Assembly (NCBI GenBank): GCA_029204225.1
Contig: CM055092.1
Span: forward strand, 86,602,537-86,666,536
Source of the DNA: Diphasiastrum complanatum
Lineage: Eukaryota > Streptophyta > Lycopodiopsida > Lycopodiales > Lycopodiaceae
Length of the DNA stretch: 64,000 nucleotides
Reading direction: 5' to 3'
Shown here: positions 1 to 64,000 of the stretch, in pieces
Position numbering within the stretch: position 1 is the first letter of the stretch
Layout: each line of letters opens with the position of its first letter
Translations under genes and position numbers: made by a program
The notes under the pieces: model-generated
What the model was told of the DNA's origin: nothing
Database searches by the model: none
Seen by the model: the letters and a program-made list of their open reading frames with translations, nothing else

Positions 1-341
1 TTTGTAGTTGATGCGACCTTATGTGCTGGCATTGGATTCAGGGTCCACCTCTTTATGGGCAAGCCACCCAACTATTCGTCAGTAGCACCTCCAGCGATGG
101 GCCACCCTCCCTGGTCCAGAAAATTATGCTGCAAAGGTTCCGGGCATTCCACCAACAGGGGTCACCATCGCAGGCTCTCTTGCATAAGCACTTCAGCATT
201 GATCCAACCGATTCCACGTCACACAGTCAAGTCTTACTAGTTCAACCCACTTTCGAAACAATGGTCGTCCAACCAATCCAATCTTCTCCGTAGTCCATAA
301 GAGTCTAGTCAAATTCACTTCGAAATCTGTGTACTAAAAAT
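1..341 (+). CDS. SEC24: SEC24 exon 1 in window (partial, frame broken): N-terminal linker
   Basis: Pro/Gln/Ser-rich coding remnant spread over three frames ([22 protein letters not shown]). A degraded counterpart of the conserved plant motif RIDPNQIPRP lies near 198-220 (read as SIDP..IPR after allowing indels). The last residues read [10 protein letters not shown] and are followed by a good donor GTGAGT at 342. The next exon begins Ile-Pro-Cys, matching the family's TTNQIPC across the junction. No single frame stays open, so several indels are needed. The left end is outside the window. Confidence 0.5.
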
Positions 342-3091
342 GTGAGTGTAAGCTGGATTAAAGTTGTTCTTTGAGTTGTATGATTGGAGTTCTCTTAAGT
401 TTGGCGAGTGGTGAATGGCTTTTACAACGGTTCCATTTGAGAAAGTAATGGGGGATTTTGTTATGTTGGCTTTTATCTTTAATGTAATGCTAGCCTTGTA
501 TGAGGCCTTGATATCTTTTCTCGTGTAAGGAAGTAAACTGAAAGTTCAATCTGTTTTGTGGTTCATACCAGTAGAGTCCATCCTTTGTATCAAGTTGAAT
601 TGCCATAGATTTTGTAGGTGGGTTTGAAGTACAAGCGTACAGTCTTGTTGGAATGCTTGTATTGATCTTTGACTTGACCTGCTTATCATGTGGGGGGATT
701 CACTGACTATTCATTCCATTCATAGCTATGTTTGACTTCTACAGAGAACTTTTGCTTTTTGTGATGTAGCACATTTTTCATTGTCAGGTTGTACATAAGA
801 AAAAGTGTAATCATTCACAACGTGAATGCTTGCTATCTAAACACGCGGTCTTGGATCATAGCACCTTATTATTTATAGGAGAGTATTCTCATCTTCAATT
901 TTTACTCTCATCAATGACTATTTGGAGGTTAACAGGATAATGTTCTCATTTTCTAGTTCAATCATAGCTTTGATAAAATTTTTTTGTTATTACCTATGCC
1001 CCTTTTCTTATTTGATAACGTTGCTTAGGCATTATTCTTTCAAAAAAGTCAACTTCCGTTTTTAGTAGTGTATGATCTTCTCTTATAGGTTGATTATACT
1101 TGTAAAGCTCGTGTGATGTAGGACAAAATCATTATGTAAAATGTATTATTTTTTTAATAGTTATGAATAAAGTGTTACACTATGTGTTTCTACTTCAATG
1201 CTGTTTATAACGAAACAAGATCAAAAGATGGCTTTGGTGATAACCCACACGATTTTTAGTTTTAGCATGTAGGTTATAGTTCACTAGCTAAGTTTGTGGT
1301 GCCAAGCTGGGGATCATGACCACTCATGATGTTACTCAATTTAACTCTGTTGGATCTTTTGATAATTTAAATAAAGTTTCTTGATACATGATATGGTGTT
1401 AAAGTTCTAGCAAGTCGGGGAGAATTTACCCTTTTGGTTAGGTACTTAACATCCAAATTCTGTTAAAGTTTGTGCAATATGGTTGTTTATTTTTTTGAAA
1501 GTTAGCTTGTTTGACTAGCATATGCTTGTCTAATGTTCATGTTGATACTTTACCTTCTTGTGAAAGTCTGCAACAGCAAATTTTGGTGTGCGCGACACAG
1601 GGAATGTAGTCCCCGGATGATGCGAAGCACACTGTACAGGTTATTGCTAAATTTTGAGAAGTTGTCGCTTGGTTCTGGATATTCCTAGTTGATAATGTGC
1701 TATGATGGTGTTTTCAAGTCTTTTTTTTTAAGCATGTTTGTGTTTCCTTCATTCACGATCTATATTGTCAATTCTGGTTGAAGCTCAATGCTAAAATATA
1801 CCTTTTGGTCTTGTTTGTTGTGCTAATTGAGCCTAATAACCTTATTTGATAAACTTGAATAGCATCTCTATTTCTTGAATGTTCACGTTTGTTTTGCTAA
1901 ACAATTTTAAGATAAATATTTTCAATCGTAGACCTTTTAGTTTTTGTTTAATTTGAGCATTATTTCTGGTTTTTGATTGTTGAATTCCCATGCAGATTAC
2001 CATGTTCAGGGGATTTACTTTCCACTTCAGGAATGCATTAGCAGTGATGGGGCAACCTCTTGCCTGCCTCACCCCTTAGAAGAACCTATCGAGGTGTGAT
2101 CACTGAAGTTCATATCTTTGAGTTTTTTATTACTATTCTTCGTGACATATGTTACGATGTTTTGATTGTTGTTGGAGTTTGATTATCACTGTCATCTTCC
2201 ATTTGCTTCCTTCTGTCTTACAATAGTTTTTGCCTCTTTAGATGGTAGAGTTGTTACTCTTGACCTTGACATCTTCTTATTGTTGTCAAAATAAGATGAC
2301 AATCACGTTTATTTTTAATTCTATCAACTAGTGTTGTATTAACTTTTTCTCGTTGGTAGTCTAAATTGTGTGCTGATGGGAGTATTTTGTTGTTAAATTA
2401 TGTGGGAGTTGTTTTATTGTGATTGCACACACGGTGAACTATCCTATGATTTCTATCATTCATAGTTTACTTCTTGTTGCCATGTGTCATGCAAATATCA
2501 ACTTTGGACAAATGAATTTAGAAAATGAGCTATAGTTTTTCATGGAAAAAATGATTTTCTGAAATTTCTAAGATTACTGCCATAAATGATAGATTTTGAT
2601 GGGCAGTCTAAATTTCCTATATAGGGCCATCCATGCCTCATGTAGGCCAAGACCTAACTAACAAACCAAATACTTCTAAGATTGTTTTCTATACAACTAT
2701 GGTACTTGATGGGGTAACGAATGTTGAATTAATGATTCTCGAGAGCTGTATTGAGTTAATTCTGAGGCTTTGTGGAGATTGCCTTGATTCATGGTTCTTT
2801 TAGCTATGCTTAAAAATCACACTCAAGGGATAGATTTGGGATTCACGATGCACGATTTGATTTTCTAGTGTAAGATTCATAGGAAGATATGCTATTTTGT
2901 GATTATACATTTTTGCTTTAATGTGATTCATTGCAAGTAGATTGGAATTATTTTTTCAATGCGCGATCTCGATTGCAAGATATTTTGTAATATGAACAAT
3001 TAGTATGTTGATTAGTCTCAATCTCATCACACTTATCATCGTAGATTGAATATGATGATGTGATTATTTTTTATGTTTTCTTTATTGAGTT

Positions 3092-3127
<36 letters not shown>

Positions 3128-6100
3128 TGGCAAATAGCAAATAGATGTGTGCTATTCTAGAAGCTTGTATCTTTATCTTGATATTTTCATTTCTATTCAA
3201 GATGAATCACGTAAAGGCTTAATGGAAAGATGCATTGAGTTAATGGTTTATTTGCCTACATGTCGTTATTTAGGATTTTCTACGTTCATGAGCACTTAAA
3301 TTTTTTTACGCTTCACACAATACTTAAAATTTATGCTACAACTTGTTTGGGCTCTGTCGAGATCATCAGCATTTGTTTTTTAGATTGTACTGTTGATGTA
3401 CATCTTGTATTGTAGTTTTGTTTCCAATATTTTGTTGTTAAGTAGCACTTGTTGAAAGTGTTAGCTCTACCTTTTGTCTTGAATTCGTTAATGGCATTCA
3501 GTTTAATATAACAATGATATGTGGCATGAAGCCCATCCTTGTGAAGGCGATTGGCTTGTGCATTCAATTGTTATGTAAGTAGGACTGCATGTTGGAATAG
3601 ATAAGTGATATGGTTCTAGTGTAAAACAGTAACCAACAATAATATGGGACCTTTTGTAACTCTTTTGCCTACTTAGAAAGAGAGTTGAATTGATGGTAAT
3701 GTAAAGAAGGTAGTGGTGTATGTTGCCAATGATGATAGTAATGCCAATGGAGCATAATGTCATGGGAAGGAAGATTGTGAATGTTATAGAGGTAATTGCT
3801 TTTGTAAAAGAAAATGTGTTTTTTAGGTATTGAGAGGAAGTTACGAGTCTATTAGAGCTGGATATGTTGCACAAAGGAAGCGGTCATGAAGGCATAAACA
3901 TAATTCTTTGTATATATGGAAGATAGCCTCTATCTCTATAGGGAGAGTAACAAAGGTGAGGGACCAATGGTTTGCTGGGTATCATCTATCATAGAGACCT
4001 TAAGGTGCGAAAAACTGTCTCCAATTGGTTATTTGTTAGGCTACACCTGCCCTCTGTTGCATACATCACTATGGGAGTAAGGTAGTGTGCCAAGGAGATG
4101 ACATTACTAGCAAAGCTTTGATATGTCTCTTGAACTTAAACTCGCAAGGTTAATAAAGGAGGAGTTGCTCCTTCTCTAGTCGATCGATGTTTGTTGTGTC
4201 ATAAAAAAGATGGATTTGAAAAGAAGTCACCCAAATAGGTGTAAGAGGTGAACTGTCTCTAATGGTTGACCATCCCATGTTGCCGTTGTGGGAGATGCTG
4301 GAGTATGGACCGATGGTATTCTGGGTATAGGGGGATGTAAGTACGATGAGTGAAAAATCTAGCGAGTGCACAGAAGGTGTGTGGATGGTGGGGGTGTAGT
4401 ACTGCCCCAAGGAAGAAGGGAACACTGCCCCATCGTGTGTGGATGAAAGTGACGTCACCTGAACTAGGCACCTAGAAAGGCCTGGAGAATAGTGCTGGCT
4501 CTAAGATGTGATCGCTTGATGTAATCGTGGGTGCCCACTTGATGGTTTTCTTGAATTGCTAAGCGTGTCGAGTAACTTGGGAGGCCTGGGAAAACCATGA
4601 TAATGATAACCCCTGATTGTGAAGTGCTAGATGAGGTATGGCTTCTTGTGTGCATCTCCGGCTCAGTTGTGGAAAGCACCTGACTCGTTGATATATGTGA
4701 CGCAAAGACGGTGTGAAGCTTTAAAGTGGAGCTACAAACTATGCCAAAATGACCTGATGGGGTCAAAGGGGGATGGGCAACATAAACCTTGTTCTAGGAT
4801 TCACAAAATGCCTTGTATTAGTAGCAGCAGTAGGTAGTGGCTGGATACTGTGTAGATGCCAAGTGATTCAGGTTGTAAAGACCAGGAATTGCCATCAGAT
4901 CAATCTGGAAACACTCAACTGTTCCAAGCTTGTTGTTGAACTAGAAGAATGTTGGACAAGAAACAAGAAATAGCTTGGTGGAAATCTACATCCCTAGAGA
5001 AACTATGGAGCAGCACTGCCATGTAATAGGAATGTTTTATCTCTGAAGGATAACCAATGTGAGAAAGGACATTTGTGAAATCCCAAAAAGAGATACATAA
5101 TATTGACATTGATCCGTAGACAGCAATGTAGCACAACACTGCTATGTAATAGGAATATTCTATCTCTTAAGGATAACAAATGTGAGAATGGTGCTGCATG
5201 AGTTCCCATAGGGACATTTGTGAAACAGCCCAAAAAGAATGGGCATAATATCAACATTGATGAAGCAATCGTGAAGAGCTCAGAACTGTTGTTGAGAATA
5301 AAAGAGCAACTTCGAGTATTAACTCCAATGTCCATGGAAAAGCTTCCGTGGTACTATTGGAATCAGAATCGTAGGATGTTCTGAATAATGGCATAAAGTT
5401 ACTGCAGAATGATTCCAAAAACCACCATTGATGCACCAGTGCAACACCCTAGAACGAGTATGATGCCAACACAAATGGATTAGTTAGGTAGACTTGTTAT
5501 TGAGCAGCAGATGCCAATTTTGAATGAACTACCGTGTAGAAGCCTTGCATCATAGCTGGAAAGGAAGAAACAGTTATTAATACAGTGAAGGTTTTCAGAA
5601 ATAGAGTGATTGGATCTGAATTGCGATACAGGTTGAACGTTTTATCTGAACAAATCAGTATTTTTTTAAATTTGTTGATCTTTTATTTTACAAAATTTGG
5701 TTTAAATTGGACAACTTCATTCCCTTTTTTACTTTCCTACTTCCCTTCTCATCATCTTATGGAATAATGTTTTGCTCTCGATCTCTTAAGATGACTGAGA
5801 AGGGAGGAGAGTCAGAGAAGGAGAAAGAGTGAAGGAGAGGGGAAGAGGAAGAAAGAGTAGGAAAGGAGGGGGTCAGAGCCAAGGAGGATTATTAAGAGTT
5901 AGAATCTTTATATTTTTTTTTCGTATAAAACTTTGATTCGATTTTTTAGCCATTCAGAATTGGAGAATTGGTTTGAAAATAGAAAATAGAAACTGAGATG
6001 TTTGCAAGAAGTGAAACATATGGAAGAGTGTGGAAGAGGAGTTGCATATGGCTTAGCATTTGGGTGAGTTTGTGACCATCTGTTTTGTTTTTAATCATAG

Positions 6101-9100
6101 TATCTTCTCTAGATCTAGCTTGAGCTTTTGGTTGAGCAGTTAGGATGAGATCCTTAACTCTCAGAACATATGATGAAGCACTCTCATCTACTCTCTGATA
6201 ACTTAGAATAATTTGGTTTCTAAGTGTAAGAAATCTAGGAAGTATTCTTGATTTCATAGACTGTTTTTAGAGTGTCCCAAGCTTCTGGCAGTGTGCATGG
6301 TACTGAATCTATTAAAACTTCATTGGTTACCTAAGCCTGTATCTTTGCCATTTGCCTCCACAAAAGAGGAGAATTCTATCACCAATGTTTTGTATTATGA
6401 AGCTAATTCCTTGTGATGGGCTTCATCCAGGTAAGATTTTTGCATCCCTTTGGTAATCTGATGTAATCTCCTGTCCACATGTTTTTTGTCAGTCACATAA
6501 ATAGTTATCAAACCCTTTCTTCTCGAGGATTTTTTATGTGATTGGCTGGTTATTTGTAGGTGGGCTCCTACCTTGACAACTCTGTTAATTCTTTCGTGAA
6601 GTTTTAATAAGAATTTGTGAAACATTTGAAGGAAAGTCATTGCAAGTGACTGGTTGATGCTAACTTGTCACTATGCTTGAATATTTCACTGAGGGATTTA
6701 AAAGCTAGATATTGATTTGTGTTGAGGATTTGCAGTTCCGCTGGAATATTGTTCAGATTGGACATCCCACTGGTTAGTCATTGTTTCAATCACTTGCTCG
6801 TTGAGCTAAATCTAACCTCTACTGTCCTGGACTATTCAACTTTTCAAGGTTGTAAATTTTGGAGATGTGGCGCGGTTCAGTTGCTCTCGAGGCTACTGCC
6901 TACATTAATCGTTTATGTAAGTTCATCGACCAGGGTTGGCGATTTGTCTGAACATTTGTGGTATGTGTTGCTGCACCTTTGTTTTTGTACCTTCTATAAG
7001 ATTATCATAGGCAAATGCATAGTAATAAATATCAGGCATGAGTTTGCTGACTCCTGTAATGCATTTAGCCTGCAAACTGTTTACTGTTGGCTTTTGGAAA
7101 GACGATCTGTTAAACTGTAGCTCTCTTGTTTTGCTGAAGTAGTTGGTGATAGGTCATTGAAGACTTGAATGGACATATCACTGCTGCTGTTTTAATATAT
7201 ATTTGGTACTCTGTAGGTGTTTCACATTGTTATCTTCTTTCAATTTAGCAGGCTTTGCCAAATGAGACAACTAGGGGAGTACCATTGCAATCTGGGGACC
7301 AGATGGTAGAAGGCGAGATGCAGATGAGAGGCCAGAACTTTCTAGGGGAACTGTAGAATTTGTTGCGTCAAAACGGAGTTTTTTGGTTTGTTATGATTCT
7401 TCTTTTGTAATATTGGGTTGACCTTAGGTTTTAGGCAGAGTTTCTCTAGTTTCATTGCAGGAATTGTATATCTCAGAATACAAGGTTTTTCACTAGCAAT
7501 GGCAGAAATGGAGTACTGCAGCACTGAAAAGTTTTTTGAAAGAAATCTTAACAAAATGTCAAAGGACTATGCTTTTAAGGAACTCACTTCCTGCTAGCCT
7601 GGTTATGATATCTTATTGTGCACACTGCATGGCACATGCGATACTTGCTTTTATTGGTACCATCATATACTGTATTGTTTTTGAAGGGACCGTTAGGATC
7701 ACTGAAAATAATTTATGGATGACTTTATGAGAACTTTTCTTGCAAATTTGGGTATGTTTGTGCCTGTCAACACAGGTTCGTCCACCAATGCCGGCGGTTT
7801 CTTTTTCCTAGTGGATGTTTCCTCAAACTCTGTTCAAACGGGTGCAGCAGCAGCAACATGTAGTGCAATTCAGCGGGTTCTTGCTGATCTTCCGGTGTGA
7901 ATTCTCGCAGCTATGCATTGGACGAGATTATCTTTTCACTTATGCATTGCTCGCTTTATATAGTCTAGACTCTTCCTATGTTAGGGACTTAGATACGCAA
8001 AGTTTCGTATTCTCGAGATAAGCTTCTTGTAACAGTGCAATGTTGGCCTTACGTTCTGAAAATAATGTGGTGGCTCTGAAGTTTGTCTATTTTTCTCAAT
8101 ATCCTTGTCTGAGTTGATCTTGTGTGCATGCTGGACAGGAGGGTCCTCGTACGATGGTTGGGATAGCCACGTTTGACTCAACAATTCACTTTTACAATCT
8201 GACCAAATCTTTACAGCAGGTGCTCATCAGTATTCATCATGAAATGTGACGAGCATACGATTGAGCACTGCAAGCTCAAGGATGCTATCTTAATTTAAAA
8301 GTGAAGTTTTAAAGCTTAGTGCCTTGACTCACATGACCTTCTACATGTAGTATTTCAAATAGGTTCTAAATTTCTTCTGAACAATCAAGTAATTATTGAT
8401 AATCATTTGTTTCCGTTTTTGCCCGAAAATATTTTGTAGTTTAAAACGTGAATCATAATTTGCTCTACAGTTCACATTGAGAGGATCCGTTCCTTTTTAA
8501 AGGGCAATAAAGTCTTTGAAAGCTTTCTCTTAGAAAGATAACACCCCTTTCAGGCTTCTCTGTTCAATGCATCACCTTTCTTTATCCTCATCTCAGTTCC
8601 TTCAAACATATCAGTCTATGGAGTTCCTAGCTCTAGATCCAATTTGCAACTCCCTCCCCTTATAACCTCCCTCTTGCCTCTATCAGTTCATGACCCTGCC
8701 GATGACATTAACTGCCCGCCCTTCACCGGGCTTTTGCTTACATTGTGCTTAATGCACCTTCTTTCTATAGCATTGTACCAATTGCCACTGGTAATAAAAA
8801 AATGGTTGCAGCATTAAAAAATTCTGTTTTGGGCTGCTCTCAAATTTGGCTTTTGAGTACTCCTTATAATGACTGATTTGATACTCCTTGAGGCCTTGCT
8901 TCCGTAATACCAGATTTCAGAAATCTGAGCAGTTTGTAGCATGATATAACAGTTAGAGAAGGTTTGATTGTGTGATCCAAAATTGCTAATCTAGATCAAG
9001 AAATTGGTGACTAGTTTTGCAATAGATTGGTAGATCAATCAATCAATCGCTCTTGGAGTCGCATTGATTCTGAGAGTATCTATTCAGTCTCAGATTATGG

Positions 9101-12100
9101 AATTTGATTTTGAAGGCTTACAAGTAATTGAATGTTTTTGATATGGAAGATGCTGTATCTTAAATCAATGAACTCGTGCGTTATCTTGCAGCCGCCTATG
9201 CTTGTTGTGCCAGATGTTCAAGATGTTTATGCTCCGCTACAGGCAGGCCTTGTCGTTTCGCTCTCTGAGGTATGTTAGTAACTTAGTTGCATTTATTCAT
9301 TGGAATGAATCATCAGAGAATTTTCGAGTCATCTGGCCCGATGTGAGAGGAAGCTTGTCTGTATGTGATAGACAAGGTAGAATTTGGAACTGCTGTAAAA
9401 TTGTCCGTCCTAGATATAACCTCATTTTTTCAAACTTTTTGCCTGGAGCCTCCTGGAAGACTCATTCTTGAAAGACATAGTGGGAGACAATTCATGGCTA
9501 CTTGTCAAATCTCGGGCCTGCGTCCCCAAGATTTCAAATGTGTGATCCTCTAAAGCCACTCCAAGCTTCTGTTGTTTGGATTCCTTGAGGACATGGCTTT
9601 TAACCTCTCTAATAATGATTGTGCCATTACATCATGCTCACAATCAGGCCTCCCCATTTCAGTGATTAATTATCCTGTACTTCAAAAGATTTTGTGAAAA
9701 CATGCAATTATTTTGTTCCTGTGCCCTGTTATGGACTTGAAGTAATCTAGAATTTATGAACTGCAACAAATAAATGGACTCGCAAGGCTATTTGACATTA
9801 TGGGGTCTTGGACACATCATTATCTTGAAGTTCAAGTTCAGCAAATCTAGTGGATTGCCACACTAGTTTGGTGCCTTTGTTGGGGTGCGTTACTTGCTCC
9901 ACAAGCTATTCATGAGTATTAAAAAGCGACTTTCTAGCAGATGATGAATGATCATCTTCGTCCATATCTGGGAAAGTTCGTGATAGTGTACTTAGATGAT
10001 ATTCTCATCTATAGTAAGACCTTGGAGGAGCATGACGAGCATCTTAGGACCGTCTTAAAGTCACTTAGACAGGAGAAGCTTTTTGCAAGGAGTCCAAATG
10101 TGTATTTTAGAAGAGGTTGTTATACCTTGGTCACGTTATTTCGGACCATGGGTTGGAAATTGACATAGATTTGTCTTGCACTATGCATTAATTGCATTGG
10201 CTTTGACAAATGTCCTCAAAAGGGCTAAGAGAGTTAGCTGGTACAGTAAGTTCAGTCCTCCGGTTACTTGGACTGAAGAGTTGAATTAGAATTTTGAGAA
10301 CCTCAAATACTGTGTGACTAGAGCACCTATTCTTCACATAGTGGATCCTAACAAGCTGCAGGTACTTGAGACGGATGCCAGTGACTATGCTATAGGTGTA
10401 GTCCTATATCAGGATGGTAGGTCGGTTGCTTTTGAAAGCAAGAAGCTAGGTCCTGCTCAAAGGCGGTATTCCACCTATGACAAGGAGCTCCCAGTTTACC
10501 ATAGTTACTGACCATCAAGCGTTAAAGTATATTAACGATGCGGTCGACCTTAGGGGTCGTAAGGCCAGATGGTCAGAGATGCTCCAGGAATTTCATTATG
10601 ACATTGAGTACCAGAAGGGTACTTTTAATAGTGTCGCGGATGCCTTAAACCGGATTGGAGAGGTTAATCAGTTAAGCTTTTCTGAGATCCAATTTGAGTT
10701 GTATCTTTCCTTAAGAGATTTGTGTAAGACCGATAGGTATTTTGGTCGTATTTGGCTAGACGTCCTGGCAGGTTCTTCTAGATCTAGTGATGAGCTTGGA
10801 ATGCAGGATTCCAAGATTTCTACTCAGAACAAGATACTTAAAGACTATTCCATAAGGAATGGGTTACTTTTCCGGAATGGAAAGGTTTGTGTGCTAGAAA
10901 AAATGATGACATTAGGGCCCAAATCCTGCATGAATGTCATGACAGCCCTTGTGCAGGGCACCCTAGCTCACAAAGGATGCTTGACTTAGTAAAAAGGAAC
11001 TTTTATTGGCCAAACTTAAAAAGTCAAGTGGAGGCATATGTTCGCAAGTGTGCACAATGCCAAGTTAATAAACTGAAAGACTTAAGGCAGCTGGTTTACT
11101 AATGCCCTTGGAAATTCCTGAAAGAAAGTGGCAAAGTATTTCCATGGACCTTGTGGTTGGGCGACCTCGGACGGGGAAGCAAAATGATGCCATTTGGGTA
11201 ATAGTTGACAGGTTAACTTAAATGGCGCAATTCATACCAACCAAGCAAATTGTCACAGCTTTTGAACTTGCTCAGGTTGTCGTAGAAAAGTTGTTCAGGT
11301 TGTTTGGTTTGCCGAATGGCATTGTTAGTAATCGAGATCCAAAGTTCACTGGCAAATTCTGGCAAGCGGTCTTTGAGAAATTAGAGACTAAGTATGGGGT
11401 CATCAGATCATCCTGAATCGGATGGTCAGACAGAGAGGACGAACTAGTCTATGGAAGACATGCTGCGAGCATATGTTTCCAGAAGACAGTCGGATTGGGA
11501 AAGGTACCTTCCAATGATTGAGTTTGCATATAACAGCGCAAAGCACTCAACGACGGGTTTTAGTCCATTTTCTCTGATGTATGGTTTCCAGCCTAGGGCT
11601 CCCATTTCAGTGGGCCTCAAAGGCCTAAAGGTTAAAGCAGCAGTAGATTTCTGGCATGATATGCAAGAAATGTTGCTTGTGGCTCGTGATAACGTAAAAA
11701 CGGCTCATGATAGAGCCTAGTTTTACGCCAATCAAAAGCGACAACCTAGGATCTATGAGGAGGGGGCTTGGGTTTATCTTAGAATCCCAAAAAAGACTCT
11801 AAGATATTAAAGACTGGAAACTGTCCTAAGTTATCACGTTGTTTTGCAGGGCCATTTCGTACAGTAAGGAAACTCCATCGAAATGCCTATCAGCTGGAGC
11901 TGCCTCAAGGTGTTAAGGTTCATCCAGTTTTTCACATTAGTCGTTTAAAGGAACGACTTGGTGGAAAGGATGACTTGATACTTCGGGAGGGCTTAGTTCG
12001 GCTGGAGGACCTAACATCCTTTGTACCTATGGAACCACAGGCCATTGTTGATGTACGTCAACGTGGGCTCAGAAACTGGCAGGTAACTGAGTACTTGGTT

Positions 12101-13860
12101 CGTTGGAAAGGAAGTTCCGAGGATGATGATACTTGGGAAAAGGAACATGACCTTAGACTGAGGTTCCCTGATTTTCTTCCTTAGATAAGGAATTTTTCAA
12201 GGAAGAGGGAATGTTAGGGACCCAACTCCCTTGGGTCCCAACCCTAAACTTGAGACTGGACGATGACTGGGCCTGTAGACTTGACCGGTGACTCGTGAAC
12301 CTGCATGCTTGCCATGTGTCATGATCTAGGTGTGCACATGGCTTGGAGTCTCTCTCCTTGGAGGTATACAAGGGGAGGAGGACTCATTTGCCATCCATCT
12401 ATCAACCTAGGAGGAGGTGGATGGAGAGCGTGTGCACGACTAGGATGTATGCTAGCTTGAGGCAGGAGATGGCTAAGAGCCTAGGTGGTGGTATGGGACG
12501 CTGTCTAGGATGGAGGTTGGATCCCGCTTGATACGGTCACAGGCCAGGGCACGGAGGGTGGACCCGGATTAGGTCCTATGGCGGGGTGGAACGTGAATCG
12601 TTCGGTCTCGTGTGGTTAACCGGCACCTGAAGGTTTGCAGTAAGTAGTAGATTGTAACATGATGTAACCTACTCTTGGTACTAATGAAGTGAGTAGGGAT
12701 GTTGGTTGTAGCATTTGGTTCGCACTATGCATGATGGAGTTCATGGTCTCAGATTTTGTGGGTAGACTCCATACGACAATATAGTTGAAGGTTGCATGTC
12801 TCTTTTGTGATGTTGATTGCTATCCTAAACATAACATCGATACTTTCATGATGATACATGCTACAAGGGAGTGAGATGCAAATTAGGCGGATGCTTGAAG
12901 GGCTTTCATGAGGGATCTTGAGTTTTCTTAATCAATGATTTTCAACAATGTAATTTCTCTCCCTTTTCCAAGCGCATGTCTGTCAATCTCTACCTAGAAC
13001 AGATCTATTACTGCATAACGTAGTAAATCTCAACAAGTGTTGATTGTGACCTGCTCTGTTACCATGTTAAAGATTAGAGCATGGAACTATGCATTCAAGT
13101 CATAACTAGAGAAAAAGAGGAGAGGAAAATCACGAAACTTGTATTTCATTGGAAGGATTCACAATGATACATGAGAGAGCTTAGAGGTTCTATCCTTTCA
13201 CATGTGGTCCATATGTCAAAGGTCCTTTTACACATGAGGACACGACTTCCTTAATTATATTACATGAGCTTCCTAGGCATCTCCGTCATTTAGTATACCA
13301 ATCAAATAGCTAGTACGACAAGCGAACATGGTATGTAGTGTAATTAATTGAAATATACTTATGTATTAAAGTGTAACAACGCATCTCTCATTCTCCTCTC
13401 TGGTGCCACCATCTCTCTCTCAGCGTACTATTCCTCAACCTCTGATTACTTCCTTCTTTTCTAGGAGGAGATCACGGCATGACCCAGAGCTTGATGATGA
13501 TGATGCTGATGAGGATGACATACATGCTCACAAAGATCAGAGACAACGCACCAGTGATAGCCATGTTGCTGCCCGAACAATCAGACCTCCTATGAGGAGA
13601 CATCCTAGATGACATTAGCGGCCACTAGAGCTCCCCCATGCTGCAGCTCGCATCACATCCTTTTATAGCATCAAGACCTGATGATACTGTTATCCTTTAC
13701 TATGCTCCTACATATCTCATCGTAGTTATTTCGGTTCATAGTAGATGTTTCTTTCTTTATTGTTTCGGAGACGTTTCATACGCTCCCACTGTTACCATAT
13801 ACTTGACATGTACTTTTACTAGTCTTTTATTCCTTTTGGCATGGAGAAGACATTAATAAA

Positions 13861-13903
<43 letters not shown>

Positions 13904-13971
13904 GACAGGACCTATGTCAGATAGTTTAGCATACTTATCCATCCATCCGGCCACACAATCTTAGATTACAT

Positions 13972-14048
<77 letters not shown>

Positions 14049-17000
14049 GCGCGATGGTGGCCGTTCTAATGCGAGGGTGTGCCCTGCTCTAGCGTGAGGG
14101 TGCGCCCTACTCCAACAACGCCTGCTCCAGCGAGGGCCTAGTCCAGCTGCCTGCCCAGCGGCCGCCTTCCATCTATCCATCATTGCTGCCCATTGGCCCT
14201 TCCTCCAGCCCACTGTCCATCGCTGCTCCCCCGATTCACATGGACCTATCACTGGATATGGTGAGTATTTGTTGTGGCTTGGTGAAGCCCATGAGTTAGC
14301 CATCTATAATGGCCTAGCTTGTTGGCCTGATTCGAGCAGCTACACATGCCATCCTCACAGTGGCGGGGACACAGTGTCGTCGACTACCTCATGGGGTTAC
14401 CATCTTGTATCCCATTGATATCACACGTCCAGATTCTCCCCACTCCCTTTCATGTCTTTCCATCTTGGTTCTATACTACCCTCGCCACCTCCCTCGCACT
14501 TCTTCATTGATCGTGCATATACTTTCACACACACATATTCAGAAATACCAAGAGGCCCTTATTTTCTTAACCACTTTCCCCATGATAGCCCATTGGAAAC
14601 ACAAGCTGACTTTCTCACCAAATCATTTCATACAACTGCTTCATTTTCCTTCCCTTCAAAACCCTATTGACGTCCTCCCAGCTCCTCTCGTCCCATTCGA
14701 TCTCCTTGGTTTGATAATGAGTGTCGCTCCTTATACTTGTGTTGCCCATGCATGTCTATATGACCCACTTACGCTTCGTACTGCTTGTAGAAATCTCCAT
14801 CATACACTTCGTTGCAAAAGGCGTGCCTTCGAAGAATGTGAAGAGAGACACCTTATTGGTGCCCCATGGAGTTCTTCCACATGTACCTTTTGGCGCGCGT
14901 TCATTTCTCGTGCTCCACCTCCCCTCATTGAGGACTTACATACATGGACCACATATGCGACCTCACTCTACACTATACCTATTGATTCTTCACCCATCTC
15001 TATATCCCGACGCCCATGTGAATTCACGTTCTTCACTCCCGACATGATCCACGATGCCATCAAGAGATTGAAAACCCGTCATACCAGAGATATCGAGGAC
15101 CTTGAATCATAATTGTTGATCCATGCTGCTGTCCCACTCTCTCCCATCTTAGCCACTCTACTCAACTGTGCATGCAGATCCTTATGCTATCACATATGAT
15201 ACGGGCTAAGCCTTCCGTTCCACATCAGATCATTCTAGCCAAGTTTGCAGTCCCACCCATTTAGCTTGATGCCATTTTTCAACTTATCACTTATATTCAA
15301 AGAGCCAGGTTATTCCCATTGGATTTGGAAGAGCAGAGGTATCCACAGGTGACACTTATCTCATCTCAACATTTTCATAGTCAGGGCTTCCAGTTATCAT
15401 GGTTTTCTTAGGCCTCCGGTTTACTTGACACACTTGGCATTTCTATCATGGACCTTCCATTGGGTACCCATGACTGCATCAGACGGTTCCTTTACAGAGC
15501 TGAGTTGAGTGTGGCAGGGCCACCTTGGGGTCAAACTCGACTTCTATCGGACTCACTTCTTGGAGTTGGATACAGTAGGGTTCCCAATTCTACCACGTTA
15601 TTTGGATTTAGGATTATCGCATGGTTTGAGGTTCATATTGGGTTAGTTTAGAGTCTCATCACATTAGCTTATGATTGAGACTGGGCGTTTTCAGAGTACC
15701 TCATGGAGGAGCAGATTTGCCCTATGTGCTCATTATTCGAGATAGAGTGCGAGGAGCACTTCTTATTCAGATGTCCAACATACTATGAGATCAAAGGGAG
15801 ATATCATTGTCTTTTTCGAGATGCACCCATCACTCTATGGTCGACCATAACATATGAGGATCCACATTGTGTGGCACTCATGATCAGAGAGATGTTACTT
15901 CTACGACAAGATCTACATCAGGCAGCTCAGTGTAGTCTTGACACAACTCCAGATCACCTCCTCCTTTTCTCACAGGAGATCACGACATGGTCCAGACTTA
16001 GGATAGTGAGACCGATGATGACGCTCGACACAGAGACGTGAGACGACGTATCGCCCAAATTCTTGTTGCTTGTAGGATCACTGATATGAGGATACATACA
16101 CTACACAGACTAGCTCCTGCTTCAGAGTGACCTATGTCTTGACCTATGTTTGGATGATCGACATAGTTAGAGAGATACCGAGCTTCACATGACCTCTTTC
16201 TTCACCAAGTGACGATCGAGAGTAGATATTTAGTCAAAGAAATTGCCAAGAGGACAATGTAGACATCCCCACCATAGACTGTCACAGAGATCAGAGATAG
16301 TGCCTAATGCAGCGAGCTAGTAGAGGGACTCTTTAGACCACATGATCATATACACAACGACATCACACATGCTGATGATATCACAATATGCCATCTGCCA
16401 TTCCTCCCATTAGCTCTAGGGGTTTCATCATCATCATCATTATTTCGTCTACCATCACGATTTTTTTTCAACTGGTTACCAGGATGTTGGGTTGTCACAA
16501 CATTTACTTTGGTTTATGCACTTCTTCATAGATTTTATACTGTTAATTTGGGGATGTATTTACTCTCTTTGATAGTTGAAAATGCACTTAAAATGTATTT
16601 CGTGTCTTATGTACCTTTTGGTAATTAGGACATTAATAAAGCTTTCTTACTTTCTTTCTTTCTTTCTCTCCTTGGCCAATTTCCAACCCTCCTCTATTTG
16701 CGCTAGCCTCCTCCTCTATCCTTGTTTGATTGTAGGTAGAAGCGAAATGCAAGCTTCAATTTTCAACGAAAAGGCTTTCATTTACTATGAGGAGGCAAAC
16801 CTCAAGTTTTGATGGTTGCTTGTAGCATACATTGGAATCAAGAGCTACTTAGTGATTTGAGCAAAGATCATTGTGGATTTTATTTGGCTGGCAATTTTCT
16901 AGTTTTCATTTGGATCAATAAGGATCTTGTAATGAGGGTTCCTTTATGTTGTGTCATCTGAATTGTGATGGATGTGATAGTTTCTATTTGCATATTGCCG

Positions 17001-20000
17001 TGTAGCATTCTTTTATGATATTTTTGCATGTTATGTACAATCCAGTGTGTCAGGCACTGAATCACATTTGCATGTCATTTGTTGCTCATTGTCTTCAACA
17101 TAGAGGAACCTTTGTTGAGGCTTGTGACAACTGGTTCTCTCTATCTTTAGTGGTGCATTTTGCCCACTAGCTATGCTATTCAGTTAGATTGTTACCATTA
17201 TGAAGTGAAGAAACGTAAATGTTCCCACTTTTTCTATGGAGAAGTGGGGACTTCATTTTATTGACTTTGCTTCACCTATGGAGAAGTATAGAAACTTAGT
17301 ATATTGTTCTTTGTACAAGTGTATGAAAGCTATGTGAACGTATATTTGTGCATGTGACTTACATCTACTCTTGGTCCTCGTCGAAGTGCGTAGGCATGTT
17401 GTAGTGTTTGGTCCATGCATTGATTTGCAAATTCACTAGTTTTTAGAGTTCTTGCTAGATGTGAACGAACTTCATGAGTCCATGATACCCCTTGGATAGA
17501 ACACCTTGGTAATTCTGATATTGTGCCAAATCTTTGCTAATAAAAAAAAGCATTGTCTATGAGCCATTCCTGCAATAAAATGTAAGAGATTACATTCGAA
17601 GTTGTATTTTCTTGGCCACAAGAAAATGCAAGGATGAGAGAGTTAGCCGTCGAGTTTACATCGTCTTGAGATATTCACGGCGGATGGAACATATTTATAT
17701 GGATCAAGATATCCCACGATAGATAAGAGGCCATCTATAGATTTTATTACAAGACGATCAAGGTTTCAAGAGGGGTCGGATTAGTAGTGACCAGTTGGCC
17801 CACTTCATTGCAACTAAAACAAAGAAATATCACTGCATATGGTTGAGTTACTTGTTCAAACTATAGTGAGGTGGCTTGGACTTTCAAAGTTTATATTCTC
17901 ACATAAGAATCTCGATTGGGGATCACAAATTGGTCTTTACCAAGCCGGGAACACACTATTGTGGACAAGTAGATAGTAGACTTAAGAGGGTCGACAAGTT
18001 TTTTGAAAGATACGCTTCGTGCATATGTTAGTAAGATGCAAATAATTGGATTTTTGACAATGATAAGTAGCATGTATTCACACGGATGAGTCCTTTCTAT
18101 ATGGATTATGGTCTTAGCCAGCTGGCCTAGCAACCTTAGAGATCCCATAGCAAGTATCTTGAATTGCAAAAAAGAGTCTAGACATGGCTTACATGACCTC
18201 TCCAAGGCTTTAGTGATGTAGAGACTAAGGGCGAGAGAACCATGACCGATAACTTTGAAATAGGGGCAATTTTCTTCTTGTTGGTACCTTTGAAGTGGAA
18301 GATTTTACAAACATGGAAGTGCATCAAGTTATTTTCTAAGTATTGTAAATTTTGGAAGGTCTTAAAAAAGTCCAGTGATAAGAGTGATGAAGCTTATAAG
18401 TTGAAGCTCTCTTAGTTATGTCCAACCTTTCATGCAAGGAGGCGGCAAGTTGCAACTTGATTGAGGGCCTTGTTACACTATGACACCAAGATTCTTTAAA
18501 CCATGGACAGTAGCGAGTAGCTGATACTAGAAGGTGGTTGTGGAATTGCATTCCCTACGAGTATCTACTAGCTAGATGTCTCGAATAGTTGATCTGAGAC
18601 ATCTGTGACTGTTGAATTGTGATCTTCAGCTTTATCAAGTGGCAAGCAAAGAAGACTTAATGTCAGATGCCAGTTTTGAGATCCGTCAAAACTTCAAAGG
18701 TTATTGAGGATATATTTACTTCAAAAAAGGAAATTATGGGCCCAACCTTTGGCAAATATATTTCGAGAGAATCTATTGCTAGATGGCCAATCGACTATAC
18801 GCATTGTGTCCATACTCATGACTAGGAATGTCATGCAAGGTGGGTCACATCTGTCGTGACACACAAGCTGTGGCCGAATGAGCTTGCCACGCAAGTTGCC
18901 AAAGATGCTGATTGAGGATGTCCAAGTTAGTGGACTCGGCACTGAAGCTGGTTGTGTTCTGAGTTCGTGCCAAACATTGTCGTCATCAGTTGCTACGCCA
19001 GACTGATTAATTCAGAGGCTTGAAGGGCCTGTCAAGGGACTGATCAAGGAGCTGCTAGTCCGTGTGAGCTAATTAATAGAATGGAAGGCACTTCAGTTTT
19101 TGAGAGATTTTCATAGTTTTGATTAGTTGTGAGTTCATTCTAATAGAATGATTTTTTGAATCATTGTTTTTGGTGGCCCAATGCAAACTGTAAGCATAGT
19201 TCCCTGTGGTACCGCCGGTACCATAATGGTGGTACCGCCATTATGGTGCCGCCCTATAGAATGTGGTACCAGGGCGGTAGCACAATATATTATTATTTCT
19301 ATTTTTTTAATATTTTTTCCTAATATTCTTTAATGTTGTATCTGCCCAAAAAAAGCCAAAAGATATTGTTTTAGCTATAAATTTACCCTGAAATGGACTG
19401 CTCTCGTCAACAGCTTCAAGCTGATACCCATATTGCCCACTAAAATTCAATAAAAAATATATATATATATATATATCATAGATCCAGCGGTACCAGGATC
19501 TGCGGATCCCGGTACCGCGGATCCAGTGTGGTACCGCGGATCCATACTGATCCGCGGTACCACAATATATATTATTTTTTAATATATAATATTTTTTAAT
19601 ATTTAATATATTAATATTTTCTTTTTTAACCTAATCCCCCCCCTCGCTTCATCTCTCTCCCTGCCCGTCGCCCTACTGTCCGCGCCCTCCCTGCTGTCCG
19701 CGCCCTCTCTGTTGTATGCCCATCGCCCTGCTGTCCGCGCCCTCCCGACTGTCTTCGCATTGCACTGATCACATCCTCCCCTGCTATTGCTATTTCGGCC
19801 TTTATTGTGGTTTTTTCAAGCCTTCCGACTCCTATCGCACCCACAAAGATCTCTGCCTTCTTTCCCCAGTCCTTTCTACAGAGATGGTGCATTCCAACCT
19901 TGCCGATCTGTGGGACGAGGTGGACATTGTCAGGCGGGTTCCCGACAAGTCTAACAAGTCCGGTGCAAGGATAGTGCGCTGTTGATATTGCCTGACCGAG

Positions 20001-23000
20001 TTCGTTGCCACCCTCACTCGCCTTAAAGGCCACCTACTCGGCGCACACGCGAGAGATGGTGGCACACTGAATGCTGCTCCCTGTGCCAGCATGTCCGTTC
20101 CCGTCAGGCAGCGACTTTTGGATACCTACGGGCCACGTCTTGTGGCGTGGGAGAACACCATTTCGGAGGGTGTTCTTCGGTTTTGCACCGCTCCTTACGT
20201 GGTTTTCCCCGAGTTGCTGCCTGCTTGGCTGGCACGCAGGAGGAGAGGGAGTGCATCCTCGTCCAGTCCCTTTGCCCCTCATCCCCCTCAGACAGCCTCA
20301 CGCACCCCCATCTGCACCCATTCCGGTGGATCCTGTCCCACCGCGTCCGCCAGTTGCCACTGTGGTTCCACCACCACCTACTGTTGCTCGCACTCCCCCA
20401 GTTTACGACTTTCTCATGGACTCTTCGCCTCTCGAGCAGGAGCAGGCCCCGGATGCCAGTGACGAGGCCTTCTAGGATGTTGAGGAGATCCCTTCCTTCC
20501 TCCCTTCACATCCGGATGACCTCCCTACCCAGCAGTTTTCGTATCCCATGCCAGATGTCCACCCTCCACCAGTGTACCCCACTTACGCTGCTGCACCCAT
20601 CTCGGCCAGTGCATCCCACTCTCCCCATTCCACATCTACAGCTGATGCATCCACTAGTGCCCAGCCTGTCGCGTCATCATCCATTCCTGATAGCATTTCA
20701 TAATCACATACATCAAATTGCAATACACAAGGCACGCATTGCACAAAAAACACACCGTACATTAATTCATCAGATGTATCAAAATTACAATACGTATTCC
20801 CGCCGCATACGGCTGGGGCTGTTCTTTACACTATGCTAGACACTAAATACTGCCTCATCTACTGATGAACATTACATAACAACAGTCAGCCACATACGGC
20901 TAGACCCCATCTATGCTCCTCCACAATGCCCATGTGCTACTGTACCTGCCCCATGTATTGATCCCCCACATGCTGCACTCCGATTGGGTCCATGGTCTGC
21001 TCCTCCACAGTGCCCATGTGCTACTGTACCTGCCCCATGTATTGCTCCCCCACATGCTGCACTCCGATTGGGTCCGTGGTCTGCTCCCCCACAGTGCCCA
21101 TGTGACGGTGTACCTGTCCGGATTTGCTGCCCCCCCCACATGCTGCACTCCCATTGACCACCAGGTCTGCTCTCCCACAGTGCCCCCAGTACAGTCCCCC
21201 CGTACAGTAACATCTTTTTTCTAAACCGTACCCCTTTTTTTTTCTTGAATTTTTTACCTAGTTTTAGCCTGTTAAAAGGGTTTTTTTTAATTTTAAAAAC
21301 AAATAATAAAAAATATTATTTTTGTGGTGCCGCCCTGGTACCGCTGGTCTAAGGGCGGCACGATAACCGTGGTACCACCATTATGGTACCGCGGTACCAT
21401 AATGGCGGTACCACGTGCCACTATGATATATATGTTAAAAAAAATATTAAATATTAAAAAAAATTAATATATTATGGTACCGCGGATCAGTATTGATCCG
21501 CGGTACCAGTGTGGATCTGCGGTACCAGTGTGAACTACCTTTGAGAAGATAGTCATAGTATGAAGATCATTTGCTTCTGGATGCTGCTGCTGAACAGTTT
21601 TGGCTGGCGATCCCATCGGTAGGCGTATGCCAACATTTCTTTCTCATTTTTATAGTTTAATTTCAATACTTTTTGTGCCAAGTGAATGCAGCAGGTTACA
21701 AGTTAGCTGAAATTATTGAAGAACTGAGGGTTCAGCGTGTATACACACTGAAGAGAACCAATTCTATGTCTCTGAATTTTTTTTTATTTGAATGTGCAAT
21801 TTTGTCTTGGCAGATAATACTTTGATTTCCTATGTCGGTTATTTTCTATACGTTCTTTACCAGTTTTGCATTTTTGTCAATTTCCTGGAGAGGATAATCA
21901 AGCACAAGGCTTTCTCATTGTACTTTTAATAACCAAGCATTTTCCTATGCAGTGTCGGGAGCATCTCGAACAACTTCTGGGGAACATCCCAAGCATGTTT
22001 CAAGATAACAGGACCGCTGATTCTGCATTTGGAGCAGCTGTGAAGGTTGGTTTCTGTGGAAGTGCACAAACATGAGTAGCCTCTGACAACAATTCAACCT
22101 ATTTACTCTTGGCCTTTGATGTATCTATTCACTATGTGCATCTTCTATGTCGATGCTTCTCTCAAAATACTTTTAAGAGGTTTTATATTACAGGGGGCTT
22201 TTCTAGCACTGAAGCCTACAGGTGGCAAGTTATTGGTCTTCCAATCAGGTGTGCAACTTCTTTTATCAATTTCTTTTAGCTCTGAGATTCTTATTATTGT
22301 AACCACTTCCTCAATGCACAGTTTGATCATACCTATCTACCTCTAGTAACTTTTCCAAATGGATTTTTGGCAACTTTGATAAGAAATGGAACATATCCAG
22401 GGGGAATTTGTTCAAGAGTTTGAATTCTAGTTTTGAAACTGGTTCTATGCTGATCAAATTGAGTCATAACATCCAAAGATTCTAAAGCTTGTGGGTTTCA
22501 TTATTGCCATTGTAAACTGGGTTTGAGAAATGAGTGAAGCTTTTGATTATCGAGTACTTACAATAAATAAGGAGGATGCATGCCCTGTACTAAACATGAC
22601 TTTGTTTGAGAGCATTTTGTTATTTATTGGGTGCTAGGGTCCAATTATGGATCAAACATGATCTCAGACGGACTGATAACCGGAAAGTCAGTGACATGTT
22701 AGATGTAGAGTTTATCAATAACTAAGCTCAGCATCTAGCCCAAGTTGTATTGGGTGTGTCACTACTTGCAACCTAGTGAGTCTGTCTAGCAAGAGGTCAG
22801 AGTTGCAAGTTGGGGATGACCATCATGGGTCTAATTGCTAAAGTCGTATTATTCAACTCATGACATGGTTAGCCAGCAGGTTGCCGAGGCAATATAGTGA
22901 TTATCTTAAGCAATATGGGTGCATGAAGGTGGCTTTCAGTAGTGTATGCATCTTCCTGGTTGGGTAAGGTGCATAGATTTGGTTAGATCAACTTCTTACC

Positions 23001-26000
23001 ACATGACCCAAACACCAGATAATTAGGTAGTGGGATTTTAAGGAGCATCCTATGGTAGGGAAGAGCTTCGTTCTTATCATTGGCTGATTTTGGAGAGACA
23101 AGCTTCTTTAGAGAAGCTTGTATCATGTCGTATCAGGGCCACATTCAGACTCCAGAGAGAGAAACTCCTTCCAGAGGAAATTCTAAAAGAAACTAGTTTT
23201 GGAGCAAACTTGCATGTCTTCAATGTTATGAGGCTACGGAATATGATCGATTTTTTAACTGGGAGGGCAATTGCTGGTCTATCTGTTCTACGGAATAGAT
23301 TGCTGGCTAGAGGAGAGGTGCATGCTGGTGAACAAGCTAGTCAGTTTACTCTTATTGAACTTATATTCGTACCGATACAGGATACGAGCTCATTCCAATG
23401 TACTTCGCAAAATAAAGGTGGCGGCCTTGCACTACTTTCAGTAGAATCACTAGTTGTTAGGACAACTTCACAATGGTTGATCCTGTTAGTAATTAATGTT
23501 TATGTGGTACCCCTTAGTATTAGTGCGTGCTTTTATAAGGGCCATTACTATTTATAGTAAGTCATTTTTTAATCATGCATGTAGGTGGGCGCACTACTAC
23601 TAGAATAGGATTTGGTTTTACCACTCAGAAATACATCTTGGGTCCTTACCCAAAATCAGTAATAATAATAGCAATCAGCTTTTTGTCTTTAGCTATTTGC
23701 TTTATGCTTTTAGCTTTTCACATAGATTAGAGAAAGTATCCATGTAGGCGGCGCCCCACCACAATTTCATTCCAGTGTTTTAGAGCTTTGCTCAATTCTT
23801 CTATAATCTGACTTCTCTTTAATCTCCATAGTGATCTTGATTTGTGAGTGCTAGTAGGACTAGTTAACTCCATCTAAAATTTGTAGATCAAATTCTGACA
23901 GATCCGACATACGTTGCAGTTCATGTTGGTCTACATAATGTGCAGGATCTTGAGAGACATATGCACTAACCATTCCAAAATTTCACAACACATTCATGTG
24001 ACAGCAATTCATTTCTTCGGAAGTAATATCCATTGAGAGTATTATGTGGCACTCTTGAATGTGGTGCATGACTTTGGTCCACTCTCTCTGTACAGTCTCC
24101 TCTACTCTCACAATGGTCCACTGCTATTCGGTGTCACATTTACATTATCTGCACTACTTGAGTCCCTTGGTATAGCTCCTAGTAGACAATGGTCACTTTA
24201 AATGGGGATTTACCTTTTTTATTTTGCACTTCTGGCCTACTAATATGTTCAGATGGTGGTCATTTTCTTTTAGGATGGCATGTCATTGCATTCTATATGG
24301 TAGAGCTTCTATACATTGACATATACTTCCACACTTAGATGCTACACTTGTTAAATGCATAGTGTAGTACACCTTGGGTAGCAGAATTCTATTGGTGCAT
24401 TGGTCTTCAATGGATTATATTGGTGCAATTCTGTGGCATTCTTGGTCCATCTAATTGGCTTGGTATCTGAGTGTATTCAGTATAGTTGTCCACAGTGAAG
24501 CATTTTTCTGGTTCTCTTTGTCCCTTCAGATCACTTTGTTAGGGCTGAGTTGCGAACGTAACTGCTTCCAATAAGCCGAATAAATGGCGGCAGTGATCTT
24601 AATGGAATGCTCAGAACGCTGCTGCATTGCCCATCATTTTTTCAAATTCAAATAGTAAGGGGTTATAAATTGACATCCTCTTGATTTGACTTTCGATTGA
24701 CTTAGATACCCATAGTCCCAGATATACCTTTAATTACCATCTGAAATGACAGACTCTGCTACATTTAATTTGGGTATGAATGTTAGAGCCCGGTCTCGCT
24801 CTTGCGAAGACTGCATCATATGAGCTTTACTGTGGTTGACAATGATCTCATGGAGGAGATCAAGAAGGCTCAAGAAAAGGACCCGCATTGTCAGCGTGTG
24901 TGGCATGAGAGAGTCCTAAATCGAAGAGAGCGACGATTGAGGAATCGTCTCCTTCAGGAATATCTAGTGGCTTGGAAAGGGCATCCTTTATCTGATGCTA
25001 CCTGGGAGACTTGCCAGGCGTTGCAGAAGTCTTACCTAGAGTTTGTCATCGAGGACCGATGACTTGCCAGAAGAGGGAAGGATTGTTAGAGCCTTGTCTA
25101 GCTCTAACATGACCTCGGCACGGCCGGTTACTTGAGGGCCTGCGACTGACAGTCGTCAAGGTGTGTCACAAGCAGTGACCCGATGTGACCGCAGGACAAC
25201 TTGTCGGAGATGCGGTGAATAATGACCGTCGGGATCCTAGCCGTCAGTGACGAGATGCTAGCAGACAAGTAGTTGGGGTGACCAAGCGGGTCACAGGTCT
25301 TTGGCGGGGCACATGGGTGGTACCCTATGAGTCACTCAATATTCACAGGTCACAAGGGTCATGCATGCCAGGTGGACTGATCTCTCACAGGTGGATGCCT
25401 TGGGCCAGTTGACATGAATAGCAGGTAGGAGGACTCAAAGAGGGGGTGCCTATGGTTGGTGGGAGGATCATTCTTCACACCGGCTTTTTAGGATTCACGA
25501 GCTTGGAGAGCTTTGCTTGTGACAATGAACCTACCAAATGGTAACAGACACGAGATCTGTATGCTGAACATTTCATGGATTTGCTTCCGATCTTTGGATA
25601 AGTTTTTGAAGGTTTGCAATTTTATAATTATGGTTGATTTTCTAACGTGTACAAGTATATCTTTCTTTATTTCCCTTCCTAATCATTGCATGTTGCAGGA
25701 AATTATAGTCTTGATGAGACCCGGTTTTATCATTTTTAATGCTTCTTCACATCAAAGGTCCTATACCTGCCTATAATGCTCATTTGATTGTTTTCTTACC
25801 TCTTTCTCGCTTGCGTCTCTTATTATTTCTGAAACTTCGGCCTCTATTATTCTTCTCCAGCACCGTATCTGTACTGTATAAAAATTCTCTCTCATGTTCA
25901 AACCCAATGTTCCTGGGTATCCACCTTTCCAGGAGGGGCTTTATTCTCTACTTAGTAGGCCTCAATGAAGACAATGCTCCTTTTTCAATTAGTACCAAAT

Positions 26001-29000
26001 TTCCAAGTAGGCTGAATCATCTATCGATTATCTCAGTCTGAAGGAAAACTTCATAGCTGCTTGAGCTTTTATTTTCAGTAACATGAACAATGGACCAGCA
26101 GCGTAGCAATCGATTCATAATGCAGCAGACATGTCTCTTTTCGACTTGCTTTTGAAATCCTTTTAAGGACTTCTGTGGTATTAGAGTGCCTCAAGTGTTA
26201 TCAGAGTGCTCTAGATTGTAGTCTTTCAGCGGTGCTACTTATCTTAATGTTGTACTCGCATGGGTTTCAAATTAGTTAAGCATTATGCTCTGCAACATTC
26301 ACAATATCATAACATGAATTTTCTGGTTTGTAGTATTACCATCTGTTGGTATTGGTGCCCTAAGTGGAAGGGAGGCAGAAGGAAAGGCAAACGCCGCAGC
26401 AGGGGAAAAGGTAGGATCATTGAGAATTTTTTTAAACCTACAATGTTATGACTATTGTGACAAATCCTTCATGCATAACAACCTGTTCACACTGGGTAAT
26501 TGTGATAAACTACATTTTACAGGGTTCTAAGTGACACATGTTTACTGGCTTGGCTGCTGAGTTGCTTTATTTAACTGTTCCTTGTAGGAGGCTCAGAAGT
26601 TGTTGCAGCCTGTAGACAAGACGTTGAAAACTATGGCTATTGATTTTGCAGAGTATCAGGTATCTTTATACCCCTGCTATCCCATTCTGGATGCTAGGGT
26701 TGCCTCCTCCTTTTTCTATGTGACTGTAATGATCATGTTAACATCTCAACGATATTCGTCAACAGAGGCATATAGTTCCTGATAATCGAAGCTGTAATGC
26801 ACTTGTGCTAGATATGACATTTCAAAAATTCAGTATTGATCACAAGGATCTCAATGATTATCAAAGCTAGGAAAGATGACACTATAATCACAAATTCCTA
26901 TTTGAAAAATAACTAAGTGGCTGCTTGCAGGTTTGCGTAGATGTTTTTCTTACATCACAGACGTTTGTTGACATAGCCTCAATCACTGTTGTGCCAAGGA
27001 CCACAGGAGGACAGGTATGTCTATATTATGTGCTGGATTTTCTGCACCAGCTGTTTTCTTAAAGTTGTTATCATTGTGCGAGACTAATCTTGCATTCATT
27101 GAAGCTGATATCCCAATCAGAAATTCTAAACCACTTAAGTTGCTAGAGTTTCAAGTGAGAGAAGTTCCCAACACGTGATATTGTTTGGTCTGGTCTTGCT
27201 AAGGCCAAAGTATGTGTGCGAGCACGAGGGTAGTTGGTGAAGCTAGTCAAAATGCTCTAGAAGTAGAGGTTCTGCATGGGATTAACTTAAGAGCTTTAAA
27301 GCTTGAGCAAAATGTATAGTATAGTGGCCTTGCTTCTTCAATGATCTTGGTACTCATATGACGAGGTGATGTTGAATTCTGTGAAGATGACAAGGATGAT
27401 TTTCTGAATCAAGATGCCATATTCACACATTATTAAATAAGAAGCATATAGGCAAAGGTTTTGGGGAATTGATGCTTGCTGTGTGATTATTTAACTTTGT
27501 ACAACCTACTAGGTCTATCAGTCAATCCATGACACCTGGGTTGGATCTGTTCTCGTTTCTTTAAAGATCAAAGCAAATTTATGCTAATTAAGTATCCAGT
27601 AACGGATGAGTTTTTCCAGCCAAGGCTTTCTGAGGAGCTTGATTTTGCAAATAAACAACAGTGTGGGGAGCATTAGCCAAAAGTTGAAGAGGCAACTTCT
27701 TTTTCTTTCAACCTAGCATGGGCACTCACTCTCCACAATAGAATGATTCTTCCTTTCCGCCACACCATTGACTTGGTGAGAGAAGTAGTCAGTTGCTGTG
27801 AAATTCCATTCATCTTGAAAAACTTAGCAAATTAGTAAATTTACCTCCCAATGACTCCTTAGGCTTGAAATTTTTTTTGAGGTTTAATTCTCCAGGAGTG
27901 CTCTAAACTCATATAATTTTGTAGTGCTTCAGATTTCCGCTAGAAAATATAAATGGGAGAAATCATCAATTCAAATCAGGTAATAAGAACTCTTTTCAGT
28001 TGACCAAGATTTTGTTGGCCCTCATAAATCCATGTGCATAAGATCCAATGGACATTAGCCCTACTTATGCCTTTTAGTAAAGTTCTTATTATGTTGGTTG
28101 AAAAGAATACAAATTTCACAAATGGCATTAAGATCTTGAATCTTAGGTAATCCTTTAACCATATTAGAATCATATTAATGAATAAAATGCTTGCCGTCCC
28201 CATCATCAGGAGTAAGTGCACTCTCCCTTTGCATGAACTCCAAGGGAAGGTTCTTTGCTAGATTTAGACCCACAAAATGTAAACTTGACTTGCATGCAAA
28301 TCTATTTTTGAATCTTACTCAATCTTTGTTAACAACAATTGAATTCCAACAAACTTGTCATCAAATACATAAATAGATAATGAGAATATTATAGCAAATC
28401 AGTCACATCAAGCATCCACATGAAGAAGTGATGAGGGGTCAAGATGGGGACAATGCCCTCCGCGAAGGATAAATCTCTATTATGCAATACCAATTGGCAA
28501 AAGCCAATTACATATACTTGAATATGTTGTTTTCAAATACTTCTTGAGGGTTGATCTGGTGCAGTAGTGATCCGCGGATGATGACTATGTCTCATACTCT
28601 GGTGCTGATTGGAACGACGTGTCATAATGGATGCTCTCCCTCTGGAAATCTGAGTATCCAGTGTGTGGGGTACCATACAATGACGCTGATCACGATGTCG
28701 ATCTCGTATAGGAATAGGAGTATCGTCATCTATCTCTGAATCCGCCCATGTTCTCCTTATGGAGAAGAAGGCTGTAATCTGAGTCTGTGTATCAGACATA
28801 ACTGGCTGTGCAAGGACTTTCCGGATCAGAGACATCTCGTGTAACATAAGGGCCATAGGTGATGAGAGAACGTAGAGTGGCAGGTGAGTCTCTGAATAAG
28901 CAGTGATATCGACCTCGTATCTCATAATAAACAGGACATCTGAAAATGAAATGCTCCTCAGTCTCCACTTCTCCCAGTGAACATAATCGGCATATCCTGT

Positions 29001-32000
29001 CCTCTCGTGGGGTACCCTGGAAACGTCCAGTTTCAATCTCAAGCTGATGTGAAGATACTCTGAACTGTCCCAATGTAAATCTCAAACAGTGTGATAACCC
29101 AAAGTCTAGGTACTGCGGCTGGGACTGGGAAGCCCGATACATCAAGCTCTAAGAAATGAGTCCGATAGAAGTCGGGTTTAACACCCAACTGTCCCTGCCA
29201 GGTATGTCGAAGATAAGCTCGATAAATGTATCGCCAGATATACTCATGGGTACCTACTGGAAGGTCGGAGATGGGGATGCTGAGTGAACTCAAGAGACGA
29301 GTGGCCTGTCAATACCACGATGAGTGGAAACCCATACTGTGAAGCTGCATCGAAGAAGTAACCACCATAAAAATATTGTCAGGAGGAAGTGCTAAGGCTC
29401 TCTGAATAAACACGATGAGTCTGAAGAGAGCATCAACTAGCAATGGAGGAATTGCAAACTCTGTGGTGATGATATGATGTGGTACTGATGACTTAGCTCG
29501 TATCATCCGAGAGCGCATAGTGATATGTAGTCATGATCTACTAGCCCAATCAGAGGAGGTGAGGCCAGTGCACCAAGTCTCAGCTGAATAGAGTACTGTA
29601 GGAGTGACCATAATGTCAAAAAGGCGACATTTACTAGGAGCATCGTGAATATATCTCCTGAAGCATAATCTCTCTAGCTGGACCAAGGATGCATGGCCCT
29701 TCCCCAGGCGGGCCAAAGCTGCATGTCTCATATTGAAAATAGGACCACTAAAGAGCACCCCCAGGTAGGTATACGATGAAACCACCTCTAGAGGCTGATC
29801 AAAGGTGAGCTCCTGTCTGAGCATGAAAGATCTAGAAGTGTTGAAGACCATAACTTTGGTCTTCGAAATGTTCACCTATAATCCCCATCGAGCACAAAAT
29901 GTCTGTAGACTGTAAAGTGTCTCTGTAGTCCCTCCTTGGTCGGAGATAATAGAGCTACATCATCCGCATATAAAAGTATGACGATCAAGATATCACCAAG
30001 CCGACATCCCTGACCATCACCTTGACTAATAACCTCCTCCAGCTCATCAATATATAATCCAAATAAAGTAGGTGATAAGGAACAACCCTGCTTCACCCCA
30101 ATCGTGCTCAATACTGGATCTGAAATGTCAACCAATACACTGCTTGATGTGCAACAAGGTATGACTTGGTAGAAGAGTTTCCAACAAGACCTAAAGTTCT
30201 GTTCGAACATCTTCCATGCGTATAGATATTGGTCTCATAATGATAGAGTCTGGATGTACAAGGGTTGTTCAATGTTATTCAATGCTTTGTGTTACATCCA
30301 TGCCTGATACAGAGGATTTGGAATAATCCTTGACGTGGATATTCGGTACCCATTACGACATATGGAGCTAGTGCATGGTGTCTAACTGCATAAATGCATG
30401 TGAGGGAGATCAGAAGCAATTGGATGAGAATCAGCATCTTATAGGGAATATTCCTAGGCCTTAGGGGATTAAATATACCTGTAGGAACCCGCCCTACTCA
30501 CCTATTTTCCCGTTTCTAGTTGCCAACATCCGTCACCATGGCTCTGGGGAGAAGTTGATTAGGGTTTGACTCGGCTTCCAACTGGATAGGTGGTTTGGCT
30601 CCACAATAGTCCTTTTGGCGCATGCAACGGGATCTAGAGGATGGCTAGTGCATGGTGTCCGACGACTATAAATGCATGTAAAGGAGATCAAAAGCAATTG
30701 GATGAGAATTGGGATCTTATAGGAAATATTCCTAGGCCCCAGGGGCTTATATATACTTCTGGGAACTCGCCCTACTTCTCACATATTTCTTTGTTTCCAA
30801 TTGCCAGGATCCTGTTAGAAATCCATAAATCATAATATGGATGGACAGACTAGGATTCGAACCCGGACCTCCCTCATACCGGATGGGATGCTCTACCACT
30901 AAGCTATCCGCCCTGTTTGATAGTTCTCTCTAGAGTGTGGATTGATATTCCAACCCCCTCCCCCCCCCCCCTCAAGCCACACTTGGTTGGGGTCCTAGCT
31001 GTCACCTGCCCCACAACTTGGGTCACCTAACCATGGCTTTGACACCATGAACTGTTAGGTCTAACTTGGCTCTAATACCATGTTAGAAATCCATAAATCA
31101 TAATATGGATGGACAGACTAGGATTCGAACCCAGGACCTCCCTCATACCGGATGGGATGCTCTACCACTGAGCTATCTGCCCTGTTTGATAGTTCTCTCT
31201 AGAGTGTGGATTGATATTCCAACATCCTCTCGTGTATTCAGTCACTGTGGCTTGGGGGAGAACCTGATTGGGATTTGACTCTTGGCTTTCAGCTGGATGG
31301 GTGGTTTGGCTCCACAGTAGTCCTTTTGGCGCATGCAACAAGATCGAGAGGATCTACACTTGGTGGCTATTATACTTTGTGTGATCAAATAACGTGGCAA
31401 AGCAAACTTGGGTCCGATGGAACTCCATGTATAATTTAGTATTCTTTCATTATTCAAAGGAATACTAAATTATACATGTAGTTGCATCAGACCCAAGTTT
31501 GCTTTGCTACATTGTTCGATCACGCAAAGGATTGAATAACTTTGAGCAACCCTTGTACATGTAGATATCATTGTTTTTTAAACTTTCTAGGCTTTTCCTT
31601 TTCTAAGATACCTTAAAATATTCACAAAGAAACCCTGCCCTTCCTCCCCCCCTCCCAAAAAAAAAAGGAAAAATAAAAATGTTCCTTTCTAGAATGTCCT
31701 AAAATTCCGGAATGCGATGGGTCTATGATTGAATTAACCTATAAATTACCTACAAGAGCCTAGAGGGCGACCAGCCTTGCCTGCTTTGATACCATGTTAT
31801 AATTCTACAATCTTTCCCAAGGCAAGTAGCATTCAATCATCCACAAAAAGAGACAAGAGAAGGTAACAATATTTGAAAGAATGAATAAGCAATAGCTGAT
31901 GGTACACTAACCCAACTCCCACTGGGGAATGCCCAATATATAGTTACAACATTGACTCTTCAACCACCAAGGGTCTTGGAATTTGGAAGTCAATCACCGA

Positions 32001-32366
32001 AGATCCTAGGAGGTACTCAAGAGGAGCTAAGGGGAGTTACATACCGAAGTGCCTAAAAGGTTGTGGCATGTGAAGGGCTAGTAGAAACTTGTAGTTAAGG
32101 CCCCTAAGTGTAGAAAGAGAATAAAAAGGACCCAACTTCTTTAAGATAAGGAAGAGACGTCAAATGGACAAAAATGGCTTCATTTGGAATCACGCCTCGC
32201 ACTTTGCCACGTCCTATGGCAAATAGTCATTAATTCTATCAGAACCCTTATGCAGACTCATGAGTCTCCATGAGAAATCCTTGTTGTTAATGAAGTCTCA
32301 TAAGCTACCTAATGTAGATGATGAAGGAATACCAATACAAGTCCAAAATTCAATTTGCAAAGGGGG

Positions 32367-32427
<61 letters not shown>

Positions 32428-35400
32428 GTAACATAGTCTGACTGTGATGTTGATGTGCTTTTTGCTTACAGATGTATTACTATTATCCGTTCAGTGCTCA
32501 AATGGATTCGGCAAAGTTATATAATGATTTAAGGTGGAATGTCACACGTCCTCAAGGCCTTGAAGCTGTAATGCGAGTGAGATGTAGTCAGGTATGCTGA
32601 CTTCCCCATAATCTTGTAGTGAACTTTGTGATATTTAGCATTTGACATCAATATAGTTGTTATCTAAGAGCTACATGAAAACCTTGAGATTTTCATCAAA
32701 CCTTTTAGTTTTTTATTTGTTGAGATTGAGAGACTTGAATTGTGAAACTTGGATTCAATGCATGGTGTCACAGGGATTGCAAGTACAAGATTATTATGGG
32801 AATTTCTGTAGGCGAATACCCACTGATGTTGATCTGCCAGCGGTTTGTCCTCTTTGACTGCTCACCACTTTTAAGGGTTATTTAAATACTGCCATTTATC
32901 GTTCTGTCTGCCATCTTTTGTGATTGCAAAAACATGCCTATTAAGTGGTCTTTGAATGCACAAGTGCTTATTGGCGTTCACTACCACTACACTGTTTCTG
33001 GCTGGACCTATTGAAAGGTTTTTGTTTCATTTGTTTAACTAGACATTGTGGTCAATCTTAAATAGGAAAGAACGATGCCGTATGTTAATGTAAAATATCA
33101 ACAGTATTTTGCTGGAGATTTCCAAATTGCACACTTCGCTCTTGGGATTTTCTGGCATGTGGAGATCGATAGCTTTTCCTCCGAGAATCATTTCTAGATA
33201 ACTGCTTACTTAACCCAGCTTCATATTTTGTACTGTATGACAATGAATGGCATACCTGCCGTACTTGCAATTTTCATACATAAGGTGGATAAGGTAATCA
33301 AGGGATAATATGAGTGGAGAGTGTGTTTGTAATATTTGGTGGGGTAAGTTCATGCCAGTCAGTCATACAGAACATTGGATTGCAAAAATACGGCCAAAGG
33401 CAGAATGCTGTTAGTTTGCTGAAAGTATTCTATGACAGGGCCCTTGCATGTGTGAAGTAGGTCATCAACCTCAATTATGTTTTATTTTTTTATTTTTCTG
33501 GATTATGTGGGCCACTAGTACTGGCTGGGTCAATCCATGTCCAAATAGTTGATAGTTTGCACAATAGCTAGCTCTCAAGTTTGATGTGGCTGCAAGTTTT
33601 TATCTGTATTCCAGTTTTGTTGCTCAGCTTTTATGTGATCTAGCCTCTGGAGTGTAGCTAAAAAAGTTGCATGAATGCCCCAGAGATATCCAAGATCAGT
33701 CATGGTTGATAGAGCTCAGTGCCTGTGTAAAAGATGGTTTTATTAAATAATATGTAAACTGAAAAACTGCTTGCAAGCAACTTCTAAGACATTTTATGTT
33801 TGATTGTGTGCAGATTGACTGTGATAAGACGATTATGGTTACTTTCAAGCATGATGATAAGTTTCAAGATGGATCATTATGTTGTTTCCAGGTATTAAGT
33901 GCGTGCAATAAACACTTTAAATGCTTCTAAGACGATTCCAAGCATTTTGAAATTATATAATTGATATTATCAGGATGTTGATAATCTCAATTCTGCTATG
34001 CTGTCAACTTGAATAGTGTGCATTACTTTACACGACAATGAGTGGAGAAAGACGCATAAGAATCAACACCTTGGCAATTTCTTGTACAAGCATTCTGAGT
34101 AACCTTTTCCGAGGGGCAGATTTGGATGCTCAATTTACTTACTTCTTGAAGCATGGTATGTTTAAGCTCAATGCAACCAATCTTCAACTAAATATAAAAT
34201 AATAAGCAGATTGCTGCCTAAGCTTCTCACATACTATTTCTTTTTATTGTGGTGAATGTTCTCGTAGATTGTATATCCAAATTATCCTCTGTTATGGAGT
34301 CTGATATCTGCTGAGAGCAGTGACTGACACATCCCAACTCTTATATATTAATATGTGTTCTTTATTGGGTTGATATTTTTGAGGCTTTAAATTGCTGATT
34401 GTTTTTTTTGTGGCTGGAGCACCAGCTGCACAAGCTACCCCCGCCGCACCATTGCAGCAGATAAGGGAGCAGATTGTTAATCAATGTGTGAATATTCTCT
34501 ATACGTACCGGAAGTTCTGTGCTACTGCCTCTTCTGCTGGACAACTTATCCTACCTGAAGCTCTCAAGCTTTTACCACTCTATACACTTGGTAAGTTGAC
34601 TTTTAGACTCTTTTAAGCCAGTTTAAGCTGCTGCCCTTTTTGCTAGATAAAATGTTTTGAAATTTTGATGTCGGGGTCATAATAAAGAGGTGTTCTCCGT
34701 TTGAGAAAATCATCTGTCTCTTTATGTTACTTGTCCTGCAACTTCAGTTTGATGTAGTTCACCGAAGTTGCTGCACGACTGTGCACAAGCACTCATAATT
34801 TTTAAGAGAACCCGATGTATCTCCAAAAATTCGTACTCAAATGTATACTTTGACCGTCCTGTGCTTTTGTTGTTAGAACCTGTAATCCTTGTGAAATGGG
34901 AGGGTTGACCCCAAACCTCCTGACTTGAGATAAACAGATTCAAATCTAGCATATTATGTGACACAGGTAACGGGCTTTCTTTAGACATGACCCCAAAAGT
35001 GTCATAGTGAGTAGAGGAGTTGGGTAGTTTTTTTTATTAGTAAGTAGAGAAGGTGAATAAAAAGCAAGTATTTTCTGTTGCACCTGTGCCTTTCAAGCTT
35101 AGGAACCCGTTCCGACCCTTTTGGGTCGAACGTACTTCCGGAATGTACAGTACGTTCCGGAACGTACTGGATCGGAACATTTTTTCTTCATATAAGCAGG
35201 TCCTGGAATGCTCCAACAATTCCAGTTTATGAGATCCAACTGCAGTGGCCACATTGATTCAAGCACATCTGTATAAAACGTGTTCCATTCCGGAATGGGC
35301 AACTATGCTTTCAAGTACGAAAACAATACACACTTGATGTTATGTACTCTACTCCAAATATGTGATATCGGTCGTATAGCCCATTCTGACATAGTAGCTT

Positions 35401-36949
35401 CTATGTGTGTCACAATCTTTCAGCTTGTAACTAGGTTTGTTTCTCCCTCAAAGATATTTTAGTTTTTCCTGAGCAACTTATCATTAGCAAGCTTTATAGT
35501 TTGCAGACACGCAAAACCATAGGCTTATCATCTATTCTCCACTAAACAATGATTGAATGTATGGAACAACGTGTGCAGCCAGATGCATTGCTTGCTTCAT
35601 TGTTATGGAAGTCAGAGAGCTTTTCCAATAAAAGCAATGTGTTATTGGAGAGTTGGATCTACAGCTTAGTCCATTAAAAATAAAACTGTACTCTTTTAGC
35701 TTCTTTAAAGCAATGCTTTATTGGAGAGTTTTGACCTACAGCTTAGTTCATTTTAAATAATATGTATGTACTGTTTTAGCTTTTTCATCAAAATCTGTAG
35801 CTTTCACAAAAGAGCTTATGGAGCTGGTTGATTGCAGCATTAACAAAAAGCATTGGACTTCGCAATGATGGGCGTGTTGATGAGAGATCATACTGGCTTA
35901 CGAGGGCTTTGTCACTGTCAACCTCTCTTGCCATACCTCTTGTTTATCCACGATTATTTGCAATACATGATGTTTTATCGCAGGTTGCTTCATCTGATCT
36001 TTTGTTAGCATTGCATACTAAAGCAAGATTAACTTGAAATGTTACTAAAAAAGGAACAATGGCTGCTGCTACATGGCCTTGGGAATCTCTCTCATTTTGT
36101 GTTGGAAATGTTTGTAACTGATTAAATATCGATGAGTGTAAAACAGGACTTGGGAGAAGAAATTCTACCCCCAGTGCTCCCTCTATCAAGTGAAAATCTG
36201 GATCAGGCTGGGGTATTCCTTCTAGAGGCTGGGGAGGATGCATTCCTGTATACTGGAAAGTCAGTTGCACCAGAGTTGCTTCATCAACTGTTTGGTGTCC
36301 ACTCGTTAAATGAGATTTATCCTGGACAGGTATTGGATCTTGTTTTCAAATTTATTGCATCCGATCTATCTTTCTGCTGGTGTAATACAGTAGCGCAAAA
36401 TTTGCATACTTAGTGATGAATTTTTACTTTGTTGATGCAGTTTTTACTTCAAGAATATGACAATGATGCTTCCAAAAAGCTCAATGATTTGATTAACAAG
36501 ATTCGGCGCCAACGTTGCTCATACTTACGGTAACTTAATTCTCTGGTTCTAAAAATTGAAGTATTGCACATGCACATGTCCATTTTGAACTTTATCAGTT
36601 TTTGCCTTCCAAAGCCATCCTAAAGTTATTACTTCTGTGCAGGTTACACCTGCTGAGAAGAGGGGAGCCTCTAGGTGAGATTTTCTTTTCATCGATTGCC
36701 TTCATTTCCATTCTAATTTAGTGGTTGATTACTGTCTAGTGAAATGCTTAGTCAGCATGTTTCAGAAGAGTTCAAATTTGACTGACTTGTTGACGACAGC
36801 GTTTCATAGAGTTATTATTTATATCACTTTTTGTCCATGCAGAGAATTTGTTTCTCTCTTTTCTGGTGGAAGACAAGACCTCCTTAGGTTTATCGTATGT
36901 GGAGTTCTTAGTACATGTACATCGACAAATCCAGAACAAAATGAGCTAA
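1..36949 (+). CDS. SEC24: SEC24 COPII coat subunit, plant CEF/SEC24B-C type; 5'-partial gene of at least 22 exons
   Basis: SEC24 pairs with SEC23 on ER exit sites, binds cargo sorting signals and builds the inner COPII coat. Exons spell the family order: Pro-rich linker with an IDPNQIPRP-like remnant, CxxC zinc finger, the [15 protein letters not shown] block, trunk ([64 protein letters not shown]), beta-sandwich, helical part and gelsolin C-terminus ending HRQIQNKMS then TAA at 36947-36949. The sum of exons 6-22 is 1,668 nt without a stop, with GT/AG borders and compatible phases at every junction. The wording follows Arabidopsis CEF more closely than SEC24A; this is from memory of the family, not a search. 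Exons 1-5 carry indels (see findings), so whether the locus makes full-length protein is open. The start codon lies left of the window. Confidence 0.93.
342..1995 (+). other. SEC24 intron 1, no coding feature seen
   Basis: AT-rich, T-rich plus strand as is typical of plant introns. It starts GTGAGT and ends CCATGCAG. I found no transposon protein, RNA gene or clear repeat in it. Confidence 0.6.
1996..2093 (+). CDS. SEC24: SEC24 exon 2 (frameshifted): start of the beta-sandwich/zinc-finger region
   Basis: Frame pieces read [11 protein letters not shown], then LAVM.QPLA, then PHPLEEPIE-like residues, matching the family segment PCTGDL..QSAMPLALIVQPFALPHPSEEPI. Three 1-nt changes are needed: an extra A near 1999-2000, a missing C in GCATTA near 2034-2040, and a missing T in GCCTGCC near 2060-2066. 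Acceptor is TGCAG and donor is GTGTGA. Confidence 0.75.
3105..3129. repeat. (GT)n microsatellite after a poly-T run
   Basis: About 12 GT units directly follow a run of 13 T and GG. Confidence 0.95.
5004..5270. repeat. Tandem duplication of a ~130-bp unit
   Basis: Two adjacent diverged copies share CACTGC(C/T)ATGTAATAGGAAT, TATCTCT(G/T)AAGGATAAC and GGACATTTGTGAAA with AAAAAGA and a TAATAT..ACATTGAT end. The second copy has extra bases between the blocks. It does not resemble a known family. Confidence 0.7.
6144..6345 (-). pseudogene. Copia gag relic in intron 2
   Basis: The minus strand reads, with one stop/frame break, [17 protein letters not shown] followed by [13 protein letters not shown] and [14 protein letters not shown]. 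This is the same gag (UBN2-like) signature as the better copies at 46368-46991, 47074-47506 and 51487-52000. No LTR or pol is attached. Confidence 0.7.
6849..6960 (+). CDS. SEC24: SEC24 exon 3 (frameshifted): zinc-finger exon
   Basis: Begins VVNFGD (family VVDFGE), then CSR for the first CxxC knuckle, then [14 protein letters not shown] and, after restoring one lost T, a CNICG knuckle. At least three indels break the frame, and the second Cys of the first CxxC is not readable in the expected frame. Acceptor is TTTCAAG and donor is GTATGT; the exon ends one base into a Gly codon, which the next exon completes. Confidence 0.75.
7252..7385 (+). CDS. SEC24: SEC24 exon 4 (frameshifted): [15 protein letters not shown] block
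   Basis: One frame reads [20 protein letters not shown] and on to EFVASK, an almost perfect match to plant CEF. The preceding residues (ETT, EYHCNLG) are in other frames because of single extra bases in AAA near 7260, GGGG near 7275 and GGGGA near 7295. The family's KEYM after VAS is replaced by KRSFL, possibly another indel in AAAA. Acceptor is TTTAGCAG and donor is GTTTGT. Confidence 0.85.
7776..7894 (+). CDS. SEC24: SEC24 exon 5 (1-nt deletion): start of trunk domain
   Basis: Reads VRPPMPAV in one frame and [14 protein letters not shown] through [12 protein letters not shown] in the next. The exon is 119 nt where 120 would keep phase, and the missing base falls at GTTTCTTTTTCC (about 7798-7806), where the family has a Tyr codon. 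Acceptor is ACACAG and donor is GTGTGA. Confidence 0.88.
8139..8219 (+). CDS. SEC24: SEC24 exon 6: trunk domain
   Basis: 27 codons, [20 protein letters not shown] onward, phase 0 at both ends. Acceptor is TGGACAG and donor is GTGCTC. First exon of the undamaged run. Confidence 0.97.
9192..9269 (+). CDS. SEC24: SEC24 exon 7: trunk domain
   Basis: 26 codons: [16 protein letters not shown] and on to VVSLSE. Acceptor is TCTTGCAG and donor is GTATGT, phase 0. It is followed by the 12.7-kb intron 7. Confidence 0.97.
9941..12186 (+). mobile_element. Ty3/gypsy chromovirus, 5'-truncated, pol plus chromodomain
   Basis: Inserted in SEC24 intron 7 in sense. Protein order is RT, RNase H, integrase, chromodomain. 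RT starts abruptly at the residues before the YLDDILIYS active site (near 9990), so gag, protease and the RT N-terminus are missing. RNase H shows [11 protein letters not shown] (10362 on) and [10 protein letters not shown], but the segment between them is deleted near 10490. Integrase shows the HHCC finger ([11 protein letters not shown] .. CAQC), the [17 protein letters not shown] core and [13 protein letters not shown]. Stops and frameshifts occur throughout, for example after VDRLT at 11219. It cannot be autonomous. Confidence 0.92.
11975..12184 (+). pseudogene. Chromodomain at the C-terminus of the gypsy integrase
   Basis: Reads [20 protein letters not shown] then [11 protein letters not shown]; the [13 protein letters not shown] core is the chromodomain signature of chromoviruses, thought to steer integration to heterochromatin. 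The aromatic positions Y, W and W are kept. Confidence 0.9.
12214..12830 (+). repeat. Probable 3' LTR of the chromovirus (right end not fixed)
   Basis: Directly after pol comes a purine tract (GGAAGAGGGAA) and then TGTTAGGGACCC, a plausible polypurine tract and LTR start. A TATA-like TATACAAGG lies at about 12364. No second LTR copy exists here because the 5' half is missing, so the right boundary is a guess. Confidence 0.5.
12831..13395 (+). other. Intron 7 filler, nothing recognised
   Basis: AT-rich sequence between the gypsy LTR and the first LINE tail. No open frame or repeat that I could name. Confidence 0.5.
13396..13901 (+). mobile_element. 5'-truncated LINE copy ending in a (CT)n tail
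   Basis: The C-terminal coding piece ([16 protein letters not shown] with a following Asp-rich stretch) matches the LINE copy ending near 16665 ([16 protein letters not shown]) and the minus-strand copy ([16 protein letters not shown]). The 3' end reads ACATTAATAAAGCTTTC, identical to the other plus-strand copy, and runs straight into (CT)n at 13865-13901. Confidence 0.75.
13975..14046. repeat. (CT)36 microsatellite
   Basis: 72-bp perfect CT array, 73 bp after the CT tail of the LINE copy. The intervening sequence shows no coding signal. Confidence 0.97.
14330..16667 (+). mobile_element. LINE (APE-type non-LTR retrotransposon) copy with reverse-transcriptase core deleted
   Basis: Starts in the end of the endonuclease (GHSVVDYL near 14373-14397; SVVDYLL is typical of LINE APE domains), continues through the endonuclease-RT linker (14360-15112; [19 protein letters not shown]) and then jumps at about 15185 to post-RT sequence ([12 protein letters not shown]) that in the minus-strand copy follows the RT. 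The C-terminal cysteine motif [20 protein letters not shown] (15718-15777) is the zf-RVT-like tail. The 3' end is ACATTAATAAAGCTTTC plus a CTTT-rich tail to about 16667. Several stops are present. Confidence 0.8.
15703..16041 (+). pseudogene. LINE ORF2 C-terminal CCHC-like domain
   Basis: 112 codons with [21 protein letters not shown], then the GRYHCLFRD block also found in the minus-strand copy at 28792-29145. It is probably the nucleic-acid-binding tail of the LINE polyprotein. It is a fragment of a broken reading frame. Confidence 0.75.
16668..17699 (+). other. Intron 7 filler, nothing recognised
   Basis: AT-rich DNA with no supported gene or repeat family. Confidence 0.5.
17700..18440 (+). 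pseudogene. Heavily decayed Ty3/gypsy integrase remnant
   Basis: Read across frames, the plus strand gives ATKTKKYH-like and [13 protein letters not shown] (integrase core start), [17 protein letters not shown] (family SPFYxxYG) and finally [20 protein letters not shown] (family GPFKVLKxxGDVAYKL) at about 18346-18410. The order and spacing fit a gypsy integrase, but many stops and frameshifts are present. Called by motif order only. Confidence 0.55.
18441..19194 (+). other. Intron 7 filler, nothing recognised
   Basis: Possibly the tail of the decayed gypsy element. No LTR or ORF could be supported. Confidence 0.4.
19885..20138 (+). pseudogene. BED zinc finger of a hAT-type transposase (one in-frame stop)
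   Basis: Reads [20 protein letters not shown] then [12 protein letters not shown]....LKGHLLG then [15 protein letters not shown]. The pattern W/D..KSGARxxRCxYC..TRLKxHLxG..PC..VP matches plant hAT BED fingers. A TGA at about 19983 sits between the two cysteines where the family usually has Asn or Lys. Downstream is Pro-rich sequence to about 20700, not a transposase core. Confidence 0.75.
20915..21200. repeat. 84-bp minisatellite, about 3.4 copies
   Basis: Units begin GCTCCTCCACA at 20915, 20999, 21083 (GCTCCCCCACA) and 21169 (GCTCTCCCACA), with period 84, 84 and 86. Copies 1 and 2 are nearly identical and copy 3 is diverged. It lies inside the hAT-like element. Confidence 0.92.
21953..22045 (+). 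CDS. SEC24: SEC24 exon 8: trunk domain
   Basis: 31 codons, [18 protein letters not shown] onward to SAFGAAVK. Acceptor is CCTATGCAG and donor is GTTGGT, phase 0. Confidence 0.97.
22194..22248 (+). CDS. SEC24: SEC24 exon 9: trunk domain
   Basis: 55 nt: [18 protein letters not shown] plus one base of the next codon. Acceptor is ATTACAG and donor is GTGTGC. Confidence 0.97.
22249..24781 (+). other. First part of intron 9, no supported gene
   Basis: A 155-codon open frame at 23090-23557 has no recognisable domain. TCGTATCAGGGCC at about 23130 resembles an initiator-Met primer-binding site with two mismatches and may mark an old LTR element, but no LTR pair is visible. Confidence 0.4.
24782..25500 (+). 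mobile_element. Chromodomain gypsy remnant with an LTR-like right flank
   Basis: 24802-25062 encodes [13 protein letters not shown] (pre-integrase region) fused directly to a chromodomain ([17 protein letters not shown]), so RT tail and integrase are deleted between them. After the stop a purine tract (AGAAGAGGGAAGGA) leads into TGTTAGAGCCTTG at 25086. A near copy TGTTAGAGCCCGG sits at 24782 just before the coding piece, consistent with LTR-start sequence on both sides. The right end near 25500 is estimated. Confidence 0.7.
25501..26333 (+). other. Rest of intron 9
   Basis: T-rich intron sequence ending GGTTTGTAG. Two open frames (25513-25776, 25739-26041) have intron-like composition and no domains. 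Confidence 0.5.
26334..26410 (+). CDS. SEC24: SEC24 exon 10: trunk domain
   Basis: Completes the Val codon, then [20 protein letters not shown] through AAGEK. 77 nt, acceptor TTTGTAG, donor GTAGGA. Confidence 0.97.
26588..26659 (+). CDS. SEC24: SEC24 exon 11: trunk domain
   Basis: 24 codons, [24 protein letters not shown]. Acceptor is CTTGTAG and donor is GTATCT. Confidence 0.97.
26931..27014 (+). CDS. SEC24: SEC24 exon 12: trunk/beta-sandwich junction
   Basis: 28 codons from [18 protein letters not shown] to RTTGGQ. Acceptor is GCTTGCAG and donor is GTATGT. It is followed by 5.5-kb intron 12. Confidence 0.97.
27590..28240 (-). pseudogene. Decayed copia integrase in intron 12
   Basis: Minus strand across frames gives the pre-integrase end (AICEICIFF.QHNKNF), [29 protein letters not shown] for the LRSDxGGEF position, NGVAERKN (near 27760) and a PW-rich tail. 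This is the copia integrase order, but nearly every block is in a different frame. No RT or LTR is attached. Confidence 0.7.
28450..30235 (-). mobile_element. LINE copy, RT onward, same family as the intron 7 LINE
   Basis: The RT palm lies at 29872-30210 ([20 protein letters not shown], then [11 protein letters not shown] with catalytic YADD). The thumb is at 29531-29875 ([17 protein letters not shown]), followed by post-RT blocks and the cysteine tail ([20 protein letters not shown], 28792-29145). It is 5'-truncated before the RT and broken by frameshifts and stops. The RT wording differs from typical angiosperm L1 (GVRQGDPLSPYLF). The 3' end near 28450 is estimated; no CT tail is visible. 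Confidence 0.88.
29872..30210 (-). pseudogene. LINE reverse transcriptase palm (YADD)
   Basis: Contains the template-binding [14 protein letters not shown] motif and the YADD active site followed by VALLS. The fragment starts after RT motif 2, so the fingers are missing. Confidence 0.88.
30843..30913 (-). ncRNA. tRNA-like sequence in the 3' LTR of the TRIM
   Basis: Minus strand: acceptor strand GGGCGGA pairs with TCTGTCC (two G-U pairs). A box is TAGCTTAGTGG and B box is a perfect GGTTCGAATCC. One base shorter than its partner in the T-arm (CCGGG for CCTGGG). The anticodon arm is irregular, so a working tRNA is unlikely. Confidence 0.8.
31111..31182 (-). ncRNA. tRNA-like sequence in the 5' LTR of the TRIM
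   Basis: 72 nt. 7-bp acceptor stem GGGCAGA/TCTGTCC, D-arm GCTC-AGTGGTA-GAGC, T-arm CTGGG-TTCGAAT-CCTAG. A box TAGCTCAGTGG and B box GGTTCGAATCC fit the Pol III type-2 consensus. The anticodon region TCCCATCCGGTATGAGGGA forms only a 4-bp stem with an oversized loop. No TTTT terminator follows anywhere in the element on this strand. Best read as a tRNA-derived Pol III promoter inside the LTR. Confidence 0.8.
31558..32367 (+). other. Rest of intron 12, AT-rich
   Basis: No coding feature. GATACCATGTTATAATTC near 31790 looks like an LTR/PBS edge (TGGTATC on the minus strand) but has no partner. Confidence 0.4.
32368..32424. repeat. (GA)28 microsatellite near the exon 13 acceptor
   Basis: Follows a G8 run and ends 47 bp before the exon 13 start. 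Purine-rich on the sense strand, unlike a normal polypyrimidine tract. Confidence 0.95.
32472..32591 (+). CDS. SEC24: SEC24 exon 13: beta-sandwich
   Basis: 40 codons: [20 protein letters not shown] then [20 protein letters not shown]. Acceptor is GCTTACAG and donor is GTATGC. Confidence 0.97.
32774..32842 (+). CDS. SEC24: SEC24 exon 14: beta-sandwich
   Basis: 23 codons, [23 protein letters not shown]. Acceptor is GTCACAG and donor is GTTTGT. Confidence 0.97.
32843..33813 (+). other. SEC24 intron 14
   Basis: T-rich intron, no coding or repeat feature recognised. Confidence 0.7.
33814..33891 (+). CDS. SEC24: SEC24 exon 15: beta-sandwich
   Basis: 26 codons, [26 protein letters not shown]. Acceptor is TGTGCAG and donor is GTATTA. 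Confidence 0.97.
34017..34155 (+). CDS. SEC24: SEC24 exon 16: end of beta-sandwich, start of helical domain
   Basis: [20 protein letters not shown], then [23 protein letters not shown] plus one base. Acceptor is GAATAG and donor is GTATGT. Confidence 0.97.
34426..34590 (+). CDS. SEC24: SEC24 exon 17: helical domain
   Basis: Completes an Ala codon (KHAAQATP fits family KQAANEIP), then [20 protein letters not shown] and [17 protein letters not shown]. The CACCAG acceptor at 34420-34425 gives a better family match than the GGAG four bases earlier. Donor is GTAAGT. Confidence 0.95.
34591..35837 (+). other. SEC24 intron 17 with a palindrome cluster
   Basis: T-rich intron. 35113-35168 holds stacked palindromes built from TTCCGGAA and GTAC (see findings). 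No coding feature. Confidence 0.65.
35149..35168. repeat. 20-bp perfect palindrome
   Basis: AGTACGTTCCGGAACGTACT equals its own reverse complement. It is preceded by a second hairpin CGACCC-TTTT-GGGTCG (35113-35128) and GTACTTCCGGAATGTAC. Confidence 0.95.
35838..35983 (+). CDS. SEC24: SEC24 exon 18: helical to gelsolin domain
   Basis: [20 protein letters not shown] then [19 protein letters not shown] and VLSQ. Acceptor is ATTGCAG and donor is GTTGCT. Confidence 0.97.
36147..36329 (+). CDS. SEC24: SEC24 exon 19: gelsolin-like domain
   Basis: 61 codons, [54 protein letters not shown]. Acceptor is AAAACAG and donor is GTATTG. Confidence 0.97.
36441..36529 (+). CDS. SEC24: SEC24 exon 20: gelsolin-like domain
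   Basis: [29 protein letters not shown] plus two bases of Arg. Acceptor is GATGCAG and donor is GTAACT. Confidence 0.97.
36643..36674 (+). CDS. SEC24: SEC24 exon 21: 32-nt microexon
   Basis: Completes Arg, then [10 protein letters not shown] plus one base. Both flanking phases fit. Acceptor is GTGCAG and donor is GTGAGA. Confidence 0.95.
36843..36949 (+). CDS. SEC24: SEC24 terminal exon 22 and stop
   Basis: Completes Glu, then [34 protein letters not shown] and TAA (36947-36949). The family ends FLVSVHRQIQHKLN-like, so this is the true C-terminus. Acceptor is CATGCAG. Confidence 0.97.
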
Positions 36950-37890
36950 GGTGTTCTGCATTAGGATTTTCCTATTCCGTTGGTGCGATTTTATTATTCT
37001 TTAAGGTGGCGTGTAACCAATGAAGTCACATACTTCTGATTCATTCTGACAAGAAGGAAGTTTCAGACTCCTTGAGAGGCTGAAGCTTTATATGTTTGAG
37101 CTTCTTCAGTGTTGGGTAGTCAAGTTGTTGTGGCAATGAAATTTGAAAGTTGCCAGGGTCTTCCAGGAATAAGAAATACATGTAGCTATGAAGTACATAA
37201 TGCTTGTAATGTTAAAGCAAATGCCACAATAGGACTATGTCCTGGAGATTTTGTTTTTGGCAACTGTGGAAGTCAAATGACAGATTTATCCTTCTTGTTC
37301 TTTGTGTGCATAACAGTGGATGGATGTAATTTTGTGGAAGTAGTCATGTCCAAATTGAATAAATTGGGTGTGGTGCTTGTTTTTTACTTTGGTTTACTTT
37401 CCAAAATATGGAGTGTTATGCGATGGTGAAATTGATGAGTGATCAACATACATCTCAATAGTTTGCTGCACCTTTAAATGCTTTCCTAAGGTTTGGTGAA
37501 ATGTCATACTTGAGCTTGCTCAAGCACAATGACTAATTTTGTAATTCCTAACATAAACAACCTGAGGCACGATATTTGTGAGAGTGCAAATTAAGGAATG
37601 ATATCCACTTGGTCAGTTAGTCTGATCTTACATGCAAGCTGGACCTGTGTTTGCGAATGTCCATATTTATCACTGGATGGCCAAAATCTAGGCTTGAATT
37701 ATTTTGGTTGTGGAGACAAGTCTTTGCCTCTCCACAAGTTTTTGATAATTTTTTGTAGTAGTAAGTTGTATACTGTAGGCAATTTTCAAAAATCCCTATG
37801 ATAGCAATCGAGATTCAACTACACTCTCCAAAACTAGATTTTAAGCCAAAATCTCATCACACTTGATAGATACTAATCGATCTTAGGTAG
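36950..37890 (+). other. SEC24 3' UTR and downstream flank
   Basis: T-rich sequence without a domain-bearing frame. A 106-codon frame at 37109-37429 is probably chance. No canonical AATAAA close to the stop could be singled out, so the poly(A) site is not placed. Confidence 0.5.
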
Positions 37891-38075
37891 GCTCTGATAC
37901 CATATACATTTTTCACACATGTGAGGACATCTCATGTGTGTGATTGCACATAGATCTATCTTGCATGAAATACAAGCAATCTAGCTCAAAAATCTAAGGC
38001 AAGAGCACTCTACACATGTTATTAAAATTACACAAGCTAGTTTGTGATTTCCACTTGTAAATTGAATTGAGGCCA
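37891..38075 (-). repeat. Truncated minus-strand copia LTR end with primer-binding site
   Basis: GCTCTGATACCA at 37891-37902 is TGGTATCAGAGC on the minus strand, a perfect initiator-Met PBS. The sequence beyond it (from 37903) should be an LTR end. It is cut at 38075 by the plus-strand LTR. Confidence 0.6.
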
Positions 38076-38666
38076 TGTTGTGGGATGTCACACGTGCCAA
38101 AAGCATAGGATACTTTCTTCTAAGTCAAATCAATAAGCTTTGGAATGGTACCTTTGGAACGAGGCCAAAATGTGCATAGATAGGCTAGAGATATTCTAGG
38201 AGCTAAAAATAGCAATTTTTACACTGTTTTGGATCTAAAGATCTTGACCCCCAATTAGGGTGGATATTATGACCTAATAGGTGAAACATTAGGTTTAGGG
38301 ATGGATGGTCATAGGAAGCCCAAGCCCTAAATGCTTGGATCCGAGGCACTTATGTATAAATATGTGATGGATCATCCATCCAATTATGTGTAAGATCAAG
38401 ATTTTCTTTCATGACTAGCTTTTGTCTATCTTTTGAATGATGATTGCTATTGCCATATGGATTTTTGTAATCATTAGATGAGTTTGAAGGTGTAGGTACA
38501 CGTGTGAAGTATTTAACATGATTTTGGAGTCAATTTGTGGAGTTCAAGCCAAGATAAGCTAGAAATCAATCAATAATCTAGCTATTAGATCTTGATTGGA
38601 CCTTAAGTAGGTGTTTTCTCCATCATTTCTAGGATCATATGGGTTTATTTTGCTGCATTTTCAACA
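38076..38666 (+). repeat. Copia-type LTR (591 bp)
   Basis: Starts TGTTG and ends CAACA, directly followed by the primer-binding site TGGTATCAGAGCC (38667-38679). A TATA-like TATAAATATG lies at about 38355. No matching downstream LTR is seen, so it is a 5' LTR or a solo remnant. Confidence 0.75.
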
Positions 38667-38679
38667 TGGTATCAGAGCC
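38667..38679 (+). promoter_or_regulatory. Primer-binding site for initiator tRNA-Met
   Basis: TGGTATCAGAGCC directly abuts the LTR end. This is the usual minus-strand primer site of plant copia elements. Confidence 0.9.
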
Positions 38680-39359
38680 ATTTCAAGAAATGAGCTATAA
38701 TTCATGCTAGAATCATAGATTTTGATGCAATTCAAGCATTGATTGCTATCTAGACACAATCTATGATTTTGTACCTTCGATATTTGATCAATTTGAGTGA
38801 AGAGGGATCTAATGTTTTTTATTTATAGGCCATCTCTTATCAATTGGATCAAAATAACAAGTACTTTGTGCTTCTTTTTGATACTACTCGATTTGTGGAG
38901 TCAATCACAAAGAATAGTTTTCAATCATTAAATAGAGATCATCATTCTTGGTGGTGTAATAGGTTGTTCTTAGACTTATTGAGATAATTAAAAGTCAATT
39001 TTGGGGTCAGCCCAAAGGTTTTGACAAGTATTCATCCTAGAATGCAATCATTAGAGGAGTTACAAACATCAAAAGGGTCGTCTAAGAAATGCCACGTAGG
39101 ACAAAAAAACGTCAAATTTTGGAAATTCGACGGACTTTCAGGTCCAGTTTAGCTTAACCTTACTAGTAATGTGTAGTTAACATGACACGATTATGACGCG
39201 TGCAACTATGACTTCAAGAACCTATGACGCTCATTAATTAACTTTTTCAAATTTGAAAATGAGATTGTGTCCCTCGTTTTAACTAGCGAGAGAATAAACA
39301 TAGAATCTCAAGTACGCCATGGATGAATAAGAGTGTCTATTTTCTTTTTGGTCTGTCAG
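38680..39359 (+). other. Leader-like sequence, no gag found
   Basis: AT-rich sequence after the PBS. From about 39070 (GGGTCGTCTAAG) the composition changes, possibly the edge of another element carrying the next two genes. Confidence 0.4.
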
Positions 39360-39965
39360 CTGATGTTTGCGGAGATGTTTCAGTTTCATCTACACATTGT
39401 TCTCCCTGCCGAGAATGCTCCGATAGCTAAAAGAGTAGTGAAAGAATCCACAGTTTTTCTACTTGATATGATCGCTCACAAAATCAACCAAAGAAAGAAC
39501 TACGATTTGTCGATTGACGGAAGTTTGTATCCATTGGATCCGAGCTCAATGCAAGCTCCACAATTCCAATCCATCACACAATTAATAAAGTTTTTGTGTG
39601 ATAGAGAAAACGGTTTACTGGGTTATTGTGAAAGATTGAGGACTTATGGTGTTGCAAACTCGGTTCAGAAAATACAGAGTTTAGAATGTATGTTAAATGG
39701 TTTGCTTGCTGTCTATAGAGAAAAAGAGACCGCAATATTACAAACAAAAGAAGATAATGCACGTTTACATAATATTATGTTAAATTTGAATGCAAGTAAC
39801 GATCAACTCCGACAATTTTTAGACATATCAAATTACCAGTTAAAAGAAGAAACTCGCATACTAGATAAGAAATTATAAAGAAACAAGTGAAAAAGATTTC
39901 TGAAGGACATTGATGAGCTTTCGCTAAATGGAGGCCAACGGAGAAAAATGATTCAAGCATTCAAG
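39360..39965 (+). pseudogene. Unrecognised gene, first visible exon, coiled-coil-like C-terminus
   Basis: Open from a possible acceptor (GTCTGTCAG) for about 173 codons: FQFHLHIVLPAENAPIAKRV, LYPLDPSSMQAPQFQSITQL, then a Leu/Glu/Asn-rich stretch that looks helical. Two in-frame stops (39876-39878 and 39888-39890) interrupt it, after which it continues KRFLKDIDELSLNGG to a GTAAGG donor at 39966. The composition is protein-like and I do not recognise it. The second exon has a phase mismatch at this junction, so a further indel is implied. Confidence 0.55.
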
Positions 39966-40061
39966 TAAGGATTTGATTTGAATCGTTTTATTTTTGTTTT
40001 GTGAAGTAGCATGACATTTATTATGTGGCCTATTTGGGTTTGTTGATTTTCATATTTGCAG

Positions 40062-40626
40062 ATCAACATTGTTGCAAATGAGCATCCGAGAGACAATGAC
40101 ACGATTGGAAAATTATTGAGTTCGGTATTGACAACCAAGTCCACAAAGTCTTTATTGGACAATGACCGATATTCTCGAATCAAGTCCAAGGTCACTAAGG
40201 CTTTGATGAACGAGGTCGGTAAGGTAATCGACCGAACGTTAATTCAGGGAGCATGTGATTTCTCAGGTATTTGCAGGGAGGCATATGCCAGTATGTTTAA
40301 AATTATTAAAGAGGCTTTTGGACAATTGCATGTAAGAAAATTTCTCGGTTGAAGTTTGGAAAAAGCTCGATAATATGGTTGAAGTGCTTAGAAAAGACAC
40401 AATTTCATATGCAGATGCACTCCTATTGGAGAAAACAACAATAGAGTTTGTAGATGCAGTTCGGGTGGCTTGGGGTTCACATACTAAGGCATCATGCATC
40501 ATTTTTTGCAAAATAGTATGGCAGTTTGAGTATATGGTCCTCACAAGAAATGGAGAAATCACATTGGCAGGCAAGAGCAGCATTTCATCGAAATACACAA
40601 CATGGTGGAACATCATGAAAAAATAG
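40062..40626 (+). pseudogene. Unrecognised gene, second exon, with one frameshift
   Basis: After a TTTGCAG acceptor: INIVANEHPRDNDTIGKLLS, DRYSRIKSKVTKALMNEVGK, ACDFSGICREAYASMFKII. A single extra G at about 40346 breaks the frame; it resumes VEVWKKLDNMVEVLRKDTIS, FVDAVRVAWGSH, and ends TTWWNIMKK then TAG (40624-40626). No known domain is recognised. Confidence 0.55.
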
Positions 40627-40835
40627 TTACATCATTCAGCTATTCCGATGGTTTTATAGACGGGCTCAAGTTCCGGGCTCAAGTTCGATACACAACAAGA
40701 TCAACTGAATATCAAAGACTCAAAAAAGCATGTAAATTTATAAGCCAAAATTAGATCGATGACATTCAATAAAGATCAAACGCGTGTGATAAAAAATTCT
40801 CAAATTTCACATACATTAAATGGAAAAGAGTACAA

Positions 40836-41258
40836 TCATTTTTTTGCATTGTCTCTAAGGACAATTTTTGCTGTGTGGTCATGAAGGAACTTTTTCCTAT
40901 CATACAGATCCAAAAATCGAGTGGATCTCCTTTTGCTCAGATCTATATATCCTAATAGAATTGCCAGAGCAGATGATTTCATAGGAACATTTTCTGGCAC
41001 GTGAGCAACATCTCTTTTGACAAAAATGATTCTATATGTATTTTTTGGATATTTATGCCCCTAGGCAAAATAAGATAGGGCCTTGATGGCCATGATTAAG
41101 GTTCTCGCATTTACAAAACATCTTTCATGAAGAATACAAATTTCATTATTTACAAAATATTTCAAGTAATGAGCCAATGAGGCATCCTTTTGTCTCTTGC
41201 CTTGTCTCTCTCTCAATCCTCCATGCCTGCTAGCAAAGGCATCAATTTCAATGATTTC
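40836..41258 (-). pseudogene. Unrecognised minus-strand gene, last exon, one in-frame stop
   Basis: 141 codons in one frame: EIIEIDAFASRHGGLRERQG, LKYFVNNEICILHERCFVNA, KALSYFA, then TAG (41061-41063), then KYPKNTYRIIFVKRDVAHVP, SSALAILLGYIDLSKRRS and a Lys-rich end with stop at 40836-40838. The acceptor TTGTAG at the 5' end joins in phase with the upstream exon. Only one lesion in 141 codons. Confidence 0.6.
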
Positions 41259-41351
41259 CTACAACATATAATCAAGTGTTAGTCAAACTAGCAGATCAAT
41301 CATCAGTTACACGTTAAATAGTAAATGATTTTTGTTAGACAGTGTACTTAC

Positions 41352-41893
41352 CAAATCTTCCTCGTCAGCTTGGATCACACCAGCAACTTCTAAATTGTGA
41401 CCAGCAATAATGGTCGATTGCTGGTCAGCTGGAATAATATATATGGGAGCTGGTGGATACTTTTTCTGAAAAGCCAAAAACTCCTCCTCACTCGGCATAT
41501 TAGCCTCATATGTCCTGCTCTCGGATAGCATCCTTTGAAGGGCATCTGTGCCACTTGCCCTTCCTTCTTGGTCCTCATAGTCGATGCCATCTATGAGGTC
41601 GTCACCATCAAAGTCAATAAAATCATTAAATTCAGAATTCATTCTTGATATAAGAGATAATATCTCATCTTCTTTGAGATCCATTACATCTCTGATGTCG
41701 CTAACGGACAAGAATGCAATATCGTCCATATGGTACACAGGGATGTCCATCAGGGTTCTACTCCGGTCAATCTCGCTCAGGGTAGATAAGGGAGAGATAG
41801 ACAAAGAACGGGCCTTGGCAGGATCATACTGCTGTGCTTGCTTGGCCTCCTCTACATCTCCTAAAATCTCATCAATAATGAAAACCTCCGAAG
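41352..41893 (-). pseudogene. Unrecognised minus-strand gene, upstream exon, acidic
   Basis: Open for about 180 codons, SEVFIIDEILGDVEEAKQAQ, SLSISPLSTLSEIDRSRTLM, DFIDFDGDDLIDGIDYEDQE, PPAPIYIIPADQQS, GVIQADEEDL, then donor GTAAGT (41346-41351). The 93-bp intron 41259-41351 has GTAAGT and TTGTAG ends. Acidic and partly low-complexity. A possible upstream acceptor (CTCTTGTAG) sits at the border with gypsy sequence, so earlier exons are lost or displaced. Confidence 0.6.
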
Positions 41894-41929
41894 CTACAAG
41901 AGTGGTAGGTAGGGGCAGGCAAACCAATC

Positions 41930-44123
41930 ATGGACGACCCAGAAGATTCTACCTTGTCAGGGATAAGAGCAGATATGAAAAACACAAAGGCCATACCCTC
42001 CTGAACGAAGGAGCACATTCCGAAGAAATACGTCATCTGTCTATGCTCGAAATTTTTTGTATCCAATGTCAACGCTTTGGTATCTCTCTTAATCCTGAAA
42101 AATGCCAGATTTGGGTAACCCATGGTATTGAGTTAGGACATATTATCTCACAAAATGGCATTGTCATTGACCCTGAAAAGATCCTTATCATTCAAAATCT
42201 ACCAGAACCACGTACGATACGTGAAGTTTACTCCTTCCTTGGCCAAGCCAACTACTATCGGTGCTTTATTTTTTATTTCGCTAACAAAGCCCGCTTAATC
42301 TACAAAGTAGTTGTAGTTCCCAAATGGACGGGTGAACAACGCGTTGCCTTCAATCAACTCAAAGAAGCCCTTACCAAAGCACCCATCCTTCGGGCCCCTG
42401 ATTATTCTAAAGAATTCCATGTGCATACCGATGCATCCAAGTATGCCATTGGAGCAGTGCTCACCCAACCGAGAGAATTCAAAAAGGATTACCCAATTCA
42501 TTTTCTTAGTCGACAATTGATATCTGCTGAAGTCAATTATACCACTACCGAACGCGAAGCCTTGGCAATGGTATATGCGGTTCAGAAGTTTCGCCATTAT
42601 CTTCTAGGAAAAATCTTTGCGTTCTTCACTGATCATCAAGCACTGTGGTATCTCATCAACAAGACCTGCACCACAGGTCGTATTGCTAGATGGATCCTAT
42701 TATTGAGAGAATTTGAGTTTAGGATCGTGGTTCGTAAGGGAGTTCAACATTTTTTAGCATATCATCTATCCCGAATCCCTAACCTTCCTATCCCTGATCA
42801 AGACATCAACAATAATTTACCAGATGCAATCCTTTTCCAAGTTGACTCTACACCTGTATGGGCTAAGGAAATCACCGAATATTTAACTTCAGGGCAGATG
42901 GATCCTTCCTTCTCTAAACCCGAACAACGAGTGTTGGTCCTCAAAACTAAACCTTATACGTTAATTGCAGGACTCTACAAGCAAGGGTTAGATGGAATTA
43001 TCCGACGATGTCTTACTGAAGGAGAAATCCCCTCTGTAATTTCCGTCACTCATGAAGGTATTGGTGCCGACCATTTCTCTTCTGAAACAACTGCTAAGAA
43101 AATCCTCTTGGCCGGTTTTTGGTGGCCAACACTCTTCAAGGATACGCACAATTACAATAAGGCTTGTGATGTCTGCCAACGCACAAAACGCTTTCAAAAA
43201 ACAGACTATATGTCTTTACACCCTGTAACCACTGATCAAGCTTTCCAAAAATGGGAAATTGATTATGTCGGACCTATTAGTCCTGCTGCTCGACACACAC
43301 AATCTCGTTACATCATAGTAGCTACAGACTACTGCACCAAATGGGCTGAAGCAAGAGCTGTTTGCAATGTTGACGCTCGTTCCACCATCAAATTTCTCTA
43401 TGAACAGGTTATAGTTCGGTTCAGATGTCCTCTAGAGCTTATCAATGATAGGGGAACACATTTCCTTAACTTTGTCATAGCAGATCTTCTTTCCAAATTT
43501 TTTGTGGTACAGCGCAAAAGTTCCCCATACTATCCACGCTGCAATGGCCAGGCATAATCCACCAATAAAATCCTATGTGGCATTCTCACCAAAACCGTCG
43601 AATCCAGCCGATTTGATTGGGAACTCAAACTCCATGCTGCTCTCTGGGCTTATCGCACTACCCCGAAGTGAGCTACAAGATTAACCCCCTTCCAGCTCAC
43701 ATATGGTCAAGAAGCCGTTATGCATGTGGAATTCCATATTCCCTCCCTTCGAGAGGCTACAACCTTGAGCTCGATACTCCTCAGAATCTAGCAAATAGGT
43801 TATTCCATCTGGAGCAACTCTGTGAAACACGACGGATTAGCATCCATGCTCAACAAGTCCACAAACGATGACAAAAAGCATGGCATGATCGATCACTGAA
43901 ACTTAGAGATTTCCAGGTGGGCGATAAGGTCCTGCTATACCAGGCCAAAGCCTTCAAAGGCAAACTGAAATTTTTAGGCCAAGGACCTTATGTCATAAAA
44001 AAAATCTTTGCCTCTGGATATGTTCAACTCCAAACCCTTCAAGGCGATGTCCTCGACACTGTGGTCAATGGGAGTCGACTGAGAAAGTACAACGAACCCT
44101 ACTTTTATCTTGATATGTATTAG
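41930..44123 (+). mobile_element. Ty3/gypsy pol (RT end, RNase H, integrase), 5'-truncated
   Basis: The RT C-terminus FGISLNPEKCQIWVTHGIEL (about 42066) begins after the catalytic motif. RNase H shows VHTDASKYAIGAVLTQ and FFTDHQALWYL. Integrase has GADHFSSETTAKKI, GFWWPTLFKDTHNYNKACDV and the core D residues in WEIDYVGP and INDRGTHFL, and ends with LGQGPYVIKKIF..GYVQLQ near 43974. Lesions: stops at 43555-43557 and 43669-43671, a frameshift near 43750 and a stop at 43869-43871. The integrase wording looks more Tat/Athila-like than chromovirus-like, and there is no chromodomain. The first ~110 codons of the long open frame (41584-41930) are antisense of the neighbouring gene, not gypsy. Confidence 0.9.
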
Positions 44124-44757
44124 CTGTTTTTTCTCTACTGTGTATTTTTTTTTCTCCCTTTTTATTATTTGTATGCCATTTTGACAACATTTTTTGCTAT
44201 GATTTGTTGTTCCACCCATCAAGATACTATCAGATCAAGTATACCAACAGTGTTCTATGAGAAAACCACAAAAGTCATTAGTTTCAAACAAAATGTTTTC
44301 ACATCATCTCAAATAGAATTCGTCTGACCCCTTTCTTACAGAGAACAATTCATTTTTGGCCTCCGCGAATTCTGTCTCAGAAGAAAAATGTCAAAAAAAA
44401 AAAATGGAGTTTTCTTCATCAGATATCCATGCTTAGAATTCGCAGACAATTCGCGGGAGCTCAAATTGATCCTCACAATTTTTCTATTACCTCCGCAAAT
44501 TCTGATCAGATATATTTTTGCACTATCAGAATATTTTCTCTCTTTTAGCAAACACAAATCACTTACAGGAATTCCGGGCCCTCAGAATGATGCCTCAAAA
44601 TTCGCGACCATCATTACCAAATCGTAGACACTGAGGACAATTTTTGGGTGTGAAGTTGCAAATTCCTGTCCAAAAAAGTCTATATATCGGTCTCCACCCT
44701 CTCTCCACGAGTTCATTTTAGATTGTTGCTCTCGAGTTCATGCCAAAATTTTTCAAA
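44124..44757 (+). other. Post-pol spacer of the gypsy element
   Basis: Short motif variants recur: CCTCCGCGAATTCTG, GAATTCGCAGACAATTCGCGG, CCTCCGCAAATTCTG and AAAATTCGCGACC. CACTGAGGACAATTTTTGGGTGTG at 44627-44651 resembles the GGACAA..TTTGGG motif after pol in some Athila-type elements. Confidence 0.45.
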
Positions 44758-44797
44758 ATTTTCAAAATTCTTAGAGCAATCTAAAATCACTGCTGCC

Positions 44798-45690
44798 ATG
44801 GCTTCCCGTGATTCCTCACTGAGCTTGCATCGCCGTAAACCCCCTCGTCCTTATTCACGAGATATAATCATGATCTCTCTTAAGAATTACACTGAGCAGC
44901 TCACACTGGCCAAGGATATCCTCACCAACCTTGGCTTTGATCTAACACTTTTCCGGGACCAGCAGAGCGAGAGCCTCATCCGAGCAGCCTATTCGACCTA
45001 TTCGGATGAGTTCCAAACTTTTCGGCTTACAACCAAGACTGGCAGTTATTCTATTATCAATGTCTCTCCGGGAGATCTTCAGAGTGTCAGCTTTCCTAAT
45101 CTCGAAGAGACAATCCATGGCAAGGGCACCAGCTATGATGCCAAGTACTTCACCAAGTTTCTAACAGACGAAGGCAAAACCATTGCCCAGACCAACGACG
45201 GGATCACTATCTGACTCATCATGGATCCCCATCTACGGGCCGCCTCAGAGATCCTCGTTACCATGGCCGCAGTACATACCACCAAGATGGATCGCATTCC
45301 ACCGTGCGATCTCTTCTCTCTAACCCTCACCATGGACGACCCCACTCAAAATTATAAGTGGGCTGAGAAGGTAGCGGAGAAGCTGTGCGGAGCCCTAAAG
45401 CCCGCAAATCAACTACCAAATGTGGGTATCTCCTCCACATGTTGGTCACCAAGAAATTGGGGTCTAAGGCAGCTGCTACCATCAAGGAGCTGGATGCTGT
45501 TTATCCAAGCACAAAAAAGTGAGCCACCCCCCAACCGATAACAGAACCAGTCTCACCACCCCACCTACTAAGAAGTAGAAAGGGAAGACAGTCAGCACAG
45601 AAGCAGATGTCCCACATGACATTCTATCCAGCGACATCGGGGTAGAATATGCTGAATCCGGAGGGAGCCTTAAACCATCTCAGGTCCCAA
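44798..45690 (+). pseudogene. Possible post-pol (env-like or accessory) ORF of the gypsy element
   Basis: An ATG at 44798 opens MASRDSSLSLHRRKPPRPYS and runs to a TGA at 45212; translated sequence continues after it in shifted frames to about 45690, where copia sequence begins. No domain recognised. The position right after gypsy pol suggests the third ORF of Athila-like elements. It could instead be gag of another element. Confidence 0.4.
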
Positions 45691-45699
45691 AGGAGGTCC

Positions 45700-46991
45700 T
45701 CATCGGAGTGTATAAGGTCAAGAGGAGAGTTAGATCTTGTCAAAGATCTTTTGAAAGGTAGCTTATGAGATTTGGAGAGTCCACAAGCTTCACAAAGCTT
45801 GCCACACTTGGATATGGTCTTGGGAAGTCCACTTGCTAGCTCCTTTGTCGCCATGGTCTCCATAGCTTTGTAGTTAGGATGGCCTAACCTTTTGTGCCAC
45901 AATTCCACTTGAGTGAGCTCCTCCCTTGCCATGTTCACACTTCCAACCATCACATTAGCATCCAATTTAAATAACCTCCTTGCTTGAAACCATTAGCAAC
46001 ACATTTTTCATCTTTCAAGATAGAACATGCTCCATGCTTGAAATGTACATCTAATCCACTATCCATAAGTTGTCCTACACTCAACAAGTTCTTTGTAATT
46101 GAAGGTACATAAAGAACATTGTCTAGATCTACTTTTTTAGATGATCCTAGACATAAAGGAATGGATTCAACACCTACAATCTCACATTCTTGATCACTTG
46201 CAGTGAAGATAAATATCTTAGAACTATTGTAAGAAAGTAGATTAGAAAAGTAGTCTTTTTGGCGAGTCATGTGGGAGCTTGCCCCACTATCAATCCACCA
46301 AGTGTCTTGATTAGATGTTTGTGGTGAGGATACCATCAAAGATAGATTGCATTCTTCCTCCTCCTCCTCAAGCACAAGATTGTCTTGATTGTCCTTCTCT
46401 TGGGCATTCTTCTTCTTGTAGCACTCGGATGCAAAATGTCCCTTTTTCCCACAAAAAAAAACACTTTAGCTTCTTCTTGTCCTTCTTGCTCTTGCCTTTG
46501 GAACTTGATGCTCCATCTTTGCTCTCCATCTCCATGTCTTGAGTCTTCTTGGATGGAAACTTTTTCTTCTTGCCTTTCAAGGAAAAGTTAGCTTTTTCAT
46601 CACCATCATTCAAAGATAAGGAACTCATCCTACTTTTGATATGAAGCATTCTACTCTCCTCACTTACAAGCACACTTTGAAGTTTTTCAATACTAGGAAG
46701 TGAATCTTGAATAGCAAAGGTTTGAACAAGATTAGAATAACCATCTCCTAATCCATTCAAAATGATTTGAACTAACTCATCATCTTTGATCTTATCATCT
46801 ATAGAAGACAACTCCTTATTCAAAGATTTGATTCTAAAAACATAATTTTGGGCACTTTCACTACTTCCTTTCATGCTTTGAAGAATTTGATTCCTAAGCA
46901 TGAGTATCCTTGAAGTATTCTTGGATCCATAAATTGCTTTTAATGAATCCCATGCCTCTTTGGATGTGGTACAAAATGAGATTTCCTTCAA
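45700..46991 (-). mobile_element. Copia fragment: gag, zinc knuckle, protease, pre-integrase
   Basis: Gag (46368-46991): CTTSKEAWDSLKAIYGSKNT, LMLRNQILQSMKGSSES, LVQIILNGLGDGYSNLVQ. A frameshift falls in the CCHC knuckle (CFF.WEKGTF). Protease 45950-46375 has WWIDSGASSHM with catalytic DSG. Pre-integrase 45702-45965 has ELWHKRLGHPNYKAMETM and ends LDLIHSD, where the fragment stops. The gag N-terminus is missing at the upstream edge. Confidence 0.9.
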
Positions 46992-47073
46992 AAGTTCATC
47001 ACCATTATTGGATCCTATAGTGAGAGAGTAACAACATTTTTTTTTTCATCACTTTTGTTTATTTCCACTTTAC

Positions 47074-48050
47074 ATGGCTTCAATGGGTTCATACTTGTTG
47101 GAACCAAGTGAGAGATTGACTACTTCCAATGATTCAATATGGAAGGTGAGGATGGAGTCCATCTTGATACTCCAAGATGTGATGGACATTGTTCTTGGCC
47201 TTGAAGAAGAGCCTCAAGTTCTTCAAGAGGTTCAAAAATACAAGAAGAGAGCTAGGATGGCTATCCACTTTATCAAAATGAATGTCTCTAATGAGATATT
47301 GAGGGAGATTGGTACTTGCACTACAGCCAAAGAAGCTTGGGATTGTCTCAAGTCTATCTATGAGGCTAAGAACACCTCTAGGCTCCTCACTCTTAGAAAT
47401 CAAATCTTCCAAAGTAGTCAAAAGAGTGATGAGAGTGCATCTAATTATGCTTTGAGGGTCAAGGATATTCATAGGGAGCTTGCATGCATTTTAGCTAGCA
47501 CTTGGAAGTGAGTTTAAAATGCAAGATCTAGGAGAGATCCATTACATACTAGGCCTAGAGATTGACTTTCATGAAGATTATGTTTTTATATTCAATCTAG
47601 ATATGCTCTTTCTATGTTGAAAAAATTCCATAAGGGAAATTCTAAGATCATAGATACTCTTGGTGGAGCAAATTGTGAAAGATCCTAATAAAGGTGATGA
47701 AAGATCCTTCGAGGACATCACACTTTTTAGGAGTCTTATAGGCTCCTTAATTTGGCTTACCATCACTAGGCCCGACTTCAACTTTTGTGTGCACAAGTTG
47801 AGCCAATTTATGCAAGATCCAAAGATCCATCATTGGAAGATGGCCAAGAGAATTCTAAGATATATATCTTCATCTTTTGACTATGGTCTACTCTATGAAA
47901 GTGAAAGATCTATCCATTATTGGGTACTCGAATTCGGACTTTGCAAGTGATAAGATGGATCGAAAGTCCATAAGTGCATACACCATATTTTTTGGAGGCG
48001 AAGACAAATTGGTGAAATCCACATGTAGAGCCTCTATTGAGCCAAAGTAG
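47074..48050 (+). mobile_element. Copia deletion derivative: gag fused to RT/RNase H
   Basis: Gag 47074-47506 starts MASMGSYLLEPSERLTTSND and reads CTTAKEAWDCLKSIYEAKNT up to HRELACI. It then passes directly into late RT, EFKMQDLGEIHYILGLEI (47511 on), LIGSLIWLTITRPD and the RNase H start. Protease, integrase and the RT active site are deleted. The RT and RNase H part has frame breaks near 47600 and 47930. Another gag lies head-to-head at 46991. Confidence 0.85.
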
Positions 48051-48059
48051 TGTAGGTGG

Positions 48060-48660
48060 TAGAACTTGAGCTAGATAGGATGTATAGTTGTTATTGGATG
48101 TGTGACAAATCAAAGTTCAAGAGGTCCAATAGAATTAAGAGGTGGAAGTATAAATGATCCAATAGGATTTGAGTTATGCTTGAGAATGATCCAATAGAAT
48201 CAAGAGGTGGATGCATCATTGGTCCAATAGAATCAAGAGGTGATAGAAATGAGGTCCAATAGTTTTTGAGGGTGAACTGCCTCGTGGATCTACTGGTCTC
48301 ATTGTACATCTCATTTTTGTTCTAAGTAATTTGGAGATCAATCAAGTTTTTGAGTCTAAGTGTTTACTTGCTTTCTCTCTCTACCCGAGAGCTATTGATT
48401 GCATTCTCTCTCTACATGAGAGTTGGCCTTTTCCATACTTAGTTTTTTTGATGTAACACTTCCCACATGTGTGTAGGTACTTTGGTTTTGAGTTAATGCA
48501 TGTGGTAGTGTGTTTTTGCCTTTGAGAGTGAGATAGATCTTGAATCTCAATCTGATCTTGATCATTGTGCATTCATACACCTTAGGAGATCTAAATCACA
48601 CTTAGTGGACATTCCACACATGTGAAATTCACATTTTCTTCTAAACATTTTCAACACGAG
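48060..48660 (+). repeat. Probable 3' LTR of the deletion derivative, with internal ~35-bp repeats
   Basis: Follows RNase H. It contains repeated AATGATCCAATAGAATCAAGAGGTG-type units (about 48115-48260) and a TCTCTCTCTACCCGAGAGC stretch also seen in other LTRs here. Boundaries are estimated. Confidence 0.5.
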
Positions 48661-50420
48661 TGACAACAACCATCATCCACCTGAGATCTATCTATGCATA
48701 AGAGACAATCTGACTTTTAAGAAATTGAAATACAAGTATCTTGGGACATCTCAAATTCCAAGCTTTAATCCTATAAGTAGTAATTCACATGATGATGACA
48801 TTCCTTTAAAAAATAAATAACTTTCACGTTGGAAGGATCATATGAATTTAATCTGATGTCTAGGATTCGAGAAATTCAAAAGAAGTAAGGCTTCTTTAAG
48901 AAGGTGAGAAATAATATTAAGGGTTTTCTAATTTGTAAATTGTGAGATACCCCCATTGGGATCTGGATTAAACCTCAAATCTCCAAAAAATATCCAAACA
49001 TTTAACCAATGAATTCACCCGTTAGTATTACCATTATTGTCCATTGGTCTACAGATCACTCTTGCACAAGAATTTCCTTTTGGAATCACTAATGTCCCAT
49101 ACTGTTGGAAGTAAATCTGGTTTGTCAATGTTTGGCTAGATCTACTCACGATGTGGTGTAGTATAGGGAGGATCGTCCGCTTTCTAAGTTCTACCAAGTT
49201 TCAGACAGAGTGCAAAAATAGAAACAATGATGAAGCACTAAGGCTTTCGCAACTAATGCTCGAAATAGAATGAAACTAACTAAGATGACAAAATACAAAA
49301 CCTTACTAAGGCTTACCCAACTAGCAAGGTGATTAAACTAAATTCTAGATTTAACACCCAAAGGGAATTAGAATGGAAGATTGCGGCTAATTATTAATCA
49401 ATCAACAAAATACATGCCACAATACAAACCAATGAGAAGGAGGCAAGAGGAGGCCCGAGCACCTTCCCTCAAGCTATGCACTTTCCCAAACGGAACACAA
49501 ATGAAATAGAGAGATAATCTCAAAAATAGAGAACTTGATAGCTTAACCTCAAAAGTGTTATTTACAAGGCAAATACCTCTCCTTTTATGGCAAGGAGGGT
49601 CTTCCATAAGTATCCACTAACTTATGGGACTAATCTATTTCTAGCCTTTCTAGATTGGGCTTACAAACACATGACATGGTGGAAGTTTATTAACAAACAC
49701 TCGTACGTGGACTTACAAAACACATGCCACGAAGTTTTATTTTTCTCTTTTTTATTTTTTATGTGTTAGCACAGATGCTAACACATACCATCAGCTTCCC
49801 CTCCAAGAAATTCTTTGCTTCTAGATCTAATCTCCAAAAAATCAAAAAGATTTAACTAGATATCCTATATCCAAATATAGGATCTGATTTTCAACCAATT
49901 CCTTCCAGTCATTTAATTTCCTCATGTTCCTTTTGTTGAAAAATGAAAAATGAAAAATCATCTACCTTGACTTTAGGCTTTTGACAAAGTTTTTTCTATG
50001 TGTATATGTTGTTTCATATTGTAAATGCCAAATTTGGCCTAGAAGAAAGTCGAGCTACATGGGTTCTTCAAGTCTAGTTGGTAATATACAACTTGCATAT
50101 AGAATAAAGACATAGAAATGTCAATAATAGGCTTGTAGAAACTTGTGGCATATCACATGCAATGGTTGTAAGTGATCCATAGTGACATGCAAGGCATGCA
50201 CAAAGTGAATTGGACACATGCATGATGATTTGTACAATTCTAGTTGAAAATTTGACACTTGGTAAAAGTAGGTAGAAATGCATGCATGTAAAGTGACAAA
50301 TGTCACTAATTCTCTAGTTTTCATTTTTAGATGTGGATGAAAGTTGGATGGAGATGGTTCTACTTCGAGCTATTCCAAACTCCATAAATATGTGTAGACT
50401 CTCATAATTTTTTTATGAAG
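48661..50420. other. AT-rich repeat remnants, no coding
   Basis: No domain-bearing frame. Contains a 12-bp-arm hairpin at 49760-49787. The right part is probably the 5' portion of the next copia LTR, whose left end I could not place. Confidence 0.4.
49760..49787. repeat. Perfect hairpin, 12-bp arms
   Basis: TATGTGTTAGCA - CAGA - TGCTAACACATA. The TGTTAGCA..TGCTAACA pair looks like LTR-terminal sequence. Confidence 0.85.
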
Positions 50421-50716
50421 AACCAAGTTTTGAAGCTATTTCATGTCATTTTGGATCTACACTATTGTTTGCTTGAATTTTGCTCTTTCTTTCTCTCTCT
50501 AACTCGAGTAGAGACTTATCCTAATGCATTAAATTCTTGTACTTCTTCTCCCTTGTTTTTCAAGGCAATCATTCTTTGATTCTTAGCATGCTAGATTGTG
50601 ATTTAGCCATAAAATCTTGTACTAGATCTTGGCATTCAATCTAGAATCAATTTATGTGCTAAACGCAAAGCTTGAGGATCATTCCCCACACGTGTGAGCT
50701 TGCTAGAGTTTAATCA
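50421..50716 (+). repeat. 3' part of a copia 5' LTR
   Basis: 296 bp repeated at 52480-52794 with about 90% identity. It ends TTTAATCA directly before the primer-binding site. The true left end lies further left and is not repeated downstream. Confidence 0.85.
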
Positions 50717-50729
50717 TGGTATCAGAGCC
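50717..50729 (+). promoter_or_regulatory. Primer-binding site for initiator tRNA-Met
   Basis: TGGTATCAGAGCC directly abuts the LTR. Confidence 0.9.
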
Positions 50730-51486
50730 AAATTAAGCTTTGCATGCTATTATCTCTGTTTGTGCAAGAATTTGTGAGCCCAATTCAAGCAAAAAAGTTG
50801 TTTTTACTTTTTGTTACCTTTTCTTGAAAAGTGTTTGGATCAAAGAGGATAGAGACTAGATTTTAAGATCAGAAGTGACATTGTACGGAATTCTGGAATT
50901 TCGCACGTGTGAAAATCAAAGATTTTGATACCTCTTTATTTCCTTTATAATTGGTCCAAAGATATTGATGTTATAGCTTGATGAAAAGTTATAAAGTGTA
51001 CTTTCCAGTGCAATTGATCTCAAATCAATCTGATGTGTCTATCAAGAGTTATAAGCTCTTAAAGAGGTTAGGGAGAGGTCCAAAATCCGAGTGACCACTT
51101 TTTGATTTGATTCAATTTAGCTTGATTCATAATCCATTGTTTTGAGTATTCAACACAAGAAACTGAAGATCAAGACAAAGTTTGGAGTTATTGAACACTT
51201 TTGAGCCTTCTTTGAATCATTAGTGTTTTCTTTTGTAGCATCTAATACGTGCCAAAAGTAGAATCAAAACTTGTCTATACTCCTCAATTCATTTTGAGGG
51301 ACTGATCTAGATTATCCTATTTTGTGGAATATTTGAGATCTATCTCAAATACAGTTGTAAGTTTTTCACATAGGATTTATAGCATACCCTTGAAAATTCC
51401 TATAGTGAAAGAGAGTAGCAACATCAAGTCTGATTGGAACAAGCTCAAACATATAATTGTCCAATAACAAGAATAGTCTTCACAAT

Positions 51487-52479
51487 TATGGCATATGTGG
51501 GAGGATATCTCCTAGAAGCAAGTGAAAGAGTAAGTACCTCCAATTATTCAATATGGAAGGTCTATTCTTATACTCCAGGATGTTATGGACATAGTACTTG
51601 GTATTGAGGAGGAGCCTCAAGCACAACTTGAAATACCAAAGTATAGGAAGAGAGCTAGAATGGCTCTACACTTCATTACTAATGAATGTCTCTAATGAGA
51701 TTCTAAGACAAATAGGATCTTGCACCACTGCTAAAGAAGCTTGGGATGCACTTAAGTCAATCTATGAAGCTAAAAACACTTGTAGAATACTCACACTTAG
51801 AAATCAGATTTTTCAAAGTTTTCAAAGAAGTGAGGAGAGTGCATCAAATTATGTTCTGAGAGTAAAAGATCTAAATAGGGAGCTCGTTTGTGTTGGTGTC
51901 ACAATCAATCAAGATGAGCTAGTACAAGTCCTTCTCAAGGGCTTAAAAGAAGACTATGATAATCTTGTTCAATCCTTTGCATAAAGGAGGAGTTGCCCAA
52001 TTTGGAGACTCTTCAAGGAGTTCTCACCTCTGAAGAAGCAAGACAAAGTTACAAACGTTCAAGGATGAACAAACTCGAGCATATTGGAAGTGAGAAAGCT
52101 CTCTTTGTCAAAGACAAGCATAAAGGGAAGTGCAAGAACCAGTTTTCTCAAACTTCCAACAAAGACAAAGCCAAGGACAAAGACAAAGATGGTGACTCAA
52201 ACAAGCAAATCTCTCTAATGAGAAAGAAAAAGACTATATTGCAAGTGATGGAGAAGGATCCCTCATGGTGTCAAGCTTTTCTTCAACACCCTTCAAGAAG
52301 GATGGAGTATGGTACATCGATAGTGGTGCCTCATCACATATGTGTTGTTCAAAGGAGTCTTTTGACTCTATTGTACCTTATAAAGGACTTGAAAGATCTA
52401 TTTATACAACAAATGATCATGAATGCTCTATTGAAGGAATTGGCAACATTCCATTAAAACTTGCTTCTTCTAAAATTCG
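51487..52479 (+). pseudogene. Copia gag plus truncated protease
   Basis: An ATG at 51487 reads MAYVGGYLLEASERVSTSNY, as in the gag at 47074; a short deletion after SIWKV and a frame break near 51675 disrupt it. It continues CTTAKEAWDALKSIYEAKNT, LVQVLLKGLKEDYDNLVQSF and a Lys-rich nucleocapsid region. In another frame come VWYIDSGASSHMCCSKESFD and IEGIGNIPLKL of the protease (52265-52489). Everything from mid-protease to mid-3' LTR is deleted, so the element depended on others. Confidence 0.88.
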
Positions 52480-52794
52480 AACCAAGCTTTGAAGCTATTT
52501 CATGTCATTTTGGATCTACACTAATGTTTGCTTGAATTTTGCTCTTTCTTTCTCTCTCTAACTCAAGTAGAGACTTATGCTAATGCAAAAAATTCTTGTA
52601 CTTCTTCTCTCTTGTTTTTCAAAGCAATCATTCTTTTATTCTTAGCATGCTAGATTGTGATTTAGCCATAAAATCTTGTACTAGATCCTGGCATTCAATC
52701 TAGAATCAATTTATGTGCTAAACACCAAGCTTAACAAAATCATTCACACTTGAGGATCATTCCCCACACGTGTGAGCTTGCTGAAATTTTATCA
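52480..52794 (+). repeat. Truncated 3' LTR of the same copia element
   Basis: Matches 50421-50716. Carries an extra ~20 nt near 52733-52752 (TTAACAAAATCATTCACAC). The left part of the LTR is missing at the deletion junction with protease. Confidence 0.85.
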
Positions 52795-52960
52795 CCTTTA
52801 GCAAATTGATGTAGATGAAAATATCATCTAAGAATACCACTAGGCATTGACCCAGGTATAGACGAGAAATATCGTTCATATACTGTTGAAATAACCCAAG
52901 TGTATTCATTAACCAAAAGGAAACATAAGAATACAAAACAACCAAAGTAATACAATAATA
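52790..52960 (-). pseudogene. Gypsy RT active-site fragment
   Basis: The minus strand reads FQQYMNDISRLYLGQCLVVF LDDIFIYINLLK; LDDI(F/L)IY is the gypsy RT catalytic motif (VFLDDIFIY). No flanking RT continues in frame. Confidence 0.8.
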
Positions 52961-55900
52961 GAAGTTCAATATCTATATCAAAATTGATACGAGGAATCCA
53001 TTTCTTTCAAAAGATCCTTATCCACCTTATCTGATATTCCAAAGATCTTAAATATTTGAATTTCTAGCACATATCCATCATAACCAAGCATTGGAGAACC
53101 CATAAAAAAATTTCTAATGGATAACAAAAATCCACTTATGAAATGGTGATTTGCCAAGAAGGTCCATACATGGTTTACCGTCACATTATAAAACCCTTCT
53201 AATTAGTAACAAGATTTTCCAAAAAACCTCATCGGCTAAGGTACATGAATTTCCTTAGATATGTAGTAAATGGTAAGTCATTTTTCTGGCTTTATTTATT
53301 TGGCTTTAGCATTACTCCATTAAAGTTATCAGTTTAATGAAAGTATATAAATGGAAAATCCATAAAATTTGGATTTCGGCACTTTTCTTATTGTATTCAA
53401 CAAAAATCCATGTGTCGAATAAAGAATTTCCTCCATTCATTACCAATACTTACTTTATTGATTGAACCGAAGTTCACCTTTAACAAGTATCTTATTGAAA
53501 GCTTTTGCTTGCCAATCTTAATGATAGAAATCATTTAGAATGTAATAGCAAAAGTATCGGTGTGTTACCAATCGCAAAAGAAAAATTATACATGGATTCA
53601 AGAATCCACAAGCACCATTAAACTCTATTCGATGGGAGTACCCAGTACAAGAAAATCAAATTTCACTAAGCCGGATACCTGTCTGGGAACTATTCCGTGA
53701 AGAATTATTAGTTTGCCATTAATCTCAAATTTATGGACCTAGTTCATAAACTTGCAGTTAGGATTTACATACAGGCAAAAAATTATCCTTCATCCAGTTC
53801 TCCGGTTACAAACTGGAGAAATCGGTAATTCCATCATTAAGGTTGATTTAGGTAGCTTTTTTCAAAAATCACCTCTCCGAAACCTATTATAGCTTGATCT
53901 TTAAATGCGGTTGTATTGAGATTCATAAAACCCTGAGCCAACTCATTGTAATAATCACATTGCTAATAGTTTAGCCATGAATTTCTCGGTTTGTCGATTT
54001 ATTTGTTGCATGAAGGCCAAAGCCCGAACTCCTACCTATAAAAAAAAGAAAGAGTCATGCAAAAAGGTAAAGGCCATGCTAATTTCAAGACCTTTGAAAC
54101 CCTAACCAAGAAAAGGGCCCATGCAAAAGTAGGTCATAGGCTTCTTCCGTACACGACCGCAACAGCCTCAATGAAAAGCTGGCCTTCAACTTTGCAAAAA
54201 ATAGCATGTTGCTCGCACCTCCACTCCTACTATTGCCATCGCTGGAAACGTTGATCCATGGCTGCAGTCACGTGACACCCTGCTCTACCTCGACACCCAA
54301 AAACGCGGCTTCCTAGCATCAACAGGGACAGGAATAGCTTCATGGAATAGTTGTCCATCCAATCCCTGATTAATCAGCTTCACAACCCTCCCTGAATCAA
54401 CTGAATTGCACGTTCAAACAGATTAAAACAGCTATCTTTTGCTATCTTGAAGCAGTTCTCAAAAGACAATCAGCTCAGGTGATCAAACACGACCTATTCA
54501 ATCAACAGGGCTTAAACTAGGTGAGCTGCAAGGAATATGACTTTCTGGAAGTCAGAAACCATCCGTATGGCCAAAGGACAGTGGAGCGAGCAACGGACAG
54601 GTTGCAAATCACCCTTTCTTCACAAAGCTTCCTCCCTTCTGGTATGTTACCATCACATCCTAAGGGGTTTCGAAGTCTACCACCACTCAGCCAAGCTACT
54701 CCAAAAAATCTTGACATCACTTCACTTCATGCTTTCCACAATTTGGAGATTCACTGAAGCAAGAAGAAGATCATATGAAGATTGCAGGGAATAGCAATTT
54801 CAGGGAGGTGTAAACCAAACTTCACAAGCTCTATAAAAGCAAGGCAAAGAACTGTCTTGTAGAGAAGACCATCTCCAGGGAGGTGGATGAATTTTGACAT
54901 ATCTCAGCCAGTATATCCTGCTTAATGTTAGTATAACTGCACCTCCAATCTATGTTCACAACATGCAGTTCACTGGAGGATTTACTTAGGTAAAACCTTT
55001 TCATTCCTGATAGTCCACTCGATTCCATGTCTTACGTTATCATCAAGTTAATACATTGTAATTAAAAAATAAAAAATCGTAACATTTTTCAAAGGATTGA
55101 ATAAATTCCAATTTGAATCTATTTTTTCAATCTTTCTTATAAATATATCTAAACAAGAATGATGCTCTTGTTGCTTTGTGAATTGCAAGACAAAGATGCA
55201 ATCACCGGAATCATGTCCTATATTGTCTACAGTCCATACCAGCCAGATAAATCGATTTACTATCAATTTAACTCTGAACTTTAAACAAGGTGGCATGATT
55301 CAGAACATTATGGGCTGATGCATGTAACCAAAAACATTATCCAGGCAGAATCCATCCATGAAACAAGCAACGGGATCTCCCATAATAGATCTTTCTACAT
55401 CACTTGAAAGCTTTCTCAAAGAATTGAAAATCACTAGTGAATTCACAAAATTTCTTTTAACCCAAAATCAATCTTGTAGAAGAGCACTCTACCGTAACTT
55501 TGAAAGCATGCTACCATCAAGATTTAGTGAATTGACTTTCAAACTTCTCTCGAGAAATCAAGATTCCAATCCGGGATACAAATCCAAGTGCTCCAATTTT
55601 CAATCCAATGTAGAGAGCGTCTCCAATCTCATCCAAGATACCAATGTAAAGACCACTAGGAAAAGTCCCTAAGGTGAGGAGAGGAGAACACAATAGGAGA
55701 CATGTAGGAGCAAAACCACCCAACCAAACCTAGATTAATCATGAATCTAGCCCCCAAGCCATGTCGTGTGAACACAAGAGGAGAAGAGAGCCCGGTAACC
55801 TGAACCATAAGTTGCAGACAAGAGAATCTCTACCCCAATATATAGAGGGTATAGTCATGTGCATGAATTCATGCAATCCAACTATAAATATGTCACAATC

Positions 55901-56270
55901 CCCATGCAGTCTTCATGCATATATCAGTCACAGGTACATGCACTACTCCATACGTCTCAATGAGGTATGGGTCCTCTCTACAAACTCACCTTGACATGGA
56001 ATTAAATCGAGGTGTGACCAACAATCTCGAACACCGGAGGGCCGGTCCACCATATTAGGACTATTCCATGTCCTTAGTTGAATATGGTCGTAACACTTTC
56101 CACTCTATATTTGAACACACAAGAAATCTAGCAAGACCTACCAAGATCAAGATCACAAGATTGAGAATCAACTACCAAACCGAATCTAGTCAATTGGAAA
56201 TTAGATGAAAGCACAACTAATTTGAACCAAATCACACCAAATTCAAATCCAATCACCCCTATTGGACTCA
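52961..56270. other. 3.3 kb AT-rich DNA without supported genes
   Basis: Several short frames (52978-53184 minus, 54521-54794 plus, 55358-55672 plus) have no recognisable domain. Probably eroded transposon DNA, including the interior of the minus-strand LTR element whose PBS is at 56793. Confidence 0.4.
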
Positions 56271-56285
56271 ACAAAGACCAATGTG

Positions 56286-56398
56286 CTTGATCTCAAGAGT
56301 TTTGTCCAAATTTGATTGCAAACTATGTCCTAGGTTTCCTTGTCACTTGACTAGCTTGAGAGAAACTTTCAAATTTGGACAAAACTCTTGAGATCAAG
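56286..56398. repeat. Perfect 30-bp inverted repeat, 53-nt loop
   Basis: CTTGATCTCAAGAGTTTTGT + CCAAATTTGA (56286-56315) is matched exactly as reverse complement at 56369-56398. Outside the arms pairing stops at once. Either transcript would fold into a 113-nt hairpin. Confidence 0.95.
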
Positions 56399-56792
56399 GG
56401 CATTGAACCATAATGATCTAAAAAACACCAGGTGGGCACACCTACCTACCCTCAAACATTAGATCCAAACATCAAAATGATGTATCAACAACCCTTGGAG
56501 CCTTACCCATCTCAATCTACACTTCAAGCTCTTTCCATCAAGTGATTACTTGAACTCCATGGGATCAAGATGAGATTGCTAAAATTCCAAAGTGGATGCA
56601 ATTCACACATGGCCTGCACCTTACACACATTAAATGCTTGATATTGATCCAAGAAATCAACCAAATTTAACAATCATCGGCCAATTTGAAGCTAGGAGTC
56701 AATCAAGAACCAAGAGTACTTCCTAATCTAGCTTTTTTTTTCACATCAAATCTTGCTTTTTGATTATCTAACTTCAAGAAAGAATGGATCTA

Positions 56793-56804
56793 GCTCTGAC
56801 ACCA
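56793..56804 (-). promoter_or_regulatory. Primer-binding site (one mismatch), minus strand
   Basis: The minus strand reads TGGTGTCAGAGC right after an LTR end ...TTTTCTAACA. The LTR lies to the right (56805 on) and the interior to the left. Confidence 0.75.
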
Positions 56805-57040
56805 TGTTAGAAAAGTGAGTTTTGAGGACCTTGAATAGATCTACCATGATCTACATGCATGTGAACATGTATCATATATGGATGGAACAACTCTAATTTT
56901 CAAGAGCTATCACATTTTAATCTAGGCAAGAGCTCAATCACTCACAAAGTTATGATCATCCAAAGTCAAGCAATTTTTCACATATACTTGAACTAAGTAA
57001 AAATCACTATGAAAGAGCCTACCAAGCACCTTGCTCTCGG

Positions 57041-57147
<107 letters not shown>

Positions 57148-57284
57148 CAAGTGGTCTCGGGTATCTATAGAAAGAGTATGCAAGTCAAAAAGTTTCTCTC
57201 TCTCAAAAAGATAAGTGTACAATGAGAGCTCACTCCCATATAGTGGTGGCTCGAGTTCTTGCTACACAAAGCATGTAAAAACTC

Positions 57285-57450
57285 CTAACAATGATTGGAC
57301 CCCATGGATTACACCTCTCATCATGATTGGACCTCATGATTTTCACCTCTCAATATGATTGGTCCTCATGATGAACATGATTGGGCCAAATGATTTGCAC
57401 CTCTTAATGTGATTGGCCTCATGATCTACACCTCTAAGTATGATTTTTCC
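57285..57450. repeat. ~33-bp minisatellite in LTR, about 5 units
   Basis: Degenerate units of ATGATTGGACC(T/C)CATGATTTxCACCTCTxAA. The reverse complement resembles the units at 48115-48260. Confidence 0.8.
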
Positions 57451-57699
57451 ATATGTACCAATGAGACGTGGATTTGGATGCATCTAGCAAATTTCCAATG
57501 CTTACATTTTGTGACAAGTGTCACAATCTCACTAGAACTCTAGTTGAAAGCCTTTTGACCTTTCAAAATGTACATAAAAATATGTACAAGGTGGTGGTGG
57601 ACATATGTACATGCAAGTGAAAAATGATCAAGCTAAATTTTGCATAATTTTCACAAAGGGTAAGCAAGTTGAGGGGAGTACATCTTCTTTTGCTTTCAT

Positions 57700-58921
57700 C
57701 ACATTCTTTGAAGAGCCCTCAAATTTTTATGAAGCCTTAGATTCAAAGTAATAGTTTCAAGCTATGTGTGATGAATACAATGCATTGATTGAAAATGATA
57801 CTTGGAAGATTGTTGATCTACCCATGGATAAGAATGTGACTGGATGTAAGTGCATTTTTTAGATAAAGTTGAATATACCTTTGCACTCATGGCAAAGATG
57901 GTCACCATAAGACTAATCCTTGCTCTTGCTTCTCATTTTGGTTGGTTGATGTTTCAAATGGATGTGTAATTTACTCCTAGTGAGTATGATCCCACCTTGT
58001 ACATAAGATTTAGTGAAAAAGGCATTGTACTTTTATTGCTTTATGTTGATGATAACATACTTAGTGGAGATAACTTAGAAGGGATTGAGAAAACCAAGCA
58101 AGATAAATTATTCAAAGAAGTCAAGATGGTAGATCTCGGCCAGTTGCACTTCATTTTGGATATGGAAGTACTTAGAACTTTAGATTATGTATTTATTTTT
58201 CAATCCAAGTATGCCCTTTCATTACTCAATAGATTTAACATTCATGGATGTAAGCATGTAGAGACTCCCATGGAGCATGATGTAAAAATAACCAATAAAG
58301 AGGATGAAAGATCCTTCAAGGACATCACTCTTTATAGGAAACTTATTGGCTCCTTAATGTGGATAGCCATAACTAGACCAGATCTTTGTATAGTGTTTCC
58401 AAGCTTAGCCAAAATATGCAAGGTCCATTGGAAATGTGCCAAGAGGATATTGAGATACATCTCGGGTACACTAGATAAATTGGAATCTTTTATAGAGGTG
58501 ACTACATTAACTTGCATGATTTTAGTGATTCAGATTTTGTAGGAGACAAGAAGGATAAAAAGTCAACTTCCTTTGCAACTTTCATTAGAGAAGGTGTAGT
58601 TTCTTGGCTATCAAAGAAGCAAGAAACGATATCGCTTTCATCAACCCAAGTCACATCTCAGCCCAACACTTAGCATCCAATCCAATCTACCATGCAAGGA
58701 GCAAGCAAATAGAAATTGCTCACCATTTTGTAAGGGAGAAAGTCCAAGCTAAAGAGATCTCATTGGAGCATCTTTCAAGTGAAGAATGCATTGTTGATAT
58801 ATTGAAAAAGCCACTTCAAGAGGTTGCATTTTATAAGCTTAGATCAGCCCTTGGCTTAATTAGTCAAGTTATGTTATCATCTAGGATTGTCATGAGGAGT
58901 ATTGAAATATCACAATTCTAG
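57700..58921 (+). mobile_element. Copia RT and RNase H fragment
   Basis: The RT N-terminal piece (EEYNALIENDTWKIVDLP, about 57765-57830) is followed by deletions, then the active site LLYVDD (58039-58056, VLLLLYVDDN), GQLHFILDMEV, YALSLLNRF, LIGSLMWIAITRPDL, and RNase H tail NPIYHARSKQIEIAHHFV with the copia-type end. Frame breaks occur at about 57860, 57970 and 58500-58600. Same family as the RT at 47511. Confidence 0.88.
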
Positions 58922-61362
<2,441 letters not shown>

Positions 61363-62006
61363 TTACATAACCATATCTAAGCCAAGTTTGGCTCTAAAAG
61401 TCTCAAACTTTTCTTTACTTAAAGCTTTCGTAAATATATCAGCAACTTGTAATAACATAGAACAATGTACAATACTTATATCTTCATATTGTAACTTCTC
61501 ACACACAAAGTGATATTTTACCTCAATATGTTTAGTCCTTGCATGAAAGATAGGATTCTTAGCCAATTGTATTCCACTTTGACTATCACAGAAAATAACA
61601 GTAGGATTTACCTGCTTCATGCCAATCTCACATAACAACTTACGTAGCCAAACAACTTCCTGGGTAGCAGAACTTAACACTTTATATTCGGCTTCTGTAG
61701 AAGAAGAGAAATAGTATCTTGTTTCTTGCTAGACCATGAAAAACAACCGCTACCAAAATTGAAGGCATAACTAGTTGTTGACTTTCTATCATCTATACTT
61801 CCTGCCCAATCAGCGTCAACATAACCCTGCAACTTAGGTAAAACACTTTGTCTTTTGTAGATTAGGCCAAGGTTAGGTGTACCTTTCACATACCTCAAAT
61901 TCCTTTTTGCAGCTTTCCAATGGTCCATAGTGGGTGATGACATGAATTGGCTAATCAAACTTACATCATAGCAGATATCAGGACGTGTAGTCGTAAGATA
62001 TATCAA
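61363..62006 (-). pseudogene. Copia RNase H domain (two frames)
   Basis: YLTTTRPDICYDVSLISQFM and GYVDADWAGSIDDRKSTTSY (RNase H D residue) in one frame. The other has VVWLRKLLCEIG, IFCDSQSGIQLAKNPIFHAR and ends VADIFTKALSKEKFE. The E residue region is disrupted near 61680 by a frame shift. Confidence 0.9.
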
Positions 62007-62018
62007 ACTCCCAACTAG

Positions 62019-62774
62019 CTAACGAAATAGAGTAGCATCAACATGTGCACTATCATCAATACGAGATAATTTCTTACCAGATTCGCAAGGGGTGATGGAA
62101 GGTTTGCACTCTGTCATGTGAAATCTCTCCAATATCTCGCCCACATACTTGTTTTGACATAACTTGATATCACTTCCAGTTTGCCATACTTCGACACCCA
62201 AGCAATAGTGCATAAGATCTAAATCTGTCATCTCAAATTGCTTGCATAAGTTGGCTTTGAAAGAATGAGTGAGGTTCTCATCATTGCCCATGATAATGAT
62301 ATCATCAACGTAAAGTACAATCAAGGCAATGCTATCATCATTTATAAGAACATAAAGTTTTGGATCTGAATTTGTTCTTACAAACCCATGAGAAAGAAAG
62401 TAATTGTCGATGCGTCCATACCATGCGCGTGGCACTTGCTTAAGGCCATAAAGTGCTTTGTGTCGTTTACATACCTTCTGTTCTTGCCCTTTTGCCATGA
62501 AGCCCTGTGGTTGGACCATGTAAACTTCTTCCTCTAAGTCACCATTTAAAAATGCGGACTTCACATCCATTTGATGGATCTTCCACCCAAAATGAGATGC
62601 TAAGGCAATGATACGGCGTAGCGTAGTCCACTTAGCCACTGGAGCAAATGTCTCTTCATAGTCAATTCCTTTGCTTTGCTCATAACCCTTCACTACTCTA
62701 TTGTGCCATCCGCATGAAACTTTTGTCAATGGGCTTCTTTCCATGTGGTAGATCAACCAACTCCCATGTATCAT
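62019..62774 (-). pseudogene. Copia reverse transcriptase
   Basis: DYEETFAPVAKWTTLRRIIA, QMDVKSAFLNGDLEEEVYM, ALYGLKQVPRAWYGRID, IVLYVDDIIIMG (catalytic YVDD), LMHYCLGVEVW. The N-terminal 30 residues of RT are in another frame (62775-62856: KEWQRAMEEEIESI, TWELVDLP). Confidence 0.93.
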
Positions 62775-62856
62775 GCCTGTGGATGGATTCTATCTCCTCT
62801 TCCATTGCCCTTTGCCACTCTTTGTGATCTTTTGCCTCATCAAAGGTTGATGGCTC

Positions 62857-63837
62857 TCAACACTTCAAAATGTCACTCATTAGGGCATAGTTCACATCAT
62901 AACGATCGGGAGACTTCCTTTTCTGCGTTGATCTTCTCACTTCTCCTTGTGTGCTAGATGCTAGTTGATTTAGCTTTGCATCCCTCATGATCTTTTCATA
63001 CCATTTTGGTATCTTAGATTCAGGTGATACACTACGTGGAGAGTATGTATCCCAAGGAGTGTCTAAGTAGTGTCTCCTACTTCCAACCGGTTTCTCCTTT
63101 ATTGCTCCTATTGGCAAGTATCTCCCCCTAGGCTCTTGAATAGGTGGTGTCCTTTCATACTCACCCTCTCGACTCTCGTCTTCAGGTGCATCATCTTGTG
63201 GAGCATCTTTTTCATCTTCTTCCTCCAAAATTGTGGGAAGTCTTTTGATGCTTTCACCACTTGCATGATCTTCATCTTCATAGCTATGCGTCTCATCAAA
63301 GATCACATCTTTGCTAATGTGAATCTTGTTCATTACAGGATCAAAACACATGTATGCCTTCATCCTCTCATCATAACCGACAAAGATACACTTGATTACT
63401 TTGGCATCAAGTTTCTTTCGCTCCTCCTTTGGCACATGTACATAGGCCTTATATCCAATGACACAAAACTTGTTGATTTTTGGCCTTATTCCTGTAAATG
63501 CTTCTTCGGGAGTCACATTTGGAACTGCAACTGTAGGGCTCCTGTTTTGCAAGAATGCTGTCGCACTGCACGCTTCCGACCAAAGTGAATCGGTCAAGCC
63601 CATTTGCTTCATCATGGAGCGTGCACTCTCCATAATAGTCATGGTTTTCCTTTCAGCTACACCATTACTATGCGGCATGTGTGATTGTGTGAATTGTCTT
63701 TTGATGTCGTGTTCTTTGTAAAAGTCCTCAAAATCATCAGATTTGTATTCGCCCCCTTTATCAGATCTTAGCACTTTGATGTGTGCATCCAGTTGGTCCT
63801 CAAGTCTTGAACTCCTTGAAGTGAGCAAAAACATCAA
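62857..63837 (-). pseudogene. Copia integrase and linker
   Basis: LRSDKGGEYKSDDFEDF, MPHSNGVAERKTMTIMESAR, SLWSEACSATAFLQNRSPT, EAFTGIRPKINKF, KCIFVGYDERMKAYMCFDP; then an acidic linker. The upstream part with FIDDYSRR continues in another frame to 64000. Confidence 0.93.
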
Positions 63838-64000
63838 ATTTTTTCTTCAAGAAATAAATACATGTCCTCCTAGAGTAATCATCTATGAAAGTCATAAAAT
63901 AATATGCTTTCCCCAATGACATGGTCTTCATTGGGCCGCACAGGTCGTCGTGAATGAGTTCCAGCGGTTTCTTAGCTCTTGCAGCTCCACCTTTCTTGAA

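Follow-up and report, generated by a model that had tools for sequence, protein, structure and literature searches.

A Helenus-like miniature LTR retrotransposon of Diphasiastrum complanatum and its composites with a Copia element

Miniature LTR retrotransposons (TRIMs) with tRNA-like sequences in their LTRs were named 'Helenus' by Kojima in 2024 and were grouped with Cassandra and Ajax as TRIMp3 (PMC10886601). This was the only paper on such TRIMs found among openly licensed papers, and in the portions of its text drawn on here, Selaginella moellendorffii is the sole plant mentioned for Helenus, with the family Helenus-1_SMo. According to Kojima in the same portions, nothing indicates what the autonomous partner of Cassandra is. 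Tandem arrays have been described both for Cassandra and for other TRIMs (parts of PMC7215508 and PMC4717578).

Here, we describe a family that probably extends this kind beyond the single plant species of those portions of PMC10886601, the host genome of 1.74 Gb being far larger than that of Selaginella moellendorffii, at about 0.1 Gb. One copy is an LTR-interior-LTR element at positions 30813-31224, on the minus strand, of a 64,000-nucleotide stretch of Diphasiastrum complanatum DNA (the window). With a probability of about 0.88, we read it as a non-autonomous TRIM of the Helenus / TRIMp3 kind that is moved by a Copia element, with switching guided by the PBS. The features of this copy and its insertion site are as follows.

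31081..31224, minus strand: 5' LTR, 144 bp with the family boundaries TGTTGG..CTAACA, drawn from the BLAST LTR pair and 40 genome copies
30813..30954, minus strand: 3' LTR, first base changed from T to G, with 2 substitutions and 1 indel relative to the 5' LTR core
31110..31182, minus strand: tRNA-like sequence of the 5' LTR, ARAGORN Thr-ggt, Rfam 52.4 bits
30842..30913, minus strand: tRNA-like sequence of the 3' LTR, ARAGORN tRNA-Thr(ggt), Rfam 42.1 bits
31165..31175, minus strand: A box of the 5' LTR, TAGCTCAGTGG
30896-30906, minus strand: A box counterpart in the 3' LTR, TAGCTTAGTGG
31121..31131, minus strand: B box of the 5' LTR, GGTTCGAATCC
30853-30863, minus strand: B box counterpart in the 3' LTR, likewise GGTTCGAATCC
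31067..31080, minus strand: PBS TGGTATTAGAGCCA, initiator-Met type, 1 mismatch in 14
31034..31047, minus strand: second PBS-like sequence, in the interior, 2 mismatches
30955..30973, minus strand: polypurine tract (PPT), 19 nt
30809..30813, no strand: left copy of the direct repeat ATCCT, overlapping the last LTR base under TG..CA boundaries
31224..31228, no strand: right copy of ATCCT, overlapping the first LTR base under TG..CA boundaries
30440..30693, plus strand: paralogous empty site, formed by a duplicate of adjoining sequence without the element and with a single ATCC target

Most of the anatomy in the original prediction held up. The two LTRs of ~141 bp that it had described have cores of 142 and 141 bp and are 97.9% identical in a 143-base BLAST comparison. 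The predicted initiator-Met PBS with one mismatch was found, the mismatch being counted against the complement of the plant initiator-Met tRNA; the mismatched T of the window copy is C in 32 of the 36 aligned two-LTR copies. The 19-nt PPT was likewise seen, and is longer than that of most aligned copies. A tRNA-like sequence had been proposed for each LTR, and both were called by ARAGORN and, in a covariance-type check of the kind the prediction had suggested, by Rfam (RF00005, E 2.2e-8 and 1.5e-5); neither ARAGORN nor Rfam at gathering score called a tRNA elsewhere in the window. The boxes, which had been ascribed in identical form to each LTR, fared unevenly, as the B box is the same in both LTRs whereas the A box of the 3' LTR differs from that of the 5' LTR by one change. 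Comparison of the translated LTR frame with proteins gave no candidate, and a 26-base exact pattern had 0 matches in viral contigs.

The perfect target site duplication (TSD) ATCCT that had been claimed stands in part. This 5-bp repeat requires element ends of GTTGG..CTAAC, a register that yields a 5-bp repeat at the window locus only; under the TG..CA ends of the family, the window locus (the window, L009 and L010) has only the 3-bp match GGA. The T that begins the 3' LTR in 32 of 36 aligned copies is replaced by G in the window copy, and because the 3' LTR there starts with G, both registers are defensible at this locus. The insertion itself is directly visible, because the joined flanks can be aligned to the duplicated adjoining stretch, in which the target occurs a single time; this alignment scored 269, compared to at most 62.5 in 100 shuffles. 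The host sequence is locally duplicated around the element, at 30367-30812 and 31238-31353 of the window, one copy being the empty site.

The window has several other features. A near-palindrome at 31372-31532 is 85% alike when inverted, with 44-nt arms at 31404-31447 and 31457-31500. Direct repeats of ~300 bp, 89% alike, lie at 50420-50716 and 52479-52794 with an exact iMet-type PBS between them at 50717, and are probably another, short LTR element. Pure GA/TC microsatellites of 28 to 51.5 units occur at 13975-14046, 32369-32424, 57043-57145 and 60645-60740, and an open frame at 39327-39878 has one protein match, 64% identical (P0001), and no Pfam match.

The host assembly (1.745 Gb, 5176 contigs) contains a family of such elements. 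A whole-element search, in which the best 40 of 1260 first-look candidates were scored, listed at least 50 matches, and 39 stretches with flanks, covering the listed places besides the window's, give together with the window copy 40 copies at 34 distinct loci. The original prediction had proposed looking for full copies with different 5-bp duplications: perfect 5-bp TSDs surround TGTTGG..CTAACA at 25 of the 34 loci, in 25 different sequences, and 4 further loci have a TSD with one mismatch. More than one mismatch was seen at the remaining five, namely the window locus, L017 (an array), L029, L041 and L045, the last of which is a piece of a larger unit, L084, whose outer ends have a 5-bp TSD. 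Because the TSDs of genome copies fit these ends, the family LTR is 144 bp, and because the other copies have the same anatomy with different TSDs, the element is more than a chance arrangement. Two-LTR copies measure 402-412 bp between GTT..AAC ends, with an interior of ~116 bp. Mean LTR-LTR divergence at 30 two-LTR loci is 1.69%, with 78% transitions, which suggests recent activity of the family within this best-matching sample. Scoring in the copy searches was limited to the best 40 candidates, which biases the samples towards near-identical copies. Arrays with 3 to 5 LTRs were seen at L017, L025, L038 and L045, and those at L025 and L038 have perfect TSDs. A search with the LTR only (best 40 of 1096 candidates scored) led to 30 cut-out loci with 19 new flanks, 11 of which have a perfect TSD, including one solo LTR (L073); L053 and L065/L067 lie inside two composites described below, L078 and L079. 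Searches using only the interior (43 matches listed of 1124 candidates) or only the tRNA part (41 listed of 1075) gave only near-identical matches, of 96% or more and 97% or more, respectively. The genome may still contain a SINE that shares this head, the parent gene, or a partner with the same interior.

The original prediction had supposed that Cassandra had no known tRNA counterpart, a place already filled by Helenus as defined by Kojima. As far as the portions of PMC10886601 used here describe it, Helenus has in common with the present family a tRNA-like sequence per LTR, a PBS after the 5' LTR, a PPT before the 3' LTR, a box A with TRGCY and YGG, a box B with GGTTC, and the 5-bp TSD typical of plants and fungi, which the window copy has only in the shifted register. 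The 410 bp of the window element fall within the published range of 311-1263 bp, and Helenus-1_SMo, compared by description, has an LTR of 120 bp and an interior of 85 bp versus 144 and ~116 bp here. Cassandra, in the parts of PMC7215508 used, is also a TRIM with a Pol III-type promoter sequence in its LTR, the PBS TGGTATCAGAGC and tandem arrays, but its LTR has a 5S rRNA sequence where ours has a tRNA-like one; the window and 20 scanned loci had no 5S rRNA match at the Rfam gathering score. Ordinary plant TRIMs or SMARTs have the same short LTR-interior-LTR anatomy and arrays such as L3I2 and L5I4 (PMC4717578, in part) but are without the tRNA-like promoter sequence of the window family's LTR.

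The 39 fetched loci contain 88 LTRs, and ARAGORN called a tRNA in 87 of them, mostly Thr(ggt) and in six cases Pro, Ile or Arg; 49 Rfam tRNA matches were found in the 20 of these loci that were scanned. Pol III is the putative polymerase acting at this promoter. The same TRIM could instead be transcribed by Pol II, with the tRNA-like sequence carried along as a passenger since an old insertion of a SINE or tRNA into the LTR. We consider this unlikely, and several observations fit it. The LTR tRNA-like parts score 34-53 bits in Rfam, compared to 51-75 bits for the 61 listed genomic tRNA matches that remain when the two of a second TRIM (see below) are set aside (63 scored of 84948 candidates). 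Among 73 end-to-end LTRs from 34 distinct loci (5 partial LTRs of 78 and 6 duplicate copies having been left out), the exact A box TAGCTCAGTGG was present in 52 and the exact B box GGTTCGAATCC in 65, and the A and B boxes were no better kept than other LTR sequence, with 0.0150 substitutions per site and copy in the tRNA part versus 0.0049 and 0.0043 on the flanking LTR sides. Purifying selection on the boxes was thus not seen among young copies, which give no evidence of it because their tRNA part varies more, not less, than its surroundings.

The excess in the tRNA part lies at CG and CHG sites, where the rates per site and copy were 0.0365 and 0.0548, compared to 0.0043-0.0058 outside such sites. 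When CG/CHG sites are set apart, the difference disappears, with 0.0058 in the tRNA part versus 0.0050 and 0.0043 on the sides. Of the 56 changes at CG/CHG sites, 49 were C-to-T or G-to-A, the pattern that deamination of methylated cytosines would be expected to leave. The LTR sides are no control for this effect, because they hold one such site only.

An argument against this Pol II reading comes from the second TRIM, a further tRNA-LTR element of the host genome. It is TRIM-like, contains the tRNA matches L137 and L138, and has a PBS, a PPT and a TG..CA LTR of its own:

L139, reverse-strand positions 375-600, and L140: second TRIM, with the PBS TGGTATTAGAGCC, a short interior and a PPT

Its two places agree to 99.5% across 1041 bases and are therefore one duplicated locus. 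The 5' LTR is truncated, and the 3' LTR has a tRNA-like sequence with TTTT soon after the tRNA part, near the LTR end. The two TRIMs share an identical A box, and their tRNA parts are 84-86% alike over a 58-base core, as would be expected if the promoter is kept, while the B boxes differ (GGTTCGAATCC in the window family, GGTTCAATTCC in the second TRIM). The LTRs of the two showed no match beyond this core at E 0.01, and in their interiors stretches of 14 and 22 bases match at the PBS. A 22-base stretch at the interior PBS-like site of the window copy, 31034-31047, likewise matches the second TRIM in its PBS region. No parent tRNA was found among 26 of the 63 listed tRNA matches, fetched at about one per score class plus the lowest. 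The nearest of the 26, with 58 and 57 identical positions and scores of 42 and 40, are the two in the second TRIM, followed by Arg(tcg) and Thr(ggt) at a score of 22. This comparison between families gives some evidence of selection on the boxes, although the control is mild, since 7% of all pairs among the 26, near-identical genes included, score at least 42.

The absence of TTTT also bears on the promoter. As the original prediction stated, the minus strand of the window copy is TTTT-free throughout its 410 bp, yet in a single copy this is not remarkable, with P ~0.49 when computed from the composition of the copy and 0.10 when computed from that of the window. TTTT was found in 0 of the 36 two-LTR copies of the first set, which speaks against Pol II use, and in 3 of 30 entries of the second set. 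We rejected selection against TTTT as a conclusion: the one-copy statistic gives it no support, and entries of the second set carry TTTT. Its absence is no rule for tRNA-LTR TRIMs either, because the second TRIM has TTTT near its LTR end. Pol III read-through from the 5' LTR into the 3' LTR, which the original prediction had put forward, is possible. Given the likeness of the two LTRs, any terminator past the start would halt the RNA in the 5' LTR too, and termination must consequently be leaky or lie outside the element. Where it falls within the fetched flank, the first TTTT lies 4 to 243 nt downstream of the copies; 7 of 40 printed flanks have none.

The element's relation to a Copia element is seen in composites. 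The tRNA-LTR matches at L053 and L067 are followed by a Copia leader and gag rather than by the TRIM interior, and five larger units are bounded by 5-bp repeats, which were identified by eye in the printed flanking sequence:

L078: LTR-interior-LTR-Copia piece-Copia LTR-interior-LTR-interior-LTR, outer repeat ATTAC
L079: LTR-Copia leader and gag-TRIM tail or interior-LTR-interior-LTR, outer repeat TAGAT
L141: LTR-Copia leader and gag-TRIM tail or interior-LTR-interior-LTR, outer repeat ATGGT; first base of the element changed
L084: LTR-interior-LTR-Copia piece-array, outer repeat GTGCT
L142: LTR-long Copia interior-Copia LTR-TRIM tail and array, outer repeat TAAGT; small deletion near the end of the last LTR

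The Copia pieces have gag, Pol_BBD and gag_pre-integrs domains in L078 and gag, integrase and RVT_2 domains in L142, so that gag, integrase and RVT_2 of Copia type are present in elements joined to the TRIM. The junction of tRNA-LTR and Copia lies at TGGTATCA in seven loci (L078, L079, L084, L097, L101, L105 and L107; L101 is the start of L141 and L105 the start of L142), and the reciprocal junction of Copia LTR and TRIM PBS was found at L078, L081 and L097. L107, which has a hybrid LTR end, was picked because a TRIM match adjoined it; the other upstream stretches are ranks 2-20 of the 40 listed. Of 19 Copia upstream stretches, 15 have the native LTR end, 3 have the tRNA-LTR and 1 has part of the native LTR. 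A tRNA in the native LTR of the Copia was considered and is ruled out, as the 15 stretches end in another LTR without a tRNA-LTR match. That the Copia LTR is tRNA-free and TTTT-rich in most stretches means that another promoter kind exists in the same system, in line with Pol II use by the TRIM. In the Copia leader at L053, TTTT occurs at 25 positions over 587 nt, beginning at 71, and a Pol III transcript would be expected to terminate in a leader so rich in TTTT. Presumably, the native Copia uses Pol II, and Pol II use by helpers of such TRIMs was expected by Kojima (PMC10886601, in the portions used here). The Copia interior of L078 has no match to the TRIM interior at E 1e-5, the PBS being the sole common part.

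Because whole units carry 5-bp TSDs, the five composites look integrated as units, and, with their different TSDs and their joining at the common PBS, they point to the Copia as a helper. They show joint integration and do not prove co-packaging, and the junctions may represent many events or a few that spread. Composites could also arise through DNA recombination or nested insertion of neighbouring TRIM and Copia copies, in which case the Copia would be no demonstrated helper. At least one TRIM copy is nested in a Copia copy, at L069 (TSD ATTCT), and tandem arrays with TSDs exist at L025 and L038. The seven junctions at the common PBS, the three reciprocal ones and the TSDs around five whole composites are harder to reconcile with such an origin, which we regard as rather improbable. 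A tRNA-derived SINE, or two nearby pseudo-tRNA genes with no LTR element, would account for a tRNA-like head with good A and B boxes but is almost certainly wrong, being ruled out by genome copies with LTR-interior-LTR anatomy, TG..CA ends, PBS, PPT and 5-bp TSDs and by a solo LTR with a TSD, features that set this family apart from SINEs and uphold the original prediction of an LTR retrotransposon of TRIM type whose LTRs each contain a tRNA-like promoter sequence of Pol III type.

For a Helenus-like TRIM moved by Copia, the following cycle can be proposed. Transcription by Pol III would start at the tRNA-like part of the LTR, a step that is putative for Helenus as well (PMC10886601, in the portions used here), and the RNA would read through to a T-run in flanking DNA. 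This RNA would be packaged into particles of the Copia, which has the same initiator-Met-type primer site. Minus-strand strong-stop DNA would then transfer between the repeated LTR parts, plus-strand synthesis would start at the PPT, and insertion by the Copia integrase would leave the 5-bp TSD. Occasional template switching at the common PBS between co-packaged TRIM and Copia RNAs would produce the composites.

As read in the portions of PMC10886601 used here, the Copia composites, the second, diverged tRNA-LTR TRIM and the CG/CHG substitution excess go beyond that paper. Kojima's helpers were inferred from PBS and internal similarity, whereas here composites with junctions at the PBS tie the TRIM to one Copia. 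We tentatively propose, at slightly less than even odds, that the TRIM and the Copia often exchange LTRs at their common PBS, that an LTR bearing a tRNA-like, Pol III-type promoter has in this way moved onto protein-coding Copia elements, and that the two form a recombining pair whose helper can be read from DNA alone. In this reading, the TSD-flanked composites have the tRNA-LTR at the 5' end of Copia gag and, in L142, of integrase and RT domains as well. For annotation, these LTRs carry a warning, in that ARAGORN labels them as tRNA genes, mostly Thr. Helpers of Pol III-type TRIMs have been known only indirectly, and the natural PBS fusions described here point to one Copia.
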